Shown in pieces: positions 1-64,000 of a DNA stretch of 64,000 nucleotides; position 1 is the first letter of the stretch, and every line of letters starts with the position of its first letter. This DNA is from Glaciihabitans sp. Lineage in GTDB: Bacteria; Actinomycetota; Actinomycetes; Actinomycetales; Microbacteriaceae. The notes beneath the pieces were generated by a model. It did no database searches, was not told the DNA's origin, and was given only the letters and a program-made list of their open reading frames with translations. A program made the position numbers and the translations under genes. The stretch is from contig JAODBD010000010.1 in assembly GCA_025463785.1 (NCBI GenBank), forward strand, positions 62,001 to 126,000, written 5' to 3'.

Positions 1-761
1 TGATGCCGTTGCTCGGATGCCCCGGCGATGGACCAGACAATGCGACGAGGGAGTCCTTCTCATCCCGGAGGCAAATCGAGATGCTCAACCGAAGAAAACG
101 GAGAACCCGACCCGAGTTTGGGAACGCAAGATTCGATTGCATCGAAATCTTCTACTACAGTCAAAATCGAAACTCGAACTCGGCCAGTTGATGCCAACGC
201 AGTTCGAGCTAACCGACGAAAGACGATCAACTTCAGCCTGAAATTACACGCCGAATCGGAGAACCAACCCGGCAGTTCATTGGAGGTAATCAAACTGCGA
301 GCAGCGCCGTTTGTCGCAACTCGTGCCTCGCAGATGAACCATTCATCAGTCACGTGAGTGAGTCCAGCAACGCGAGATACTGGCCGCTGCCCTCGGTCGA
401 ACCGACCAATGCGTTCGTCGCTCGTGCGGACCGGACGTACCGGAAATAGAAGCTATTGCTGCGCAGGCCTGTCAGCGGCCATCGCGCCAAAACTCGACAA
501 CTCCGGTGCGGCACCCCTCCCAAACCGATTGATGCGGGTTGGCACTTTCGCCTTCAAGGATTTAGGAACATCGGATTCCGAGCGCAATGAGTTGCACGAA
601 CGCGATGAATTGTCCGAGTCAGAAGAGCGAGATTCTGACCTCAAGGTCGCTCCTTGCTTCCATTTGTCCGCCGCGCGACGAGAGGTCGTCCTCGACATGT
701 TCAGTTCGCGTCGTTGTCCGCAGCAATTGCCATCCTGCCCACAATGAATATCAAGGCGAGG
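1..761. other. No supportable gene; low-coding stretch
   Basis: I find no reading frame here with a convincing start, ribosome binding site and protein-like composition on either strand. Short open frames exist on both strands, the best being about 97 codons on the minus strand (60-353), but none shows a recognisable motif. Base composition is more even than in the dense region further on. Together with the decayed toxin gene just downstream, this suggests eroded DNA. A gene fragment entering from the left edge cannot be excluded. Confidence 0.5.
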
Positions 762-1376
762 TCATGGCGATTCGGGTTGAGAGGACAGGCCAGCTTCGTC
801 AATGCGGGGAGAGTAGCTATCGACCGCTGGAGCAACAACTCGCCTGGCCACGCCGGCACAAATGGCTGCACCGGCGACGATGAAGAGAATTCCTGAGAGA
901 ACAAGGGTGAACCACTGGCCGCCAACCCCTGTCAGATACAGGACGAGATCGATTGCGCCCCAGATCGCGGCCGGCAATAGCGCCCAAGACAACGGGCCGA
1001 CCACCGCCGAGGAAGCCCGGATAGCGATCGCTGCGACCAACAGCAGCAGCATCTCCAGGACCTCGCTCACCAACGAGGGTGTCGGCAAGCCTTGCTGGGC
1101 CGACTCAGCAATGGCCGCCAGGGCGATCCAAATCACACCGAAGGTGCCCGCGGCGACCAGTGTCCGACGCCCCACGCTCAACCCTGCGGTCTGGCGAAAT
1201 CCGACTGCGCAAGCGATGAACGCCACAGCGTCAAAGAGTGCGCCCCCGATGGTGATCCAAGACCCCGGCGTTGAGGGGCCAAATCTGAATACGGAAGCGC
1301 CGATAGCGCTCAAAAGCCCGCCGACGATGAGCAACAAACCACCGGCTAGGTGGAGTCGCGCAGATTTCGTATTCAT
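762..1376 (-). CDS. Small polytopic membrane protein of unknown function
   Basis: About 204 residues from an ATG at 1376 (MNTKSARLHLAGG). An in-frame extension to 1487 is possible but polar and unlikely. Hydrophobic stretches run nearly end to end: LAGGLLLIVGGLLSAIGASV near the N-terminus, then segments around ITIGGALFDAVAFIACAVGF, TLVAAGTFGVIWIALAAIA, VLEMLLLLVAAIAI, LLPAAIWGAIDLVLYL and LVLSGILFIVAGAAICAG, giving about six membrane helices. It ends in a short polar cytoplasmic tail. I do not recognise the family. It lies convergent with nothing on its 3' side and points away from the Rhs remnant. No clear Shine-Dalgarno sequence precedes the start. Confidence 0.6.
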   Translation of the reverse strand: MNTKSARLHLAGGLLLIVGGLLSAIGASVFRFGPSTPGSWITIGGALFDAVAFIACAVGFRQTAGLSVGRRTLVAAGTFGVIWIALAAIAESAQQGLPTPSLVSEVLEMLLLLVAAIAIRASSAVVGPLSWALLPAAIWGAIDLVLYLTGVGGQWFTLVLSGILFIVAGAAICAGVARRVVAPAVDSYSPRIDEAGLSSQPESP

Positions 1377-1500
1377 CCGCTGAGAATGGCATGGGTCTGC
1401 CCCGAGTTTGGCAATGTCGAGCATCGTGGGCTGCGAACGGGGTTGACGGTCTCCAACGTTGGCTCGTTCGCGGCGGCATACTGGCAACTTGGTCGAACAG

Positions 1501-2164
1501 ACGATGCCAGGGGCACTCAGCGAGGCCTGGCATTACAACAACTAGGGACAACTCGACTCGCTGACCTATTCGGGTGATGTCACGGCCGCCGACGGGACGG
1601 TTAGCACCGGCAGTTAGCCGTCCTACGCGCGTATCTACGATGCTGCTGGTCGGGTTGCTGACTAACAGGCAGGCGGAGTTGGAACGACACGTTGGACGTT
1701 GCGGGCATAATCGCGCTAGGCGTGATCGGCACAGTGCTCACCGCGACAATCGTCGGGTCCATGGGTGATGTCGGCGTCGGACTTGGAGAAACTGCTCTCG
1801 CCGCCGACCTCGCGGCTGAACTTGCGTCAGAGGGCGCCAGAGCGGTCGCCGAGGGCGAGACGGGCAACGCCGTTGCTTCCAGCTCTTGTTTGGCGGACAA
1901 GGTATTTAGCTCGAAATCACTTGGTGTCAGAAGTCGCCTATTTGGAAACGATGGTATCAAGTACACCCCCACAACGAAGCTATCCGTCGGAGGAGATCTA
2001 AATGGAGCGAGAGCCGGAGGGCTTAACTCGCGTGGTTTCATACGAATAGGCTGGAGTGTGCTTGGGCGCGAAGCGACGGGGACGTGACGCGCGCAGTGTT
2101 CAGGCGGGGCGTTGGTGGACTCCATTTTCGAATTCTGGTTGGGCCGGGTCTCTATGCGATGTAA
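1501..2164 (+). pseudogene. Decayed Rhs/YD-repeat polymorphic toxin, C-terminal remnant
   Basis: In the frame beginning at 1501 the DNA encodes GALSEAWHYNN-stop-GQLDSLTYSGD, then a stretch ending STGS-stop, then PSYARIYDAAGRVAD-stop-QAGG. YDAAGRV is a classic YD-repeat sequence. At least two of the stops (TAG) sit where Trp (TGG) would fit. The frame then shifts: 1692-2087 encodes a hydrophobic linker (DVAGIIALGVIGTVLTATIV), an Ala-rich helix, and a tail containing SRLFGNDGIKYTP and NSRGFIRIGWSVLGREATG, typical of Rhs C-terminal tips. One base missing in the G run near 2076-2080 moves the tail into another frame (DVTRAVFRRGVGGLHFRILV...) that ends at 2164. Known: such proteins carry a variable toxin tip followed by an immunity gene. 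Inferred: this copy is inactive. Confidence 0.65.
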
Positions 2165-2167
2165 AAA

Positions 2168-2659
2168 ATGAGGCGCTCCCTCCTCGACGCTTGCGTCGAA
2201 TATGCGGTCACTCGATTCGGTGCAGCTGTCACCGTCGATGAAAGTGGTCGCGGACCCGACGGCGATGGCTCCGTCGTTTTCACGAATTCCGAGCTCTCAG
2301 CTTCCATCGAGGTCTTCGGGTCAGAGGAAACTGCATCTTTATTTGCCGGATGGTTAATTGTCGAACAAAAGCAGGTAGGGACAGGTCCCATTCTGTCCGC
2401 GATGGATCTCGTAATGACGTACGGCATCGTCGCTTTGCGCTACCCGCTGTTGACAACCGTGATAAGTGGGCCGGCCGCTCTCCTTGAAGAATCGCGCAGG
2501 TGCGTTCGAATCCGGCGTCGCTGGGTGCCTTGGACGGGAGCTGTCGCGGCCGTAGCGGGCCATGCAGAAAAGTTTGGCATCGACCAACTGAACCCTCCGG
2601 CGACGCTCCAGACGAGCTATGTCAGGGAGCCGCGCCGTTATGAAGCGGGACGGAGCTAA
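2168..2659 (+). CDS. Immunity-like small protein next to the Rhs tail
   Basis: An ATG at 2168 follows the restored end of the Rhs tail (TAA 2162-2164) by only 3 nt, the coupling expected for a polymorphic toxin and its immunity protein. The first ~95 residues are protein-like and acidic (VTVDESGRGPDGDGSVVFTN, then SIEVFGSEETASLFAGWLIV). From about residue 100 the composition becomes Arg-rich and looks out of frame: another frame near 2447-2540 reads VDNRDKWAGRSP and KNRAGAFESGVAG, which looks more natural, so this gene may also be frameshifted. I recognise no named immunity family. The assignment rests on position and N-terminal composition only. Confidence 0.4.
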   Translation: MRRSLLDACVEYAVTRFGAAVTVDESGRGPDGDGSVVFTNSELSASIEVFGSEETASLFAGWLIVEQKQVGTGPILSAMDLVMTYGIVALRYPLLTTVISGPAALLEESRRCVRIRRRWVPWTGAVAAVAGHAEKFGIDQLNPPATLQTSYVREPRRYEAGRS

Positions 2660-2726
2660 GGTCGACGCTGCAGGCCGCATTACCGCGGAGTACGAGCTCA
2701 GTTCTGACCGGTGGGCAGGACATAGC

Positions 2727-3236
2727 ATGCGTGGACTGGATGGGAAGCTCTTGAGAGTAGCTCGTTCAAAGCGCAAGTTGGTGGCTGCCGCTGCGTTCGC
2801 TGTGGTTGCGCTGCTGGCGTTGTCCGGTTGTTCGGCCTTGAGCCACGTGTCCGCGGAACTCAAAGGCGGCTCCGTGGGGTTCACTTATTGCGACGAGAAG
2901 AACACCGGCGTCGGGACGATCAACCGAATTGAGGTTTATGCGGACCCGATCAGCTCAGGGAAGTCCAGCGACACTCCCATCTGGGTTTCGGTCGGTACCT
3001 CCGGAGTTCACGCGCGTCAGGTCGTTACGTACGGGATTGCGCCTCCCGGCTTTGCGGATGTAAGGGGGCCGACGGCCTTCAATCCGAAGCGATCGAAAAT
3101 TGAGGTCGCCTTCGTACACGCCAAAGGTCCCGAGGACATCGCGGATCAGAGGGCCGACTTCGATGGCTCGAAGCTGGTTGAGGGGAAGTGGTTGAACTGG
3201 AACGGCAATATAGTCGACTCGCCCTGCGGCGGCTAG
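2727..3236 (+). CDS. Secreted lipoprotein of unknown function
   Basis: About 169 residues from the ATG at 2727, preceded by a purine-rich GGCAGGA. Basic N-terminus (RGLDGKLLRVARSKRK), hydrophobic core LVAAAAFAVVALLAL and lipobox LSGC near residues 31-34, so it should be lipidated and anchored outside the membrane. The mature part contains two more cysteines (TYCDEKN and the C-terminal DSPCGG) that could form a disulfide. No domain is recognised. It lies directly upstream of a second lipoprotein-like gene with the same orientation; both follow the toxin remnant, and orphan lipoproteins are common beside such loci. Confidence 0.6.
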   Translation: MRGLDGKLLRVARSKRKLVAAAAFAVVALLALSGCSALSHVSAELKGGSVGFTYCDEKNTGVGTINRIEVYADPISSGKSSDTPIWVSVGTSGVHARQVVTYGIAPPGFADVRGPTAFNPKRSKIEVAFVHAKGPEDIADQRADFDGSKLVEGKWLNWNGNIVDSPCGG

Positions 3237-3258
3237 GTGTGCAATAAGAGGACAAGCG

Positions 3259-3792
3259 TTGCGTAGAGTTATTTACGGGTCCATGCGAGTTCTGGTCGTG
3301 TCGGCGATCGTGGTCGTCGCTACGACGGGCTGCGCGGCCGCGGCCGGAGGATCGTCGCCAGCGCAATACCTCGCTTCGCTTGAGGGCTCGCACAGGCTAG
3401 ACAGCGCCAGCTACGGTGGAACCGGAATCATTCACGTGGACATGTCCCGAACCATGGGCGGCCAGACCGACGCGTTCAGGTGCACCTTGGTCGCTGGTGG
3501 TAGCTGCTCACACACATTTCTCCCCCGCGCACTCTCATCAAAAGATAGAGCGTCGACATATCCTGAATCATTCTCATATGTGAGCCACGCGGACGACTGG
3601 TGTGACGAATGCGATGGCATACGACGGCCGACGTCAGAGCAGCATCAACGTGAGCCACCAGGAACTGCTGGTCGAGATGGGAACCTCAACAACTCGACTC
3701 GCTACCAGAGGTCCGTCTCATGTCCAGAACTCAGACGATTCGTCGCAAATCAACCAACGCCCCCGGGCTCTACGCCTGGGGCTTCCACATAA
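3259..3792 (+). CDS. Putative lipoprotein, probably truncated or frameshifted
   Basis: A TTG start at 3259 is backed by a good AAGAGGA ribosome binding site about 6 nt upstream. The N-terminus is a convincing lipoprotein signal (MRVLVVSAIVVVATTGCAAAA) with the lipobox Cys near residue 25. Residues ~30-75 look natural (SPAQYLASLEGSHRLDSASY). After about residue 85 the translation becomes Arg/Pro/Ser-rich and lacks any pattern, and codon third positions lose their GC bias, so the original frame was probably lost there. I recognise no family. Treat as an N-terminal fragment. Confidence 0.35.
   Translation: MRRVIYGSMRVLVVSAIVVVATTGCAAAAGGSSPAQYLASLEGSHRLDSASYGGTGIIHVDMSRTMGGQTDAFRCTLVAGGSCSHTFLPRALSSKDRASTYPESFSYVSHADDWCDECDGIRRPTSEQHQREPPGTAGRDGNLNNSTRYQRSVSCPELRRFVANQPTPPGSTPGAST
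3759..3782. terminator. Hairpin between convergent genes
   Basis: GCCCCCGGGC, loop TCTAC, GCCTGGGGC: an imperfect stem of about nine pairs lying at the junction of the plus-strand lipoprotein gene and the minus-strand surface-protein gene. It lacks a long U run, but position and symmetry suit a bidirectional terminator. Confidence 0.45.
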
Positions 3793-3795
3793 CCG

Positions 3796-4914
3796 TTATG
3801 CGTGGCGGCGTCGGCGGCGTGAAACCAGCATGAGCACACCGCCGAGGAGGAGTGCGCCCACTGCGCCCGGGATTACCACGGGGTTGATGCTTGCCCCCGT
3901 CAAGGCCAGACCGCTCCACGATGCATAAAAGGTTGTGTCCGCTGTTATGGGGGCACTGAAGTTGGCCGCGGTTGTGAGGCCCGGATCGGTGTACCAGCCG
4001 TTGAAGATGAGGCCCGACGCGGTAGGCGTAGGCGGCTTTATTGCGGTGGTACCGGTGACGACATCCTGCGAATGGATGGCGGTGCCGTGGCCGTTCATGT
4101 CGAAGGTCACCGTGGATTCCGCCGCCTGCCAGCGGACGACGACTACCCCTGAGGCTCCCGAATACACGTTGGGAACTTGGGCTCTGCTGTTGCTCCCAGC
4201 CCCGCCACCGCTGTTCGGTGTTGCGTTGACGTTGGTCGGTGTGCCAGCAACGGCATGCCAGTATCCTCCGCCGCAGGTTGCGACGCCGTAGTTGCCGTTG
4301 TAGTCGAGAATAGCGCCCCCGCCGCCGTAGCAGGCGGTATCACCGGTGAACAGCGAATTTCCAGGAGCAATGGATGAAACGACGAGTCCAGCGCCGCCGT
4401 CCTGCGTGTCTACCGGTGAGGCGCCCGCGCCGCCTCCGGCACCGGAGTAGTCGTTGTTGACCCATTGGCTGTAGCTCCAACCGGGATTTCCGTTACCGCT
4501 GGTGCCGCCGCTGCCGCCACTGCCGTTGCCGCCCGCGTTGGCCGTGGTTACGGTCACTCCCTGGGTCGAGGTAGTGGGGCTGCTGCCGTTACCCACGGCG
4601 AAATCGATTGGAGTAGCAGTGTCGGCAAAGTTCATGAGCGTTACGCCGCCGCCGCCGCCGCCGTAGCCGTAACTGGAATCGCCACCGCCGCCGACCAGGA
4701 TGGCCTCGAGTTTTGATGTGCCGGCGACCGGCGTGAAGGTGGCGGTGCCTGCGGTGTAGGTCAGCTGGCAGATGCCGCCGCCCAGCGACGTGGCGCCGAG
4801 CCCGCAGGTGAATTGGGTCGCGCTGGCAGGTGCCACGCCGAGAAGAACGCTGGACAAACCAGCCGTCAAGGCCGTGAGGGTTGCCATGGTGACGGCTTTG
4901 CGTTGAGTGATCAC
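3796..4914 (-). CDS. Glycine-rich surface protein with InlB-type repeat and LAxTG anchor
   Basis: From the GTG at 4914 (GAGAG five bases upstream) the protein has ~372 residues. N-terminus: ITQRK, then a hydrophobic signal ending ASA/TQF. Residues ~60-260 are very rich in Gly, Ser, Asn and Thr (GGGGDSSYGYGGGGG and similar), as in glycine-rich wall adhesins. Next comes a Listeria-Bacteroides (InlB B-type) repeat: VTFDMNGHGTAIHSQDVVTG through FNGWYTDPGLTTAANFSAPI to TTFYASW. The C-terminus is LALTG, a hydrophobic helix (VVIPGAVGALLLGGVLMLV) and SRRRRRHA. LAxTG is the motif used by class E sortases of high-GC Gram-positives. Inferred: covalently wall-anchored surface protein or adhesin. The sortase is not in this window. 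Alternative start: ATG at 4887. Confidence 0.75.
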   Translation of the reverse strand: MITQRKAVTMATLTALTAGLSSVLLGVAPASATQFTCGLGATSLGGGICQLTYTAGTATFTPVAGTSKLEAILVGGGGDSSYGYGGGGGGVTLMNFADTATPIDFAVGNGSSPTTSTQGVTVTTANAGGNGSGGSGGTSGNGNPGWSYSQWVNNDYSGAGGGAGASPVDTQDGGAGLVVSSIAPGNSLFTGDTACYGGGGAILDYNGNYGVATCGGGYWHAVAGTPTNVNATPNSGGGAGSNSRAQVPNVYSGASGVVVVRWQAAESTVTFDMNGHGTAIHSQDVVTGTTAIKPPTPTASGLIFNGWYTDPGLTTAANFSAPITADTTFYASWSGLALTGASINPVVIPGAVGALLLGGVLMLVSRRRRRHA

Positions 4915-4981
4915 GCGGGCTCTCGCTTCGTTCGAATAGCAGGGCTCAGGGAAGTAGGTCGTCGCCGGATAGAGTTCACTC

Positions 4982-6430
4982 GTGCACACGGGTGAAGAAG
5001 TGAATCCCTTTAGGCATTTGGAGCATAACGCACGGGAGAACCCCCGCGGAGTCTTTATCGAATCCGTTGGCACGAAACTTCTCAACTCAGAGGCCGTTGC
5101 GTATGTGCAGAAGATTGCGTTCGAGTTGCGCAGGCTCGGGATTGCGCCTGGTTCGCTTATTGCGGTCGACCTACCTACCCAGCTTGGTCTTCTCTTCACG
5201 GAAGCGCTGTTTCATGAGGCCCTAATCAGTTGCGTCCTGCCGCGCCGATATGCACAGCGCGCCGACTTCACTGTGGATTGGGTTATCAGCAGTCACGCCG
5301 AGGAGGAGAAAGTGAGTGCAAACTTCCTTCTCGTGGATGCCAGGTTTCTGCGGCAAATCGAACTTAATCCGGTGGGGATTCGACCGCGCGCCTATCGTTC
5401 TCCGAAAGAGATTTGTCGATTGGTTTTTTCCAGCGGAACTACCGGAAAACCAAAAGCGGTGCCCCTGACCTACGAGATGATCGAGTTTCGTTCCCAAATG
5501 GCTCGCGCTGTGTGGATGCGCGAGGCCCCCTTCATGTCGCTGCTGGACGCGAGCACGGTCAGCGGGTTTTTCACGTTCTATGCCAGCGTTGCCGAGGGAC
5601 AACCCTATTTGGCGCCGGGAACCATGGCTGAGAACATCACCCTGCTCAGGCGCAACTCGATCAAATCGATCAAAACGTCGCCGACCCAGGTGGCGGAGTT
5701 GGTTCGACACCTCGACGCGACCGACGACCGGCTTCCGAGCATCCGCGCCGCGCAGATTGCGGGCAGCGTGCTCCCACCCGCCCTCGCCCGCCGACTGAGG
5801 GCGCGAACCTCGTGTGAGATTTTCAACATGTACGGGTCTACAGAAGTTGGCACAGTGTCGGCGCGCTATACGGATTCGGACGATCCGTTCGACGCCGGAT
5901 TTCCCACCGCTGATTCCACTATCGAGATCGTGGACGAGTCCGACCAGCCGTTACCGGCTGGGGAGCTGGGCAGGCTGCGCTGCAAGCGACCACTCATGTC
6001 GGAGCAGTACTTCCATGACCCGGAGGCGTCGGCCGCGAGCTTCAAGGATGGCTGGTTCTACCCTGGCGACTTCGGCATCATCCAACCCAATGGCAGTCTC
6101 CTCCTGCGCGGGCGACAGTCCGAATTCATCAACGCGGGTGGCGTCAAGCTGGACCCGGTCCAACTGGATCTATTCGCTGTCTCCCTTCCGCAGGTCATGG
6201 ATGCGTGCGGGTTCGGCTATCTCGATAGCTCCGGCCTGCAGCAGGTCGGCCTTGCTGTGGTCACGCCGCCGGACGCGGATGGCAAAGCGATCGCGGCTGC
6301 CATCCACAAGACCTTCGGCCAGGCGGCGCCGCGTACCATCGTTCGCGTTGATGAGATTCCCCGAAACGCGATGGGTAAACCCCTGCGATCGACTTTCGGA
6401 GAACGCTACGCTGCACCCCAAACGTCCTGA
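4982..6430 (+). CDS. AMP-forming acyl-CoA synthetase / adenylate ligase
   Basis: About 482 residues from GTG 4982; a second GTG at 5000 (VNPFRHLEHNARENP) is an equally possible start. ANL-superfamily marks: phosphate-binding loop FSSGTTGKPKAVPLTYEM near residues 149-166, the A5-type motif NMYGSTEVG near 281-289, GDFG near 360, RGRQSEFINAGGVKLDP in the hinge region, and a C-terminal PRNAMGKPLR holding the catalytic Lys near residue 468. These activate a carboxylate with ATP for transfer to CoA or a carrier protein. The N-terminal domain is shorter than in fatty acyl-CoA ligases. It stands alone, divergent from the surface-protein gene, with no carrier protein or ketosynthase nearby. Substrate unknown. 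Confidence 0.8.
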   Translation: MHTGEEVNPFRHLEHNARENPRGVFIESVGTKLLNSEAVAYVQKIAFELRRLGIAPGSLIAVDLPTQLGLLFTEALFHEALISCVLPRRYAQRADFTVDWVISSHAEEEKVSANFLLVDARFLRQIELNPVGIRPRAYRSPKEICRLVFSSGTTGKPKAVPLTYEMIEFRSQMARAVWMREAPFMSLLDASTVSGFFTFYASVAEGQPYLAPGTMAENITLLRRNSIKSIKTSPTQVAELVRHLDATDDRLPSIRAAQIAGSVLPPALARRLRARTSCEIFNMYGSTEVGTVSARYTDSDDPFDAGFPTADSTIEIVDESDQPLPAGELGRLRCKRPLMSEQYFHDPEASAASFKDGWFYPGDFGIIQPNGSLLLRGRQSEFINAGGVKLDPVQLDLFAVSLPQVMDACGFGYLDSSGLQQVGLAVVTPPDADGKAIAAAIHKTFGQAAPRTIVRVDEIPRNAMGKPLRSTFGERYAAPQTS

Positions 6431-6509
6431 CCGCGCGGGCCACTCTCGCAGCGACGCACTTGTACAGCATTTCACTCTGCCACGGAGGCTGATGTAGGAG
6501 TGCCGTAAA

Positions 6510-8132
6510 GTGCGTTGGGTGGACAATGATCCCGGCGCCTGGTTCCTGAGTCGCGCGGAGCGGGGAAATCTGGCCACGGATGTGCACGCGGGTGGCGCCG
6601 GGTTGCCGTCCTGGTCGGAGGGCAACCTCGTGCGACCCCTGATTCATGGAGCGAGTTACTTCGCCCGCCTGCATGAGGAGCTTTCGGCTCTGCAGGCCGG
6701 GGACCGTGTGTGGTTCACCGACTGGCGTGGCGATGCCGACGAGCGGCTGCTGGCGGAGGGCCCGTCGATCGGCGATCTGCTCGCGGGGTTGGCCCGTGCA
6801 GGAGTAGAGGTGCGGGGCCTTGTCTGGAGATCCCACGGGGAGCGCGTGTCGTCCCCGATCAGCGGCCGATCCAACGAGCTTCTGGGCCGCCAGATCAACG
6901 ACGCCGGCGGAGAGGTGCTGCTGGATCAGCGAGTACGCCTTTTCGGCTCCCATCACCAGAAATTCTTCGTCATCCGGCATCGTGACGACCCGTCGAGGGA
7001 CGTGGCGTTCGTTGGCGGGCTCGACCTCAGCCACAGCCGTCGAGATGACGCCGACCACCTGGGAGACCCACAATCGCTGAGCATGGATTCCCGGTACGGC
7101 AAACGACCTCCGTGGCACGATGCCGCCCTCGAACTACGTGGCCCCGTGGTGGCAGACCTGCTGGCAGTTTTCGCCGAACGGTGGGACGACCCGCATCCGC
7201 TCGACCGACGAACTCCGTATCGGATGCTGCTGCAACGTCTCGCCCACATGCCCCGACACCCCAAGCCGCTTCCAGACAGTGCACCTCCGCCACCATCGGC
7301 GGGTCCTCACGCCGTACAGCTGCTGCGTACTTACGGCGTGAAACGCCCGCCGTTCCCGTTCGCACCTGCGGGGGAGCGCAGCGTTGCCCGTGCTTACGGG
7401 AAAGCCTTCGCCCGAGCCCGTTCGCTGATCTACATCGAGGACCAGTACCTGTGGTCGACAGAGGTCGCGGCCGCTCTCGCCAAGGCCCTCGAACGGAACC
7501 CAGAATTGAACGTGATCGCGGTCGTGCCCCGCTACCCCGACTCCGACGGGCCGCTCGCTGGGCCGCCCAGCCGGATCGGTCAACTGCGTGCCATCAGCAT
7601 GTTGCGCCGGGTCGCGCCGGACCGGTTCGGCGTGTTCGACCTGGAGAACAGCACCGGAACTCCGATCTACGTCCACGCCAAGATCTGCATCATCGACGAC
7701 ATCTGGATGACCTGCGGTTCAGACAACTTCAACCGTCGATCCTGGACCACCGATAGCGAACTCACCTGCGCAGTTCTCGACATGACCGCCGACAACCGGG
7801 AACCAGCCGACGCAGAGACCGGCTACGACCCTTCCCGACGGCTGGCCCGCGACTTCCGCCTGCAACTTTGGGCCGAACACCTGGGCCTGGACCAGAACGA
7901 TCCCCAACTCCACGATCCGGCGGCTGGGCTAAAACTTTGGAACACGGCCGCCGACGCCCTCGACAGCTGGCACGAAACTGGCGGCCGCGCGCCTCGTCCT
8001 GCCGGACGCCTGCGCCACCATACTCCCCAACCCGTCCCGCCCATCCAACGACTCTGGGCGGTCCCGGTCAACCGCCTCGTCGTGGATCCGGACGGCCGCC
8101 CCCGCAGGCTGAGAGGTACGTCGCAGTTTTAG
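6510..8132 (+). CDS. Phospholipase D family protein (two HKD motifs)
   Basis: About 540 residues from GTG 6510, with TAGGAG upstream. Two HKD active sites are visible: HHQKFFVIRHRD with H149/K151, followed by VAFVGGLDLSHSR; and VHAKICIIDD with H389/K391, followed by CGSDNFNRRSW. Such proteins form a covalent phosphohistidine intermediate and hydrolyse or transfer phosphodiesters; two copies in one chain is the usual PLD or cardiolipin-synthase layout. I see no signal peptide, and the cluster of membrane helices expected for bacterial cardiolipin synthase is absent, so a soluble or peripheral enzyme is likely. The phosphoesterase gene follows 125 bp downstream on the same strand, suggesting a shared role in phospholipid turnover. 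Confidence 0.85.
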   Translation: MRWVDNDPGAWFLSRAERGNLATDVHAGGAGLPSWSEGNLVRPLIHGASYFARLHEELSALQAGDRVWFTDWRGDADERLLAEGPSIGDLLAGLARAGVEVRGLVWRSHGERVSSPISGRSNELLGRQINDAGGEVLLDQRVRLFGSHHQKFFVIRHRDDPSRDVAFVGGLDLSHSRRDDADHLGDPQSLSMDSRYGKRPPWHDAALELRGPVVADLLAVFAERWDDPHPLDRRTPYRMLLQRLAHMPRHPKPLPDSAPPPPSAGPHAVQLLRTYGVKRPPFPFAPAGERSVARAYGKAFARARSLIYIEDQYLWSTEVAAALAKALERNPELNVIAVVPRYPDSDGPLAGPPSRIGQLRAISMLRRVAPDRFGVFDLENSTGTPIYVHAKICIIDDIWMTCGSDNFNRRSWTTDSELTCAVLDMTADNREPADAETGYDPSRRLARDFRLQLWAEHLGLDQNDPQLHDPAAGLKLWNTAADALDSWHETGGRAPRPAGRLRHHTPQPVPPIQRLWAVPVNRLVVDPDGRPRRLRGTSQF

Positions 8133-8257
8133 GCCAACGATTGCGGGCAGCGTGCGCAAGTTGGATGTTCACCGTTTATCTCTAGACCTGCCGTCGAGAG
8201 CGTGCTTCGCTGGAAGTGAGACGCATTGTGTGAACGTTGTCGGGAGGAAGGCTTCGC

Positions 8258-9448
8258 ATGGTTGCCGCATCGCCAGAGCATCGGGTGGTTGTTTTCGTCC
8301 AGGAGAACAAGACCACTGACTTTTACTTCCCAACCCTTTCCGCGTGGGGAGCGGTCGTAGCCAACCACGGGAACCTGTTGGCAGCGCCGCCGAATTTCGA
8401 TCAACCTCACGACCGCAACGCATGGGTGCACTATTCGATGGGTGACTACCCGGCGCTCGCAGTTCAAGTCGACAATGACACGGTCATCCCGTTCTACAGC
8501 TGGTTGGCCAAGCAGTTCGTCTTCTCCGACCACCACTTCGGTTCCGGATCCAACTCCACACCCGGGCACATGCTGATCATCGGTGGACAAATGCCTACGA
8601 TGAAAAACCCGCCGTTCGTCGGACCTGCCCCGGTGTGGGATCTGCCATCGATCTTCACGGCCGCGGAGGCGGGCAAGGTGTCGTGGGGAGCGTTCCCAGA
8701 CGGCTCCGGATATCCGACCAAGTTCTACACGAGCCTCACGACCGCCCCCGGTAATCTGAACGTGCATCCGCCGAAAGACTTCATACCCATGGCCAAGGCC
8801 GGTCTCCTTCCGCAGGTGTGTCTTGTGTGGAGCCCGGCTGGCTTCGATGAGCATCCGCCCGCCACCAGCAACCCCGCCTACGTCACCAACGGACAAAACC
8901 TGGTCTGGGATCGGGTGCAGGCCGTGATCGATGGCGGCGGATGGGGGAACACCACATTCATCCTGACCTGGGATGACTGGGGAGGCTATGCCGATTCCGT
9001 TCCCACCCCTGGCATTGAGTTGGTCCCGGATGCTCTTCACCCGGAGGGATTTCAGGCCATCGGTGGCTCCCGCATCCCGTTGGTCATGTTCGGTGGCCAC
9101 GTCATCCAGCAGATTGATTCGGAATGGCACTCCCACGCCAGCGTTCCGAAGACGGTTATCGACCTTCTTGGGTTGCCTCCGATGGGAGTCCCGCGAGTGG
9201 ACGGCGCCCCCTCACTTGCCCACCTGGTCGACCTGAATTCAGCGGTCCGCCCGGAGCCGCCCGCCCCGGGGACAACGTTCGCTCAGCCGGTTCCGCCGTC
9301 TCCGGCCCCCACCCCGGTCAGTCCGAAACCCTGGCCGGGTGCGCTGGACCATCCCATGCCGGCCCTGGTAACGCTCGACGGTTCGACGATCCCAGCACCC
9401 ACCGACGGCCTGGTCAGGCCGAACCCGCCCAGGTCGCCCAAGCCGTAG
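8258..9448 (+). CDS. Phospholipase C / acid phosphatase-type phosphoesterase
   Basis: The ATG at 8258 has a strong GGGAGGAAGG eight bases upstream, so I prefer it to the GTG at 8237. About 396 residues. The N-terminus VVVFVQENKTTDFYF matches the metal-binding ENxTFD region of the phosphoesterase family (non-haemolytic phospholipase C, AcpA), though with Asp-Phe shifted. DHHFGSGSNSTPGHML carries the usual His/Ser region, and FILTWDDWGGYAD resembles the WDDxGG(F/W) metal-binding motif. The last ~75 residues are Pro-rich and probably disordered. No Sec or Tat signal is seen, unusual for this normally secreted family. It follows the phospholipase D gene and may work on the same lipids. Confidence 0.8.
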   Translation: MVAASPEHRVVVFVQENKTTDFYFPTLSAWGAVVANHGNLLAAPPNFDQPHDRNAWVHYSMGDYPALAVQVDNDTVIPFYSWLAKQFVFSDHHFGSGSNSTPGHMLIIGGQMPTMKNPPFVGPAPVWDLPSIFTAAEAGKVSWGAFPDGSGYPTKFYTSLTTAPGNLNVHPPKDFIPMAKAGLLPQVCLVWSPAGFDEHPPATSNPAYVTNGQNLVWDRVQAVIDGGGWGNTTFILTWDDWGGYADSVPTPGIELVPDALHPEGFQAIGGSRIPLVMFGGHVIQQIDSEWHSHASVPKTVIDLLGLPPMGVPRVDGAPSLAHLVDLNSAVRPEPPAPGTTFAQPVPPSPAPTPVSPKPWPGALDHPMPALVTLDGSTIPAPTDGLVRPNPPRSPKP

Positions 9449-9477
9449 TGAGGTGCCCTTGCGCCGCATCCACGTAT

Positions 9478-10551
9478 TCAGGAACGCGACTGAACAAGTT
9501 CTCTGGGCTGAACTTTGGGGCGTTCGGTTCCGGTCAGCCAGGCCGACGCTCGCGTGCGGGTCACGAGCTGTCCGACGACACACGATCCGCCCAACGCCGC
9601 GACGAAGATGGCCCAGTTGGGAACGGGTCCACCGAACTTCAGAAGTACCCACAAGACCAGTGGATGAATGAGCACGATCACAAAGCCCGCGGTAGCAAGC
9701 CGTGTCGCGACCTGGCCCACGCGAACGGGAAAGTGAGAGAACAGTGCCTCCGCTACAAGGACCAGCGCAAATGAGATCGCTACCGCCACGAAAGCACTCA
9801 CGACCGGGGTGCCATAGTTGCCGGCTTTGATGTCGAGTGGCGCTGAATACCCCATGGCGATCAACGTCACGGCACCCCCGAGCAGTAAGCAGCCAACAAG
9901 TAGGGGTCTCGTGATACTGGCTCGCAGCCGAGAAGCCAAAGTCCCGCACAACACGAAGAAAAGGCAGGGCAGCGCCGAACCGATCGATAGCGGCGTCTGC
10001 GCGAGCAGATTGCCCGCGTAGTAGGCCACGATCATTCCGCCCACCGCGATACCCCAGACGACCGGCCGAGGCAATCGCCACAACAGACGCAGCAGCACGA
10101 CCGTCGCAAAGAGTGCCGAAACGAACCAGAACGTCGTAAACGGCATCGCCGACATCGTCCCGTTGTAGACAGGTCCCAGCAGGCGTGTGGCCGAGAACGG
10201 CTCGAGGGTTGCATCGAGGACGATGAAGGGCACCGCGATCAACACGATCCAGGTCAGGTATGGCAGCCCGAGCGAGCGAAACTTCTTCGAGAACTCGACC
10301 TTCAGTGTTCGTCGGTGCGACCACAGATAACCAGAGAGGAAAAAGAACAATGGAACGTGCCACGAGTACAGCAGGGGCCGGATGAGCGGAGACATCAGCG
10401 TGTGACCCGCGACCACCGCCACGATGCCCAGCAATCGCACTGCGTCGATCGCGCCAGACCGAGCTGCCGGGCCGGACTGACTATTGGGGCTGGACTGAGA
10501 ATTCAGGCCAGACTGAGATAAAATTTCGCTCACTATTCCTGGGATATGCAT
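9478..10551 (-). CDS. Acyltransferase-3 family membrane O-acyltransferase
   Basis: About 357 residues from ATG 10551; an upstream TTG at 10578 is possible. After a Ser/Gln/Asn-rich leader with short repeats (SQSGLNSQSSPNSQSGP) comes AIDAVRLLGIVAVVAGHTL, the start of the acyltransferase-3 domain with its conserved membrane-embedded His, then SWHVPLFFFLSGYLW, the hallmark second motif. About ten hydrophobic segments follow. The family transfers acetyl or other acyl groups to surface polysaccharides, peptidoglycan or lipids. It is divergent from the polytopic membrane protein at 10844, with which it may cooperate in surface glycan modification; that link is inferred from position alone. Confidence 0.8.
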   Translation of the reverse strand: MHIPGIVSEILSQSGLNSQSSPNSQSGPAARSGAIDAVRLLGIVAVVAGHTLMSPLIRPLLYSWHVPLFFFLSGYLWSHRRTLKVEFSKKFRSLGLPYLTWIVLIAVPFIVLDATLEPFSATRLLGPVYNGTMSAMPFTTFWFVSALFATVVLLRLLWRLPRPVVWGIAVGGMIVAYYAGNLLAQTPLSIGSALPCLFFVLCGTLASRLRASITRPLLVGCLLLGGAVTLIAMGYSAPLDIKAGNYGTPVVSAFVAVAISFALVLVAEALFSHFPVRVGQVATRLATAGFVIVLIHPLVLWVLLKFGGPVPNWAIFVAALGGSCVVGQLVTRTRASAWLTGTERPKVQPRELVQSRS

Positions 10552-10690
10552 CACCTCGTTGCCGCAGACCTGCGTCAACCGGAGTCATTAAGACGATACG
10601 TTTCCAACCTCCGTGTAACCGGGCAATCTCCTGAGACAGCCTGCGAGTTGGACCGGACTGCCTGAGAAACTGGACTTCCGGCCCGCCGAT

Positions 10691-10734
10691 TCTGGAGAAA
10701 ACTCAGTGGAACTCTGGAGAAAACTCAGTAGAAC
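10691..10734. repeat. 22-bp tandem duplication in an intergenic region
   Basis: Two adjacent copies of TCTGGAGAAAACTCAGTGGA plus AC (10691-10712 and 10713-10734) differ at one base. They lie in the 292-bp gap between the divergent genes at 9478 and 10844. The spacing of two helical turns would put any protein bound to each copy on the same DNA face. The rest of the gap shows only an A/T-richer stretch at 10790-10805 and the GGAGGAG ribosome binding site of the next gene. Confidence 0.7.
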
Positions 10735-10843
10735 CTGAGTCGATTCACATGCGGCTGCCAATTTTTCAGCCTCCCATTCAGGCTGGTTGCATAGTTTTTT
10801 CTTCATCCAGATCGGCGGCGCCGACAGTGGTGGAGGAGCGACT

Positions 10844-12310
10844 GTGATCGATCGGCAGGAGAACGTCGAACCGCTGAATGGTGCGGGTTCGGTTATCACG
10901 GCATCCCTTGTGGACGCCGTCGGTTCACTGCCGCGCTACTCGCGCAAGTTTCGCGACCGCGTCATTACGCGCCCGTCCGCGGCGATCGCCGTCCTCTTCG
11001 TGGTGGTTGGCGCTGTCGCTTCCTGGGCGCGACTCCCGACGGTGGCGCAAAACACGCTCTGGGCCGAGGACATCCGTGACTTCCTTGGCGATGCGGTCAA
11101 GTACGGACCATTGCCCGACCTTGTGCGCCCGTATGCCGGCTATCTCCACACCGTCCCCCGCATCATCGCCGGGCTCACAGTGCAGTTTGTTCCCGTCTCC
11201 GGATGGGCCAATGCCATGGCGTTCGGCGCGTGCATCGTGACGGGGATCGTCGGCGGCCTGGTTTTCATTTCAAGCGGAACGACGATTCGTTGGATGCCGG
11301 CTCGCATCCTGGTGGCCAGCATCACGTTTCTTGTCCCGCTGGCCCCGCACGAAGTGCTTGGCAATACCGCGAATCTCCATTGGTATTTCCTCTGGTTGGC
11401 GCCATGGCTGCTCCTGTATCGCCCCAGTTCGCGGGCAGCGGCGTGGATCATGGCTATCGCAGCCCTCTTCGCTGCACTGACCGAGATCCAGATGGTGCTG
11501 TTCATTCCGCTCATGCTGTGGCAGCGAAGTGATCGCCGCCGCCTGCCGATCCGGGCGCTATATCTGGTTGGGGCATCGCTGCAGATCGTCACTACCCTGT
11601 TTGCGCCACGCAATTCGTCGACAGCGCACCTGGTTGATCCGCTCTCTCTCGGATATGGCTACCTGATCAACTGCGTGATGACGATCGCGAGCCCCGACCC
11701 AGCCGTGCTTGGGCCGATGCTCCTCGCCTTCGGCCCGACCGTGGGCATCCTGATGCTCGTGCCCTTTGCGGCGTTGGCACTGTATGTCGTTCTTCGTGGG
11801 TCGAAAATGCAGAGGATATTGGCGGCAACTCTCTTTGTCGGGTCGTTTGCGCTCTATGCGATTGCGGTCGAGATCAGCCCGGGAACCTTCTACGAATACG
11901 CGTCGATGTCGAAGCTGCAACTGGCCGTTCCGTGGATCGCGCGGTACGGGGTCGTGCCGTCCGCGTTCCTGCTCGCGCTGGTGCCGCTCGCGCTCGTGGT
12001 CTGGCGGCATCACCGTCTTGGGGCGCTCGCTCGCTCGCACTCACTGCCGCGGCCCGGCGCTGTGCCCATCGCCGCTCGACTTCGCTTGGATCGCGCTTGT
12101 CTCGCGGTGCTGTGTGCGGTTCTGCTCATCATGGCGGCGAGTTTCGTGCCAGCCTCCACTCGTCGGGCAGACGGTCCCGTGTGGCAGCCACAGGTCGCTC
12201 AGCAGGAAGCCTCCTGCCAGAACCAGTCCTCCTCCGCTCAGATCGTCCTCCATGGGGCGCCATTGTCCAGGTGGAATATCTACCTCACCTGCGCGCAGCT
12301 CGGGCGGTAG
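10844..12310 (+). CDS. Polytopic membrane protein, possible GT-C type glycosyltransferase
   Basis: Start GTG 10844, set by GGAGGAG seven bases upstream; ~488 residues. After ~45 polar residues a first helix (SAAIAVLFVVVGAVASWA) is followed by an external-type segment WAEDIRDFLGDAVKYGPLPD and then LVRPYAGYLHTVPRIIAGL. An acidic pair after the first helix, followed by a loop and many helices, is the layout of GT-C glycosyltransferases that use polyprenyl-phosphate sugars. About ten more helices follow, with a soluble C-terminal tail containing two Cys (QEASCQNQ, YLTCAQLGR). I cannot assign a named family. Divergent from the acyltransferase gene. Confidence 0.6.
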   Translation: MIDRQENVEPLNGAGSVITASLVDAVGSLPRYSRKFRDRVITRPSAAIAVLFVVVGAVASWARLPTVAQNTLWAEDIRDFLGDAVKYGPLPDLVRPYAGYLHTVPRIIAGLTVQFVPVSGWANAMAFGACIVTGIVGGLVFISSGTTIRWMPARILVASITFLVPLAPHEVLGNTANLHWYFLWLAPWLLLYRPSSRAAAWIMAIAALFAALTEIQMVLFIPLMLWQRSDRRRLPIRALYLVGASLQIVTTLFAPRNSSTAHLVDPLSLGYGYLINCVMTIASPDPAVLGPMLLAFGPTVGILMLVPFAALALYVVLRGSKMQRILAATLFVGSFALYAIAVEISPGTFYEYASMSKLQLAVPWIARYGVVPSAFLLALVPLALVVWRHHRLGALARSHSLPRPGAVPIAARLRLDRACLAVLCAVLLIMAASFVPASTRRADGPVWQPQVAQQEASCQNQSSSAQIVLHGAPLSRWNIYLTCAQLGR

Positions 12311-12377
12311 AACCGCCTTCGCGTCACGCGCCGAATGTATTTGGCGGTCGAGTTCCTGCTCGCTGACGCCGCGCACT

Positions 12378-13646
12378 TTACGGGTACCGAAGTCCGCCGT
12401 CAGGTCCGCGAACGCCCGCCGCCCAGGCATCGTGGCCGGACAGGCCAGCAGGATAGAGGGCGGCCTTCTTCTCATCGACGTCGATTCCCCATCCCGGTTC
12501 CTCATTCGGGCGGATCCAGCCGTTCACAATGGGGAGCGTGCCGGGGAAGACCTCGTGCGTTGCGTCGTTGAACACATGGCCCTCCTGGATGCCGAAGGCA
12601 GGAGACGTGACGTCCAGCGCGACATTGGCGGCCGCGGCAACGGGGGAGGTGTCGCCCGGGGCGTGCCACGCAGTCTGTACGCCGAAGAACTCGGCGAGAG
12701 CCGCGAGCTTGCGCGCGGGGGTGAATCCGCCGATCGCCGAGATGTGGCACCGGATGAAGTCGACGCCGCCCGTCGTTATCAGGCTCGCCGCAGCCGACAC
12801 CGAGGTGGCGAGCTCGCCAACCGCAATCGGAACGGGTGACTGCTCGCGCACACCGGGGAGCTGCGCCCAATGTTCTGGCGCGAGAACGTCCTCGAGGAAG
12901 AAGAGACGGTACTGCTCCAGCGATCGCGCAAGGGTTACAGCTTGCTTCGGAGTAAGTCGGGAGTGCACGTCATGGAGCAACTCGATGTTCGGGTCCAGTT
13001 GCCCTCGCGCGTACTCGAACAGCGCCGGGGTATTGCGCAGGTACTCCTCGACGCGCCAGCCGTCAGGATACGGGGCACCCGGATATCCTCCGCCGGTTCC
13101 CCTGCTGCCGTACGAGCCAATGCCGGGCTGGCCAGCCTGCAGCCTCACATGGCGCCACCCTTCGGCGATGAGCCGATGCGCGTCATCCACCGCGGCCTCT
13201 TTGGTAGCGCCGCCGGCGTGCAGGTAGGTCTCGGCCGCTGCCCGAACCTTGCCGCCAATGAGTTCGTGCACGGGCATGTCGGCGCGCTTTCCAGCGATGT
13301 CCCAGAGCGCCATGTCGAGGCCGGACAGCGCATTGTTCGACACCGGTCCTTCGCGCCAGTACGACGACAGTTTCGCCAGCCGGACCAGGTCTTCGATGTC
13401 TCCCGGGTAGCGTCCAATCACCAGGCGCTCGAGGTGTTCCTCAATGAACGCGACGACGGCGTGCCAGCGCTGCGTGAAGGTTGCGCAGCCAAGTCCGTAG
13501 AGACCGGGCTGGTTTGTATCGACACGAACAACCACGAGCGGGATGCCCTCGGGCGCGGTCACAATGGCGCGCACCGACGTGATGCGGGTCTGGTCGCGGG
13601 CATCCCAGGGCTGCTCGAACGTGGGAACGGTTGGTTTTGTGTTCAC
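12378..13646 (-). CDS. Enolase-superfamily sugar-acid dehydratase (RspA/ManD-like)
   Basis: 422 residues from GTG 13646, overlapping the stop of the epimerase gene by 4 nt. The barrel holds the superfamily metal ligands in order: LLHDVHSRLTP (D226, with H228 as likely acid/base), LFFLEDV (E252) and AVGELAT (E278), followed by WHAPGDTSPV (H328). This matches mannonate/gluconate dehydratases of the RspA group, which abstract the proton next to a carboxylate and lose water to give a 2-keto-3-deoxy acid. Length is normal for the group. Inferred substrate: a hexonate or related sugar acid. The neighbouring NAD-dependent dehydrogenase/epimerase and MFS transporter fit sugar-acid catabolism. Confidence 0.85.
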   Translation of the reverse strand: MNTKPTVPTFEQPWDARDQTRITSVRAIVTAPEGIPLVVVRVDTNQPGLYGLGCATFTQRWHAVVAFIEEHLERLVIGRYPGDIEDLVRLAKLSSYWREGPVSNNALSGLDMALWDIAGKRADMPVHELIGGKVRAAAETYLHAGGATKEAAVDDAHRLIAEGWRHVRLQAGQPGIGSYGSRGTGGGYPGAPYPDGWRVEEYLRNTPALFEYARGQLDPNIELLHDVHSRLTPKQAVTLARSLEQYRLFFLEDVLAPEHWAQLPGVREQSPVPIAVGELATSVSAAASLITTGGVDFIRCHISAIGGFTPARKLAALAEFFGVQTAWHAPGDTSPVAAAANVALDVTSPAFGIQEGHVFNDATHEVFPGTLPIVNGWIRPNEEPGWGIDVDEKKAALYPAGLSGHDAWAAGVRGPDGGLRYP

Positions 13647-14551
13647 GGCTGTGCGCCCTCTGTCTCTGTCGGAACTGTCTCTGTCGGAACATCGTGGATG
13701 GAATGGACGGGGATGAATCCGAGAATCGTTTCCGCTCGGGTCGTGTCAACAGCGGTACTCATGCCGACGAGCTCTGATCGCACGGGCACGCCGGGCGCGA
13801 ACTCGGCCAGCGCATCGGCCGTAGGGAGATCGAGCAGGGTGTCGTTAGCACTGAGACCGATCACTTCGCATCCGCTCACGGGTGCGGTCAGCGCGAGTAG
13901 CACGGCGCGAGTCGCATCCCGCAAGTCGAGATATGACCACGCCTCGCCGAGGTAATCCGCCGGGTTGCTCCTGACCAGGCGCATCCGGTTGAGCAGCCGA
14001 TCGCCCTGTCCGACGAACGGAAAGCGCAGGGCCACGACATCGATGCCCCACCGTCGGGCCGCCATCCGCGCGGTGGCCTCGTCAACGATCTTCGATAGCG
14101 AATAGGCATCCTCAGCATCCGCAGGAATCGTCTCGTCAAGCGGAAAGTATGCCGGCTGTGGACGGTGACGATTGAACGGATACCCGATCGCGTTGATACT
14201 GCTCGCGATGACGGCACGTTTTATCCCCAACTCGCCGGCCTGCGCGAGCACTGTGAAAGTCGAGACGACGTTGGTCGAGAACACCTTGTGAGGAGTATCG
14301 AGGTTCGGATGCGGGATGGCTGCGAGGTGTACCACAGCGTCGACACCATCGAACGCTCGCGCGATATCCTCGGGTGAAGTGGCGTCGCCCTCGAAGACTC
14401 GATCTGCGTCGGGGGGAAATGGACCCGCCAGCGATAGCGCCGTGACAGCGATCCCATTCGCGACGAGATACTCGGTTGTTGCCGACCCGATGGCGCCGGA
14501 AGCACCCGTCACGAGCACTCGAGCGGGCCGCGGATTCGGACCCTCGTTCAT
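13643..14551 (-). CDS. NAD-dependent epimerase/dehydratase (extended SDR)
   Basis: About 302 residues from ATG 14551; a GTG nine bases upstream is possible. The Rossmann NAD loop VLVTGASGAIGSATTEYL is at the N-terminus, VVHLAAIPHP near residue 75, ASSINAIGYPF follows, and the catalytic pair is in AYSLSK (YxxxK). These mark the extended short-chain dehydrogenase family of sugar epimerases, dehydratases and uronate dehydrogenases. Its stop overlaps the GTG of the sugar-acid dehydratase, so both are co-translated. Uronate dehydrogenase followed by an aldarate or aldonate dehydratase is a known pairing; that role here is inference. The C-terminus has a small duplicated motif VPTETVPTET. Confidence 0.8.
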   Translation of the reverse strand: MNEGPNPRPARVLVTGASGAIGSATTEYLVANGIAVTALSLAGPFPPDADRVFEGDATSPEDIARAFDGVDAVVHLAAIPHPNLDTPHKVFSTNVVSTFTVLAQAGELGIKRAVIASSINAIGYPFNRHRPQPAYFPLDETIPADAEDAYSLSKIVDEATARMAARRWGIDVVALRFPFVGQGDRLLNRMRLVRSNPADYLGEAWSYLDLRDATRAVLLALTAPVSGCEVIGLSANDTLLDLPTADALAEFAPGVPVRSELVGMSTAVDTTRAETILGFIPVHSIHDVPTETVPTETEGAQP

Positions 14552-14594
14552 ACGGTCCACCCTTCGCCCGACATTGGGTCCACTCGATCTCCAC

Positions 14595-14620
14595 TATTTG
14601 CTAAGAATTAGTCGCAAAAT
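14595..14620. promoter_or_regulatory. Palindromic candidate operator upstream of the epimerase operon
   Basis: ATTTGC and GCAAAAT flank a core CTAA-GAA-TTAG, giving a nested inverted repeat in an A/T-rich patch 45 bp upstream of the epimerase start. It lies in the 173-bp gap behind the LysR gene. It is a plausible regulator or promoter site; the bound protein is unknown. Confidence 0.35.
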
Positions 14621-14724
14621 ATCGAACATTTCGACAGTTCTTACGCTGCTCGATGCTAGACCAGCCCGCCGACCGAAGTGAAATCGATTGAGACTCTGTG
14701 AGCCGGATCGACTCGGTTGCGCAA

Positions 14725-15612
14725 TTAGGCTGTCGGCCACGTTCCGCGCACCAGGTCTGCGAACGCCCGCGCGGCAGCCGACGGAGGGCGGCCGGTTGGC
14801 AGCGCGATCGAGATTCGCCACGACAGCTCGGGCTCTACGGGGATCAGCGTGACCCGGTGGCCGCCGCTCATCGTCGAACGGGGGATGAATCCCAAACCGA
14901 GTCCCGCCCGAACGAGCTCGATCAGGGTGGCGAGATCTGCAACTTGAACGCTGACGGAGCGCGGGATGTTGGCCTTCGCGAAAGCCCGTTCGGTGATCAA
15001 CCTGATTCCCCAACCTTCCGGCGCTTCAACGAAGGTCTCGCCTGCGAGGTCGGTAAGCGCAACGATCTTCCGTCCCTCGAGACGATGGCCGGGCGGAACA
15101 GCGAGCAGGATCGGCTCTGAGGCGAGCGAGGTGAGGGTCACTCCCGCGTACCTGTCATCCGGTACCGAGACGAACGCCAGATCGAGGCTGCCTGACGCAA
15201 CCTGGCGAATGAGCTCCGTGGATCCTCCGCTGGTCGGCCTTGGTCGCAGCTCGACCCCAGGGCGGTCTTGACGGAATCTGGTGAGCAGCAAGGCGAGGTC
15301 GATGATCGATAGCGATTGCATGATGCCGATATCGAGGCTTCCGGTCAGTCCGCCGCTGACTGCGTCGACGGCATCGCGCGCACGTTGCGCGGCGGCGACG
15401 GTGGCGCGCGCCTCCGGTAACAGGGCAGTACCCGCATCGGTGAGCTCAACCCGGTGTGTTGTGCGGTCGAAAAGCGAGGCGCCGAGCTCCGTTTCGAGCG
15501 ACTTGATTGAGGCGGACAGTCCCGACTGGACAACGTGGATGCGACGGGCCGCCCTCGTGAAGCTGCCCTCTTCTGCCACGGCGATGAAGTGTTCGAGCCT
15601 TCGCAACTCCAC
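14725..15612 (-). CDS. LysR-family transcriptional regulator
   Basis: Start GTG 15612 (VELRRLEHFIAVAEEGSF), chosen because AGAGGA lies six bases upstream; ~295 residues, the standard LysR length. The N-terminal winged helix-turn-helix includes FTRAARRIHVVQSGLSASIK and LETELGASLFDRTTHRVELT. A type 2 periplasmic-binding-like effector domain follows (LDIGIMQSLSIIDLALLLTRF, LDLAFVSVPDDRY, VRAGLGLGFIPRS). It lies between the dehydratase/epimerase operon and a divergent MFS transporter. LysR proteins usually control a divergent neighbour, so the transporter is the most likely target, with the sugar-acid operon second. The effector is unknown. Confidence 0.9.
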   Translation of the reverse strand: MELRRLEHFIAVAEEGSFTRAARRIHVVQSGLSASIKSLETELGASLFDRTTHRVELTDAGTALLPEARATVAAAQRARDAVDAVSGGLTGSLDIGIMQSLSIIDLALLLTRFRQDRPGVELRPRPTSGGSTELIRQVASGSLDLAFVSVPDDRYAGVTLTSLASEPILLAVPPGHRLEGRKIVALTDLAGETFVEAPEGWGIRLITERAFAKANIPRSVSVQVADLATLIELVRAGLGLGFIPRSTMSGGHRVTLIPVEPELSWRISIALPTGRPPSAAARAFADLVRGTWPTA

Positions 15613-15648
15613 GGTCGTCCTCTTTCTCGCCAGTGATGTTTTGTAATC

Positions 15649-15676
15649 ATAGATCGTGATAACAGCTGTCATCTAT
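15649..15676. promoter_or_regulatory. Inverted repeat in the lysR-MFS divergent promoter
   Basis: ATAGAT (15649-15654) and ATCTAT (15671-15676) form a 6-bp inverted repeat, with further partial symmetry inside (CGTGAT ... TGTCAT). It sits in the 106-bp gap between lysR and the MFS gene, as expected of a LysR binding region. Confidence 0.5.
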
Positions 15677-15718
15677 TTTCGTTGGACAAGATGACCGGCG
15701 AGCGCGCAAGCTGACAGG

Positions 15719-16999
15719 ATGACGAATTCATCTGCCCAGACTGCGAGCGCGACAATGCCGAAAAGCCTGAGCCACATTCACCGGCCGAGCGGGCGCAGCG
15801 TTGGCGCACACAGCTGGGGCTTCTGGGTCGCGGCAGTTGGATTCCTGCTGAATATGGCGTTCTCCGCAGTTCCGACTCCGCTTTATGCGATCTACGCGGC
15901 GAGGGACGGACTGAACAGTCTCACGATCACGCTCGTCTATGCCGTCTACGCGGTTGGCGTCATCCTGAGCCTGTTCTTCGGCGGCCACGTTTCCGACTGG
16001 ATCGGCCGCAAGGCGGTCTTCGTGCCGGCACTTCTGCTGAATGTTGTGAGCGCCGCGATCTTCATTGCCTGGCCAAGTTTCGGTGGCCTGATATTCGCGC
16101 GCATCGTCTCGGGTGTTTCTGTCGGTCTCACGACCGCGACGGCGACCGCATACCTGTCAGAACTGCATCTGGGAGCGCGTCCAGGTGCTCCCGGGCGACG
16201 CGCGCAGATCATCGCCACGGCGGCGAATCTGGGTGGCATTGGAGTGGGACCGCTCGTGGCGGGGATTCTCGCGCAGTATGCCCCAGCGCCCTTGCAGTTG
16301 CCCTATCTCGTGTTCGCGATTGCCATCACGATTCTCGCGATTCTGGTCGCCGTGTCGCCGGAAACGGCGCTGATCCCGAGCCCGGTGCCTCGCTACCGCC
16401 CGCAGAGAATCGCTGTGCCTCGGGCCAGTCGAGGCACTTTCTTTGCGGCGACCGGAGCCGGGATCGCGGCCTTCGCGGTGTTCGGAGTGTTCAACTCGCT
16501 TGTTCCAGGCTTCCTCGTCGGTACCATGCATCAGTCTTCGCACGCGTTCGCGGGAGCCGTCGCGTTTGCGGCCTTTGCTGCCGGTGCGGCCGCACAGATC
16601 GTGCTGGCTCGCTGGGATACCCGGGCAATGCTTCGCAGGAGCATCCCGATTCTGGCGGTGGGTCTCGGTCTCTTCAGCGTGGCGATGTGGATGCCCAACG
16701 TCGTTGTTTTCGTAATCGGCGGCGTCGTTACCGGAGCGGGAGCGGGCTTGCTATTTCGGGCTGCGATGGTGACAGCGGGCGGAGCGGCTGCGCCCGAGGC
16801 ACGTGCAGAGGTACTCGCTGGGTTCTTTCTCGGGGCCTATGTCGGGCTGTCGGTCCCGGTCATCGGTCTTGGCATCGCAACTTTGTACTGGCCTGCGCGG
16901 GAAGTCATGCTCGTATTCGTGGCTCTCGTACTGGCTGCGGTCATCGTCGCGGTCGTGAGACTCACGCGTCGGCGGGCCACCGAGGCGTCAGCGATTTGA
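15719..16999 (+). CDS. Major facilitator superfamily transporter
   Basis: 426 residues from ATG 15719. About twelve hydrophobic segments; the loop between helices 2 and 3 carries GGHVSDWIGRKAVF, matching the MFS signature GxxxDRxGRR(K). A Pro/Ser-rich cytoplasmic N-terminus of about 35 residues precedes the first helix (SWGFWVAAVGFLLNMAFSAV). The sequence PTPLYAIYA after helix 1 is typical of actinobacterial drug/sugar MFS permeases. Direction of transport cannot be read from sequence. Its place beside LysR and the sugar-acid operon suggests uptake of that substrate, though many similar proteins are efflux pumps. Confidence 0.85.
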   Translation: MTNSSAQTASATMPKSLSHIHRPSGRSVGAHSWGFWVAAVGFLLNMAFSAVPTPLYAIYAARDGLNSLTITLVYAVYAVGVILSLFFGGHVSDWIGRKAVFVPALLLNVVSAAIFIAWPSFGGLIFARIVSGVSVGLTTATATAYLSELHLGARPGAPGRRAQIIATAANLGGIGVGPLVAGILAQYAPAPLQLPYLVFAIAITILAILVAVSPETALIPSPVPRYRPQRIAVPRASRGTFFAATGAGIAAFAVFGVFNSLVPGFLVGTMHQSSHAFAGAVAFAAFAAGAAAQIVLARWDTRAMLRRSIPILAVGLGLFSVAMWMPNVVVFVIGGVVTGAGAGLLFRAAMVTAGGAAAPEARAEVLAGFFLGAYVGLSVPVIGLGIATLYWPAREVMLVFVALVLAAVIVAVVRLTRRRATEASAI

Positions 17000-17032
17000 T
17001 CGCTCCGAGTATTTGATTTACTTGAGGCTGTG

Positions 17033-18064
17033 ATGCAGAGCCTCAACACAATGGATACTCGTACCGTGGATGACAGCAACGACCAGGCGATGGACGTGGC
17101 GATCATCAGCACTGGTGGAACCTTCGGCATGCAGGTATCCAGCCGTGGATTGGCTCCGGCACCGGTAGCCGATCGCATTGATGCGCTACTGCGTACGTCG
17201 CCGATCCGTGGTCTCAAATACCTCGTTTCCGAACTCACTCCCCAAATTGACAGCGCCAACGCGACGCCGACAGCGTGGCAACAGATTGTTGACGCCATCG
17301 ACGCGGTCTACGACCGGTTCGACGGCTTTGTGATCATTCATGGCACAGACACCATGGCCTACGCCGCCGCGGCCGTCTCGTATGTGTTTGCGCATCGGGA
17401 CAAACCGATCGTCTTCACCGGCGCGCAGCGACCGCTCTCCAGCAGCAACTCCGACGGCTCGGCCAATCTCGTTGGAGCGCTCGAGCATCTCATCGTCGCT
17501 CGCCCGAAGAACGTGGACATCTACTTTGGTGGAACCGTCCTGAGTGGAACCCGCGCGATCAAGTTCTCGACAGTCGCTGATCGTGCGTTCCTCGAACCAC
17601 CGCGCTCCATAGTTCCTGGCACTCCGGATGTGGAGGCCGGGTTGGCCGAGCTCGGCTTTGTCGGATATCAGGACATCGAAATCCCAGTGATTCGTATGTA
17701 CCCGGGAATCAGCGCGCGGGTGGTTTCGGCAATCCTGGACGGGGGAGTGCCCGGCGCTGTGCTCCAGTGCTACGGGTACGGCAACGTGCCCGCCGGCACC
17801 CCTGGACTACTCGATGCCATCACGCGAGCGACCGCCGGAGGGCAGGTCATCGTCGCGGTCACCCAGTGCATTGAGGGATCAATCGCGCTTGGTGCATCCG
17901 AAGTCAGCACAAGTCTGGCCGAGGCTGGCGTGATCGATGGAGCCGACATGACCACCGAGGCTGCGCTGACCAAGCTGCACTATCTCTTCGGGTGTGGCCT
18001 TCCTCCTCACGCCGTGCGCGAATTGGTGGCGCTCAACCGTGTGGGAGAGTTGGCACGAAACTGA
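17033..18064 (+). CDS. L-asparaginase, AnsA/AnsB type
   Basis: About 343 residues from ATG 17033; GTG 17030 is adjacent, and TTGAGG precedes. The first active-site Thr is in VAIISTGGTFGM near residues 23-34 and the second in FVIIHGTDTMAYAAAAV near 100, giving the Thr-Thr-Asp-Lys set of bacterial asparaginases. The FTGAQRPLSSSNSDGSANL stretch is also characteristic. The family hydrolyses L-asparagine, and often glutamine or related beta/gamma-amides, to the acid and ammonia. No signal peptide, so cytoplasmic. It opens the co-directional catabolic block running to 27556, where it may hydrolyse an amide intermediate other than free asparagine; that is inference. Confidence 0.88.
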   Translation: MQSLNTMDTRTVDDSNDQAMDVAIISTGGTFGMQVSSRGLAPAPVADRIDALLRTSPIRGLKYLVSELTPQIDSANATPTAWQQIVDAIDAVYDRFDGFVIIHGTDTMAYAAAAVSYVFAHRDKPIVFTGAQRPLSSSNSDGSANLVGALEHLIVARPKNVDIYFGGTVLSGTRAIKFSTVADRAFLEPPRSIVPGTPDVEAGLAELGFVGYQDIEIPVIRMYPGISARVVSAILDGGVPGAVLQCYGYGNVPAGTPGLLDAITRATAGGQVIVAVTQCIEGSIALGASEVSTSLAEAGVIDGADMTTEAALTKLHYLFGCGLPPHAVRELVALNRVGELARN

Positions 18065-18106
18065 GCAACTCGGATGGCTCGGCGAAGCGCAGGGAGGCAA
18101 ACATAA

Positions 18107-19234
18107 GTGGATTCCACGAAGCCGTATCTCTATGACCGTAGCGGCGCACGATACGCCATCGGTGAAGCGCGCTGGAGAGGCGACGATGGCACTCCGCTGA
18201 TGGTCTCGGCGCTGGCCGGCATAACACGGGATGACGTCGACAGGTCTGAGCGGTCGCAGTGGCGCTACCGCGCGGCACTTCCGCTCACGATCGAGCATCC
18301 GGTGTCGTTGGGAGAGGGATGCACGCCGCTGCTTCGGACGGAGTTGGACAACATTCCGGTCCTGATCAAGCCGGAATGGTTCAACCCGACCGCCAGCTTC
18401 AAGGATCGCGGGACAACCGTGATGCTGTCGGTTGTCGCCAGTCAGGGTATTTCGGAGATTCTTGAGGACAGTTCAGGAAACGGCGGATCATCCGTTGCTG
18501 CGTACGCGGCCGCCGCGGGTATCAAAGCCAAGATCCTGGCTCCGGAAAGCACGTCGGCCGCGAAGATCCTGCAGAGCCGGATCCACGGGGCCCAAATCGA
18601 ACTCGTCCCTGGCAGCCGCACGGCGACATCCGATGAAGCGCTTCGCCAGGCAGGCGAGCGTTTCTATTCCAGCCACAACTGGCATCCATTCTTCCTTCAG
18701 GGCACCAAGCTGCTTGCCTACGAGATTTGGGAGGACCTCGGATTCACGGCGCCGGACAGCGTAGTCGTTCCCGCGGGCGCAGGCAGCCTGGTCCTGGGAT
18801 GTTTCATCGGGTTCACCGAGCTGGTCGCGTCCGGCGCGATCGCCCGAATTCCACGGATTCTCGTGGCCCAGCCACAGAACTGCAGCCCGCTGGCGGATGC
18901 GTTCGCAGCGGGCGAGCCGGCCACATCCGACGGCCATTGGAAACCGACGCTCGCCGAGGGCACTTCGATCGCTCGACCCGTGCGCGATCGGGAGGTCCTT
19001 GCCGCGGTTGCACAGTCCGGTGGCGGTTTTCAAACCGTATCGGAAGAGGAGATTCCCATTGCCGTCCGCTCGCTCGCGGTGCAGGGTCTCTACGCGGAGC
19101 CGACGAGTTCGATCGTGGCCGCCGCACTTTCCGGATTCGTTCGTCAGGGTCTGGTGCGGAGCGGCGAGACAACGGTCGTCGTCCTGTCGGGATCCGGCCT
19201 GAAGGCTGCCCAGACGATGGCAGCCATCGCATGA
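18107..19234 (+). CDS. Threonine-synthase-like PLP enzyme (fold type II)
   Basis: 375 residues from GTG 18107, with AGGGAGG ten bases upstream. PLP-binding lysine in NPTASFKDRGTT near residue 97; phosphate/substrate loop DSSGNGGSSVAAYAAAAGI near 124-142; a Gly-rich PLP phosphate region VPAGAGSLVLG near 225; and VVLSGSGLKAAQ at the C-terminus. This is the threonine synthase/cysteate synthase/diaminopropionate lyase group. Genuine threonine synthases sit with hom and thrB; this one sits with RidA, whose ATGA start overlaps its stop. RidA removes reactive enamines made by PLP beta-eliminations, so a beta- or gamma-elimination of a hydroxy- or substituted amino acid is more likely than threonine synthesis. 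Confidence 0.8.
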   Translation: MDSTKPYLYDRSGARYAIGEARWRGDDGTPLMVSALAGITRDDVDRSERSQWRYRAALPLTIEHPVSLGEGCTPLLRTELDNIPVLIKPEWFNPTASFKDRGTTVMLSVVASQGISEILEDSSGNGGSSVAAYAAAAGIKAKILAPESTSAAKILQSRIHGAQIELVPGSRTATSDEALRQAGERFYSSHNWHPFFLQGTKLLAYEIWEDLGFTAPDSVVVPAGAGSLVLGCFIGFTELVASGAIARIPRILVAQPQNCSPLADAFAAGEPATSDGHWKPTLAEGTSIARPVRDREVLAAVAQSGGGFQTVSEEEIPIAVRSLAVQGLYAEPTSSIVAAALSGFVRQGLVRSGETTVVVLSGSGLKAAQTMAAIA

Positions 19235-19641
19235 GCGGCGAGGACGTCGCCGGCGAAATTCAGGTGATCAACGCTCAAGGGCTCGTCGCGCCGCTTGGAC
19301 ACTACAGTCACGTCAGCACTGGCGGTGGCGTCGCCTACATCTCGGGACAGCTGCCGGTCACCTCGGAGGGGAAGCCGATAACTGACCGGCCTTTCGCGGA
19401 ACAGGTGGCTCAGACCCTCGCGAATCTGGGTAAGTGCCTCGCGGCCTCGGGTCTCGACAATAACGATCTCCTGCAGGTGCGTGTCTACGTGACCGACATC
19501 GCGAACTGGCCCGAGTTCGATGAGATCTACTCGACCTGGATGGGACAGCACCGGCCCGCTCGAGCAGTCGCCGGGGTCAAGGAGCTCCATTACGGCTCCG
19601 CGGTTGAGATCGAGGCCGTCGCACTTCTGCGTCGAAGCTGA
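19231..19641 (+). CDS. RidA (YjgF/YER057c/UK114) family deaminase
   Basis: 136 residues from ATG 19231, whose ATGA overlaps the stop of the PLP enzyme gene. Visible features: GHYSHVSTGGGVAYISGQLP, QVAQTLANLGKCLAASGL, VRVYVTDIANWPEFDEIY, and the RPAR motif in GQHRPARAVAGVKELHYG, where the Arg binds the carboxylate of imine substrates; the terminal IEAVALL is standard. Known: RidA hydrolyses 2-aminoacrylate and related imines to keto acids and ammonia. Overlap with the PLP enzyme gives strong functional coupling. A much longer in-frame upstream extension runs antisense-like through the PLP gene and is not real. Confidence 0.92.
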   Translation: MSGEDVAGEIQVINAQGLVAPLGHYSHVSTGGGVAYISGQLPVTSEGKPITDRPFAEQVAQTLANLGKCLAASGLDNNDLLQVRVYVTDIANWPEFDEIYSTWMGQHRPARAVAGVKELHYGSAVEIEAVALLRRS

Positions 19642-19657
19642 GTCGACGAGACGACTC
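19640..19657 (+). terminator. Weak hairpin after ridA
   Basis: GAGTCG-ACGAGA-CGACTC directly over the ridA stop, followed by GTT. Short stem and no U run, so it may only reduce readthrough into the permease part of the cluster. A second inverted repeat, AACAAGA/TCTTGTT, lies at 19717-19738. Confidence 0.3.
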
Positions 19658-19736
19658 GTTGTCTCCTATCGACTGACCGCTGTTGCCATCGCCAAACGCG
19701 GTCTTTCGTGCGCCGTAACAAGAACGTAACATCTTG

Positions 19737-19767
19737 TTGCTGTAGCTGAAATACAGCTGATATATCA
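19737..19767 (+). promoter_or_regulatory. Candidate promoter with overlapping GntR-type palindrome
   Basis: TTGCTG (19737-19742) is followed after 17 nt by ATATAT/TATATC (19760-19766), a reasonable -35/-10 pair upstream of the permease gene. The perfect palindrome TGATATATCA (19758-19767) covers the -10. FCD-type GntR regulators bind short palindromes of this kind, and one is encoded at the end of this gene block. Repression by occlusion is inferred. Confidence 0.5.
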
Positions 19768-19819
19768 ATGGATAATCTACCGACTGCACCTTCGACCGAA
19801 TCTAAGGAGTGAGTGAACC

Positions 19820-21367
19820 ATGACCGATGCAAGTTCCAGCGTCGACGCGACAAATGCACCCCACCGCCTCAAAGGCGGGATCCTCACCGTTCCGAACGCA
19901 ATCGCACTGTCCGCCGCCGCGATGGCGCCAGTTCTCGCCATCGTTCTCAATGCCCCAGCCGCCGCCAACGCAGCAGGTGCGGCAATGCCCCTGTCCTTTT
20001 TGATTGCTTTCATCGCCTGCGCGCTCGTAGGAAACACGGTTGTACAGTTCGCGCGGAAACTGCCATCTGCAGGCTCGTTCTACACCTTCAACTCCAAGGG
20101 CCTTGGCCCGCTTGCGGGATTCTTCACCGGGTGGCTCTTCTGGATCGGGTACGCAATTCTCGCGCCCGGACTTATGACAGCATTTGGCGCATTCGTCCAC
20201 GATTACGTGCTGTCGACATTCAAAGCCGACGTGCCATGGTGGATTTTCAGCCTGGGTGCCATGGCGATCGTGTTCGGACTCTCCGTTCGGAGCATCAAGG
20301 CGTCGGTCAATGTCGACCTGACCCTCCTCGTCATCGAGGTCATTGTCTTCCTCATCCTCGGCATAGTCGCGATCTCGACCGCAGGCAGTGGGAACACTCC
20401 CAGCGTCTTCTACATCACGTCCTCGCCGACCGGCTTTTCGGGGGTTGGCCTCGGCGTGGTGTTCGGCATTCTGTCCTTCATCGGATTTGACGCCGCCGCG
20501 ACGCTGGGGGAGGAGACTCGAAACCCGAAGCGCAGCATCCCCATCGCGGTGATTGGCGCCCTCTCTGCTGTAGGCGTTTTCTACGTTCTTCTCATGTACG
20601 CGCTGACCGCGGGCTACAAACTCAACGACAAGGCCCACATGGCCGCGTTCCTCAAGGACGCAAATCCGTTCGTCACCCTCGCCCAGCACGTTACGCCGTG
20701 GCTCGTGCAGCCGATCGAAATCGCGGCAATCGCGGGCATCTTCAGTTGTTTTCTCGCCATTCACAACACGACCGTGCGGGTCATGTTCTCGATGGGACGC
20801 GATGAGGTTCTTCCGAAGTCGATGGGCCGCCTCCACGCGCGCTGGTTCTCTCCGCTGCGCGCCATCATCGTTCAGACCATCTTCACGCTGGTCGTCGGAC
20901 TGGGTATTGGCGCCTGGGATGGGCCGGGGGCGACGGGAGCCTACGCCTTTACGGGAACCATCGGCACGGTCGCAATCGTGATCGTCTACATCATGGCCAA
21001 TATCGCCCTCATCAGATACTTCTGGCGCTCGAAGGAGCGCAGAATCCTGACGCACGTGATCGTGCCGGTGCTTGGCGTGATCGCCCTCGCCTACCCGCTG
21101 TATGCCGTCGGGAACTTCAGCCAGCCGTACCCGTTCAACCTCGTGCCCTTCGTTGTCATCGCCTGGGTCGCGGCCGGGGTCGGCCTTTACCTGTACTACC
21201 GCGTGAAGTCGCCTCAGAAGATTGCTGCTGTCGGTGCATTTGTGACCGAAGAAGACCTACCTTCGAGCGAGCAGCCTTCGGCACTCCTGTCCGCTCGCGC
21301 GGCCTCTGTCCAGCATCCGACGATCGCAGAAGAGTTCGCGGAGCACCCGGAGATCGCGAAGCGCTGA
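19820..21367 (+). CDS. APC-superfamily amino acid/polyamine permease
   Basis: 515 residues from ATG 19820, with AAGGAG upstream. About twelve hydrophobic segments. The first helix region LTVPNAIALSAAAMAPVLAIV and LPSAGSFYTFNSKGLGPLAGFFTGW match the APC family helices 1-2 with the Gly-rich substrate-binding break; GFDAAATLGEETRNPKRSIP is the usual loop after helix 6. The Glu-Pro/Thr-rich C-terminal tail is cytoplasmic. It likely imports the amine or amino acid processed by the following enzymes. Its gene starts the second transcription unit of the block: the next gene begins 3 nt after its stop. Confidence 0.9.
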   Translation: MTDASSSVDATNAPHRLKGGILTVPNAIALSAAAMAPVLAIVLNAPAAANAAGAAMPLSFLIAFIACALVGNTVVQFARKLPSAGSFYTFNSKGLGPLAGFFTGWLFWIGYAILAPGLMTAFGAFVHDYVLSTFKADVPWWIFSLGAMAIVFGLSVRSIKASVNVDLTLLVIEVIVFLILGIVAISTAGSGNTPSVFYITSSPTGFSGVGLGVVFGILSFIGFDAAATLGEETRNPKRSIPIAVIGALSAVGVFYVLLMYALTAGYKLNDKAHMAAFLKDANPFVTLAQHVTPWLVQPIEIAAIAGIFSCFLAIHNTTVRVMFSMGRDEVLPKSMGRLHARWFSPLRAIIVQTIFTLVVGLGIGAWDGPGATGAYAFTGTIGTVAIVIVYIMANIALIRYFWRSKERRILTHVIVPVLGVIALAYPLYAVGNFSQPYPFNLVPFVVIAWVAAGVGLYLYYRVKSPQKIAAVGAFVTEEDLPSSEQPSALLSARAASVQHPTIAEEFAEHPEIAKR

Positions 21368-21369
21368 CC

Positions 21370-22068
21370 GTGATTGCCGTTGACGGAAAGTACGTCCTCA
21401 CTGAGCTCGTCGAGCTCGTCGACCCCGCGCATACCGCGCTCGTCCTGGTCGACATGCAACGCGACTTCATCGAGCCCGACGGACTCTTTGGTCAACTAGG
21501 GATCAATCTGTCGATGTATCAGGAGACACGACCGCGTCTGGCCGCACTTCTGGCGGACGCACGCCGCAACGGCATCCTGGTGATTCACATTCAAAACACG
21601 GCCCTTCCGGACCGCATGAGCGATTCGCCGGCACAGATCCGTTTCAATCTCAGGATGCACGATGGGGCCAGGCACGGTGGACCGCCACTTCGGTACACCG
21701 TGCCCGGTTCACCCGGTCACGAGTTTGTCGACGGGTTTGCGCCTCTGCCGGGCGAACTCGTCGTGCAAAAGTATCGCTCCAGCGCGTTTTGGGGCACGAA
21801 TCTGGAGCTGCTGCTGCGGAGCAATGCAATCCAGACGGTGGTCGTCGGTGGCTGTACGACAGAGGGATGCGTGGAATCAACCGCGCGGGACGCAATGTTC
21901 AACGATCACTACGTGGTCGTTGCATCGGATTGCGTCGGCAGCGACGACCGGGCGCAACACGATGCTTCGATGCTTCTGATGAAGCACCGATTCGACATGG
22001 CGAGCGCCGATGAGCTTGCCGAGGCCTGGCGCGAGGGCGCGGGGCACGAGGGAGAGGAATTCGCATGA
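21370..22068 (+). CDS. Isochorismatase-family cysteine hydrolase
   Basis: 232 residues from GTG 21370. The catalytic triad of the family is seen: Asp in TALVLVDMQRDFIEPDG, Lys in GELVVQKYRSSAFWGTNLE, and Cys in VVVGGCTTEGCVESTARDA. Members hydrolyse C-N bonds such as N-carbamoylsarcosine, ureidoacrylate, nicotinamide or biuret; the Lys-Tyr-Arg-Ser and CTTEGCV form is nearest the carbamoyl/ureido amidases. Length is usual. It overlaps the downstream SDR gene by 4 nt, so it is co-translated, and probably releases ammonia or carbamate from a pathway intermediate. Confidence 0.85.
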   Translation: MIAVDGKYVLTELVELVDPAHTALVLVDMQRDFIEPDGLFGQLGINLSMYQETRPRLAALLADARRNGILVIHIQNTALPDRMSDSPAQIRFNLRMHDGARHGGPPLRYTVPGSPGHEFVDGFAPLPGELVVQKYRSSAFWGTNLELLLRSNAIQTVVVGGCTTEGCVESTARDAMFNDHYVVVASDCVGSDDRAQHDASMLLMKHRFDMASADELAEAWREGAGHEGEEFA

Positions 22069-22814
22069 GCAAGCTGGAGGGTCGTGTTGCCGTTGTCACA
22101 GGCGCGGCATCGGGCATCGGACAGGCGATCGCGATCGCCTTTGCGCGGGAGGGCGCCAACATTGTCGTCGCTGACCGGTCGGACGTGACACAGGCAGCCG
22201 TTGTGCTTGCCGCGATTGCGGAAGTCGGGGCCGAGGCCCTGTTCGTTCAGACGGACGTGAGCGACGAGACGAGTGTGAACGCGATGGCGGCCAAGGCGCT
22301 CTCCCATTTTGGTCGAGTCGACATCCTCGTCAATAACGCCGGCATCTTTACGGAGTCGCTGCTCGAAAACATGCCAATCGAGGACTGGGACCACGTCCTC
22401 GGCGTAAATCTTCGAGGCACTTTCCTGTGCTCCCGCGCCCTCGTCGGCCAGATGCTTGAGCGCGGCGACGGCCGCATCATCAACATCGCGTCCCAGCTTG
22501 GCCAGATCGGTGGTACGTCTGTCGCGCACTATGTCGCGAGCAAGGCGGCCGTGATCGGTCTGACCAAGGCACTTGCTCGGGAAGTAGCGCATCGCGGGGT
22601 GCTCGTGAACGCGATCGCTCCAGGCCCGATTGAGACGCCTCTCCTCGACAGCGAAACGGAGGAATGGCGCAACGCGAAACTTGCGGAACTGCCGATCCGA
22701 CGCTTTGGAACGGTTGACGAGGTGACTCCGACCGCAGTGCTGCTGGCCTCATCCGACGGCTCTTACTATGTTGGCCAGACTTTGGGACCCAATGGCGGGG
22801 ACGTGATGCTCTAG
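22065..22814 (+). CDS. Short-chain dehydrogenase/reductase (first of two)
   Basis: 249 residues from ATG 22065 (ATGA overlap). Classical SDR: VAVVTGAASGIGQAIAIAFA (cofactor loop TGxxxGIG), DILVNNAGIF (NNAG), Ser in IINIASQLGQIGG and YxxxK in VAHYVASKAAVIGL. Asp in NIVVADRSD after beta-2 suggests NAD rather than NADP. The end GGDVML lacks the common tail GG(I/T). It probably oxidises an alcohol or aminoalcohol-derived intermediate. A second SDR of the same family closes the enzyme set three genes on, so two sequential redox steps are likely. Confidence 0.88.
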   Translation: MSKLEGRVAVVTGAASGIGQAIAIAFAREGANIVVADRSDVTQAAVVLAAIAEVGAEALFVQTDVSDETSVNAMAAKALSHFGRVDILVNNAGIFTESLLENMPIEDWDHVLGVNLRGTFLCSRALVGQMLERGDGRIINIASQLGQIGGTSVAHYVASKAAVIGLTKALAREVAHRGVLVNAIAPGPIETPLLDSETEEWRNAKLAELPIRRFGTVDEVTPTAVLLASSDGSYYVGQTLGPNGGDVML

Positions 22815-22843
22815 GCCTACGCCTCGAGCAGGAAGAAAGACAC

Positions 22844-24202
22844 ATGAATATTCCAGAAGTTGTTGCTGCGGCCCATGAGGCCGGCGTCAAACTGATTCGC
22901 TTTGAATACTGCGACGTGAGCGGAATCGCGAGAACGAAGGCGATTCACGTCGCCCAACTCGAACACAAGCTGCTCGAGGGTGTGAGCCTTACGCGAGCAC
23001 AGATGTCGATCAACATGCTCGAAGAGATGGTGAAGATCGATGGATTTGAACCGATCGGCGAGATTCGACTAGTGCCAGATCTTTCGACATTCACGGTTCT
23101 GCCCTGGGTGCCGGCAAGTGCGAGCGTCATGTGTGACCAGCTTGGACACGACCGGGTCAATTGGGGAGCGTGCACGCGCTCCTACCTGAAAGACGTCATC
23201 GAGCGGGCCGCCAGTCACGGGCTCAGCGTTCAGGCGACGTTTGAAAACGAGTACTACCTGGCTCACGAGCAGGATGGCGAATACATCCCATTCGACGTCC
23301 CTGACCACGCGCCGGTCTACAGTTCGATTGGACACGATCTCAACGCCGAGATCATGGTCGAGACCATTGACGCGCTGGAATCGCAGGGCATTTCGGTCGA
23401 ACAGGCCATTAACGAATACGGTGCCGGCCAGCACGAGATTTCGATCCGACACACTGATGCGCTTCGTGCCGCGGATAACCAGATGAAGTTCCGAGACACC
23501 ATCCGGGGAGTCGCGCGCAAGTACGACCTGTTTGCTTCCTTCGCACCGAAACCGTATCCGGACCAGATCGGAAGTGGCGCCCACGTGCACTTCAGTCTCT
23601 GGGACCTCGCGGGCAAGAACAGCCTCCTGTATGACCGCGCGGCCGAAAACGGCTTGTCGAAGATGGGCAGGCACTTCATCGCCGGGGTCGCCGAGCATTT
23701 GCCTGCCCTCGTTGCGCTGACGGCTCCGAGCTACAACTCCTATCGCAGGCTCACCCCGAACTCCTGGGCTTCCGCAACCACCGCCTGGGGTTTCGACAAC
23801 AAGGAGGCGGCATTGCGAGTCTGCTCGCCGTTCTACCAGCGCGAGGAACAGAGCTACAACATCGAGTTCAAGACCTCCGATGCCAGCGCAAACCCGTATC
23901 TCTCCCTTGGTGCTCTGATTGCCTGTGGTCTCAATGGCATCGAACGCGAGCTCGAGCCGGGGGATCCGAGCGAGCACGACCCCGCATACCTTTCGGCCGA
24001 GGAGCTCGTTCGCGGCAAAGTTCGTCCTTTGCCGACCACAATGGATGGTGCGCTGGATGAACTCGAGAAGGATGACTTCCTCCTCGGTACCATGGGCGAT
24101 ATGCTCGCTCGCTGCTATCTCGGCGTGCGCCGGTCTGAGGCTGAGGCGTTCGGAGCCGAGACTCTGGACTTCGAGATTCGCAACCACTTCTACCGGTTCT
24201 GA
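22844..24202 (+). CDS. Glutamine-synthetase-family gamma-glutamyl ligase
   Basis: 452 residues from ATG 22844, 29 bp after the SDR gene. GS fold marks: VKLIRFEYCDVSGIARTKA (beta-grasp), ENEYYL metal site, INEYGAGQHEISI, KPYPDQIGSGAHVHFSLWD (ATP/metal), NSYRRLTPNSWA and WGFDNKEAALRVC, where true GlnA has NRSAxxR. It is shorter at the C-terminus, with no adenylylation Tyr loop. These deviations mark the GlnA-like ligases (PuuA, IpuC, GlnT, FluG C-terminal domain) that couple glutamate to amines. The amidohydrolase gene follows after 5 nt; in fungal FluG the same two domains are fused in the opposite order. Likely role: gamma-glutamylation of the imported amine. Confidence 0.87.
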   Translation: MNIPEVVAAAHEAGVKLIRFEYCDVSGIARTKAIHVAQLEHKLLEGVSLTRAQMSINMLEEMVKIDGFEPIGEIRLVPDLSTFTVLPWVPASASVMCDQLGHDRVNWGACTRSYLKDVIERAASHGLSVQATFENEYYLAHEQDGEYIPFDVPDHAPVYSSIGHDLNAEIMVETIDALESQGISVEQAINEYGAGQHEISIRHTDALRAADNQMKFRDTIRGVARKYDLFASFAPKPYPDQIGSGAHVHFSLWDLAGKNSLLYDRAAENGLSKMGRHFIAGVAEHLPALVALTAPSYNSYRRLTPNSWASATTAWGFDNKEAALRVCSPFYQREEQSYNIEFKTSDASANPYLSLGALIACGLNGIERELEPGDPSEHDPAYLSAEELVRGKVRPLPTTMDGALDELEKDDFLLGTMGDMLARCYLGVRRSEAEAFGAETLDFEIRNHFYRF

Positions 24203-24207
24203 TCACG

Positions 24208-25365
24208 ATGACGAACTTGGTGGACCTCACCGATGTTCCCGTCGTTGACAACCACTGTCACGCAATCGAGGCACTTCAGCCAGTCGGCCTGGCCGAATGG
24301 AGGGCGTTGTTCACGGAGTCTCCGGACCCGGGGATGCGCGCGAAAGACGTCGTCGAGACCGCGTTCTACCGCAGGCTGACCCGCTCGCTTGAGGAGTTCT
24401 TCGGGGTGTCGGGCGAGGACGGCGTGCTCCGCGCGAGAGCAAGTCACAGCACCGCAGAACTCGTCGCCAAGTTGTTCGATGATGCATCCATTGCTGGTGT
24501 TGTCATCGATACCGGCTATCCCGCGCCAGAGAAGGCGATGGATGCGACAGAATTCGCCCTGGCCAGCGGTGCGGAGTACGCGGCGCTGATTCGGCTCGAG
24601 GTGGAGTTCCAGCGGTTGATCGTCGCGCACGGACGCTATGACGATCTGGTCGCCAGCGTTCGCGAACTGGTATCCGATGTTCGCGGCACGGGCTTCGCCG
24701 GGTTCAAGAGCATCGCGGCTTACCGTACCGGACTTGCGATCGAGCGATGGTCGGATGAGGATGCCCACGCCGCGTATGCCCAAGCGCGCGTCGAAGTCGA
24801 CTCAACCGGATCGGTCCGTCTCGGCTACAAACCACTGCTCGACACCCTGCTGCACCTGGCATTTGAGGCCGCGGCGGTCCAGGAGCTTCCCGTCCAATTT
24901 CACGTGGGATACGGTGACCCCGACGTCGACCTCCGCCGCGCTTCACCGCTTGAGTTGCGCAGCATCCTCGAAGATTCCGCGTACCGGTCGATGCCGGTCG
25001 TGCTCCTTCACGGCTGCTGGCCATACGTTCGGGAGGGCGCGTATCTCGCCTCCGTCTACGGCAACGCCTATTTGGACCTGTCGTTCGCCATCCCCTTTTT
25101 GTCGATCGGAGAGATGACGTCGATGACGCGCGCCGCGCTGGCCGTGGCTCCCTTCACCAAATTGATGTACAGCTCGGATGGCTCGCGGGTGCCGGAACTC
25201 AACTGGATCGCCGCGAAAGACGGCAGGAAAGTAATCGGGTCGGTACTCGGAGAGCTCGTCTCTGACGGCGATCTTGACGCGGGGCAAGCGCACCGGGCCG
25301 GAGAACAGGTCCTTCGTGATAACGCGGTGAAGCTCTACGGCTTTCGTTCGAACGGAGTGTCGTGA
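24208..25365 (+). CDS. FluG-type amidohydrolase (amidohydrolase-2 fold)
   Basis: 385 residues from ATG 24208. Metal-dependent TIM-barrel hydrolase motifs in order: VVDNHCHAI (HxH), FKSIAAYRTGL (Lys/Arg strand), VQFHVGYGDPDVDL, VVLLHGCWPYVREGAYLASVYGNAYLDL, and MYSSDGSRVPEL (terminal metal Asp). This order and wording closely match the N-terminal domain of FluG-like proteins. The family hydrolyses or decarboxylates cyclic amides and carboxylates; the substrate of this branch is not established. Directly adjoining the GS-like gene, it forms a split equivalent of the FluG fusion. Its TGA overlaps the next gene's ATG (TGATG). Confidence 0.82.
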   Translation: MTNLVDLTDVPVVDNHCHAIEALQPVGLAEWRALFTESPDPGMRAKDVVETAFYRRLTRSLEEFFGVSGEDGVLRARASHSTAELVAKLFDDASIAGVVIDTGYPAPEKAMDATEFALASGAEYAALIRLEVEFQRLIVAHGRYDDLVASVRELVSDVRGTGFAGFKSIAAYRTGLAIERWSDEDAHAAYAQARVEVDSTGSVRLGYKPLLDTLLHLAFEAAAVQELPVQFHVGYGDPDVDLRRASPLELRSILEDSAYRSMPVVLLHGCWPYVREGAYLASVYGNAYLDLSFAIPFLSIGEMTSMTRAALAVAPFTKLMYSSDGSRVPELNWIAAKDGRKVIGSVLGELVSDGDLDAGQAHRAGEQVLRDNAVKLYGFRSNGVS

Positions 25366-26129
25366 TGCAGCTGGAAGGCAAGCGCGCATTCATTACCGGA
25401 GCCGGCGGTGCGCTCGGCCGCGCGAGCAGCCTGCTATTCGCGCGCCAGGGAGCGGCGGTCGCCGTGGTTGACATCAGCCGGGATGCGGCAGAGGAGACCG
25501 TGCGGCTTATCGCCGAGGAGGGCGGGCACGCAATCGCGATCGAAGCGGACGTCCGTGACGAGGCGCAGGTTGCGCTCGCCGTCAGCCGTGCCGTCGAAGC
25601 TCTTGGGGGGCTGGACACCCTGTTCAACAACGCAGGCATCATGCCCCACCAGGATGCGTCCTTCCTCGACGGCGACCTCGAGCTATGGCACCAGATCAGC
25701 AGCATCAACCTCGATGGCACCATGCTGTGCTCCAAATACGTCGTGCCACACATTGTTGTCGCCGGTGGTGGCGCAGTGGTGAATATGAGCTCCTTCCTTG
25801 CGGTGCTCGGCACTACATATCCGCAGGATGGCTACGCCGCGAGCAAGGGCGCCATTTCTTCACTGACTCGTTCGATGGCTGTCCAGCTCGGAGGCAAAGG
25901 CATCCGAGTCAACGGACTCGCTCCCGGTCCGATCATGACCGCACACGTTGAGCAGTTCTTCCCGGACCCGGCGGCACGCGCCATCCGGCTCGAGCGAGTT
26001 CCGCTCGGCCGCTTCGGGAAACCGGATGACGCGGCCGGGCTGGCCTGTTTTCTTGCGTCGGATGCGGCATCCTGGCTCACCGGCCAGGTAATCGTGCTCG
26101 ACGGCGGTATCTCCAGCAACTATCTCTAA
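25365..26129 (+). CDS. Short-chain dehydrogenase/reductase (second of two)
   Basis: About 254 residues from ATG 25365 (GTG 25362 also possible), overlapping the amidohydrolase stop. Classical SDR: RAFITGAGGALGRASSLLFA with GALG in place of GIG, Asp in VAVVDIS (NAD-type), LFNNAGIM, Ser in VNMSSFLAVLG, and YxxxK in YPQDGYAASKGAIS. The C-terminal DGGISSNYL is usual. Similar in size to the SDR at 22065, but clearly diverged in the substrate loop (FFPDPAARAIRLERVPLGRFG), so a different step of the same pathway is likely. Confidence 0.88.
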   Translation: MQLEGKRAFITGAGGALGRASSLLFARQGAAVAVVDISRDAAEETVRLIAEEGGHAIAIEADVRDEAQVALAVSRAVEALGGLDTLFNNAGIMPHQDASFLDGDLELWHQISSINLDGTMLCSKYVVPHIVVAGGGAVVNMSSFLAVLGTTYPQDGYAASKGAISSLTRSMAVQLGGKGIRVNGLAPGPIMTAHVEQFFPDPAARAIRLERVPLGRFGKPDDAAGLACFLASDAASWLTGQVIVLDGGISSNYL

Positions 26130-26144
26130 GGAACAACACTCACC

Positions 26145-26900
26145 ATGTGCCGACTATTGGGCTACGTAACCCGCACGCCGACCACACTCGCCGACCTTCT
26201 CGGTGAATCTGATTTGCAGGAATTCACCGAGCTTTCGCGTAAGCACGCGGATGGCTGGGGACTCGCCTGGCCGACGACCGACGGCGTCGAGGTTGCCAAG
26301 GCACCTGACGCGGCTCGATCGAGCCCGCTGTTCGCACGGTTGTCGCACGAGCACCAGTCAGACCTCGCCCTCGCTCACCTGAGGTGGGCAACTCTCGGTC
26401 TCAATGTGATCGCCCGGAACACCCATCCATTTTCTGATGGATCGATCGCATTCGCCCACAACGGGTCGGTCACGCCGCCCGCCTCACTCGACGCCCTGAT
26501 ACCGGATGACCTCATGGCCTTGCGGCAGGGCACGACCGACAGCGAGCGCTATTTTCTCGCAGTGCTGGCGCGGGCACGTGCAATCGGACCGGCGGCGGCG
26601 CTGGCAGAAACCGCGAGTCTCATTGCGTCATCCCTTGAGTTCAGTAGCCTGAACGCGATGATTGCCACGGATACGCAACTCATCGCAGTGAGCCGATTTG
26701 ACCCCGTCGCCGAGGCAAAGGAAGCGGAGCCTCATTACTACCAACTGCGCTATCGGGTGACTCCGGATGCCGTGCTGATCGCATCGAGCGGCTGGGGGGA
26801 TGGCTGGAATACGCTTCAGAACGGCGAGATGCTTGTCGTCGACCGTGGGACGCTCGACCTATCAGTGACTCAACTACCGGAAGTGAACGTGGTTCGATGA
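26145..26900 (+). CDS. Class II glutamine amidotransferase, EgtC/YafJ-like
   Basis: 251 residues from ATG 26145, which puts Cys at position 2 (MCRLLGYV) as the N-terminal nucleophile after Met removal. Further Ntn-hydrolase marks: RKHADGWGLAW, LALAHLRWATLG, NTHPFSDGSIAFAHNGSV and TDSERYFL. There is no synthase or transferase domain, so ammonia is not channelled; such stand-alone domains (EgtC) hydrolyse gamma-glutamyl amides. With a GS-like gamma-glutamyl ligase three genes upstream, it could remove the glutamyl group at the end of the pathway. It overlaps the GntR gene by 4 nt. Confidence 0.85.
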   Translation: MCRLLGYVTRTPTTLADLLGESDLQEFTELSRKHADGWGLAWPTTDGVEVAKAPDAARSSPLFARLSHEHQSDLALAHLRWATLGLNVIARNTHPFSDGSIAFAHNGSVTPPASLDALIPDDLMALRQGTTDSERYFLAVLARARAIGPAAALAETASLIASSLEFSSLNAMIATDTQLIAVSRFDPVAEAKEAEPHYYQLRYRVTPDAVLIASSGWGDGWNTLQNGEMLVVDRGTLDLSVTQLPEVNVVR

Positions 26901-27556
26901 CACAAGAATGGGTCGCGGGCGGTGACAAACCTCGCGCCAGTGAATTGGCTTACGACGACCTGCGCGATCGGATCGTGAACCTGCGGCTTCCCCCAGGGTC
27001 GCTCGTCAACGAGCAGGCGATGGCCAATGAACTCGGATTGGGCCGGATGCCCGTGCGAGAGGCGATCGCCCGGCTGGTCACCGACAGATTCATCACAGTT
27101 CTGCCGCGCAGGGGAGCAGTGGTGTCACCGGTCGGGCTCGACGATGTGCTCAACATGTTCGAGGCCCGAGAGGCCATCGAGTGCGGCGTTGCGTACATCG
27201 TGGCCAAACGCGCAACGAGCGAGGATCTCGATACTCTCCGTGAGCTGGTCAAGGCCGCCGATGGTGCGCGCGAGGGCAAAGACCACGAAGCGTTCCTGCA
27301 TGACGACCATGCAATTCACGCCTTTCTGGTACACATGGTCCGCAACTCTCTTCTGCAGGATGCAGCTGACCGCTTGCTCCTCCATAACCTCCGTTTCTGG
27401 CGGCTGTATTGGGGCTCACGTCCGGCGCAAACGTCGACGATGATGTCGCATTCTGATCTGGTCACCGCCATCGAGGCCCACGATCCCGAAGCCGCCGCCA
27501 AGGCTATGCGCGAGCATCTGACGGCATCCCTGTTTCTCGTGCAGTCGTCTTTTTAG
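26897..27556 (+). CDS. GntR-family regulator, FCD subfamily
   Basis: 219 residues from ATG 26897 (ATGA overlap with the amidotransferase gene). N-terminal winged HTH: LAYDDLRDRIVNLRLPPGSL, NELGLGRMPVREAIARLVTD and FITVLPRRGAVVSPV. The all-helical FCD effector domain follows (MFEAREAIECGVAYIVAKRA, DDHAIHAFLVHMVRNSLL, ending with EAHDPEAAAKAMREHL), where His residues usually hold a metal. Standard length. As last gene of the block it is probably the pathway's regulator, sensing an acid intermediate and acting at the TGATATATCA palindrome near 19758; this target is inferred. Confidence 0.92.
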   Translation: MTQEWVAGGDKPRASELAYDDLRDRIVNLRLPPGSLVNEQAMANELGLGRMPVREAIARLVTDRFITVLPRRGAVVSPVGLDDVLNMFEAREAIECGVAYIVAKRATSEDLDTLRELVKAADGAREGKDHEAFLHDDHAIHAFLVHMVRNSLLQDAADRLLLHNLRFWRLYWGSRPAQTSTMMSHSDLVTAIEAHDPEAAAKAMREHLTASLFLVQSSF

Positions 27557-27593
27557 GCTTGCGACCCCATCCGCCCATCGTCGACGACGCCGG

Positions 27594-28631
27594 TCAGCCC
27601 CGTGCGGGCTCCCACCCGATCGCGGGGGCGATGTGGGCTGCTACCGTCTCGAGCAGGTGGGTGTTGTATTCGACGCCGAGTTGGTTGGGGACGGTCAAGA
27701 GGATCGTGTCTGCCTCACGCACGGCAGCATCCTTCAACAGCTCGGCGACGATGTCATCGGGCTCACCGATGTAGCTCTTGCCGAACCGGGCGATGGTGTC
27801 TGCATCGAGGTAGCCGACCTGGTCCTCCTGTTCTCCCGCGCCGCGAGCGCCAAAATAGCTCCGGTCTTCGTCGGTCGTAATCGGCAGGATGCTACGGCTG
27901 ATCGACACGCGCGGTTCACGCTCCCAGCCGGCTTCCTTCCACTCAGCGCGGAACAGGGCAATCTGCTCCGCCTGAAGGTCGCCGAACGGCACGCCGGTGT
28001 CTTCGGTCAAGAGCGTCGAACTCATCAGGTTGAGACCCTGCTGCGCCGTCCATTGGCCAGTCGCGCGGCTGCCGGCGCCCCACCAGATTCGTTCGATGAG
28101 CCCCGGGGACTGGGGCTGGATGGGCAGCGCACCAGTCGACCCCGTCATCTGCGGGTTGGCGTTCGCAACTCCTGCACCCTGGATGGCGGCGAGGAACAGT
28201 TCCGTGTGGGCGCGGGCGAGGTCGGCGTCGGTCGTGCCGTCGGGTGGCACAAACCCGAATGACTCGGAACCCCTCAGCGCGGTCTCGGGTGAGCCACGAC
28301 TCACGCCGAGTTGCAGGCGCCCACCGCTGATGAGGTCTGCGGCTGCGGCCTCTTCCGCCATGTACAAGGGGTTTTCGTACCGCATGTCGATCACAGCGGT
28401 GCCGATCTCGATGCGGCTTGTGCGCGCCGCGATCGCCGAAAGCAACGGGAACGGGGATGCCAGCTGCCGGGCAAAGTGATGAACACGGAACGATGCACCG
28501 TCGATGCCGAGTTCTTCCGCGGCGACGGCGAGGTCGATCGACTGCAGCAGGGCATCCTGAGCTGTGCGCGTTTGCGACCCTGGTACCGGCTGCCAGTGCC
28601 CGAACGACAGGAACCCGATCTTCTTTTTCAC
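27594..28631 (-). CDS. LLM-class flavin-dependent oxidoreductase
   Basis: 345 residues from GTG 28631. Bacterial-luciferase-like TIM barrel: KIGFLSFGHWQPV at the N-terminus, VAAEELGIDGASFRVHHFARQLASPF, GTAVIDMRYENPLYMAEEAAAADLISGGRLQLGVSRGSPE (the typical family signature), and IWWGAGSRATGQWTAQQGLNL. The cofactor could be FMN or F420; the sequence does not decide. Reaction unknown. It is convergent with the GntR gene, separated by 37 bp, and lies 58 bp downstream of the carboxylesterase on the same strand, so both may be one transcript. Confidence 0.88.
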   Translation of the reverse strand: MKKKIGFLSFGHWQPVPGSQTRTAQDALLQSIDLAVAAEELGIDGASFRVHHFARQLASPFPLLSAIAARTSRIEIGTAVIDMRYENPLYMAEEAAAADLISGGRLQLGVSRGSPETALRGSESFGFVPPDGTTDADLARAHTELFLAAIQGAGVANANPQMTGSTGALPIQPQSPGLIERIWWGAGSRATGQWTAQQGLNLMSSTLLTEDTGVPFGDLQAEQIALFRAEWKEAGWEREPRVSISRSILPITTDEDRSYFGARGAGEQEDQVGYLDADTIARFGKSYIGEPDDIVAELLKDAAVREADTILLTVPNQLGVEYNTHLLETVAAHIAPAIGWEPARG

Positions 28632-28689
28632 GTCGGTACCAACCTCTGATTTCGGAGAGTTATTTCATGGGCGGCGTCTTGCACATGCC

Positions 28690-30171
28690 TCAGTGCAGGT
28701 GCGTGAAGTCGTTCCAGGCCCGTCGCCGATCGGCGCGCGAATCGAACTCCACCCGGTCGGACGAATCGAAAATGTAGTTCGCCCGGGTGGCCGTTTCGTA
28801 TCTCGGCCAGGCGTCATCCACCGCACCAGCTGTTGCGAAGCGGAACCAGTGGTCCTGCATCCGGGAGCTCACTGCCGCCAGGTCCGCCGTGCCTCCGAGC
28901 AGAGTGGTCAACCTGCCTACCCAGCTGCGGGTGCGCCCGAAAACTGTGAGCAGGTCTGCGCCATGGGTTGAGTCGATGCCGAGTGCCTTCAAAAGTGGTG
29001 GTGCGAAGTCGAGGCGATACAGCCAGGTCGGCGCGATGGCCGACTGGTACTCGGCAATTTGGTAGGTCGGGAACCAGAACGCGAAGTCGCCGCCGAAGTC
29101 GAGCGAGCCGCGACGCCCAGGAATCCGATACGTCTCGCGCATGACCTTGGCCGCCGCCGCCGAAGTATTGCCGAGCAGGCCCTCGATGCGTGTCCGTGTC
29201 GTCGCAAGGATGCGACGTCGACCGAAGAAGACCGACCCTTCGCGGTCATTGGTGCCGATGATCAGGGGAACGGGCTGAGCGGTGCCATTCCTGAACGCCT
29301 CGACCGGATGCTGCGGCAGGTACTCGCCGTCGATGACCGGACTGAACGCCTGGTCGCCCGGGTACTCGTCCGGAACCTGCGCGAATAGCATCCGTGCGGC
29401 GGTGACGAGATCGTCAGTCGGCGCGGACCGGAGCGCGTCAGCCTCGCCGCCGGGCGCCGCCCCAAGCAACTGCATGAACTCGCGGGCCCACTGCTGGGTA
29501 ACATCGGGACGATAGACGGCGTTGCTCGGCGGGCTCTGGGCGATAGCGCGTGCGAACAGGCCAGCGGCCGCGGGAGTCGCCAGTAGCGTCGTCACGGCGT
29601 TGCCGCCGGAGCTCTCGCCGTAGACCGTGACATTGCGAGGATCGCCCCCGAACGCCGCAATATTGTCGCGCACCCACTCGAGCGCGGCGACCTGGTCGCG
29701 AAGGCCGAGGTTATTGTCGAAACCGTATTCGCTGAAATCGAGGTAGCCGAACGCGTTCAGCCGATAGTTGAGCGTGACGTGGACGGCACCCCTGCGCACG
29801 AAGTTCACGCCCCGAAACGGCAGATCGGCGGGCGAGCCCACGCTATAGGCACCGCCGTGGATGTACACCATGACCGGAAGTGGCTTCTCGACCGTCGCAG
29901 GCGCCATGACGTTCAACGTCAGGCAGTCTTCGTTGCGAGGCGTCGCAGCTATGGCGCCGCCGAATGGACCTTTCCTGTCCTGGGGCGCAACCGGTCCGAA
30001 TCGCGTCGCATCGCGGATGCCGGCCCAGGCCTCGGCTGGCGCGGGTGCACGGAATCGCCGACTGCCGACCGGCGGAGCAGCGAACGGGATGCCGCGCCAG
30101 GTGCGCACGTCGCGATCCCGCAGCCCTCGGAGAGTGCCCGACGCCGTCTCGATATCGAGAGACTCATTCAT
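28690..30171 (-). CDS. Type B carboxylesterase/lipase
   Basis: 493 residues from ATG 30171. Alpha/beta hydrolase of the carboxylesterase/cholinesterase type: WRGIPFAAPPVGSRRF near the N-terminus, NEDCLTLNVMAP, the oxyanion loop VMVYIHGGAYSVGS, and the nucleophile elbow VTVYGESSGGNAV with Ser near residue 188. Glu/Asp in TNDREGSVFFG and His in IDSTHGADL complete a likely triad. No signal peptide. Length is typical. It diverges from a MarR regulator whose gap contains a perfect inverted repeat, so MarR control is likely. Confidence 0.88.
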   Translation of the reverse strand: MNESLDIETASGTLRGLRDRDVRTWRGIPFAAPPVGSRRFRAPAPAEAWAGIRDATRFGPVAPQDRKGPFGGAIAATPRNEDCLTLNVMAPATVEKPLPVMVYIHGGAYSVGSPADLPFRGVNFVRRGAVHVTLNYRLNAFGYLDFSEYGFDNNLGLRDQVAALEWVRDNIAAFGGDPRNVTVYGESSGGNAVTTLLATPAAAGLFARAIAQSPPSNAVYRPDVTQQWAREFMQLLGAAPGGEADALRSAPTDDLVTAARMLFAQVPDEYPGDQAFSPVIDGEYLPQHPVEAFRNGTAQPVPLIIGTNDREGSVFFGRRRILATTRTRIEGLLGNTSAAAAKVMRETYRIPGRRGSLDFGGDFAFWFPTYQIAEYQSAIAPTWLYRLDFAPPLLKALGIDSTHGADLLTVFGRTRSWVGRLTTLLGGTADLAAVSSRMQDHWFRFATAGAVDDAWPRYETATRANYIFDSSDRVEFDSRADRRRAWNDFTHLH

Positions 30172-30238
30172 CCTGCGAGCCTAGGCGGGTAAGCCTGAGT
30201 CCACGGCGTGAACCAAATGTCGGTGGTCGTTCATAATC

Positions 30239-30250
30239 TACGTGTACGTA
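30239..30250. promoter_or_regulatory. MarR-type operator in a divergent promoter
   Basis: TACGT-GT-ACGTA, a perfect 5-bp inverted repeat with a 2-bp centre, lies in the 101-bp gap between the carboxylesterase (minus) and marR (plus), 23 bp before marR. MarR dimers bind palindromes of this kind; autorepression plus control of the esterase is inferred. Confidence 0.55.
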
Positions 30251-30272
30251 CTAATTCACGAAGGAGGCGACG

Positions 30273-30722
30273 ATGGCGGCAGGTAACGCCGATACAGGCG
30301 GCGGACTCGGCTACGCGCTCATGCACGCGGCCCAGGTCTGGCGCACGGAGGCGGGCACTGCGCTGAAGCCGCACGAGATGACGGTTCCGCAGTTTCTCGT
30401 GATCATGGCGCTTTATCGACAGGCGCGGCATCAGTGGCCACCGCTGACACAGACCGACGTTTCAACGCGCCTCGGAATGGATGCCAATACAACATCCCAA
30501 ATCACCCGAGCACTCGCGGCGCGCCAACTCGTCCTTCGCACCCAACACCCGGGTGATGGCCGCGCCCGCGAACTCAGCCTGACTCCCGTAGGACTGAATC
30601 TCGCACGGCAGGCCTCGGCGGAGGTCCGCGCCATGAACGACAGGTTTTTTTCCGCTGTCACGGCCGAGCAGCGATCCGCTCTCGGTGCGATCCTCGAGAC
30701 CATCACCGCAGAATCGGAGTAG
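30273..30722 (+). CDS. MarR-family transcriptional regulator
   Basis: 149 residues from ATG 30273, with AAGGAGG upstream. Winged HTH with LTQTDVSTRLGMDANTTSQITRALAARQL as recognition part and the wing RTQHPGDGRARELSLTPVG, including the conserved Asp-Gly-Arg-(A)-Arg. Flanking helices for dimerisation at both ends. Standard length. Divergent from the carboxylesterase and followed after 5 nt by the DNA glycosylase gene, so those two form one transcript. Confidence 0.92.
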   Translation: MAAGNADTGGGLGYALMHAAQVWRTEAGTALKPHEMTVPQFLVIMALYRQARHQWPPLTQTDVSTRLGMDANTTSQITRALAARQLVLRTQHPGDGRARELSLTPVGLNLARQASAEVRAMNDRFFSAVTAEQRSALGAILETITAESE

Positions 30723-30727
30723 AGATC

Positions 30728-31648
30728 ATGACTGAATTCACCATCACGCCGGACGGCGCGTTTTCGCTCGAAGCCGCCGCAGGGTTCGGCTTCGGGCCCA
30801 ACATGGGACGACCGGTGGCCGAGGGGGTCAGAATGCGACTGGCGTTCGTCACCGACGACTTCCAGTCCCAGGCGTACGTGGCACTCAACCAGAACGATGA
30901 CGGCATCGTGGCGGGCACGATCGAGAGCGACGCGGCACCAGATGCCGTTGTTGCTCAGGTCAAGCGCATCCTGTCGCTCGATCATTCGGGCGAGGAGTGG
31001 GCTTCGGTCGGCGAGAAAGACCCGGTGCTCGGCGGCATGCAGCGGGATCACCCCGGCTTGCGGCCGGTTCTGTTCCACTCGCCCTATGAGGCGGCGGCAT
31101 GGTCGATCATCAGCGCTCGGCGTCAGCGTTCCCAGGGGGTTATCGTACGCAACCGGATTTCTGCGGCGTTCGGCCGCACCTATGGCGAGGGGGCGAACGC
31201 GATGCTTGCGTTTCCGACGCCTGAGCGTCTGCTCGAGTTGCGCGAGGTCCAGAGCCTCGACGCGACCAAGGTCGAGCGGTTGCATGCCGTCGCGCGTGCG
31301 GCACTCGACGGGCAGCTGAATCCGGCCGAACTCCTGTCGGTATCGACGGAGGAGGCGCTCGATCGCATTCAGAAACTTCCCGGAATCGGGCCGATGTACT
31401 CGACTCTGATCCTGCTCCGCTCGACCGGCGCTACCGACGTGATCACCGGGATGGAGCCTCGGATCGCAGGCTACCTCGGTCACTTCTATGGGCTGGGTGG
31501 CCCGGCCACATCACAGCAAATTGCGGCCATCCTGGACGGCTGGCACCCGTTCCGAACCTGGGGCACGGTGCTCACCCGGGTCGCCGGTGACAGCCTCGGG
31601 CTCGTGCTACCGGCTACGCCGCCGTTTGCTGACAGGCGCCGCAGGTAA
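30728..31648 (+). CDS. HhH-GPD DNA glycosylase, AlkA-like
   Basis: 306 residues from ATG 30728. The C-terminal half is the helix-hairpin-helix glycosylase fold: SPYEAAAWSIISARRQRSQG, then the hairpin IQKLPGIGPMYSTLILLRSTG. In AlkA-type enzymes this is followed by a catalytic Asp about ten residues on (P-x-x-D). Here the segment is ATDVITGMEPRIAGYL, with Glu where that Asp is expected. The N-terminal ~100 residues resemble the AlkA N-terminal domain. It would remove alkylated bases, but the substitution makes activity or specificity uncertain. Co-transcribed with marR, an unusual partner. Confidence 0.8.
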   Translation: MTEFTITPDGAFSLEAAAGFGFGPNMGRPVAEGVRMRLAFVTDDFQSQAYVALNQNDDGIVAGTIESDAAPDAVVAQVKRILSLDHSGEEWASVGEKDPVLGGMQRDHPGLRPVLFHSPYEAAAWSIISARRQRSQGVIVRNRISAAFGRTYGEGANAMLAFPTPERLLELREVQSLDATKVERLHAVARAALDGQLNPAELLSVSTEEALDRIQKLPGIGPMYSTLILLRSTGATDVITGMEPRIAGYLGHFYGLGGPATSQQIAAILDGWHPFRTWGTVLTRVAGDSLGLVLPATPPFADRRRR

Positions 31649-31680
31649 CATCGCTGGTAATTCGAGCGTAAGGAATCGCC

Positions 31681-32565
31681 ACGCCTCCGATCCCAGTCTT
31701 TCTCGCCACCTGGTCATTCGACCCGGTCGCTACCGTCGTTGCGGTCGTCCTCGCCGCCGTCTACGCGATGGGCGTCATCGTCGTTCGTCGCAAGGGCGAA
31801 CGATGGTCTGGCTGGCTGGTCGCTGCGTTTTTCGTTCTGGGTATCGGTTCGTTCCTTGTGGTGAACTTCGGGTTCCTGGGCGCGTACAGCCACGACCTGC
31901 GCTGGGCGTTCTCGACGCGCACGGCTCTGCTGCTGTTCGTCAGCCCGGCGCTGCTTGCGCTTGGCCGTCCGGTCACTCTCGCCCGTCTAGCTCTGAGCGG
32001 ACGCGGCGTCGGCACCCTCGACCGGATCATGGCATCGCGACCGATCCGCGTCGCGGGCAATGCCGTTATCGCACCGCTCGTCACCGTCGCGATCTTCTCG
32101 ATTTTCCTGACACCGTTCGCGGGCCAGCTTCGGCTCAGTCCAATTGGGCAGGGCGTCGTCACGGTCGTCATGCCTCTCATCGGTCTGCTCCTCGTTCTCC
32201 CGCTCATCGAGTATTCGGCGCATCGGTCGGCGTTCTTTGTCACGGTCGAGTTTTTGCTCGCGTTCGTCGAGCTCGTGATCGACGCGATTCCCGGCATCCT
32301 GATTCGACTGAGCGGGGCAGTTCTCGACACGCTGCCGGCGATTTCGGGCGCACACCCGTTTTGGTGGCCGAGCCCCATCAGGGATCAGCAGCTCTCGGGC
32401 GACCTGCTCTGGTTCATCGCTGAGATCGCCGACATCCCGGTGCTGATCATCCTGTTCATCCGCTGGTCGAGAGTCGACCGCAAGGAGGCTCGGTCCTACG
32501 ACGAGTTGAGTGACGAAGAGATGGATGCGCTGACCCAGGAGCACCTGCGAACGCGACGGCAGTGA
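31681..32565 (+). CDS. CtaG-like cytochrome oxidase assembly protein, probable ACG start
   Basis: The first ATG in frame (31768) would begin inside the first helix. Reading upstream without a stop to 31672 gives PPIPVFLATWSFDPVATVVA then VVLAAVYAMGVIVVRRKGERW, which matches the usual N-terminal helix of the caa3-type CtaG family (about 294 residues overall). No ATG, GTG or TTG exists between the in-frame stop at 31669 and 31768, but AAGGA ends six bases before ACG 31681, so ACG is the best start. Later helices carry the conserved His pattern (GAYSHDLRWAF, LIEYSAHRSAF), and the C-terminus is charged. Likely an integral membrane protein in copper insertion or assembly of cytochrome oxidase. Confidence 0.7.
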   Translation, partial: TPPIPVFLATWSFDPVATVVAVVLAAVYAMGVIVVRRKGERWSGWLVAAFFVLGIGSFLVVNFGFLGAYSHDLRWAFSTRTALLLFVSPALLALGRPVTLARLALSGRGVGTLDRIMASRPIRVAGNAVIAPLVTVAIFSIFLTPFAGQLRLSPIGQGVVTVVMPLIGLLLVLPLIEYSAHRSAFFVTVEFLLAFVELVIDAIPGILIRLSGAVLDTLPAISGAHPFWWPSPIRDQQLSGDLLWFIAEIADIPVLIILFIRWSRVDRKEARSYDELSDEEMDALTQEHLRTRRQ

Positions 32566-32741
32566 GCCGCAGGAACTCGGCAATCGCTCTCGTCCTGCAG
32601 CTGCTTCAACGACCATCTACCGATCGCCAGGACGACGCTAGCGAGCGCCAGCGCGTCCGAAATCGTGAAGAGTGCAAGACCCGGGATGCCGCCGACAACC
32701 GCCGCTACGACCATGGCAGCAATGACCCCGGCCAGCATCAA
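32496..32741 (-). CDS. Possible small two-helix membrane protein
   Basis: Up to 81 residues. The first ~50 (MLAGVIAAMVVAAVVGGIPG, LALFTISDALALASVVLAIG, RWSLKQLQ) form two hydrophobic helices with strong GC bias at third codon positions, which supports coding. The last ~30 residues are Cys/Arg-rich and overlap the 3' end of the CtaG-like gene on the other strand, so the original stop may have been lost. It lies 55 bp downstream of the S4 gene on the same strand. No ribosome binding site is seen. Family unknown. Confidence 0.4.
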   Translation of the reverse strand: MMLAGVIAAMVVAAVVGGIPGLALFTISDALALASVVLAIGRWSLKQLQDESDCRVPAAHCRRVRRCSWVSASISSSLNSS

Positions 32742-32795
32742 CGCGCGCGGTTGAGGAGAACTCGGTCACGCTGTGAGTACACGAGCGGCTATCAA

Positions 32796-33167
32796 CTATT
32801 CCTCGTCCCGACCGCGCAGCTTCTCGAGTTCTCGCCGCTCCCGCTTCGTCGGGCGACCGGCTCCTCGATCCCGCCTCGGCGCAAGAGCCATCTCCTCCCG
32901 TGGCGGAGGCGGGGGAGTGAGGTCGGTATAGCTGGCGGCAGCAACGGGAGCACCGACTCGTTTGACCAGGATCGCACCGACCACCACAATCTTGTCGAAT
33001 CCCGCCTCTCGAAGTCGTACTTCGTCCCCGACGTGGACCGGCTGTGCCGCCTTGGCCCGCTCTCCGTTGACCTTGACGTGACCCGCACGGCAGGCGGCTG
33101 TGGCAAGTGAGCGGGTCTTGACCAATCGGACCGCCCACAGCCAGCTGTCGACGCGAGCGGCATCCAC
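32796..33167 (-). CDS. S4-domain RNA-binding protein (Hsp15-like)
   Basis: 123 residues from GTG 33167, immediately after the TAG of the upstream LRV gene with no spacer. The S4 domain occupies residues ~5-65: RVDSWLWAVRLVKTRSLATAACRAGHVKVNGERAKAA and VHVGDEVRLREAG. This is the Hsp15 form, which binds 50S subunits carrying stalled nascent chains. The C-terminal tail is charged (APRRDRGAGRPTKRERRELEKL), as in that family. Translational coupling to the LRV protein is implied by the abutting stop and start. Confidence 0.87.
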   Translation of the reverse strand: MDAARVDSWLWAVRLVKTRSLATAACRAGHVKVNGERAKAAQPVHVGDEVRLREAGFDKIVVVGAILVKRVGAPVAAASYTDLTPPPPPREEMALAPRRDRGAGRPTKRERRELEKLRGRDEE

Positions 33168-33626
33168 CTAGTTCGCCAGCGCCAGATCCGATTTCCAGCG
33201 GACCAGGCTGCGTACCGTGTGGCTGGCGTCGCCCGCGAGGGCCTCCATGACATCCGTCGGAACGAAGTAGTTGACCGCGAGCCAGCCGCGCACCATTTCG
33301 GATTCGTCGCCGGCCATCGACCGCAGGATGTCGCACGGCGTCGACTCATTGCGCGCGACACAGGCGCGAACGCCGGCGTCCGGGTCGTGTGCCAATCGCG
33401 CCATGACATCCTCCGGCGTGTGATAGCTGCTTGCAACGCTCTCGCGAATCTTCGGATTATTGTGGGTCGCGAGGAGTCGGAGACGCGCAATCTTGCTTTC
33501 GGTCACCGGGGGAGCGGGATGCTGGGTCGCAGCAAGTTCGGCCGCCTGTTGCGGGGTCAGCATGGACGGCGCTGCTTCCCGCATTGCGCGCCGCTGAGCT
33601 GGAGTATTGAACCGAATGCACGACAT
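33168..33626 (-). CDS. Leucine-rich-repeat-variant (LRV) type helical repeat protein
   Basis: 152 residues from ATG 33626, with a G run just upstream. After ~45 N-terminal residues come four ~24-residue repeats: IARLRLLATHNNPKIRESVA, TPEDVMARLAHDPDAGVRAC, TPCDILRSMAGDESEMVRGW, and PTDVMEALAGDASHTVRSLV, each with the LA-xDxxxxVR core and NxxTP linkers. This is the LRV/HEAT-like helical repeat, a protein-interaction scaffold. A longer frame to 33893 is open but not protein-like. It abuts the S4 gene (TAG then GTG). Function unknown; co-translation suggests a partner in ribosome or RNA handling. Confidence 0.75.
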   Translation of the reverse strand: MSCIRFNTPAQRRAMREAAPSMLTPQQAAELAATQHPAPPVTESKIARLRLLATHNNPKIRESVASSYHTPEDVMARLAHDPDAGVRACVARNESTPCDILRSMAGDESEMVRGWLAVNYFVPTDVMEALAGDASHTVRSLVRWKSDLALAN

Positions 33627-33670
33627 CCCCCAACGGTACCCGCGTCTGAGGCGCAGGAAGTGGAAGACAC

Positions 33671-34495
33671 TCAGCCTGTTGCAGCGGCCTCGTGGGTTCG
33701 CCTCGGGAACCACGGCACGACAGCGGAAGTGGACGCCTGGTAGTCGGCGTACTCCGGATATTTCGACTTGCTGATGCTCTCGGTAAACGAGGTTGACCCC
33801 ACGAAGAGAATGGTCAACAGGAAAGCCCCGACGACCGTCCATTGCAGGATCGAGCCAGCTGCAACAACTCCGAAGAAGAACAGGGCCCACCACTGCGCCT
33901 GTTCGAAGAAGAAATTGGGATGACGGCTAAACCGCCAGAGACCGGTCTGAAGAAAGCGCGGGCTCGGCTGGCGTCCCGCGGCCGCCTCCGACTTCTTCCA
34001 GGCCTGGAAATTCCACTGCTGCTGGTCGGACACCGTTTCGGCCACGAGGAGGGCGAAGAAAACGACCGTGACGACGGCATCCAAAATTCCGAACGGGGTA
34101 GCACGGCTGTTCCACGCCGTGAGTGCCGGGAGAGCGATCAGGAGCAGGATGAGGTTTTGGTACAGCACGATGAAGAAGAAGTTGAACAACTGGAACTGCC
34201 AGCGCGACATGCGGCCGCGGAGTACCGCCCATCGGTAGTCTTCAACGCCGCTGTAGCCGCCCTTACGTGCGAAGTTGAAGGTGAGCCGTGCACCCCACAG
34301 GGTGACGAGCACAGCCATGACGTCGAGGCGGGCGTTAGCCAGACCCGCAAACCCCGCAAAGATCCAGACGTAGACCACCGGCACGATTGACCAGATGCGG
34401 TCGACCCAGGAGTAGTCGTGGGTGATGAGGGACGCGGTCCAGACGCAAGCGCACACGCCGAGCGCAACGTAAATGACAACGAAAAGGGGGCTCAC
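33671..34495 (-). CDS. DUF1295 (steroid 5-alpha-reductase-like) membrane protein
   Basis: About 274 residues from GTG 34495 (VSPLFVVIYVALGVCACVW); an ATG at 34537 is possible but would overlap the divergent gene's start. About six to seven helices. DUF1295 marks: SWVDRIWSIVPVVYVWIFA, GARLTFNFARKGGYSGVEDYRW, QQWNFQAWKKSE, and the C-terminal LWRFSRHPNFFFEQAQWW with KSKYPEYADYQ, resembling NADPH-binding isoprenylcysteine methyltransferase/steroid reductase folds. It probably reduces a lipid or steroid-like substrate; the substrate is unknown. Divergent from the CDP-alcohol phosphatidyltransferase gene. Confidence 0.8.
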   Translation of the reverse strand: MSPLFVVIYVALGVCACVWTASLITHDYSWVDRIWSIVPVVYVWIFAGFAGLANARLDVMAVLVTLWGARLTFNFARKGGYSGVEDYRWAVLRGRMSRWQFQLFNFFFIVLYQNLILLLIALPALTAWNSRATPFGILDAVVTVVFFALLVAETVSDQQQWNFQAWKKSEAAAGRQPSPRFLQTGLWRFSRHPNFFFEQAQWWALFFFGVVAAGSILQWTVVGAFLLTILFVGSTSFTESISKSKYPEYADYQASTSAVVPWFPRRTHEAAATG

Positions 34496-34535
34496 TTCGT
34501 CGAGCTTAGCGCCCAGCGCTCGGTAGGATTGGGCC

Positions 34536-35153
34536 ATGGATGGAGTAGGCCAAAGCGAGGTCAGCTCCCGGATTTTCACGATCCCCAACGTGCTGAGCTT
34601 CATTCGGCTTGCGCTTGTTCCGGTCTTTCTGGTGCTGATAATCGTGGGTGCAGATTTCGCGGCGCTCATTGTGCTGGTCATCTCAAGCGTGACCGACTAC
34701 TTTGACGGTGTTATCGCGCGCAGATTCCAGCAAGTGTCCCGGCTTGGGCAGCTGCTGGATCCCGCAGCCGATCGCCTGTTCATCTTCGCGGCTCTGGTTG
34801 GACTCTCTGTTCGCGACATCATCCCGTGGTGGCTCGTCGTCGTTATTGTGGGCCGGGATTTCATGCTCGCAGCTGTCGGCATCATCCTCGCCAATCATGG
34901 CTATGGTCCGCTCCCGGTGCATCACCTCGGCAAGGTGGCGACATTTTCGTTGCTGTACGCCCTGCCGATTCTCATGCTCGGCGAGGCATTCCGGGAGATC
35001 AGTTGGATCACCAATCCCATTGGATGGGCCTTTGCCCTCTGGGGCGCCTTCCTCTACTGGTGGGCTGGCGTTATCTATATCGCTGAAACAGCTCGAGTAG
35101 TTAGAATTCCGCCAATGATGACTGCGACTCCATCCGATACGCTGGGGGGCTGA
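34536..35153 (+). CDS. CDP-alcohol phosphatidyltransferase (PgsA-like)
   Basis: 205 residues from ATG 34536. The family signature D-x2-D-G-x2-A-R-x8-G-x3-D-x3-D reads DYFDGVIARRFQQVSRLGQL LDPAADR, split here only for length, near residues 54-80. Flanked by about five helices. These membrane enzymes move a phosphatidyl group from CDP-diacylglycerol to glycerol phosphate, inositol phosphate or another alcohol; the acceptor cannot be read from sequence. Its place just before garA parallels pgsA2 near garA in mycobacteria. TAGGAT lies six bases before the ATG, so transcription may start at or near the initiation codon (leaderless). Confidence 0.85.
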   Translation: MDGVGQSEVSSRIFTIPNVLSFIRLALVPVFLVLIIVGADFAALIVLVISSVTDYFDGVIARRFQQVSRLGQLLDPAADRLFIFAALVGLSVRDIIPWWLVVVIVGRDFMLAAVGIILANHGYGPLPVHHLGKVATFSLLYALPILMLGEAFREISWITNPIGWAFALWGAFLYWWAGVIYIAETARVVRIPPMMTATPSDTLGG

Positions 35154-35166
35154 ATGGAGGTTCACG

Positions 35167-35676
35167 ATGGTTGATTCGCGTGATGCGAGTGCGGCAGACC
35201 CGCCGCCGCGCCATTCTTCCGAACCCGTGCGACCGGATTCGTCACACACTGACACGACCATGACGTTCACGGCGGGCTTTGCAGCCCAGGTGGCGGGCCT
35301 CGACGGGGATGTCACCGCAGAGGAGCACGGTGCCATCGCGGCGCTTCCTTCGGGGTCCGCGCTTCTCGTTGTTCGTCGCGGGCCGAACGTAGGTGCGCGC
35401 TTCCTGTTGGATGCCGACCTCACGACTGTGGGGCGCCATCCCGATGCCGACATATTTCTTGACGATGTCACGGTGTCGCGACGTCACGCGGAGTTCCTTC
35501 GCAACGGCAAGGCATTTCAGGTCAAAGACCTTGGATCGCTCAATGGCACTTACTTTGACGGCAATCGCATCGACGGCGTCGCCGGTCTGAGCGACGGTTC
35601 CGAAGTGCAGGTTGGCAAGTTCCGGCTGACTTTCTATGCATCGCGCGTTGATCTCGCGCGTGTGGCAAGTCACTAG
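35167..35676 (+). CDS. garA: FHA-domain signalling protein, GarA/OdhI type
   Basis: 169 residues from ATG 35167. Disordered N-terminus with the phosphorylation site HTDTTMTFTAGF (Thr30/Thr31), corresponding to the ETT/DTT site of GarA and OdhI. FHA domain at ~70-150: TVGRHPDADIFLDDVTVSRRHA and VKDLGSLNGTYFDGNRI, with the phosphothreonine-binding Arg, Ser and Asn. Known: the unphosphorylated form inhibits 2-oxoglutarate dehydrogenase and glutamate dehydrogenase, and phosphorylation by PknB/PknG makes it bind its own N-terminus. The gene overlaps ftsR by one base and follows the phosphatidyltransferase, an actinobacterial order. PknL at 48940 is one candidate kinase. Confidence 0.9.
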   Translation: MVDSRDASAADPPPRHSSEPVRPDSSHTDTTMTFTAGFAAQVAGLDGDVTAEEHGAIAALPSGSALLVVRRGPNVGARFLLDADLTTVGRHPDADIFLDDVTVSRRHAEFLRNGKAFQVKDLGSLNGTYFDGNRIDGVAGLSDGSEVQVGKFRLTFYASRVDLARVASH

Positions 35677-36410
35677 TGGCTCGCCAGTCCTCCATGGCGA
35701 CGACATCCCGTGCAGCGCAGGCTTCAGGATCGGCGCAGGCTTCGGGATCGGCACAGCCGGGTCTGCTCAGTATCGGTCAGGTTCTCGCACGCCTCATCCC
35801 CGAGTTTCCTGATCTGACGCCATCGAAGCTTCGGTTTCTTGAAGAACGACAGCTGGTCACGCCCGCGCGCACCGACTCCGGGTATCGCAAGTTTTCGACG
35901 ATCGATCTCGATCGGCTGCGATTCGTGCTCACGATGCAGCGCGACCACTATCTGCCGCTCAAGGTCATTCGCGGGTATCTCGACGAATTGGATGCCGGCC
36001 GCCAGCCGGTCCTTCCCGGGGGCGCGACGCAGGCGCCGTCGATGTTGTCGAGCGAGCGTCGTTACACGCGCGATGAGCTCATTCGCGAAGCGGGCGCGAA
36101 CGCGATGCTCCTTGGGGATGCCATAACGGCGTCGCTCATTCTGCCAACCGATGTTTTCGGCGAAGAGACGCTTTCAGTGCTGCGAGCCCTGGTGGAGCTA
36201 CAGCGGTCGGGCATTGAGCCGCGGCACCTTCGCGGTTTTCGCGCCGCCGCTGAACGCGAGCTTGGTCTGATCGAGAGCGCGCTTATTCCTGTCGCGCGGC
36301 GCAAGGACGCATCGAGTCGTGCAAAGGCGGCTGAACTGGCGAGGGAAATTGCCGGACAACTCGAGGTCGTGCGCGGCAGCCTCATCCGTTCCGCGCTCTC
36401 AAAGCTGTAA
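35676..36410 (+). CDS. ftsR: MerR-family regulator FtsR
   Basis: 244 residues from GTG 35676. A Ser/Ala/Gln-rich leader contains the repeated element QASGSAQ. MerR-type winged helix: LLSIGQVLARLIPEFPDLTP, SKLRFLEERQLVTPARTDSG, YRKFSTIDLDRLRFVLTMQR, then DHYLPLKVIRGYLDEL. A long helical C-terminal region follows instead of a short metal-binding loop. This form, encoded right after garA, is the FtsR regulator (cg1631/Rv1828), reported to activate ftsZ transcription in Corynebacterium. The C-terminal dimer/effector region is intact. Confidence 0.85.
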   Translation: MARQSSMATTSRAAQASGSAQASGSAQPGLLSIGQVLARLIPEFPDLTPSKLRFLEERQLVTPARTDSGYRKFSTIDLDRLRFVLTMQRDHYLPLKVIRGYLDELDAGRQPVLPGGATQAPSMLSSERRYTRDELIREAGANAMLLGDAITASLILPTDVFGEETLSVLRALVELQRSGIEPRHLRGFRAAAERELGLIESALIPVARRKDASSRAKAAELAREIAGQLEVVRGSLIRSALSKL

Positions 36411-36533
36411 AGCACCGCGTTTCGGGCCAATCCATACCCCCCATTTCGACACGCCGCGGCTATTTCGGCAAATGTCGTTGCCCGCGGTGGATCGCGTGGG
36501 TACCGTTGGGACTAACCAAACGATCAACGTCAA

Positions 36534-36572
36534 CTTCAACCTGAAGGTGTCACGTTCAACCTCACGGTTAAC
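36534..36572. promoter_or_regulatory. Repeated TTCAACCT sites, candidate MerR operator
   Basis: TTCAACCT occurs at 36535 and 36555, exactly 20 bp apart on the same face. The first is part of CTTCA-ACC-TGAAG, an inverted repeat; the second leads to GTTAAC. They lie about 75-110 bp before the second merR gene in the 236-bp gap after ftsR. MerR regulators of this pair bind such A/C-rich repeats, so auto- or cross-regulation is likely. Confidence 0.5.
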
Positions 36573-36646
36573 GTAAAGACAGGCGCTGACAAACGCCTTT
36601 GGTTCACCTACGTATCAAGGGGTCGGTTTTATGAGAGGCACAGGCC

Positions 36647-37201
36647 ATGAGTGAAACTGAACTCAGCCAGGGCGACGATTCGCGCTTCGGTCTCGGCCTG
36701 TTGTTCACCGACGGGATGCCCGAACTAGACGACGCCGCAGGCTACCGCGGAGCGATCGCGGCTCGCGCCGCCGGTATCAGCTATCGCCAACTCGACTACT
36801 GGGCACGAACAGAACTCGTTGAGCCAACCGTTCGCGGTGCGGCGGGTTCCGGGTCGCAGCGGCTCTACGGTTTCCGCGACATCCTCGTCTTGAAGCTCGT
36901 CAAGCGACTTCTCGACACGGGCATTTCGCTGCAACAGATTCGCACCGCGGTCAATCAGCTGCGGGAGGCCGGCGTCAACGATCTCGCCCAGACGACTCTC
37001 ATGAGCGACGGCGCGAGTGTCTACCTGTGCACGACCAACGACGAGGTCATCGACCTCGTCAACCGGGGGCAGGGCGTGTTCGGCATTGCCGTCGGTAAAG
37101 TCCTGCGCGAGGTTGAGACCAGCCTCGTCGAACTCGACTCGATCAAGGGTGAAGATCCGGCCGACGAACTCGCACAGCGCAGGGCAACCCGCGCGAGCTA
37201 A
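36647..37201 (+). CDS. MerR-family regulator (Rv1830/cg1633-like)
   Basis: 184 residues from ATG 36647. After ~30 variable residues comes the HTH: YRGAIAARAAGISYRQLDYW, ARTELVEPTVRGAAGSGSQR, LYGFRDILVLKLVKRLLDTG, ISLQQIRTAVNQLRE. The C-terminal half (LMSDGASVYLCTTNDEVIDL, VNRGQGVFGIAVGKVLREVE) is a conserved domain of this actinobacterial subgroup. In relatives the order is garA, ftsR, bifunctional nuclease, this merR; here the nuclease gene is absent and the repeats described above fill the gap. Confidence 0.87.
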   Translation: MSETELSQGDDSRFGLGLLFTDGMPELDDAAGYRGAIAARAAGISYRQLDYWARTELVEPTVRGAAGSGSQRLYGFRDILVLKLVKRLLDTGISLQQIRTAVNQLREAGVNDLAQTTLMSDGASVYLCTTNDEVIDLVNRGQGVFGIAVGKVLREVETSLVELDSIKGEDPADELAQRRATRAS

Positions 37202-37294
37202 CAGGCCGCGCCAGCCCCGCCGATTCAGCCACCCTGCGGTAGTTCTTCTGCGCAGCCGTCAGCCTCGCCGCAGCCTCCCCGTAGTTTCCCCGGG

Positions 37295-37388
37295 GCGTAA
37301 CTCATGCTGGGCGCCAGTTCCGGCGGAGGGCGGTCGCGGAAACCGGGGCCGACACGCCCGAATTCGCTCCGCCGAGCATGAGTTACGC
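37295..37388. repeat. Large nested palindrome between merR and soj
   Basis: GCGTAACTCATGCT (37295-37308) is the exact inverse of AGCATGAGTTACGC (37375-37388). Inside it GGCGGAG (37322-37328) pairs with CTCCGCC (37367-37373) and GGGCG (37328-37332) with CGCCC (37355-37359). The whole would fold into one long hairpin between two convergent genes. It may end transcription in both directions or be a small mobile repeat; there is no U run. Confidence 0.7.
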
Positions 37389-37439
37389 ACCAACAACTAC
37401 GCACCAAGAACTACGCATCAACAACTACGCACCAACAAC
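37384..37439. repeat. Four tandem 14-bp repeats
   Basis: Four consecutive copies of TACGCACCAACAAC, with one substitution each in copies 2 (AAGAAC) and 3 (CATCAA), start at the right arm of the palindrome. A fifth copy is cut after TACG. Not CRISPR: there are no spacers and the unit is too short. Confidence 0.8.
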
Positions 37440-37491
37440 TACGAGCGTGGCGACGACGGCCGGGGAGCTGCGGGCCGGCAGCCCGGGAAGG

Positions 37492-38289
37492 CTACGCGAA
37501 CTCGCCGAGGCGAGCGGTACGCATGACGCGCTCCAGCAGCTGGTCGAAGTTGCGCGCCATCTCCTGCGCACTTTCGCCCGGCCACACGTGCAGAGGCTTC
37601 GCGGCGCCCTGAGCCTGCTGCAGCGAGGTGCGCTCAGGCAGCTGCGGCGAGAGCACGAGCGGTCCGAACATGTCACGAAGCTCTTTGATACGAAACTGGT
37701 GTTCGAGCGACTGCACTCTGGCGCGATTGACGATGATGCCAAGGGGCTGCAGTCGCGGTGAGAGCCCGCGGCGAATCTCTTCGATCGCACGGAGAGCCCG
37801 GTCTGCGGCAGCGACCGAAAACAGACCAGGCTCGGTAACGACAGTCACGCGGTCACTCGCGGCCCACGCCGTCCGCGTCAGCGCATTGAGTGAGGGCGCA
37901 CAGTCCACCAGCACGAGGTCGTAGTCGGCCTCGACGTTTGCGAGGGCCTCCTCGAGCTTCCAAATGTCACGGATGCTCGGATGCGGTCCGTCGAAATTGA
38001 TGGCGGACGGCGATCCGATCAGGACGTCTATCTTGCCGGAGCGCCCCTTGGTCCAGCCACTCGGTGCAATGGCGGCTCGGACGATCTTTTCCTTCGGACT
38101 GGCGAGAACATCGGCGATGTTGAGGTGACCCGCGACGTTGATGTCCATGCCGGTCGAAACGTCCGACTGCGGGTCGAGGTCGACAACGAGTGTGCGAAGT
38201 CCACGCGCGAAAGCCGCGGACGCCAACCCCAGCGTCACAGTTGTCTTTCCCACGCCCCCTTTGAGGGAGCTGACGCTGAGTACATGCAC
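37492..38289 (-). CDS. ParA/Soj-family ATPase
   Basis: About 265 residues from GTG 38289 (VHVLSVSSLKGGVGKTT). Deviant Walker A motif SSLKGGVGKTTVTLGLAS at residues ~7-24, LVVDLDPQSDVSTGMDI (Walker A'), and DYDLVLVDCAPSLNALT (Walker B). The rest matches ParA-type segregation ATPases. There is no N-terminal DNA-binding extension and no parB partner next to it, so it is an orphan ParA/Soj that could position some cell component other than the chromosome origin. Divergent from pyruvate carboxylase. Confidence 0.87.
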   Translation of the reverse strand: MHVLSVSSLKGGVGKTTVTLGLASAAFARGLRTLVVDLDPQSDVSTGMDINVAGHLNIADVLASPKEKIVRAAIAPSGWTKGRSGKIDVLIGSPSAINFDGPHPSIRDIWKLEEALANVEADYDLVLVDCAPSLNALTRTAWAASDRVTVVTEPGLFSVAAADRALRAIEEIRRGLSPRLQPLGIIVNRARVQSLEHQFRIKELRDMFGPLVLSPQLPERTSLQQAQGAAKPLHVWPGESAQEMARNFDQLLERVMRTARLGEFA

Positions 38290-38410
38290 GAGTAACGACG
38301 ATACCTTCACTAGTCTTAAAGAACCTAAATCATGACCCCCTGCGAGGCACTCTCGGGCGCGTCGCATCCCGGTCATCGATCTAGGCTTGGCCCAGTCGCG
38401 AAAGGACCAC

Positions 38411-41400
38411 ATGTTCAAGAAGATCCTCGTAGCAAACCGCGGTGAGATTGCCATTCGCGCATTCCGGGCTGCGTACGAACTGGGCGCGGCCACCGTCGCC
38501 GTTTTTCCGTACGAGGATCGCAACTCGATGCATCGCCTCAAAGCCGATGAGGCATACCAGATTGGCGAAAAGGGCCACCCTGTTCGTGCCTACCTGGATG
38601 TTGATGAGATCATCCGAGTCGCTAAAGAGTCGGGCGCCGACGCGATCTACCCTGGCTACGGATTCCTGTCGGAGAACCCCGATCTCGCGCAGGCAGCGGC
38701 GAATGCCGGCATTACCTTCATCGGCCCACCCACCAAGGTGCTCGAAATGGCGGGCAACAAAGTCACCGCGAAGGAGCACGCCATCGAAGCCGGCGTGCCG
38801 GTCCTCGCGTCGACCCCGGCATCCCGTGACATCGACGAACTTCTGGCTGGCGCAGATGGCATCGGATTCCCGATCTTCGCCAAAGCGGTTGCCGGTGGCG
38901 GCGGGCGAGGCATGCGAAGGGTCGAGAAGAAAGAAGACCTCAGGGACGCTCTCGAAGCAGCGATGCGCGAAGCCGACAGCGCGTTCGGCGACCCGACGAT
39001 GTTCCTCGAGCAGGCCGTGGTTCGCCCACGTCACATCGAAGTCCAGATCCTGGCGGATGCCACGGGCGAGACCGTGCACCTGTTCGAGCGGGACTGCTCG
39101 ATCCAGCGCCGCCACCAGAAGGTCGTCGAAATTGCGCCAGCCCCCAATCTCGACGAGACGGTCCGACAGGCCATGTACCGCGACGCGATCGCGTTCGCGA
39201 AGTCCATCGGGTATGTCAACGCCGGCACGGTCGAGTTTCTGCTGGACACTGCGGGGGAGCGCAAGGGCAAGCACTTCTTCATTGAGATGAACCCCCGCAT
39301 CCAGGTCGAACACACCGTCACCGAGGAAGTAACGGACGTCGACCTGGTCCAGTCGCAGATGCGCATCGCGGCGGGCCAGACCCTCCACGAGCTCGGGCTC
39401 GAGCAGGCCGACCTGCATCTGCGTGGCGCGGCGCTGCAATGTCGCATCACGACGGAGGATCCGGCCGCAGGGTTCAGGCCCGACACCGGCAAGATCACGA
39501 CCTATCGCTCGCCGGGCGGCGCAGGGATCCGCCTTGATGGCGGCACGGTCAGCGCGGGCGCCCAGATTTCTCCCCATTTCGACTCGATGCTGGTCAAGAT
39601 GACCTGTCGTGGGCGCGACTTCACGGCGGCCGTGACGCGAGCCAAGCGCGGGCTTGCCGAGTTCCGCCTGCGCGGGGTGACCACCAACATCCCATTTCTG
39701 CAGGCGGTTCTCGATGACCCTGACTTTGCGGCGGGAGATCTGAGCACCTCGTTCATCGATGAGCGCCCGTGGCTCGTGCGTGGCCACCAGTCGAAAGACC
39801 GTGGTACGAAGGTGCTCAACTGGTTGGCTGACATCACCGTCAACCAGCCCAACGGCAGCGGGGAGGGTCTCATCGATCCCGCTCTCAAGCTTCCGGATGT
39901 TGACCTGGAGTTGCCAGCGCCCGCGGGCTCCCGGCAGCGGCTCCTCGAACTCGGACCGGTCGGCTTTGCGAGCGCACTGCGCGCTCAGAAGGCTCTTGCC
40001 GTCACCGAGACCACCATGCGCGACGCACACCAGTCGCTGCTCGCGACGCGTGTGCGCACCCGCGACCTTGTGGCGGTCGCACCGTATGTCGCGCGGCTCA
40101 CGCCCGAGCTGCTGTCGGTTGAAGCCTGGGGCGGGGCGACCTACGACGTCGCGCTGCGCTTTCTGGCCGAAGATCCCTGGGAGCGCCTTGCCGCCTTGCG
40201 CGAAGCGCTGCCCAACATCAACATTCAGATGCTGCTGCGCGGTCGCAACACGGTCGGCTACACGCCGTACCCGACAGAGGTGACGGATGCCTTCGTGCGC
40301 GAGGCAGCAGCGACCGGTGTCGATATCTTCCGCATCTTCGATGCCCTGAACGATGTGTCCCAGATGCGTCCTGCCATCGATTCCGTGCTCGAGACGGGCA
40401 CCACGGTCGCCGAGGTCGCGCTGTGCTACACGGCCGACCTGCTCGACCCGGCTGAAACCCTCTACACACTCGACTACTACCTGCGCCTCGCCGAGCAAAT
40501 CGTCGAAACCGGCGCACACATCATTGCCATCAAAGACATGGCGGGACTCCTGAGAGCAGAAGCCGCTGAACGCCTTGTGGGAGCCCTCCGCGACCGATTC
40601 GACCTCCCGGTGCACGTCCACACTCACGACACCGCAGGCGGCCAGTTGGCAACGCTACTGTCGGCATCCCGTGCGGGAGCAGACGCGGTCGATGTTGCCA
40701 GCGCGCCTATGGCCGGGACGACAAGCCAGCCGTCTGCGTCGGCGCTCGTCGCGGCGCTGGCCCACACCGAGCGCGATACGGGCATCTCTCTGCAGGCTGT
40801 CTCAGACCTTGAGCCGTACTGGGAAGCCGTTCGCCACGTATACAAGCCGTTCGAGTCGGGGCTCCCTGGCCCCACCGGTCGCGTGTACAAGCACGAGATT
40901 CCGGGAGGGCAACTGTCGAACCTTCGCCAACAGGCGATTGCGCTCGGTCTCGCCGACCAGTTTGAGAAGATCGAAGACCTCTATGCCGCGGCCAGCCGGA
41001 TTCTGGGGCGTCCGCCCAAGGTGACACCGTCGTCCAAGGTCGTCGGCGACCTGGCTCTCGCACTTGCCGCGGCCAACGCCGACCCGGTCGACTTCGAGCA
41101 GAACCCTCAGAAATACGACATCCCCGATTCGGTCATTGGTTTCATGGCGGGTGAACTGGGAGATTTGCCAGGGGGATGGCCGGAGCCATTCCGAAGCAAG
41201 GTACTTGAGGGTCGCACGGTCAAGATCGGCGTTGAAGAGATCACAGACCAGGACCGTATCGACCTCGATGGTGACTCATCCACGCGCCGGCGGACGCTAA
41301 ACCGGTTGCTGTTCGCCGGGCCGACGAAGATCTTCGAGCAAAACCGGGAGATGTTCGGCGATCTGTCGATCCTCGACACGACCGATTACCTGTACGGGCT

Positions 41401-41809
41401 GCGTCAGGGCAACGAGCACATCGTCGCCATGAGCAAAGGCGTCCGTCTCTACGTCGGTCTCGAAGCAATCGGTGAGGCCGACGACAAGGGCATGCGCACG
41501 GTGATGACCACGCTGAACGGCCAACTGCGCCCGGTGTTCGTGCGGGACAGGAACGTCAGCGTCGAGAGCAAGGCGGCCGAGAAGGCGGATCCCACGAAGC
41601 CGGGACAGATTGCTGCGCCGTTCTCCGGAGTCGTCACGCTTCAGGTAGAGGAGGGTGCAACGATTGCGGCTGGCCAGGTGATCGCATCCATTGAGGCCAT
41701 GAAGATGGAGGCTGCGATCACGTCGCCGATCGCGGGTACGGTCCGCCGGGTGGCAATCCCGAAGACACAGCAGGTCGATGCTGGCGATTTGATCATCGAA
41801 GTCATCTGA
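38411..41809 (+). CDS. pyc: Pyruvate carboxylase
   Basis: 1132 residues from ATG 38411, with AAAGGA upstream, the normal size for the single-chain enzyme. Biotin carboxylase domain at ~1-450: FKKILVANRGEIAIRAFRAA, ATP loop KAVAGGGGRGMRRV, and EMNPRIQVEHTVTEEVT. Carboxyltransferase TIM barrel at ~530-800: ALAVTETTMRDAHQSLLATR, IKDMAGLLRAEAA and VHVHTHDTAGGQLATL with metal ligands. Then the PC tetramerisation region, and the biotinyl domain with biotin attached to Lys1098 in EAMKMEAAI, 35 residues from the end. It makes oxaloacetate from pyruvate, bicarbonate and ATP for anaplerosis. Confidence 0.96.
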   Translation: MFKKILVANRGEIAIRAFRAAYELGAATVAVFPYEDRNSMHRLKADEAYQIGEKGHPVRAYLDVDEIIRVAKESGADAIYPGYGFLSENPDLAQAAANAGITFIGPPTKVLEMAGNKVTAKEHAIEAGVPVLASTPASRDIDELLAGADGIGFPIFAKAVAGGGGRGMRRVEKKEDLRDALEAAMREADSAFGDPTMFLEQAVVRPRHIEVQILADATGETVHLFERDCSIQRRHQKVVEIAPAPNLDETVRQAMYRDAIAFAKSIGYVNAGTVEFLLDTAGERKGKHFFIEMNPRIQVEHTVTEEVTDVDLVQSQMRIAAGQTLHELGLEQADLHLRGAALQCRITTEDPAAGFRPDTGKITTYRSPGGAGIRLDGGTVSAGAQISPHFDSMLVKMTCRGRDFTAAVTRAKRGLAEFRLRGVTTNIPFLQAVLDDPDFAAGDLSTSFIDERPWLVRGHQSKDRGTKVLNWLADITVNQPNGSGEGLIDPALKLPDVDLELPAPAGSRQRLLELGPVGFASALRAQKALAVTETTMRDAHQSLLATRVRTRDLVAVAPYVARLTPELLSVEAWGGATYDVALRFLAEDPWERLAALREALPNINIQMLLRGRNTVGYTPYPTEVTDAFVREAAATGVDIFRIFDALNDVSQMRPAIDSVLETGTTVAEVALCYTADLLDPAETLYTLDYYLRLAEQIVETGAHIIAIKDMAGLLRAEAAERLVGALRDRFDLPVHVHTHDTAGGQLATLLSASRAGADAVDVASAPMAGTTSQPSASALVAALAHTERDTGISLQAVSDLEPYWEAVRHVYKPFESGLPGPTGRVYKHEIPGGQLSNLRQQAIALGLADQFEKIEDLYAAASRILGRPPKVTPSSKVVGDLALALAAANADPVDFEQNPQKYDIPDSVIGFMAGELGDLPGGWPEPFRSKVLEGRTVKIGVEEITDQDRIDLDGDSSTRRRTLNRLLFAGPTKIFEQNREMFGDLSILDTTDYLYGLRQGNEHIVAMSKGVRLYVGLEAIGEADDKGMRTVMTTLNGQLRPVFVRDRNVSVESKAAEKADPTKPGQIAAPFSGVVTLQVEEGATIAAGQVIASIEAMKMEAAITSPIAGTVRRVAIPKTQQVDAGDLIIEVI

Positions 41810-41883
41810 GGACAACCCCCAGTCCCGATTTTCGCTCGTTGGTAAGCTGGACAGTCGACCAACCGAAAGGGACAGCCGTTTTG

Positions 41884-43221
41884 GTGACACAGCGCAAGTC
41901 AGAGGCGGAGGCCGATAAAGGCCTTGCACGGTTTGGCGAACCCGACAGACGCAAGAGCGATCGACACAACAGCGATGCATACGCGGGCGATTTTGACGAC
42001 GCAGAGCAGCCGGAGAAGCTCAAATTCAGCGTCGATCTTCCGGCGACAGTACATTCAACGCCGGCCGACGAGGCAGCGGTGGCAATCCACGACGTTCCCG
42101 TTGATCCCGGATTTATTGCCACATCACAGCCGGGCACGACTTCGATCACGGTGGTTGCCGTGCCCGTATCGCCCGCCCGCGAGGCCGAGGCGAAACAGAA
42201 CCCCATTCCCGACCTGCCGATCAACGATGTGCCGGTGACGCGGCGAGAGCGTCTGCGCGGCGAGCCGTCGTCGTCGCCGGAGCCCGCAGCAATGCTCACT
42301 GCCGACCGCCTGATCGACGCCAAGAAGAAGAAGCGCCAGGCTCCCGAGGGCGGCTGGCCCCACTTCATCTACGCCGTGAGCCTTCACGCCATCAACCTTG
42401 GCGACTCGCAGAAGGTACGCGATCGCAAGGCCGTCGATTTCCGTATCGCAAAAGCCTTCGAGGGGGGCACGCGCTTTGTGCCGATTCTCACTCGCAAGGG
42501 TGGTGTTGGCAAGACGACGGTGTCCGCGCTACTGGGGATGGCTCTTGCCAGCGTTCGCGACGACCGCATAATCGCAATCGATGCCAATCCCGACCGGGGC
42601 ACGCTGGCAGAGCGCGTCAACAAGCAGACGCGTGCGACAGTTCGCGATGTCGTCACCAGGGCGGCGTCCATTGGAACTTTCAGCGACTTCAGCGAGCTTG
42701 TCTCCCGTGACGAGACGCGGCTCGACATTCTTGCGTCCGACACCGATCCTCTGCTCTCGGAAGCCTTTGATGAGGACGACTACAACGTCGTCGCCGACCT
42801 CGCAGCGAGGTACTACTCGATCGCTCTCACCGACTGTGGCACGGGTATCGTGCACTCGGTCATGCATGCGACCCTGCAGAGGGCAGATTCGGTCGTGATT
42901 GTTTCGGGCGGCAGCGTAGACGAGGCGCGGCTGGCTTCCGAGACGCTCACCTGGCTCGAGGCCAACGGCTACGGTGATCTGGTCAGGAACGCGATCGTTG
43001 CCCTCAACACCGCAACGCAGGGCACCAACCTCGTGAAGCTCAGCGAGATTGAAGCACATTTCGTTTCGAGGGTGCGGGATGTCGTGAGAATTCCCTACGA
43101 CCCGCAGCTGGCCGCGGGCTCGGTCGTGAGCTACCGCGATCTCAAGCCGCTCACCCAGAACTCCGCGCGGGAGCTCGCAGCACTCGTCGTCGACGGCCTG
43201 CCTGCTCGCCGCGAGGTGTGA
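41884..43221 (+). CDS. ParA/MinD-like ATPase with long N-terminal extension
   Basis: About 445 residues from GTG 41884; TTG 41881 or upstream GTG codons are possible. The first ~200 residues are acidic, Pro/Glu/Ala-rich and probably disordered. The ATPase domain starts at RFVPILTRKGGVGKTTVSAL (deviant Walker A), then IIAIDANPDRGTLAERV and YSIALTDCGTGIVHSVMHA, where TDCGTG replaces the usual DxP. This resembles the actinobacterial MinD/ParA-like proteins linked to type VII secretion and to polar growth (EspI-type arrangement: long Pro-rich N-terminus plus ATPase). No ESX genes are nearby. Peptide deformylase follows after 7 bp. Confidence 0.8.
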   Translation: MTQRKSEAEADKGLARFGEPDRRKSDRHNSDAYAGDFDDAEQPEKLKFSVDLPATVHSTPADEAAVAIHDVPVDPGFIATSQPGTTSITVVAVPVSPAREAEAKQNPIPDLPINDVPVTRRERLRGEPSSSPEPAAMLTADRLIDAKKKKRQAPEGGWPHFIYAVSLHAINLGDSQKVRDRKAVDFRIAKAFEGGTRFVPILTRKGGVGKTTVSALLGMALASVRDDRIIAIDANPDRGTLAERVNKQTRATVRDVVTRAASIGTFSDFSELVSRDETRLDILASDTDPLLSEAFDEDDYNVVADLAARYYSIALTDCGTGIVHSVMHATLQRADSVVIVSGGSVDEARLASETLTWLEANGYGDLVRNAIVALNTATQGTNLVKLSEIEAHFVSRVRDVVRIPYDPQLAAGSVVSYRDLKPLTQNSARELAALVVDGLPARREV

Positions 43222-43228
43222 TCGCGCG

Positions 43229-43720
43229 ATGACAGAGAGACAGATCAGACTCTTCGGCGACCCCGTTCTCCGGTCGGTGTGCGACCCGATACAACCGGGT
43301 GACAAGCGCGTACAGGGGCTCGTAGACGACCTGCTTGAAACAGTGGAGGTCCCGGGTCGTGCCGGTCTCGCGGCCAATCAGATCGGCGTCGCGCTGCGCG
43401 CATTCAGCTACAACATCGATGGCCGGGTTGGGTACATCCTGAACCCGGTCATCACAGAACTCGCGGGCGAACGAGAACTCGTCGAAGAGGGGTGCCTATC
43501 AGTTCCCGGGTTCTACTTCCCGCGTCTGCGCTACCCGCAGGCGACCGTCACCGGCATCGATGTTGCGGGAAACCCGATCGAGATCGGCGGCGAGGGGATA
43601 CTCGCGCAGGCAATTCAGCACGAGGTCGACCATCTCGACGGGCACCTCTACATCGAGGGCCTTGAGCCCGATGCGAAGCGTGATGCGATGCGAGCGATCC
43701 GTTCTGCCAGCTGGTACTAA
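43229..43720 (+). CDS. def: Peptide deformylase
   Basis: 163 residues from ATG 43229. The three deformylase motifs are present: GRAGLAANQIGV (motif 1, GxGLAAxQ with an inserted Arg-Ala), EEGCLSVPG (motif 2, metal Cys) and QAIQHEVDHLDG (motif 3, HExDH, metal His and catalytic Glu). It removes the N-formyl group from nascent proteins using Fe or Zn. The class is the short type 1/3 form common as a second copy in actinobacteria. Its stop codon lies inside a 19-bp tandem duplication. Confidence 0.93.
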   Translation: MTERQIRLFGDPVLRSVCDPIQPGDKRVQGLVDDLLETVEVPGRAGLAANQIGVALRAFSYNIDGRVGYILNPVITELAGERELVEEGCLSVPGFYFPRLRYPQATVTGIDVAGNPIEIGGEGILAQAIQHEVDHLDGHLYIEGLEPDAKRDAMRAIRSASWY

Positions 43721-43744
43721 GAGGGCCAGCTGGTACTAAGAGGG
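43707..43744. repeat. 19-bp perfect tandem duplication over the def stop codon
   Basis: CCAGCTGGTACTAAGAGGG occurs twice in a row (43707-43725, 43726-43744). The first copy carries the last codons and stop of def, and the second repeats the stop in non-coding DNA. It looks like a recent slippage duplication; the related sequence GAGCTGGCACTGA follows at 43753. Confidence 0.85.
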
Positions 43745-43765
43745 TGGGAAACGAGCTGGCACTGA

Positions 43766-45595
43766 TCAGCGCACGGCTGACTGCTCCTGGGTCTCAGTAG
43801 GCGAACTCGAGTAGATTCCCTCGATCACATCGGCAAAATCGCTCAGGATGACGTTGCGCTTGATGCTCATTTTCGGCGTGAGGTGACCGCTGTCTTCGGT
43901 CAGGTCGGTAGCCAGAATCTGGAATTTGCGAATCGATTCGGCGCGGGAAACGTTCTTGTTCGCTGAGTCGACCGCGCGCTGCACCTCGGCAATGACAACC
44001 GGATTCACGGATGCCTCGGCGAGCGTCTGATTCGGGTCTTCACCGTTGTTCTTGAGCCACGCCGGAAGCATCTCGGGATCGAGTGTGACGAGTGCCGCGA
44101 TGAACGGTTTCTGCTCGCCAACGACGATCACCTGGCTGATGATCGGATTCGCGCGAATGGGGTCCTCGAGCGCTGCGGGCGAGACATTCTTGCCGCCAGC
44201 GGTCACAATGATCTCTTTCTTACGGCCGGTGATCGTGAGGTAACCGTCCTCATCGAGGACACCGATGTCACCCGTTCTGAACCAGCCGTCCTCGAATGCT
44301 TCGGCCGTGGCCTTCTCGTTCTTCCAGTAACCGGAGAAGATGTCGATGCCTTTGCCCTGGATCTCACCGTCATCCGCAATGCGGATGGAAACGCCGGGGA
44401 GTGGCGGGCCGACCTTGCCGATCTTGAAGTTGGACGGCAGGTTTACCGTCAGCGGAGCGGTCGTTTCGGTGAGGCCGTAGCCCTCGAGGATCGTGAGGCC
44501 GAGACTGCGATAGAAATGACCGAGGCGAAGGCCGAGGGGTGCGGAACCCGATACCGCGTACTTGACGTTGCCGCCGAGGGCGGCGCGGATCTTGCTGAGC
44601 ACGAGGCGGTCGAACAGCGCAAACTGCAGCGCGAGGCCGAGCGGAACTTTGCCGGCGTCCAGCGCTTTCGAGTGCGCGATGGCGACATCCGCTGCCTTCC
44701 GGAAAATCTTGCCGCGGCCGCCCTCTTCCGCCTTCTGCTCGGACGAGTTGTAGACCTTTTCGAACACTCGGGGCACCGCGAGAAGGAACGTCGGGCGAAA
44801 GGATGCCATGGCAGGCAGCAGCTGCCGCGTATCGGCCTGGTGCCCGACGCGCACTCCTGCATCGACGCACATGACCGCGATGAATCGCGCAAAGATGTGC
44901 GCGGTAGTGATGAACAACAGTGTGCTCGAGCCGGAGTTGACGACCTCGGGCAGCGCGGCTTTAGCGTTGCGGGAGAGTTCGACGAAGTTGGAGTGGGTGA
45001 GGATGCAACCCTTGGGCCTGCCTGTCGTGCCCGCCGTGTAGATCAGGGTCGCGACATCCGACCCCTTCGCGATCGCTCTGCGATGGTCGATCTCTGAGTC
45101 TTCGACATCGGCGCCCGAGGTGGTCAACTTCTGCACCATGTCGGTGTCGAGGCGCCAGACCGAACCGACGAGCGGAAGGTCGGCGTGGACCTCATCGAAA
45201 CGCGCGAAGTGATCCGCAGTTTCGGTAATCATCGCGATGGCACCGGAGTCTTCGAGGTCCCAGTGGATCTGACTCGGCGACGAAGTCTCGTAGACCGGCA
45301 CGAGAACGGCGCCGGCGAACCACACCGCGAAGTCGATGAGGCTCCACTCATAGCGAGTCCGGCACATCATGCCGATCTTGTCACCGGGCTGGATCCCAGC
45401 GGCGACAAAGCCCTTGGCCAATGCGCGCACTTGATCGTGAAACTCTCTCGCAGTGACGTCAGACCACGTGCCGTCGTCCTGGGGCAGCGAAAAGAGCGCC
45501 AGGTCGGGCGTGTCCTTTACTCGGTCGATCAGCAGGTCTGTTGCGTTGGCATCCGGATCGGCTGGAACGGCTCGGGGCATATCAAACTGCTTCAC
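43766..45595 (-). CDS. Long-chain fatty-acid-CoA ligase (FadD15 type)
   Basis: 609 residues from ATG 45595. ANL-superfamily motifs: LIYTAGTTGRPKGCILTHSNF near residue 180, GYGLTETTAPLTVNLPSNF near 370, TGDIGVLDEDGYLTITGRKKE near 450, and VTAGGKNVSPAALEDPIR. The size and sequence match the AMP-forming long-chain acyl-CoA synthetases of actinobacteria (FadD15 in mycobacteria), which activate fatty acids for beta-oxidation or lipid synthesis. Its neighbourhood with an AGPAT gene and class II DAHP synthase is conserved in actinobacteria. The N-terminal ~50 residues hold the usual ligase beginning (TARRFHDQV type). Confidence 0.9.
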   Translation of the reverse strand: MKQFDMPRAVPADPDANATDLLIDRVKDTPDLALFSLPQDDGTWSDVTAREFHDQVRALAKGFVAAGIQPGDKIGMMCRTRYEWSLIDFAVWFAGAVLVPVYETSSPSQIHWDLEDSGAIAMITETADHFARFDEVHADLPLVGSVWRLDTDMVQKLTTSGADVEDSEIDHRRAIAKGSDVATLIYTAGTTGRPKGCILTHSNFVELSRNAKAALPEVVNSGSSTLLFITTAHIFARFIAVMCVDAGVRVGHQADTRQLLPAMASFRPTFLLAVPRVFEKVYNSSEQKAEEGGRGKIFRKAADVAIAHSKALDAGKVPLGLALQFALFDRLVLSKIRAALGGNVKYAVSGSAPLGLRLGHFYRSLGLTILEGYGLTETTAPLTVNLPSNFKIGKVGPPLPGVSIRIADDGEIQGKGIDIFSGYWKNEKATAEAFEDGWFRTGDIGVLDEDGYLTITGRKKEIIVTAGGKNVSPAALEDPIRANPIISQVIVVGEQKPFIAALVTLDPEMLPAWLKNNGEDPNQTLAEASVNPVVIAEVQRAVDSANKNVSRAESIRKFQILATDLTEDSGHLTPKMSIKRNVILSDFADVIEGIYSSSPTETQEQSAVR

Positions 45596-45711
45596 GGTAA
45601 CTCCCTCGGCACCGATGGATCATTCATCCCACTCTAACCGCAGTGACGCGGGCTCACGTTGCTGCCTGGTCGGGGAGAGCAGCTCTCCGGCTTTCGGTAC
45701 ACTCGTAAATC

Positions 45712-46659
45712 GTGCATGCCATCGGAATCGACATTGGTGGAACCAAGATCGCCGGAGCCGTCGTGACCGACGAAGGCGAGATTGTCGCCGAGGAACGTCG
45801 GCCAACGCCCGCAGGCGATGCGACCGCGATTGTGGACACCGTCGTCGACATGATCCAACGCCTGGCCTCCGGCCGTGAGGTCATTGCCGCCGGCGTTGCC
45901 GCGGCAGGCTTCATCGATGCTGCCCAGTCGACCGTCTACTACGCACCCAACATCAGCTGGCGCAATGAACCCTTCCGCGCACGACTGCTCGAACGACTCG
46001 ATGTCGACATCACCATCGACAACGATGCCAATGCCGCGGGATGGGCAGAATTCCGGTTCGGCGCCGGTCGGCTGTACAGCGACATGACGATGCTCACCAT
46101 TGGGACCGGCGTCGGCGGCGCAATCGTGACAGAAGACCGGTTGTTTCGCGGTGGCTTCGGTGCGGGAGCCGAGATCGGGCATCTCCGGGTCGTTCCCGAC
46201 GGTTTGCCGTGCGGTTGCGGCGCACGTGGATGCATCGAGCAGTACGGCTCCGGGCGTGCCCTGCTACGGATGGCGAACGCCATTGCGGACGTCGGCGGCA
46301 TCGGCCTGGCCCTCGCAGACGCGCGCGCCGAGACGGGGATGCTCACGGGCGACCAGGTCGGTTCTCTCATCTCCTCGGGTGACCCCGGCGCCGTGCAGGC
46401 ACTGCGCGAACTCGGCGGCTGGCTGGGCGCTGCCTGTGCAAGCCTCGCGGCGGTTCTCGACCCCCAGGTTTTCGTGTTCGGCGGGGGAGTAGCGGTCGCG
46501 GGCGACCTCCTTCTCGACCCGATACGGGAATCCTTCCTGTCGCACCTGCCAGCGCGGGGATTCCATCCCGAACCCAAGTTCGCTACCGCCGAGTTGGTAA
46601 ACAACGCCGGCGTCGTCGGTGCAGCGGACCTGGCGCGCATTCATGCGGAGACTCGTTGA
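45712..46659 (+). CDS. glk: ROK-family glucokinase
   Basis: 315 residues from GTG 45712. MHAIGIDIGGTKIAGAVVTD is the ATP-phosphate site. VDITIDNDANAAGWAEFRFG contains the catalytic Asp. GAEIGHLRVVPDGLPCGCGARGCIEQYGSG is the ROK signature with the CxCGxxGCxE zinc site and its sugar-binding Glu-Ile-Gly-His. FGGGVAVAGDLLLDPI is the end motif. Phosphorylates glucose at C6, using ATP or polyphosphate. TACACT lies 8 bp before the GTG with no Shine-Dalgarno, so transcription may begin near the start codon (leaderless). Confidence 0.9.
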   Translation: MHAIGIDIGGTKIAGAVVTDEGEIVAEERRPTPAGDATAIVDTVVDMIQRLASGREVIAAGVAAAGFIDAAQSTVYYAPNISWRNEPFRARLLERLDVDITIDNDANAAGWAEFRFGAGRLYSDMTMLTIGTGVGGAIVTEDRLFRGGFGAGAEIGHLRVVPDGLPCGCGARGCIEQYGSGRALLRMANAIADVGGIGLALADARAETGMLTGDQVGSLISSGDPGAVQALRELGGWLGAACASLAAVLDPQVFVFGGGVAVAGDLLLDPIRESFLSHLPARGFHPEPKFATAELVNNAGVVGAADLARIHAETR

Positions 46660-46693
46660 GGCATAGGCTGGTTCGGTTGGCAGGAGGAGCCCA

Positions 46694-47383
46694 ATGCTCT
46701 ACTGGTTTCTGAAGAATCTGGTCGCCGGTCCTTTGTTGCTGACCGTGTTTCGGCCCTGGGTCGTCGGGCGGGAGAACATCCCGAAGAAGGGCGCAGTAAT
46801 TTTTGCGGGCAATCACCTGTCCTTCATCGATTCCGTGTTCCTTCCGGTCATCCTCGATCGCCACATCTCCTTTCTTGCCAAGAGCGACTACTGGCACCTG
46901 AAAGGATTCAAGGGTTTCATTTCGAAGACCTTCTTCAAGGGCACCGGGATGCTGCCAATCGACCGCTCTGGCGGCAAGGCATCGGAAGCGTCGCTGAACA
47001 CCGGCCTCGGCGTGCTCGCGCGCGGCGAGCAACTCGGCATCTACCCTGAGGGCACGCGGAGCCCTGACGGGCGGATGTACCGCGGGCGCACCGGTGTGGC
47101 CCGGATGATTCTTGAGGCCGGTGTGCCCGTCATCCCCGTTGCCATGGTCGACACCGACAAGGTGATGCCGGCGGGGGCGAAGATACCGAAGGTGCGTCGG
47201 GTTGGCGTTATCTTCGGCGAGCCGCTCGACTTCTCCCGCTTCCACGGCCTCGAGAGCGACCGTTTCGTCCTGCGCTCAATCACTGACGAGATCATGTATG
47301 AACTCAACCGCCTCAGCGGCCAGGAGTACGTCGATGTGTACGCGTCATCGGTGAAAGAGAAGATCAGCAGCAGAAGCCAGTAG
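46694..47383 (+). CDS. 1-acyl-sn-glycerol-3-phosphate acyltransferase
   Basis: 229 residues from ATG 46694, with AGGAGG eight bases upstream. PlsC-type motifs: VIFAGNHLSFIDSVFLPVIL (NHxSxxD, catalytic His-Asp), GTGMLPIDRSGG, LGIYPEGTRSPDGRMYRGRTGVARM (EGTR) and VPVIPVAMVDTD. The first ~25 residues are hydrophobic and probably interfacial. It acylates lysophosphatidic acid to phosphatidic acid at the membrane. Same order as Rv2182c in mycobacteria. Together with the FadD gene it supports a local lipid function. Confidence 0.92.
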   Translation: MLYWFLKNLVAGPLLLTVFRPWVVGRENIPKKGAVIFAGNHLSFIDSVFLPVILDRHISFLAKSDYWHLKGFKGFISKTFFKGTGMLPIDRSGGKASEASLNTGLGVLARGEQLGIYPEGTRSPDGRMYRGRTGVARMILEAGVPVIPVAMVDTDKVMPAGAKIPKVRRVGVIFGEPLDFSRFHGLESDRFVLRSITDEIMYELNRLSGQEYVDVYASSVKEKISSRSQ

Positions 47384-47499
47384 AGGCGCGGGTTGCTGCC
47401 GGCGGCCTGCCGCGAACACGCCTCACGGGCACTGCTCCAGTAGGGTTATGTCGGGCAGTCGCCCGCTCACTTTCCGTCTCGCAAGCCTAGGAATTCTTC

Positions 47500-48885
47500 G
47501 TGGTAGACCCGTCTGAAACCGTCGTGGCCGCTGATCCTTCGGTGATTGCCGGGCTTGACCACTGGCGCACGCTGCCGATCAGCCAGCAGCCCGCCTGGCC
47601 GGATGCCGATGTCGTTGCCGCCGCGAGCGCTGAGATCGCGACTCTGCCGCCGCTTGTCTTCGCTGGTGAGGTGGATATCCTGCGTGAGCGGCTCGCGAAG
47701 GCCGCTCGAGGTGAAGCGTTCCTGCTGCAGGGCGGCGACTGCGCCGAGACGTTTGCCGGTGCAACCGCCGAGGCGATTCGCAATCGGGTGAAGACGATCC
47801 TGCAGATGGCGGTCGTACTCACCTACGGAGCGTCCATGCCGATCGTCAAGATGGGGCGGATGGCTGGCCAGTTCGCCAAGCCGCGCTCAAGCGACACCGA
47901 AACTCGTGGCGACGTCACGCTGCCCGCTTACCGCGGCGACATCGTCAATGGCTATGACTTCACGCCCGAGTCGCGGGTTGCCGATCCGCGACGGCTGGTG
48001 CAGGGGTACCACACGGCGGCATCCACCCTCAATCTGATTCGGGCGTTCACCCAGGGCGGGTTCGCTGACCTCCGCCAGGTGCACAGCTGGAACAGGGGCT
48101 TTGCCTCGAACCCTGCCAATCATCGGTATGAAAAGCTCGCGAGCGAGATCGACAAGGCCATTCGTTTCATGGAGGCTGCCGGCGCCGACTTCGACGAACT
48201 CAAACGGGTCGAGTTCTATTCGAGCCACGAGGGCTTGCTGATGGACTACGAGCGTCCCATGACCCGCATCGACTCACGTAACGGCACTCCCGTAAACACC
48301 TCGGCCCACTTCGTTTGGATCGGTGAACGCACCCGCGCACTCGAAGGCGCCCACGTCGACTACTTCAGCCGGATCCGCAATCCCATCGGGGTCAAACTCG
48401 GACCTTCGACGACTCCCGAGGTCATGGAGCAACTGATCGACAAGCTCGACCCCGATCGCGAGCCCGGCCGCCTCACGTTCGTCGCACGCATGGGCGCTGG
48501 CAAAGTTCGGGATGCCCTTCCGCCGCTTCTCGAGGCCATTAAGGGGCTCGATGCGAACCCGTTGTGGATCACCGATCCGATGCACGGCAACGGCCTTACG
48601 ACTCCCACCGGCTACAAGACACGTCGATTCGACGACATCGTCGACGAGGTCAAGGGATTCTTCGAGGTGCATCGCGCTGCGGGCACCTACCCGGGCGGCA
48701 TTCACATCGAGCTGACCGGCGACGACGTCACCGAGTGCCTTGGCGGGTCAGAGCAGATCGATGAAGCGGATCTGGCCATGCGTTACGAGTCGCTCTGCGA
48801 CCCGCGGCTCAACCACATGCAGTCCCTTGAGCTGGCGTTCCTCGTGGCCGAGGAGCTCAGCGCTTTCGACAGGCGTGACGCGTAG
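47500..48885 (+). CDS. aroG: Class II 3-deoxy-7-phosphoheptulonate (DAHP) synthase
   Basis: 461 residues from GTG 47500, AGGAA seven bases upstream. Class II (plant/AroG-type) signature: WRTLPISQQPAWPD, FLLQGGDCAETFAGATAEAI, MPIVKMGRMAGQFAKPRSSD, YRGDIVNGYDFTPESR, FVWIGERTRALEGAHVDYFS, LTFVARMGAGKVRDALPPLL and WITDPMHGNGLTTPTGYKTR. Condenses phosphoenolpyruvate with erythrose 4-phosphate, the first step of aromatic amino acid synthesis. It belongs to the same class as M. tuberculosis AroG (Rv2178c), which in that genome also lies beside pknL. Convergent with pknL here. Confidence 0.95.
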   Translation: MVDPSETVVAADPSVIAGLDHWRTLPISQQPAWPDADVVAAASAEIATLPPLVFAGEVDILRERLAKAARGEAFLLQGGDCAETFAGATAEAIRNRVKTILQMAVVLTYGASMPIVKMGRMAGQFAKPRSSDTETRGDVTLPAYRGDIVNGYDFTPESRVADPRRLVQGYHTAASTLNLIRAFTQGGFADLRQVHSWNRGFASNPANHRYEKLASEIDKAIRFMEAAGADFDELKRVEFYSSHEGLLMDYERPMTRIDSRNGTPVNTSAHFVWIGERTRALEGAHVDYFSRIRNPIGVKLGPSTTPEVMEQLIDKLDPDREPGRLTFVARMGAGKVRDALPPLLEAIKGLDANPLWITDPMHGNGLTTPTGYKTRRFDDIVDEVKGFFEVHRAAGTYPGGIHIELTGDDVTECLGGSEQIDEADLAMRYESLCDPRLNHMQSLELAFLVAEELSAFDRRDA

Positions 48886-48939
48886 GAAGTCAGATCTGGC
48901 AACGTCGCGCGGTGGTGCCCGCACCTTGTTGTCGCTGGT

Positions 48940-50892
48940 CTAGAACCCGTTGAACTTGACCTTCAGGACCGTGCCCTTGGGGAGCGGCCCGTTAGCGCCG
49001 CTCGGCGTGATGCTCTGCACGGTTACGGTGCCGGGGGCGAAGTCGGCCAGGTGGTTGTAGTTCAACGTGAAGTGGGCGTTCTGCAGCAGTCGCTTGGCGT
49101 CGACCCAGTTCATGCCGATGACGTTCGGAACATCGAAAAGCTGCGGCCCGCGCGACATGATCAGCCGCACCGTCTCGCCCTCACGTACGGTGCGCGCAGT
49201 TCCACTGGCGTCGTTCTGCGGATCGATCTGGACGACGTCGCCCTTCGGAATCGTGTCGTCGTAGACAGCGTTGCCCGGCTTGCCGGTCAGGTTCACTGCC
49301 GTCAGCTTGTTCTCAGCATCGGCGAGAGAAAGGCCCTTCACGCTGGGCAGAGGGCCAACGGAAACCACGAGTGTGATGGTGCGCCCCTCGCTGTACACGG
49401 CGCGGTTTGCGAGACTCCGGCCGGATGCGTCGAGGTCATCGATTACTTCACCAATGGGCACGGTCGTATCGAACTGCTTGATTGACTGGTCGGCGACCAG
49501 GAAGCCGGCCTTCGTCACGCCAGCGCGTGCGGTCGCTTCGGGTGACCCATTGACGTGCGGCAGAGCGAGCTGCGCCGGACCATCCGAGCGAACCAACTGG
49601 ATGCTGCCACCCTTGGCGATCGCGCTTCCCATCGCGGGGACCGATCCCTGCACGGCACCCTTAGGGACGGTTGGGTCGGTATGGTGACCAACCGTCTGAC
49701 TGACCTGGAATCCCGCGTTGGTGAGTTCGGCTCGCGCGGACGCGAGTGAGGCGCCCTTGATGTCGGATGGGACAGTGGTCTGTGCTCCGGGTCCGGCTCC
49801 GAAATACCAGCCGGTTCCACCGGCGAGCCCGGCGAGGATGAGTACGAGACCGAACAGCCACCAGCCGCGACCTCGGCGCTTTTGCGAGCGACGCGCGAGC
49901 TCGTCTACGCTCTCGGTGTACGACGGCTCTGGGTGCCGCCGCGTGGGGGTCAGTACCTGGGTTTCGCCGGTGCGGCCCTTCGCAGCGGCAACCGTCGGCA
50001 TGAGCATCGTCCGCTGGGTCGCTGTCGTCGAAGCCGCGGCAGACGGCAACTGCAGCGTCGATCGGGTCGCGGTGACCTCGTCGAGCATGGCCCTGGCATC
50101 CCGTGGCCGCTCGTCAGGTTCGCGAGCCGTCGACCACAGCACAAGTTCGTCGAGCTCCACCGGAACCCTGGGGTTCTTGGCGCTCGGCGTCGGCACCGAG
50201 TCGTTGGCATGCTGATACGCGATCTGCATGGGCTGTTCGCCCTTGAACGGCTGCTCGCCGGTCAGCATCTCGTAGGTCATGATGCCCACGGCATAGATGT
50301 CGCTGCGTGTGTCCGCAACGCCCCTGGTGACGAGCTCGGGGGAGAGGTAGGCGATGGTGCCGAGGAGCGCGGCGCCCGTTGCGGTGTTGGCGCTGGCAGC
50401 CCGGGCGAGTCCGAAGTCACCGATCTTGATGCGGCCGTCATCCGCCAAAAGCACGTTCTCGGGCTTCAGGTCGCGATGAACGATGCCGGCTTTGTGCGCT
50501 GCGCTGAGGCCGGCAAGAACGGCTTCGAGGATGTCGAGAGTCTGGTCGGTCGTAAGGCGACCGTGTTCCTGCAGGAGGTCACGCAGGGTGATGCCGGGCA
50601 GGTATTCCATGACGAGATAGGCCATGTCACTGTCCTGCCCCTGATCGAAGACGTTGACAACATTGGGATGCGCAAGGCGGGCCGCGCTGCGCGCCTCCTG
50701 GATGAACCGCTCCTTGAATTTGCTGTCATCGGAGAGGTGTCCGTGCATGATCTTGATCGCGACGCGACGCTCAAGCCGAAGGTCGGTCGCAAGATAGACG
50801 GTCGCCATCCCGCCCCGCGCGATGCGCGAGCGGACCTGATATCGGCCGTCGATGAGACGACCAATCATGGGGTCCGTTGAGCTGACAGTCAC
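48940..50892 (-). CDS. pknL: PknL-like Ser/Thr kinase with four PASTA domains
   Basis: About 650 residues from GTG 50892; ATG 50868 and an upstream ATG at 50943 are alternatives. Kinase domain at ~1-270: ARGGMATVYLATDLRLERRVAIK (Gly loop and Lys47), IVHRDLKPENVLLADDGRIKIGDFGLAR, GTIAYLSPE, DIYAVGIMTYEMLTGEQPF. A Ser/Thr/Arg-rich juxtamembrane region and one helix (WWLFGLVLILAGLAGGTGWYF) follow, then four extracellular PASTA repeats, with the final one ending KVKFNGF. PASTA domains bind peptidoglycan or muropeptides, so this kinase can link wall status to phosphorylation. Neighbours (aroG, Rv2175c-like gene) give the PknL identity; mycobacterial PknL lacks PASTA, so it could instead be called PknB-like. 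Confidence 0.85.
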   Translation of the reverse strand: MTVSSTDPMIGRLIDGRYQVRSRIARGGMATVYLATDLRLERRVAIKIMHGHLSDDSKFKERFIQEARSAARLAHPNVVNVFDQGQDSDMAYLVMEYLPGITLRDLLQEHGRLTTDQTLDILEAVLAGLSAAHKAGIVHRDLKPENVLLADDGRIKIGDFGLARAASANTATGAALLGTIAYLSPELVTRGVADTRSDIYAVGIMTYEMLTGEQPFKGEQPMQIAYQHANDSVPTPSAKNPRVPVELDELVLWSTAREPDERPRDARAMLDEVTATRSTLQLPSAAASTTATQRTMLMPTVAAAKGRTGETQVLTPTRRHPEPSYTESVDELARRSQKRRGRGWWLFGLVLILAGLAGGTGWYFGAGPGAQTTVPSDIKGASLASARAELTNAGFQVSQTVGHHTDPTVPKGAVQGSVPAMGSAIAKGGSIQLVRSDGPAQLALPHVNGSPEATARAGVTKAGFLVADQSIKQFDTTVPIGEVIDDLDASGRSLANRAVYSEGRTITLVVSVGPLPSVKGLSLADAENKLTAVNLTGKPGNAVYDDTIPKGDVVQIDPQNDASGTARTVREGETVRLIMSRGPQLFDVPNVIGMNWVDAKRLLQNAHFTLNYNHLADFAPGTVTVQSITPSGANGPLPKGTVLKVKFNGF

Positions 50893-50995
50893 CGTCCGAT
50901 TGTAGGTTCGACGATCTGACGAACTGCTCACGAACACGGCCAACGGCCGGATTGGGAGCGACTGTTCAGGTATGCCGGTCGGTTGCTGGCGGAGG

Positions 50996-52108
50996 TTAGC
51001 GGAGTGCCGCGAACCACGCGCGGGCAGAGGATTCCCACTTGGCGTACGCGTTCGGGTGGGCAGATACCTGCACGGCCTGCGCTGCCTGGGTGAGTGTCAT
51101 CGACTGCCAGCCCTTGATGTCGAGCAGTCCGCGAGTCTTGCCTTTGTTGGGGTTGCTCGGGCCACCGAAGAACAGTTCGCTGGCGTACGTGGTGTTCTGA
51201 AGCTGAGACTTGGTTCCCCAGCCTGCGCTCGGCCGTTGCTGGAACAGGCCGACAGAGTCGAGGTCGCCGCCGGAAAGGTCTCGGAGGCCCGATTCCTGCG
51301 CCGCTGCCGCGAGAGCCACGATGATGCCGTAGTCGGGCACATTCTCAAGCTTGCCGACCGCGATGATGGTGAGTGCGTTCGCCTTCATTTCGGGGCTTAG
51401 CGGGGTAATGCTCGTACCCACCTGGCTCGGCTGGGTACCGACCGCTGGAGTGGTGGGCGAAGACGACGCGGCCGTCTTGCTCGGGATAATCAGTGTGCGC
51501 CCCGCGTAAATAATGCTCTTCGCGTTGAGGTGGTTCGCTGTCAGCACGGCCTGGACCGTCACGCCGAACTTCTTCGCGATCGCCGTGATCGTGTCGCCCG
51601 ACTTGATCGTGTACCTGGTCGATGGTGCTGCCGGCGTTGCGGGCGGTACCTGCTGGGCGGGAGGCGGCGTGACGACCGGTTTCGGGGCCGGCGTGGATGC
51701 CTTTGCCTTTGTGAGCTTGAGCACCTGGCCTGGGAAGATCGTCGACTTCCAGCTCAGGCCGTTGAGCGCAAGCACCGACGCGGTGGAGAGGCGATAGTGG
51801 GACGCGATACCGCTGACGGTGTCGCCGCTGCGTACCGTGTAGTGCGCGGGGACCACGACGGATGTCGCGCTGATCACGGCGCCATCGGCCGAGGCGGGCG
51901 CTGCGTCGACGGCAGAGACCGTGGCTGCCCGCACGGTTGCAGTGAGCTTGCCCGAATCCGACCTGTGAGCGTCGGGTTTCTTTGGTGCGGCGGATGCGAC
52001 ATCCACTGCACCCGTCAGGTTCAGAATGGCGAGCGTGAGAGATCCGATGAGAACGATGGGCATCGTGCTCATGAGTCCCCGATTCAGGGTCTGATGAGTG
52101 TTCGACAT
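50996..52108 (-). CDS. Secreted LysM peptidoglycan hydrolase-like protein
   Basis: 370 residues from ATG 52108. N-terminal signal peptide/helix (GLMSTMPIVLIGSLTLAILN, then GAVDVASAA). Two LysM domains at ~85-133 (HYTVRSGDTVSGIASHYRLS) and ~165-212 (RYTIKSGDTITAIAKKFGVT) for peptidoglycan binding, joined by a Pro-rich linker. C-terminal ~130 residues with AAAQESGLRDLSGGDLDSVG and LFQQRPSAGWGTKSQLQ: a conserved actinobacterial domain whose Glu-Ser-Gly-Leu resembles the lysozyme-like transglycosylase fold. It is likely exported and acts on the wall. Divergent from the Rv2175c-like gene and next to the kinase that senses the wall. Confidence 0.82.
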   Translation of the reverse strand: MSNTHQTLNRGLMSTMPIVLIGSLTLAILNLTGAVDVASAAPKKPDAHRSDSGKLTATVRAATVSAVDAAPASADGAVISATSVVVPAHYTVRSGDTVSGIASHYRLSTASVLALNGLSWKSTIFPGQVLKLTKAKASTPAPKPVVTPPPAQQVPPATPAAPSTRYTIKSGDTITAIAKKFGVTVQAVLTANHLNAKSIIYAGRTLIIPSKTAASSSPTTPAVGTQPSQVGTSITPLSPEMKANALTIIAVGKLENVPDYGIIVALAAAAQESGLRDLSGGDLDSVGLFQQRPSAGWGTKSQLQNTTYASELFFGGPSNPNKGKTRGLLDIKGWQSMTLTQAAQAVQVSAHPNAYAKWESSARAWFAALR

Positions 52109-52322
52109 AAGCTTCCCGTCTTACTCCCCGCCCTAAGCGACAAGAGTCGTCGTGCTGAGGAACTACCCCCGCAGTTACCTGACACAAACGTGACACAGAA
52201 ACATACCACTGTCAATCATTGTGACCAATGTGACTGGAGTGAAGTGGATCGCGCCGCGCTGTGGATAACTGCGTCGGGGTGGGCTCCGCATGACAAGATG
52301 CTGGGCATGACAGGATTATTGC
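52109..52322. promoter_or_regulatory. Divergent control region between LysM gene and Rv2175c-like gene
   Basis: A 214-bp gap containing an A/T-richer stretch (GTGACACAGAAACATACCACT) where promoters for both genes are expected; repeated ACGTGACAC/AATGTGACTGG elements appear around 52185-52230. GATTAT at 52314-52319 is too near the downstream GTG to be a normal -10. No clear hairpin is present. Confidence 0.3.
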
Positions 52323-52664
52323 GTGTCTGATCTACCTGACGTGAAATGGCTCACGATCCCCGACCTCACCGAGCTTCTCGGGTTGAAAGTAAGCCAGGTT
52401 CGCAGACTCATCGAAGATCGGGCGCTTCTTGCCCGCAGGGTCGATGGTGTTTGGCGCGTCCCCGCCGATTTCATCGTTGGCACCGAACCGCTGGGAGAGC
52501 TCAAGGGCACACTCGTCGTGCTGGGCGATAGCGGCTTCAACGACGACGAGGCGATGAGCTGGCTCCTGAGCCCGGAAGACAGCCTGGGCGTGAGCCCCAT
52601 CGAAGCGCTGCGCAATGGCCGTAAGGCCGAGGTACGCAGGGTCGCGCAGGCGCTGGGCTTCTAA
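52323..52664 (+). CDS. Rv2175c-like DNA-binding protein
   Basis: 113 residues from GTG 52323. N-terminal winged HTH (WLTIPDLTELLGLKVSQVRR, LIEDRALLARRVDGVWRVPA), then a C-terminal domain (LKGTLVVLGDSGFNDDEAMS, WLLSPEDSLGVSPIEALRNG, RKAEVRRVAQALGF). This matches Rv2175c of M. tuberculosis, a DNA-binding substrate of the adjacent kinase PknL whose phosphorylation near the N-terminus blocks DNA binding. No obvious phosphorylation Thr is seen at the very N-terminus here (VSDLPDVKWLTIPD holds Ser2 and Thr12). Confidence 0.85.
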   Translation: MSDLPDVKWLTIPDLTELLGLKVSQVRRLIEDRALLARRVDGVWRVPADFIVGTEPLGELKGTLVVLGDSGFNDDEAMSWLLSPEDSLGVSPIEALRNGRKAEVRRVAQALGF

Positions 52665-52689
52665 GGTTCTCCTCAAACTTCCTCTGCGC

Positions 52690-53805
52690 TTACGCCGTGC
52701 GGTTGATGACGGTATCCGTCAAGGTGCCCAGTTGCTCGCGCGCCTCGCGCGATAGCGGCGCGTCAACGAGTGCGGTGCGTGCCAGCTCGACGTTGTGGGC
52801 GATCATCCGCTCGACTTTGTCGATGGCGCCGGATTCACGGATGGTGCTCTGCAGCATCCGGATCTGATCGACCTCGAGGTCGGGATCGCCGAGCAGTTCA
52901 TCCAGTAGCCGAACGGCCGTCGTGGGAAGGCCGGCGCGAGCAAGGGCTATCAGCACCGTGCGCTTGCCTTCGCGGAGGTCATCGCCAGCGGGCTTGCCGG
53001 TAACTGCGGGATCCCCAAAGACCCCGAGCATGTCGTCCCGTAGCTGGTAGGCGATTCCGAGGGGGAGGCCGAACGCGCGCAGAGCGCCTAGCTGGCTGAG
53101 GCTGCCGCCACCCATTGCGCCGCCGATCAGGAGCGGGGCTTCGACGCTGTACTTGGCGGACTTGAACACTATGACGCGGTGCGCGCGAGCGAGGTGCTCG
53201 CTCTCCGGCTGCCCAAGCCAGGACCGTTCCTCGAGGATGTCGAGGTACTGCCCAACGGTGACCTCGGTTCGCATCGCGGTGAATTCCGCCCGCGCTGCGA
53301 GCCGGGCGGCAGGATCGTGAACCAGCCGGAGCCCGGCATCGATGAGCTCATCGCTCCAGCCGAGCAGGAGGTCGCCGAGCAGAAGGCCGCCCGACATCCC
53401 GAACTGGCTTGCGGAACCGGACCAGCCGCTATCGATGTGAAGCGACTCAAAGCTCTTGTGAACCGCCGGCATGCCCCGACGAGTGTCGGAGCTGTCCATG
53501 ATGTCGTCGTGCACGAGCGCCGCGGCGTGAAAGAACTCGAGTCCGGCCGCGACTTTCACGACGCTTGAGATGTCCTCGGGTGAAATCGCGTCGTCGAGCG
53601 GGTCGAACGAGTCGCTGACTGAGCTGACCGCATTCCAACCCCAGTAACAAAACAGTGAGCGGAATCTTTTGCCGCCGCTCAACAGACTGCGCGAATAGTC
53701 GATGAAGGCACCGAGTTCGGGTGCAACGCCGACAATGCTGGGGGACTGCTCGTCAAGGAAGTCGTCAATACTCGACTGCACGAGATCAACTAACCGGGTA
53801 CTCAC
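52690..53805 (-). CDS. Polyprenyl (geranylgeranyl) diphosphate synthase, IdsA2-like
   Basis: About 371 residues; GTG 53805 has AGGAG seven bases upstream and is preferred to GTG 53811. Trans-prenyltransferase motifs: FARM in VHDDIMDSSDTRRG near residue 115, SARM in YQLRDDMLGVFGD near 250, and HxxALVHDD nearby. The two small residues upstream of FARM (FFHAAALVHDD) allow geranylgeranyl-length chains or longer. Makes isoprenyl diphosphates for menaquinone, carotenoids or carrier lipid. In mycobacteria idsA2 and Rv2175c are separated by mptA (mannosyltransferase), which is absent here. Confidence 0.9.
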   Translation of the reverse strand: MSTRLVDLVQSSIDDFLDEQSPSIVGVAPELGAFIDYSRSLLSGGKRFRSLFCYWGWNAVSSVSDSFDPLDDAISPEDISSVVKVAAGLEFFHAAALVHDDIMDSSDTRRGMPAVHKSFESLHIDSGWSGSASQFGMSGGLLLGDLLLGWSDELIDAGLRLVHDPAARLAARAEFTAMRTEVTVGQYLDILEERSWLGQPESEHLARAHRVIVFKSAKYSVEAPLLIGGAMGGGSLSQLGALRAFGLPLGIAYQLRDDMLGVFGDPAVTGKPAGDDLREGKRTVLIALARAGLPTTAVRLLDELLGDPDLEVDQIRMLQSTIRESGAIDKVERMIAHNVELARTALVDAPLSREAREQLGTLTDTVINRTA

Positions 53806-53890
53806 AGGCACGCTCCTAGCCTAGCTAGGCAGGCGGGGATACTATTGGACTCTAGCTATCAGCGTCACTCCCGGACCTGAAGGGAACAGG

Positions 53891-54268
53891 ATGCCACTTT
53901 CCGAGCAGGAGCAGCGCCTCCTGGAAGAGATGGAGCGCAGTCTCTATCACAACGACGCTGAGTTCGTCGCGGCCGTTTCAGCCCGCCGGGGCAAGCCCAC
54001 GTACTCCGCAGTTGTCACTGGGATCCTGGTTGGTGTGGTCGGCGTGGCTGCCCTCATCACCGGGGTGATCATCCGCCAGCCCATCGTCGGAGTGCTCGGA
54101 TTCATCGTCATGTTTGCCGGAGTGCTCATTGCCGTGACTCCGCCTCGAGGTGGGCGCGTCTCGGGCGCCGCATCCCCCGGCGGCCCAGCAGGGGAACATA
54201 AGGGCACTTCGTTCATTCAGAACCTGTCCGATCGCCTGGACAAGCGTCATGAAGAGCCCGACGAGTAA
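53891..54268 (+). CDS. DUF3040 small membrane protein
   Basis: 125 residues from ATG 53891. N-terminal MPLSEQEQRLLEEMERSLYH is the diagnostic DUF3040 start, followed by DDPxF-like NDAEFVAAVS. Two close helices (YSAVVTGILVGVVGVAALIT and VGVLGFIVMFAGVLIAV) and a Gly/Lys/charged cytoplasmic tail. Family of unknown function found almost only in actinobacteria and often just upstream of mraZ, as here. A strong terminator follows. Confidence 0.87.
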   Translation: MPLSEQEQRLLEEMERSLYHNDAEFVAAVSARRGKPTYSAVVTGILVGVVGVAALITGVIIRQPIVGVLGFIVMFAGVLIAVTPPRGGRVSGAASPGGPAGEHKGTSFIQNLSDRLDKRHEEPDE

Positions 54269-54311
54269 TCTCCTCCACTTGAGCTGGCACTAAAAGCAGC
54301 CGGTTTTCGAA

Positions 54312-54339
54312 AAAGGTCGACCCTAGCGGGTCGGCCTTT
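54312..54339 (+). terminator. Rho-independent terminator after the DUF3040 gene
   Basis: AAAGGTCGACCC, loop TAGC, GGGTCGGCCTTT: a twelve-pair stem with one G-U, followed by CTGGTTT. The A-run before and T-run after make it effective in both directions. It isolates the dcw cluster from the upstream gene. Confidence 0.8.
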
Positions 54340-54390
54340 CTGGTTTAACCCCACTCGGCTTCCCATTTTCAGGGATTGCATCGCATTTTT

Positions 54391-54408
54391 CCTCCACTCG
54401 CCTCCACT
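54391..54408. promoter_or_regulatory. Two inverted MraZ-type boxes, distal
   Basis: CCTCCACTCG then CCTCCACT: read on the minus strand as AGTGGAGG twice with 10-bp spacing. This is the same core as the proximal boxes at 54479 but in the opposite direction, 71 bp away. Confidence 0.5.
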
Positions 54409-54478
54409 GAGCACAGCCTTGTGTTTACGGGCGTGTACCCCTAACTGGGTGGCTCAAATTGCAAAATGTCCGGGATTT

Positions 54479-54504
54479 GTGGAGTGATGTGGAGTAAAGT
54501 GGAG
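54479..54504 (+). promoter_or_regulatory. Three phased MraZ binding boxes
   Basis: GTGGAG occurs at 54479, 54489 and 54499, exactly 10 bp apart, 42 bp before mraZ. Known: MraZ is an octameric ring that binds three or more direct repeats (TGGG or GTGG type) spaced by about 10 bp in its own promoter. Autoregulation of the dcw operon is therefore very likely. Confidence 0.8.
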
Positions 54505-54545
54505 CTAATCTGCAATTCTGGCCGGATCGTTGAAGGGGGTGCGCC

Positions 54546-54977
54546 GTGTTCCTTGGCACATACGCGCCCAAGCTCGACGACAAGGGCCGCCTGATCCTTC
54601 CCGCGAAGTTCTGGGACGAGCTCGCTTCGGGCGTCGTCATCACCCGCGGGCAGGAGCATTGCCTGTACGTCTACAGCGCGCGTGAATTTGAGAACGTGCA
54701 CGAAAAGATTCGTCAGGCTCCGGTTTCCAGCAAGCAGGCCCGTGACTACACCCGTATGTTTCTGTCCGGGGCAAGCCAGGAGCAGCCCGACAAGCAGCGG
54801 AGGGTGACCATCCCCGCTGGCCTTCGCGAGTACGCGAGCCTTGACCGTGACCTGACCGTCATCGGCGCCGGCAGCCATGCCGAGATCTGGGACACCGAGT
54901 CCTGGACCACCTACTACAACGAAACCGAGTCCTCCTACGCGAATACCGCAGAGGAGGTGATTCCCGGGCTTTTCTAG
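54546..54977 (+). CDS. mraZ: MraZ transcriptional regulator of the dcw cluster
   Basis: 143 residues from GTG 54546. Two SpoVT/AbrB-like halves: [25 protein letters not shown] at the N-terminus and [28 protein letters not shown] in the second half, with the DNA-contacting DxKGR and DxxRR loops. First gene of the division cluster; binds the phased boxes upstream. Usual length for actinobacteria. Confidence 0.95.
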
Positions 54978-55010
54978 CGCCCAGTCGCTGACTCCCAGCC
55001 GTTCATCGCC

Positions 55011-55079
55011 CTGGCATCACTTCCCCGGTGCCAGGTCAGAGAATGGATGGGGATCTGTGTCTGGGGGTTGTTCGCCCCC
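55011..55079 (+). ncRNA. mraW-type leader RNA structure
   Basis: CTGGCA(TCACTTCCCCGG)TGCCAG forms a hairpin (55011-55034) whose loop holds CTTCCCC; a GATGGGGATC lies just downstream and a second hairpin GGGGG-TTGTTCG-CCCCC (55063-55079) ends 5 nt before the rsmH ATG. A conserved two-hairpin element named the mraW RNA motif is known at this place in actinobacteria. I infer identity from position and from the CUUCCCC loop; I have not compared covariation. Confidence 0.55.
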
Positions 55080-55084
55080 TCACC

Positions 55085-56038
55085 ATGTCAGAGAACACAC
55101 TTCACACCCCGGTGATGCTCGAGCGCACCATTGAGCTGCTTACACCGGCGATCTCCCGTCCAGGCGCAGTCCTCGTCGACGCGACACTGGGACTCGGTGG
55201 CCACGCCGAAGCGTTTCTCGAACGCTTTCCCGAGCTAACCGTGATCGGCATTGACCGTGATCCCGAAGCGCTGGCGCTCACGGGGGATCGGCTTGCGCCA
55301 TACGGCGACCGCGCGATACTCGTTCGGGCGGTGTACGACGCGATATCGGAGTCCCTGACGGACCTTGGGATCAGCGCGGTAGCGGGCATCCTGTTCGATC
55401 TCGGCGTCTCGTCATTGCAGCTGGATCGGGTCGACCGCGGATTCTCCTATTCGCAGGATGCCCCGCTCGACATGCGCATGGATGCGGATTCCCCCCTGAC
55501 CGCCGAGCGCATCATCGCCGAATACAGCGAATTTGACCTGCGCCGAATCTTTTACGAGTTCGGTGAAGAAAAGCTTGCTCCGCGTTATGCGAGCAAAATC
55601 GTCCAGGCTCGCGAGAAATCCCCCATCTCGCGGTCTGGCCAACTTGTCGACGTGATCGTCGCGGCCACACCCGCGGCGGCGAAACGCGCCGGACATCCGG
55701 CCAAGCGCGTGTTTCAGGCGTTACGTATCGAGGTCAATCAGGAGCTGGCAGTGCTGGCCAGGGCCATCCCATCGGCCATCGACGTTCTCGAGGTCGACGG
55801 CCGCATGGTCGTGCTCGCCTACCAGTCGCTCGAGGATCGCATCGTGAAGCGCATCTTTGCTGCGCGATCGACCTCGACCGCCCCACGTGGACTTCCGGTC
55901 GAACTACCCGAACACCGCCCGGAACTGCGACTTCTGGTGCGGGGTGCGGAACTCGCATCCGAGTCGGAAAAGGTGTCAAACCCGCGCGCAACGCCGGTAC
56001 GTCTGCGCGCCGTTCAGAAGTTGAGGCCGGCAGCATGA
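55085..56038 (+). CDS. rsmH: 16S rRNA m4C1402 methyltransferase RsmH (MraW)
   Basis: About 317 residues from ATG 55085 (SENTLHTPVMLERTIELL); the in-frame extension upstream covers the leader RNA. SAM motif LVDATLGLGGHAEAFLERFP, IGIDRDPEAL, GILFDLGVSSLQLDRVDRGF, DMRMDADSPLTAERII, and VFQALRIEVNQEL with VLAYQSLEDRIVKRIF. Methylates N4 of C1402 of 16S rRNA. The stop overlaps the ftsL ATG (ATGA). Confidence 0.94.
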   Translation: MSENTLHTPVMLERTIELLTPAISRPGAVLVDATLGLGGHAEAFLERFPELTVIGIDRDPEALALTGDRLAPYGDRAILVRAVYDAISESLTDLGISAVAGILFDLGVSSLQLDRVDRGFSYSQDAPLDMRMDADSPLTAERIIAEYSEFDLRRIFYEFGEEKLAPRYASKIVQAREKSPISRSGQLVDVIVAATPAAAKRAGHPAKRVFQALRIEVNQELAVLARAIPSAIDVLEVDGRMVVLAYQSLEDRIVKRIFAARSTSTAPRGLPVELPEHRPELRLLVRGAELASESEKVSNPRATPVRLRAVQKLRPAA

Positions 56039-56688
56039 GTTCGAATCTCGCATATTCGTTGCCAGCGCGACGCCCGATCGATGACTTCGTAGAAGAGCAG
56101 CACCCGAGGACGATTCGGGCCGTTTCGACGCGCGCCAACCGCCGTACGCGCCCCAGGATGGTCTACGCACTTGTTGCGATCAGTGTCATCTTCGCAATCT
56201 TCCTAGCGCAGCTGCTGTTGACAATTTCCCTCTCGAGCGGTGCATACAACATCGGCAGGCTTCAGAGCCAGCAACGCGATCTCACGCGCACAGCTTCCGC
56301 GCTCGACGAACAGCTCAACACCCTTGGATCGACGCAAAATCTGTCAGCAGACGCGAGCTCACTCGGGATGGTGGCCTCATCCTCGTTCGCGTTTCTTCGC
56401 ATCTCGGATGGAAAAGTGATCGGCACTGCTGTGGCTGCGGGCCGGCCTGGCAGCCGACAGAAGATCTCGGCCGCGGGCGGCAGCGTGCCGAACTCGCTGC
56501 TCGGCGGCGTTCCTGTGATCAGGCCGACAGCATCCGGACACGGCGCCTCGAATACCGCAAATTCGTCGTCATCCGGCTCACAATCGAACTCGAATGGCGG
56601 ATCAACCGGTTCGTCCTCGCAAGGTACGTCAGGTGGCGGCACCGGCAGCACCAACTCAGGTGATCTTCCGTCGCCTCAGACCCACTAG
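56035..56688 (+). CDS. ftsL: FtsL-like division protein with Ser/Gly-rich tail
   Basis: 217 residues from ATG 56035. Basic cytoplasmic N-terminus ending RRTRPRM, one helix (VYALVAISVIFAIFLAQLLL), then a short coiled-coil like segment (GRLQSQQRDLTRTASALDEQ LNTLG) as in FtsL/DivIC proteins. The last ~70 residues are low complexity (SSSSGSQSNSNGGSTGSSSQ ...), longer than usual. Identity rests on position between rsmH and ftsI and topology. FtsL bridges FtsQ/B and activates FtsWI at the septum. Confidence 0.82.
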   Translation: MSSNLAYSLPARRPIDDFVEEQHPRTIRAVSTRANRRTRPRMVYALVAISVIFAIFLAQLLLTISLSSGAYNIGRLQSQQRDLTRTASALDEQLNTLGSTQNLSADASSLGMVASSSFAFLRISDGKVIGTAVAAGRPGSRQKISAAGGSVPNSLLGGVPVIRPTASGHGASNTANSSSSGSQSNSNGGSTGSSSQGTSGGGTGSTNSGDLPSPQTH

Positions 56689-56697
56689 GGCCAAAGT

Positions 56698-58470
56698 ATG
56701 AAGAAGAGCAGAAGAGCGGGGGGCCGCCTGACGCTCACGATGCTCGGCATCTTCGCGGTCGTTGGACTGTTTGCGGGAAGACTCGTTGACCTGCAAATTG
56801 TGCAGGCACCTAAGCTGACCGCGGCAGCATCCGCAAGTCGTGAGGCGAAGGTCATCACCTACGGCACGCGGGGTTCGATTGTCGATTCGAACGGCGTGGT
56901 ACTCGCAGACAGCGTTGACCGGTTCAACATCACGGTTTCGCCGAAGAATTTCCCGATCGATGGCTACGACACCAAGCCGAATGATGATTCGACCCGGGTG
57001 ACCGCAGCCGAGGTCCTCACCAAGGTCAGCCAGCTGACCGGCCAAAGTGTTGCGAACCTGACGACAGTTATCACGAAGAACCCGAAGTCCGACTTCGCGT
57101 ACCTCGCCAAGGGCGTCACGCTCACGGTCTTCAATGAGGTGATGAAGCTCAAGGTGCCTGGCATATATTCGCAGCCCGATCCGGCGCGCAGCTACCCGAA
57201 TGGTGCGACGGCGGGCAACCTCGTCGGCTTCGTCGGCACCGATGGGCCACAGGCCGGCATCGAGTTGGCGTATAACAAGTGTCTCGCCAGCACGAACGGT
57301 ACTTCCACCTACGAAAAGGCCCGCGACGGCACGCGCATCCCCGGCAGCACAATCAAGCAGACCGACCCGGTCAATGGCGGCACCGTGAAGCTCACCATCG
57401 ACCGCGACCTGCAGTACTCGGTGCAGCAGGCGATACATTCGCAACGCGTTGCCCTCGGCGCGCCCTGGGCCACGGCTGTTGTCGAGAGAGTGTCCGATGG
57501 TCACCTGATGGCGGTCGCCGATGACCCGACAGTCGACCCTAACAATCTCAACGCGGCGAAACGAACGGCACTTGGCTCTCTGGCGTTCAGCACACCCTAC
57601 GAGCCGGGGTCCACATTCAAAGCGATGAGCGCTGCGGCGCTGATCGACTCGGGTGCCATCACTCCCAAGACGCAGATCACGGTGCCCCCGGTCTACACGC
57701 ACGGTCTGCCCAAGGGCGCCTACATCAAGGACTCCTTTTATCACGGCACGCTGCGCTACACGACCGCCGGAGTACTGGAAAACTCGTCCAACATCGGAAT
57801 CTCAATCCTGTCGCAGAGCTTGAACCCGCAGGCTCGGCACGACTACATGGCGAAATTTGGTGTCGGTCAGAAGACCGCAGTGGACTTCGGGTCCCAACAG
57901 TCGTCGGGATATCTTGCCCCGGCGAGTAAGTGGGACGCGATTACGACGCGCGCCGTTGAGTTCGGGCAGGGCGTCAGTGCCACCTCGGTGCAGGTTGCGC
58001 AGATATTCGAAACGATCGCCAACCACGGCGTTCGCGAGCCGTCGACCCTGGTCGAAAGTTGCACCAAGTCGAACGGCGTCGTCGTCGATACGCCGACAGC
58101 CAAGCCGGTTCGAGTGGTCAGTGCCAAGGCTGCAGACGAGGTGCGGGGGATACTCGAGACCGTCGTCACGGGCGGCCCCATCGGCCCGTTGCTGCAGATT
58201 CCCGGCTATCGCATCGCGGCCAAGACCGGAACCGCGCAGGTGGCCTCGTCCAATGGTGCCGGCTACACGAACAAATACATCATCTCCGTTGCAGGCATGG
58301 CGCCGGCAGAGGATCCGCAATACGTCGTCGTGGTCACGTTTGGGCCTACTACGCTGGGGACGTCGGCTGGTGCAGCACCGGCATTCAAGAACGTCATGAC
58401 CCAGGTGCTCAAGAAGTACCGGATCGAACCGTCAACTAAGCCGGCACCATTCGTGCAGACGACGTGGTAA
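56698..58470 (+). CDS. ftsI: Penicillin-binding protein 2/3, division transpeptidase FtsI
   Basis: 590 residues from ATG 56698. One N-terminal helix (LTMLGIFAVVGLFAGRLVDL) and a PBP dimerisation domain (GTRGSIVDSNGVVLADSVDR). Transpeptidase motifs: S305-TFK308 in YEPGSTFKAMSA, SSN (363-365) in LENSSNIGIS, and K509-TGT in AAKTGTAQVAS. Class B PBP that cross-links septal peptidoglycan with FtsW. C-terminal region of normal length, no PASTA. Confidence 0.95.
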   Translation: MKKSRRAGGRLTLTMLGIFAVVGLFAGRLVDLQIVQAPKLTAAASASREAKVITYGTRGSIVDSNGVVLADSVDRFNITVSPKNFPIDGYDTKPNDDSTRVTAAEVLTKVSQLTGQSVANLTTVITKNPKSDFAYLAKGVTLTVFNEVMKLKVPGIYSQPDPARSYPNGATAGNLVGFVGTDGPQAGIELAYNKCLASTNGTSTYEKARDGTRIPGSTIKQTDPVNGGTVKLTIDRDLQYSVQQAIHSQRVALGAPWATAVVERVSDGHLMAVADDPTVDPNNLNAAKRTALGSLAFSTPYEPGSTFKAMSAAALIDSGAITPKTQITVPPVYTHGLPKGAYIKDSFYHGTLRYTTAGVLENSSNIGISILSQSLNPQARHDYMAKFGVGQKTAVDFGSQQSSGYLAPASKWDAITTRAVEFGQGVSATSVQVAQIFETIANHGVREPSTLVESCTKSNGVVVDTPTAKPVRVVSAKAADEVRGILETVVTGGPIGPLLQIPGYRIAAKTGTAQVASSNGAGYTNKYIISVAGMAPAEDPQYVVVVTFGPTTLGTSAGAAPAFKNVMTQVLKKYRIEPSTKPAPFVQTTW

Positions 58471-58499
58471 CTGGGCGGCTTCGTCAGAAAGAGGATTGC

Positions 58500-60044
58500 G
58501 TGACCGATCGGATACCCCCGGTCCTTCGCCCGGAGCATCCGCAGGCCCGTTCCCTTGCGGGGCTTGTCGAGGAATTCGGCCTAGACGCGCGCGGCTCGCT
58601 GGATGGCGTCGAAATTACGGGAGTCACCCTCAGCACGGGGGATCTGCACCCAGGCGACCTTTACGTCGGAATTCGTGGTCAGCACAGCCACGGCGCGAGC
58701 TACTCGACTGTGGCGCGCGATGGCGGAGCGGTGGCTGTACTGACGGATGCCGACGGCGCCAGCCTCGCAGCAGACTCCGGCCTGCCCGTCGTCGTCGTCG
58801 CATCCCCGAGAGAAGCCCTGGGTGAGATTTCCGCGTGGGTCTACCGCAGCGCCGAGCATCCGCCGCTCCTGTTTGGGACTACGGGCACCAACGGCAAGAC
58901 CTCGACCTCGTACCTGCTGGAGGGCATCCTGAAGCAGCTGGGGCTCGTCTCCGGCCTGAGCTCAACCTCTGAACGACACATCGGCGACCTCACCGTCGTC
59001 TCTCGGCTGACGACCCCCGAGGCCAGCGAGATGCATGCGCTGCTGGCCCGCATGCGGGAAAGCAACGTGCGTGCTGTCGCGGTCGAAGTCAGTGCACAGG
59101 CTCTCACGCGCAATCGTGTTGACGGCATCATGTTTGACGTCGTGTCGTTTACCAACCTCAGTCACGACCATCTCGATGACTACGTCGACATGGAGGAATA
59201 CTTCCAGGCCAAACTCGCATTGTTCGATCCCGATCGCGCCCGGCGCGGCGTCGTTTCGCTTGACACAAGCTGGGGGCAGCGGATCGTCAACGGTTCCCGG
59301 ATCCCGGTGACAACTATTTCGGCAACACCGGGTGTACCCGCCGAGTGGACGGTTGAGATTCTCGAAGAACGAGCCGAATATTCGGAGTTTCGACTTGTGG
59401 GGCCCGAAGGACGGTCGCTCACAACGCGAGTACCGATCATTGGCTGGCACATGGCGGCCGACGCCGGCCTCGCCATCGTCATGTTGGTTGAGGCCGGGTT
59501 CGAGCTTGAGGCAATCGGGCACGCGCTAGAGGCCGATGGCGGCATCGTCGCCTACCTGCCCGGGCGCACCGAGCGGGTCTCAGGTGATCGCGGGCCGTCG
59601 GTCTATGTCGACTTCGGGCACAGTCCAGACGCCTTCCTGAACACGCTCGCCGCTGTCCGTAAGTTCACTCCCGGCCGCACCATCATGCTGTTCGGCGCTG
59701 ACGGCGACCGCGACGCCTCGAAGAGGCTCGAGATGGGACGGGTTGCGGCCGATGGGTCCGACATCCTCGTCGTCACCGATCATCACCCGCGGTTTGAGAA
59801 TCCCGCCGCGATACGCGCGACATTACTCGAGGGTGCGGCGCTTGCCGAGCACCAGCCCGAAATCTATGAGGTGAGCCCGCCCGAGAAGGCGATTCGTGTG
59901 GCGGTGGCATTGGCGAAGGAGGGTGACTCGATCCTCTGGGCGGGCCCCGGTCATCAGGACTACCGCGATATCGAGGGTGTCCGCACGCCGTATTCGGCTC
60001 GGGATGAAGCGCGCGCGGCACTGCGGGAAGCCGGCTGGGTGTGA
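58500..60044 (+). CDS. murE: UDP-MurNAc-dipeptide ligase MurE with unusual DHHPR motif
   Basis: 514 residues from GTG 58500 (AGAGGA upstream). ATP loop FGTTGTNGKTSTSYLLEGIL; carbamylated-Lys region and SAQALTRNRVDG; NLSHDHLDDY; C-terminal domain DFGHSPDAFLNTLAAVRKFT. The residue set selecting the third amino acid reads TDHHPRFENPAAIR (D427-H-H-P-R431). meso-diaminopimelate enzymes have DNPR, and lysine enzymes D(D/N)P(N/A). The family here, with B-type peptidoglycan, adds other residues (ornithine, diaminobutyrate or lysine) there, so the second His may define that. The preceding and following genes overlap or adjoin. Confidence 0.93.
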   Translation: MTDRIPPVLRPEHPQARSLAGLVEEFGLDARGSLDGVEITGVTLSTGDLHPGDLYVGIRGQHSHGASYSTVARDGGAVAVLTDADGASLAADSGLPVVVVASPREALGEISAWVYRSAEHPPLLFGTTGTNGKTSTSYLLEGILKQLGLVSGLSSTSERHIGDLTVVSRLTTPEASEMHALLARMRESNVRAVAVEVSAQALTRNRVDGIMFDVVSFTNLSHDHLDDYVDMEEYFQAKLALFDPDRARRGVVSLDTSWGQRIVNGSRIPVTTISATPGVPAEWTVEILEERAEYSEFRLVGPEGRSLTTRVPIIGWHMAADAGLAIVMLVEAGFELEAIGHALEADGGIVAYLPGRTERVSGDRGPSVYVDFGHSPDAFLNTLAAVRKFTPGRTIMLFGADGDRDASKRLEMGRVAADGSDILVVTDHHPRFENPAAIRATLLEGAALAEHQPEIYEVSPPEKAIRVAVALAKEGDSILWAGPGHQDYRDIEGVRTPYSARDEARAALREAGWV

Positions 60045-60562
60045 CTGCTCTGAGCGTTGCCGATCTGATTGCTGCAACCGGGGATCGTCTCGACGCTGCC
60101 GATCTGCCGACCAATCTTGACCTCTCGGGAGCACAACTGGTCGCGTCGGAATCGGGTGTGCTCCTGATTGCCGATTTCGGCATCCCGAGCCTGGAATCGA
60201 CGACTGCTGCGCTGAAGATGCTCGTGCAAGTGGCGGGGGAGTCCGGACGGTCGATCGCGGTGCTCGGCGAACTCGACGGCGAGGCCATGGAAGCGAATGA
60301 CGACCATGACGCGGTCGGTCGGCTTGTGGTTCGACTGAATGTTAGCCAGCTTGTGGTTGTCGGTCACGGCGCCCGCCACATCCACAATGCTGCGGGCCTC
60401 GAGGGTTCGTGGGATGGTGAGTCACAGTTAGTAGACACCGCGGGTGAGGCATACGATTTGCTGCGTGAACAACTGCGCGAAGGAGATGTCGTGCTGATCA
60501 AAGCCTCCCGATCCGAGGGTTTTGAGTCTCTCGTTCATCAGCTCGGCGGTGCTCTGGAATGA
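60041..60562 (+). CDS. MurF-derived protein lacking the catalytic ATP-binding domain
   Basis: 173 residues from GTG 60041, whose GTGA overlaps murE, and whose end overlaps mraY (ATGA). The start [16 protein letters not shown] matches the first residues of MurF. By residue ~45 the sequence has already reached MurF's C-terminal domain: [20 protein letters not shown] (MurF: NDxYNANPxSMxAAL), [21 protein letters not shown] and [19 protein letters not shown]. The GTNGKT loop and whole central ATPase domain (about 280 residues) are missing. The YNANP motif is also lost, so this is old, not an assembly slip. It cannot ligate D-Ala-D-Ala. Possible structural or regulatory remnant kept for operon coupling. 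Confidence 0.8.
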
Positions 60563-61695
60563 TCGCTCTTCTCGTCGGCGCTGCGTTTTCCCTCGCATTC
60601 ACCCTTTTCCTCACGCCCTCGTTCGCGAGACTGTTCCGGCGACTCGGCTGGGGTCAGTTCATTCGAGACGATGGGCCACAGAGCCACCATACGAAGCGCG
60701 GAACGCCCACTATGGGCGGCATCGTCTTCATCATCGGCTCCGGTCTCGGATACATCGTGGGGCATCTTGTCGGTCACACTCCGGCGACCCTCGTCGGGTT
60801 GATGGTCTTTTTTCTCGTTGTGGGGCTTGGCATCGTGGGTTTTCTCGATGACTTTCTGAAGACGCGTCACCAGCGCAGCCTCGGCCTCACTGGCTGGGCG
60901 AAGGTTGCGGGCCAGGTCATCGTCGCGTCCGGGTTCGCTGCGATCGCACTGAACTTCCCCGACGATAACGGGCTGACTCCCGTTGGATTCGCGGCGACTC
61001 AAACGCACGGCGTCGAGGTGTTCGTTTCTGCGGTACGCGACATTCCGTGGCTGAACTTCATGACGTTTGGCGTCGTCATCGGCGGCATCCTGTTTGCGCT
61101 CTGGTCGACGGTGATCATCGTCAGCGCGTCGAATGGCGTCAATGTGGCCGATGGACTCGACGGTCTCGCTACCGGCGCGTCGATCTTCGCACTTGCAGCA
61201 TTTATTTTCATCGGTTTTTGGCAGTACAACCAGTCGTGCTTCCACAATCTGCGCCTCGATCCACACGTCCAAAACATTTGCTACCAGGTGCGCGATCCTC
61301 TCGATCTTGCGGTGACGGCGGCGTGCATCACCGGCTCGCTCATTGGCTTCCTCTGGTGGAACACTTCGCCGGCACAGATCTTCATGGGAGACACCGGCTC
61401 GCTTGCCCTCGGTGGCGCACTTGCAGGGCTTGCGATCCTCAGCCGCACCGAACTGCTTCTCATCATCATCGGCGGACTGTTCCTGATCGTCACCGGATCG
61501 GTCATCCTGCAACGGATCTACTTCAAGCTCACCCACGGTAAACGTATCTTCCTGATGAGTCCGTTGCACCACCATTTCGAGTTGAAGGGCTGGGCCGAGA
61601 TCACCGTGGTGGTGCGGTTCTGGCTGATCTCAGCCATGTTCGTCGCCGTCGGCGTTGGCATGTTCTACCTCGAGTGGATCACTCGCGCATCGTGA
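60559..61695 (+). CDS. mraY: Phospho-MurNAc-pentapeptide translocase MraY
   Basis: 378 residues from ATG 60559. Ten hydrophobic segments. Signature stretches: [21 protein letters not shown], the Asp-Asp pair in [35 protein letters not shown] (catalytic NxxNxxDGxxGL), [16 protein letters not shown] and the His cluster [14 protein letters not shown]. Transfers phospho-MurNAc-pentapeptide from UDP to undecaprenyl phosphate, making lipid I. Confidence 0.96.
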
Positions 61696-63218
61696 CCGCA
61701 TCAGGTTCGCGCAGCGTCGACGAGCTGACCAGCTGGGGTGCAGACTGGCGGGCCCTGCGCGTCGTCGTGCTCGGTCTCGGCGTCACGGGTTTCTCCGTTG
61801 CTGACACGCTGGTCGAGCTCGGCAGCGACGTCCTTGTGGTTGCTGCGTCGGCCAAGGAAGAGCAGAAGCAACTCGTTGACGTCATTGGCGCGACCTACCT
61901 CGAGCACGACCTTGCGTCGGTGCCGGATGAGGTGGTCACCCTCGGCCCTGAACTCGTCGTCGTGTCGCCAGGCTTCCATCCCGACAACCCGGTTCTCGTC
62001 TGGGCGGCCGAGCGTGGCATCCCGATCTGGGGTGACATCGAGCTGGCCTGGCGGGTGCGCGACAAGGTGACGCCGGCAGCGGAGTGGGTACTCGTCACGG
62101 GCACGAACGGCAAGACCACGACCACTCAGCTCGCAACCCATCTGCTGGAGGCTGACGGGAGGAGAGTCGCGGCGGTCGGCAACATCGGAATTCCGGTGTT
62201 GGACGCCGTGCGGTACCCCGCCGGATTTGACGTTCTCGTCGTCGAGCTATCGAGTTACCAGTTGCACTGGCTGGGGCAGACACCCAATGGCACGCTCTCG
62301 CCCTGGGCGAGCGTCTGCCTCAACGTCGCCGACGACCACCTCGATTGGCACGGCTCACGCGAGGGTTATGCAGCGGCCAAAGCCAAGGTTTACACGAATA
62401 CGAGAGTCGCAGCCGTGTACAACCGCGCTGACGAAGCGACGCTGCGAATGGTCGAGGATGCGGAAGTCATCGACGGCTGCAGGGCGATCGGCTTCGGACT
62501 CGACGCTCCGGGGCCGAGCGACTTCGGGGTTGTCGACGGCATCCTGTGTGACCGCGCATTTCTCGCAGAGCGCGCGACGACAGCACTTGAGTTATCGACA
62601 CGCGAAGAACTGGTTTCGTCGGGCCTCGGAGCGCCACACCTGATCGCGGACGTCCTTGCCGCGGCTGCTCTCGTTCGGTCATTCGGCGTTGAGCCAGTCG
62701 TGATCAGGCAGGGCTTGCAGACGTTTCGGCTCGATGAGCACAGAACAGAGGTTGTCGCGGAGTTTGCGGACATCATCTGGATCGATGACTCGAAGGCGAC
62801 GAATCCACACGCGGCAGCGGCATCCCTCCGCGCGCACCAGTCGGTTGTCTGGATCGTCGGAGGCCTGCTGAAAGGCGTCGACGTCAACGATCTCGTGCGA
62901 GTTCAGTCTGGCCGGCTTACTGCCGCGATCCTGATCGGCGAAGACCGCGAAGCCCTTCGCCGGGCATTCGAGCGACACGCGCCAGAACTGCCAGTGTTCG
63001 AGGTCGACACCGATGACACTAAGGAGGTAATGCCAACGGCCGTGAGGCTGTCTGCTGCCGTCGCGAAGGCAGGAGACGTCGTGCTGTTGGCCCCGGCCGC
63101 GGCATCCATGGATCAGTTCACCGATTATGCAGACCGAGGCAGGCGATTCGCGGAAGCGGTTCGGGAATACCTGGGAGGGGCAGCGGATGACGACGACTCG
63201 CCCTCCGCGCCTCGCTGA
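61692..63218 (+). CDS. murD: UDP-MurNAc-L-alanine:D-glutamate ligase MurD
   Basis: 508 residues from GTG 61692, whose GTGA overlaps the mraY stop. N-terminal nucleotide-type fold [36 protein letters not shown] loop [44 protein letters not shown], and the C-terminal [52 protein letters not shown]. All conserved MurD residues that I can place are present. Overlaps ftsW by 32 nt. Confidence 0.95.
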
Positions 63219-64000
63219 CGACCAGCCCGACGGCACGCCCCAGCGGCGAACCGGCGGAGCAACGGCCGTTGTCGTCGTACAGAAGGTTTTCGGTGCTGAG
63301 ACCAGCACGTTCTTTACGCTGCTGGGCACGACGCTGTTTCTGGTCCTGTTCGGTCTCGTGATGGTGCTCTCATCGTCGTCGATCGACGACGGCGCATCGG
63401 CCGCCAACCACAATGATTTCTTCAGTTCATTCACGAAACAAGGGCTCTACGCGCTCATCGGCGTGCCGCTGATGCTTCTTGCCTCGCGGATGCCGGTTGG
63501 ATTCTGGAAGAAGTGGGCGCGACCCGCAATCTTCGCGTCCGGCATCCTGCAACTGCTCGTTTTCGTGCCTCATCTCGGGGCAAGCGTCAACGGCAATCAA
63601 AACTGGATCAAGATTGGCTCGTTCAGTGGCCAGCCGTCTGAGGTGATCAAATTCGCGCTGATCCTCTGGATCGCGTGGGTGGTTTCGCGCAAAGGGCACC
63701 TCGTCGGCGACTGGAAGCGCGTCGCGCTGCCTGTGGCTTTGGTGTCGGGGTTGGCGATCGGACTCGTCCTGTTCGGTAAGGACCTGGGAACCGCGATCAT
63801 CCTTGCGCTCATCGTTCTTGGCTGCCTGTTCTATGCGGGAACTCGGCTTCGAGTGCTCGGGATCGCCCTTCTCATCCTGACGCCAATCACCATGCTGCTC
63901 ACGCAACTGGGATCATCCCGAGGCAATCGCATCGCCGCCTGGCTGAGCGGATGCCCGAACGTGGACGATTTCCAGGGCGCCTGTTACCAGTCCGTCCACG
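63187..64000 (+). CDS. ftsW: FtsW, septal peptidoglycan glycosyltransferase (partial)
   Basis: ATG 63187 lies inside the end of murD, in another frame; the gene is cut by the window edge after ~271 residues. Cytoplasmic Pro/Arg-rich N-terminus, then helices (TFFTLLGTTLFLVLFGLVMV, YALIGVPLMLLAS) and SEDS-family marks: PHLGASVNGNQNWIKIG, FSGQPSEVIKFALILWIAWV, FGKDLGTAIILALIVLG with the catalytic-region Asp. The SSSS before SIDDG replaces the usual short loop. FtsW polymerises lipid II with FtsI at the septum. Confidence 0.93.
   Translation, partial: MTTTRPPRLADDQPDGTPQRRTGGATAVVVVQKVFGAETSTFFTLLGTTLFLVLFGLVMVLSSSSIDDGASAANHNDFFSSFTKQGLYALIGVPLMLLASRMPVGFWKKWARPAIFASGILQLLVFVPHLGASVNGNQNWIKIGSFSGQPSEVIKFALILWIAWVVSRKGHLVGDWKRVALPVALVSGLAIGLVLFGKDLGTAIILALIVLGCLFYAGTRLRVLGIALLILTPITMLLTQLGSSRGNRIAAWLSGCPNVDDFQGACYQSVH

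Follow-up and report, generated by a model that had tools for sequence, protein, structure and literature searches.

The DNA analysed here, a stretch of 64 kb that we call the window, belongs to a genome of 3.3 Mb in 15 contigs (G000) and carries, in the murF position of its dcw cluster, a short gene that keeps the C-terminal domain of MurF (Table 1). As a first-pass annotation of the sequence had pointed out, both ends of this gene overlap its neighbours: the GTG start codon shares bases with the TGA of murE (GTGA), and its own TGA shares bases with the ATG of mraY (ATGA). The gap from the murE stop to the mraY start measures 514 bp, not 518 bp as given there.

Table 1. Features of the murE-mraY interval, in window coordinates.
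Feature	Position	Strand	Basis or remark
murE, 526 aa as called	58464..60044	+	GTGA overlap with murF remnant
murF remnant, 173-aa C-terminal-domain protein, intact frame	60041..60562	+	GTG start; ORF, Pfam, TIGR01143, alignment
N-terminal 31-residue segment of remnant	60041..60133	+	sequence; first ~17 residues MurF-like by eye
Mur_ligase_C (PF02875), remnant residues 32-157	60134..60511	+	Pfam
Decayed DxYNAxP equivalent, 11 residues replacing INDAYNASPDS	60167..60199	+	alignment
EGSWDGES block of remnant	60401..60424	+	E-G-S-W-x-G-E invariant in 42/42 remnants, variable wobble bases
TACGAT, -10-like hexamer, candidate internal mraY promoter	60452..60457	+	~100 bp before mraY
mraY, 378 aa	60559..61695	+	ATGA overlap with murF remnant

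In a Pfam scan Mur_ligase_C was the sole domain of the remnant (E 6.6e-10), and neither Mur_ligase_M (the ATP-binding middle domain with the P-loop) nor the N-terminal Mur_ligase domain was found, which bears out the description of a protein that ends in the MurF C-terminal domain and is devoid of the ATP-binding one. The N-terminus, described as MurF-like, resembles that of MurF by eye over its first ~17 residues, but the alignment programs did not align these residues with the MurF N-terminus. The NCBIfam murF model TIGR01143 matched the remnant at model positions 291-418 only, with 61 bits against a curated cut-off of 288.6. In the alignment the DxYNAxP motif (the NDxYNANP-type motif correctly listed as missing) and the ELG of GEMxELG are degenerate, and the first G of GEM is retained. 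An AlphaFold model of the remnant alone reached a mean pLDDT of 45.7 and was set aside with no conclusion drawn from it. DNPR is the usual motif of DAP-adding MurE; the MurE of the window reads DHHPR at this place, which suggests from the sequence that another diamino acid occupies position 3 of the stem peptide.

Searching the source genome with TIGR01143 returned eight matches. The best of them is a gene on contig C14 (178 bits, model positions 65-402). Inside the window the model hit the remnant, murE and murD, and immediately downstream of it there was one hit more; the last three, on other contigs, were weak and partial (27-40 bits). The prediction that the genome encodes a full MurF, or a substitute for it, at another place is thereby supported, in the form of a MurF-like ligase of 521 aa that we label MurF2, in an operon between an alpha/beta hydrolase gene and a D-Ala-D-Ala-ligase-like gene that we label Ddl2. 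In each of five cassettes examined, MurF2 comes after the hydrolase gene (e.g., positions 8077-8814 of locus L083).

MurF2 contains Mur_ligase_M and Mur_ligase_C, and no N-terminal UDP-binding Mur_ligase domain (PF01225) was found in it by Pfam; five strongly hydrophobic stretches lie before residue 160. In a model of the Marisediminicola homologue (25 sequences, pLDDT 93.1), residues 1-174 are helical and followed by the ligase domains, and the solved structures nearest to the predicted fold are those of MurF. MurF2 is thus predicted to combine a helical membrane domain, in place of the UDP-binding domain, with the ATPase and C-terminal domains. It looks catalytically competent, because the residues of the P-loop, FNN and DTYNSNP are conserved: the protein retains TGSYGKTSTK, FNN and IDDTYNSNP, the P-loop, FNN and D-x-YN-x-NP are invariant in five aligned sequences, and the F, N, N and D, T, N, N, P motif positions are invariant in 25. 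TIGR01143 is also its best match in NCBIfam, the best non-MurF model being murD with 64 bits, and a domain scan with Pfam gave no match to a DUF1727/GatD-binding C-terminal part. Judging from the replacement itself and from the adjoining Ddl2, MurF2 most likely adds D-Ala-D-Ala to the muramyl tripeptide, i.e., performs the MurF step.

The short form is not confined to this assembly. Of six genomes of the window's genus, G001-G004 have a full-length murF and two, G000 and G005, a gutted one; the shortened gene of G005 encodes 177 aa (63% identity), and 40 further genomes carry one, so that the remnant is due neither to chance nor to an assembly fault, and the assembly error named as a refuting case in the first-pass annotation is rejected. 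A MurF above the TIGR01143 cut-off was present in 93 of 99 relatives in a first sample and in 354 of 398 genomes of the family, which we take to be Microbacteriaceae because named contigs coincide with genomes of the set (Yonghaparkia with G117, Microcella pacifica with G314, Marisediminicola with G189). The membrane domain of MurF2 was found in 40 of these 398, distributed over 7 of 85 genera. All 40 have a shortened dcw murF with the C-domain kept in an open frame, in a murE-mraY gap of 418 to 1010 bp, and 39 of them have no MurF above the cut-off. For 36 of the 40, tblastn listed a match to the C-domain of MurF; in the other four (G314, G275, G311, G185) the match was too weak to list, and open frames there align over the C-domain and hold EGSW. 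Adding G034 and G048 brings the number of remnants to 42, each an open frame (143-338 aa with mechanically chosen start codons). The remnant is real, recurrent and, as described below, selected.

Several genomes require separate mention. G154 is the sole MurF2 genome of the family with a full-length MurF as well, outside the dcw cluster and next to another Ddl; remnant, MurF2 cassette and ectopic ordinary MurF thus occur together (L126, L253), which is possibly an intermediate or the result of a re-acquisition. In G048 the contig ends at Ddl2, before the place where MurF2 would be expected. G034 (L077, L078) has a dcw murF remnant of 154 aa, no MurF2 match and a full MurF beside a Ddl which we take to be VanA-like from its FRIHQE-type motif, and perhaps represents a second route to the same gutting of the dcw gene. 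In the MurF search 46 rows were weaker than 1e-84, and 39 of them carry MurF2, while 44 genomes were tallied below the cut-off; the split matches of G148 and G255 may explain the difference. In these two genomes (L131, L132) the slot is of full length and the murF frame in it long; the best TIGR01143 segment is weak, apparently because the frame contains extra residues, and both were rejected as cases of MurF loss. Four further genomes of this list with no mraY match (G124, G260, G355) or only a fragment of it (G213) were treated, by assumption, as assembly gaps.

We compared the Ddl complement of 28 chosen genomes (13 of the family without the cassette, 13 MurF2 genomes of the family, G048 and G092). 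A Ddl above the cut-off was present in all 13 genomes without the cassette (the VanA-like one in G034) and in two of the 13 with MurF2 (G000 and G154); none was found in the other 11, in G048 or in G092. The cassette therefore usually appears to stand in for Ddl and MurF alike. Most of the compared genomes, cassette-bearing or not, also list a shorter Ddl (about 320 residues). The additional high-scoring Ddl of G000 (366 bits, L252) is located on contig C14 at ~20533-21594.

In a FastTree phylogeny of MurE joined to the first 100 residues of MraY (64 genomes, including 40 of the 42 remnants), the remnants fall into eight remnant-only clades inside the family and one outside. Because several nodes are weak, we put the number of independent shortening events suggested by this tree at about six to eight; the cut points of the shortened genes also vary from genus to genus. 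A tree of MurF2, built from 30 of the family's 40 copies and from named ones, clusters the copies of g1, g113 and g38 (0.93) and gives a single family-wide group weak support (0.57).

Relatives of MurF2 are widespread in actinobacteria, with at least 558 encoded relatives, of which the best 80 were retained. Among 25 genomes with such relatives that were searched, a full MurF above the cut-off besides MurF2 occurred in three, all Nocardioides, and displacement of MurF by MurF2 is therefore not universal. The murE-mraY slot was read in 17 genomes from the MurF2 search. Two of them group with the family by their MurF2, namely Marisediminicola (identical with G189, same contig and coordinates) and a TMED98 MAG with a remnant of about 200 codons. 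Among the 15 outside it, the MurE frame terminates in a MurF C-domain in four of the Actinotalea type, with EGSW in three and EGSF in one, and Pfam found two Mur_ligase_C stretches in both of the fusions scanned. Stand-alone remnants with EGSW occur in two others, Mycobacterium sp. MYCO198283 (about 142 codons) and a Frankiales MAG (about 120 codons). In seven, murE overlaps mraY and there is no remnant in the slot; the last two, both Nocardioides, have a gap of 122-126 bp without murF, and one of these has a full MurF elsewhere. No remnant was found in the murE-mraY slot of G092 either, a genome of another family in the same order. Its absence from several MurF2 genomes and from G092 indicates that the domain is dispensable in some actinobacteria.

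What is maintained in the remnant can be seen from a comparison of the 42 remnants with 29 full-length family genes (the loci at hand, out of 354). NDAYNASPDS, the ELG of GEMxELG, and K448 with its neighbours are lost in the remnants, while G370, G387, VRL 391-393, G402, AR 405-406, E415 G S W, G420 E S, A431 Y432 and L446 are conserved in 93-100% of them. The amino acids of the E-G-S-W-x-G-E block are invariant and the wobble bases are variable (at position 416 GGT 22, GGC 11, GGA 5 and GGG 4 times), and therefore selection acts on the protein. This disfavours translational coupling alone, one of the roles proposed in the first-pass annotation, and supports its broader idea of a remnant kept on purpose, as does the recurrence in many genomes; a scaffold or a regulator, its other proposals, may apply. 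Eight of 11 full-length MurFs read in other families of the same order have EGSW too; the block thus predates the remnants. Estimates of dN/dS (simple NG86 on GC-rich codons), a check proposed together with the search of related genomes, gave low values in six of the eight remnant pairs listed with dS of 0.02-0.4 (0.06, 0.07, 0.135, 0.22, 0.27 and 0.30) and higher ones in two (0.76 and 0.84). Values up to about 1 occur in more distant pairs, for which dS is not reliable. At comparable dS, dN between remnants exceeds dN between full-length C-domains, and the remnant as a whole is therefore less constrained than the full-length C-domain.

We propose that a membrane-anchored MurF2, encoded with its own Ddl, would have taken over the MurF reaction, the addition of D-Ala-D-Ala to the tripeptide precursor, and that the dcw murF was then repeatedly cut back to its C-terminal domain. 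The retention of this inactive tail suggests a second job, and the domain would persist as a small pseudoenzyme whose task is non-catalytic, most likely the binding of proteins as a subunit of MurE or of a MurE-MraY/MurG assembly, with the invariant R/EGSWxGES/AY patch as putative contact surface. MurE is favoured as the partner because the genomes of the Actinotalea type fuse the C-domain to it. At the DNA level the remnant probably also provides a promoter for mraY and the genes after it. Taken as a whole, this reading, with catalysis moved to MurF2 and a non-catalytic C-domain retained to partner MurE or the Mur complex, appears moderately probable to us from the sequence comparisons. A variant concerns the order of the steps: by analogy with MurT (see below), MurF2 may act on a lipid-linked tripeptide and so reverse the order of MurF and MraY. 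UDP-MurNAc-tripeptide would then go to MraY, MurF2 would add D-Ala-D-Ala to lipid I or II, and the remnant would be a non-catalytic adaptor handing the tripeptide from MurE to MraY; in this complete form we regard the idea as tentative and on the unlikely side.

Could it be the DNA, rather than the protein, that is kept? The 3' end of murF would then serve as a promoter of mraY and as its overlapping start, and the protein would be a by-product that keeps translation coupled. Indeed codons 432-433 are TAC-GAT or TAC-GCT in 41 of the 42 remnants, codon 433 ends in T in 41 where codon usage predicts ~12 (z 10.4), CGT is in excess at codon 436 (21 of 42), third-base bias in the remnants is somewhat raised over codons 413-440, including those of the EGSW block (413-425), and the remnant stops overlap or abut the mraY start. 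TACGAT, found three times on the + strand of the window, fits what we take to be an actinobacterial -10 element, and in view of its sequence may be an internal promoter for mraY. Such a promoter can explain the retained 3' end, but not the amino-acid pattern with its variable wobble bases. Moreover, the C-domain keeps its full length, the frames are open in all 42 remnants, the domain is fused to MurE in the Actinotalea type, and the hexamer is absent in G189 and the codon pair present in just 17 of the 29 full-length genes, so that DNA function alone seems an unlikely explanation.

The C-domain might also act in trans as a regulatory or accessory subunit of MurF2 itself, as 40 of the 42 family remnants occur in MurF2 genomes and a 41st (G048) has Ddl2 at its contig end. 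However, MurF2 already has a C-domain of its own (Pfam; homologue model), G034 combines a remnant with a full MurF and no MurF2 match, several MurF2 genomes have no remnant, and the EGSW block is shared with ordinary full-length MurFs; we consider a subunit of MurF2 distinctly improbable. Least of all do we expect the remnant to be a half-finished pseudogene, a recent relic on its way out. The loss of the catalytic motifs and the complete loss of the gene in other MurF2 lineages would agree with this, but remnants that share only ~30-35% identity with a full MurF still have open frames and the patch, six of the eight close pairs have a dN/dS well under 1, and all 40 MurF2 genomes of the family retain the domain.

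The preferred reading, a retained non-catalytic C-domain beside a MurF2 that carries out the reaction, builds on parts of known kinds. Glycopeptide-resistance clusters have a second MurF, murF2, beside a Ddl-type ligase. They share this arrangement with the cassette described here. In G034, hydrophobic helices are absent from the N-terminus of the second MurF, whose neighbouring Ddl has a FRIHQE-like motif; MurF2 is predicted to be membrane-anchored, and Ddl2 lacks this motif (the Ddl of G044 and G014 lie outside this comparison). In the plastid RNA polymerase, PAP11 has a non-catalytic role. This MurE-like subunit (PDB 8r5o) likewise represents a Mur-ligase fold in a non-wall assembly, but it is a nearly full-length Mur ligase of another complex and lineage. 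Compared with MurF (TIGR01143; PDB 4qf5, 3zl8), the remnant is the third domain in the same dcw position and lacks the catalytic motifs along with the domains for substrate and ATP, whereas MurF2 shares the ATPase and C domains with the FNN and DTYNSNP motifs and differs in its predicted helical membrane domain instead of the UDP-binding N-domain and in its score below the curated cut-off. MurT of the lipid II amidotransferase MurT/GatD is also a Mur ligase without the UDP-binding N-domain and a detectable relative of MurF2 (E 4.5e-8), but MurF is a much closer match to MurF2 (E 3e-40), which also differs from MurT in its membrane domain and in being encoded beside a Ddl. The substrate of MurT is membrane-bound lipid II, and its authors argue that a UDP-binding domain would likely clash with the membrane (PMC6113224). 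The bifunctional MurE-MurF fusion of Bordetella (PDB 8f5d) joins MurE to MurF as well, but MurE of the Actinotalea type carries just the non-catalytic C-domain. Published MurE-MurF fusion, and contacts of MurF with MraY, MurG and MreB, speak for a Mur complex (PMC6420597), whereas a fragment-complementation assay in M. tuberculosis gave no mutual interaction among the Mur synthetases, which speaks against such a complex, and did give interactions of MurF with DdlA and of Mur synthetases with FtsW and FtsQ (PMC3605390). In the titles and abstract beginnings searched, with subscription papers mostly outside reach, we saw no description of a repeated replacement of MurF by a membrane-anchored paralogue together with a retained C-domain.

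The MurF step is considered essential for making the wall, and a target for drugs. Here it appears to have been swapped repeatedly for a membrane-tethered form without the usual substrate-binding domain, which raises the question of whether the order of precursor assembly is fixed or not. If catalysis has indeed moved to MurF2, evolution would have split it several times from a second function of the C-terminal domain, and genomes of this kind would be natural separation-of-function mutants in which the long-debated Mur enzyme complex becomes directly testable.
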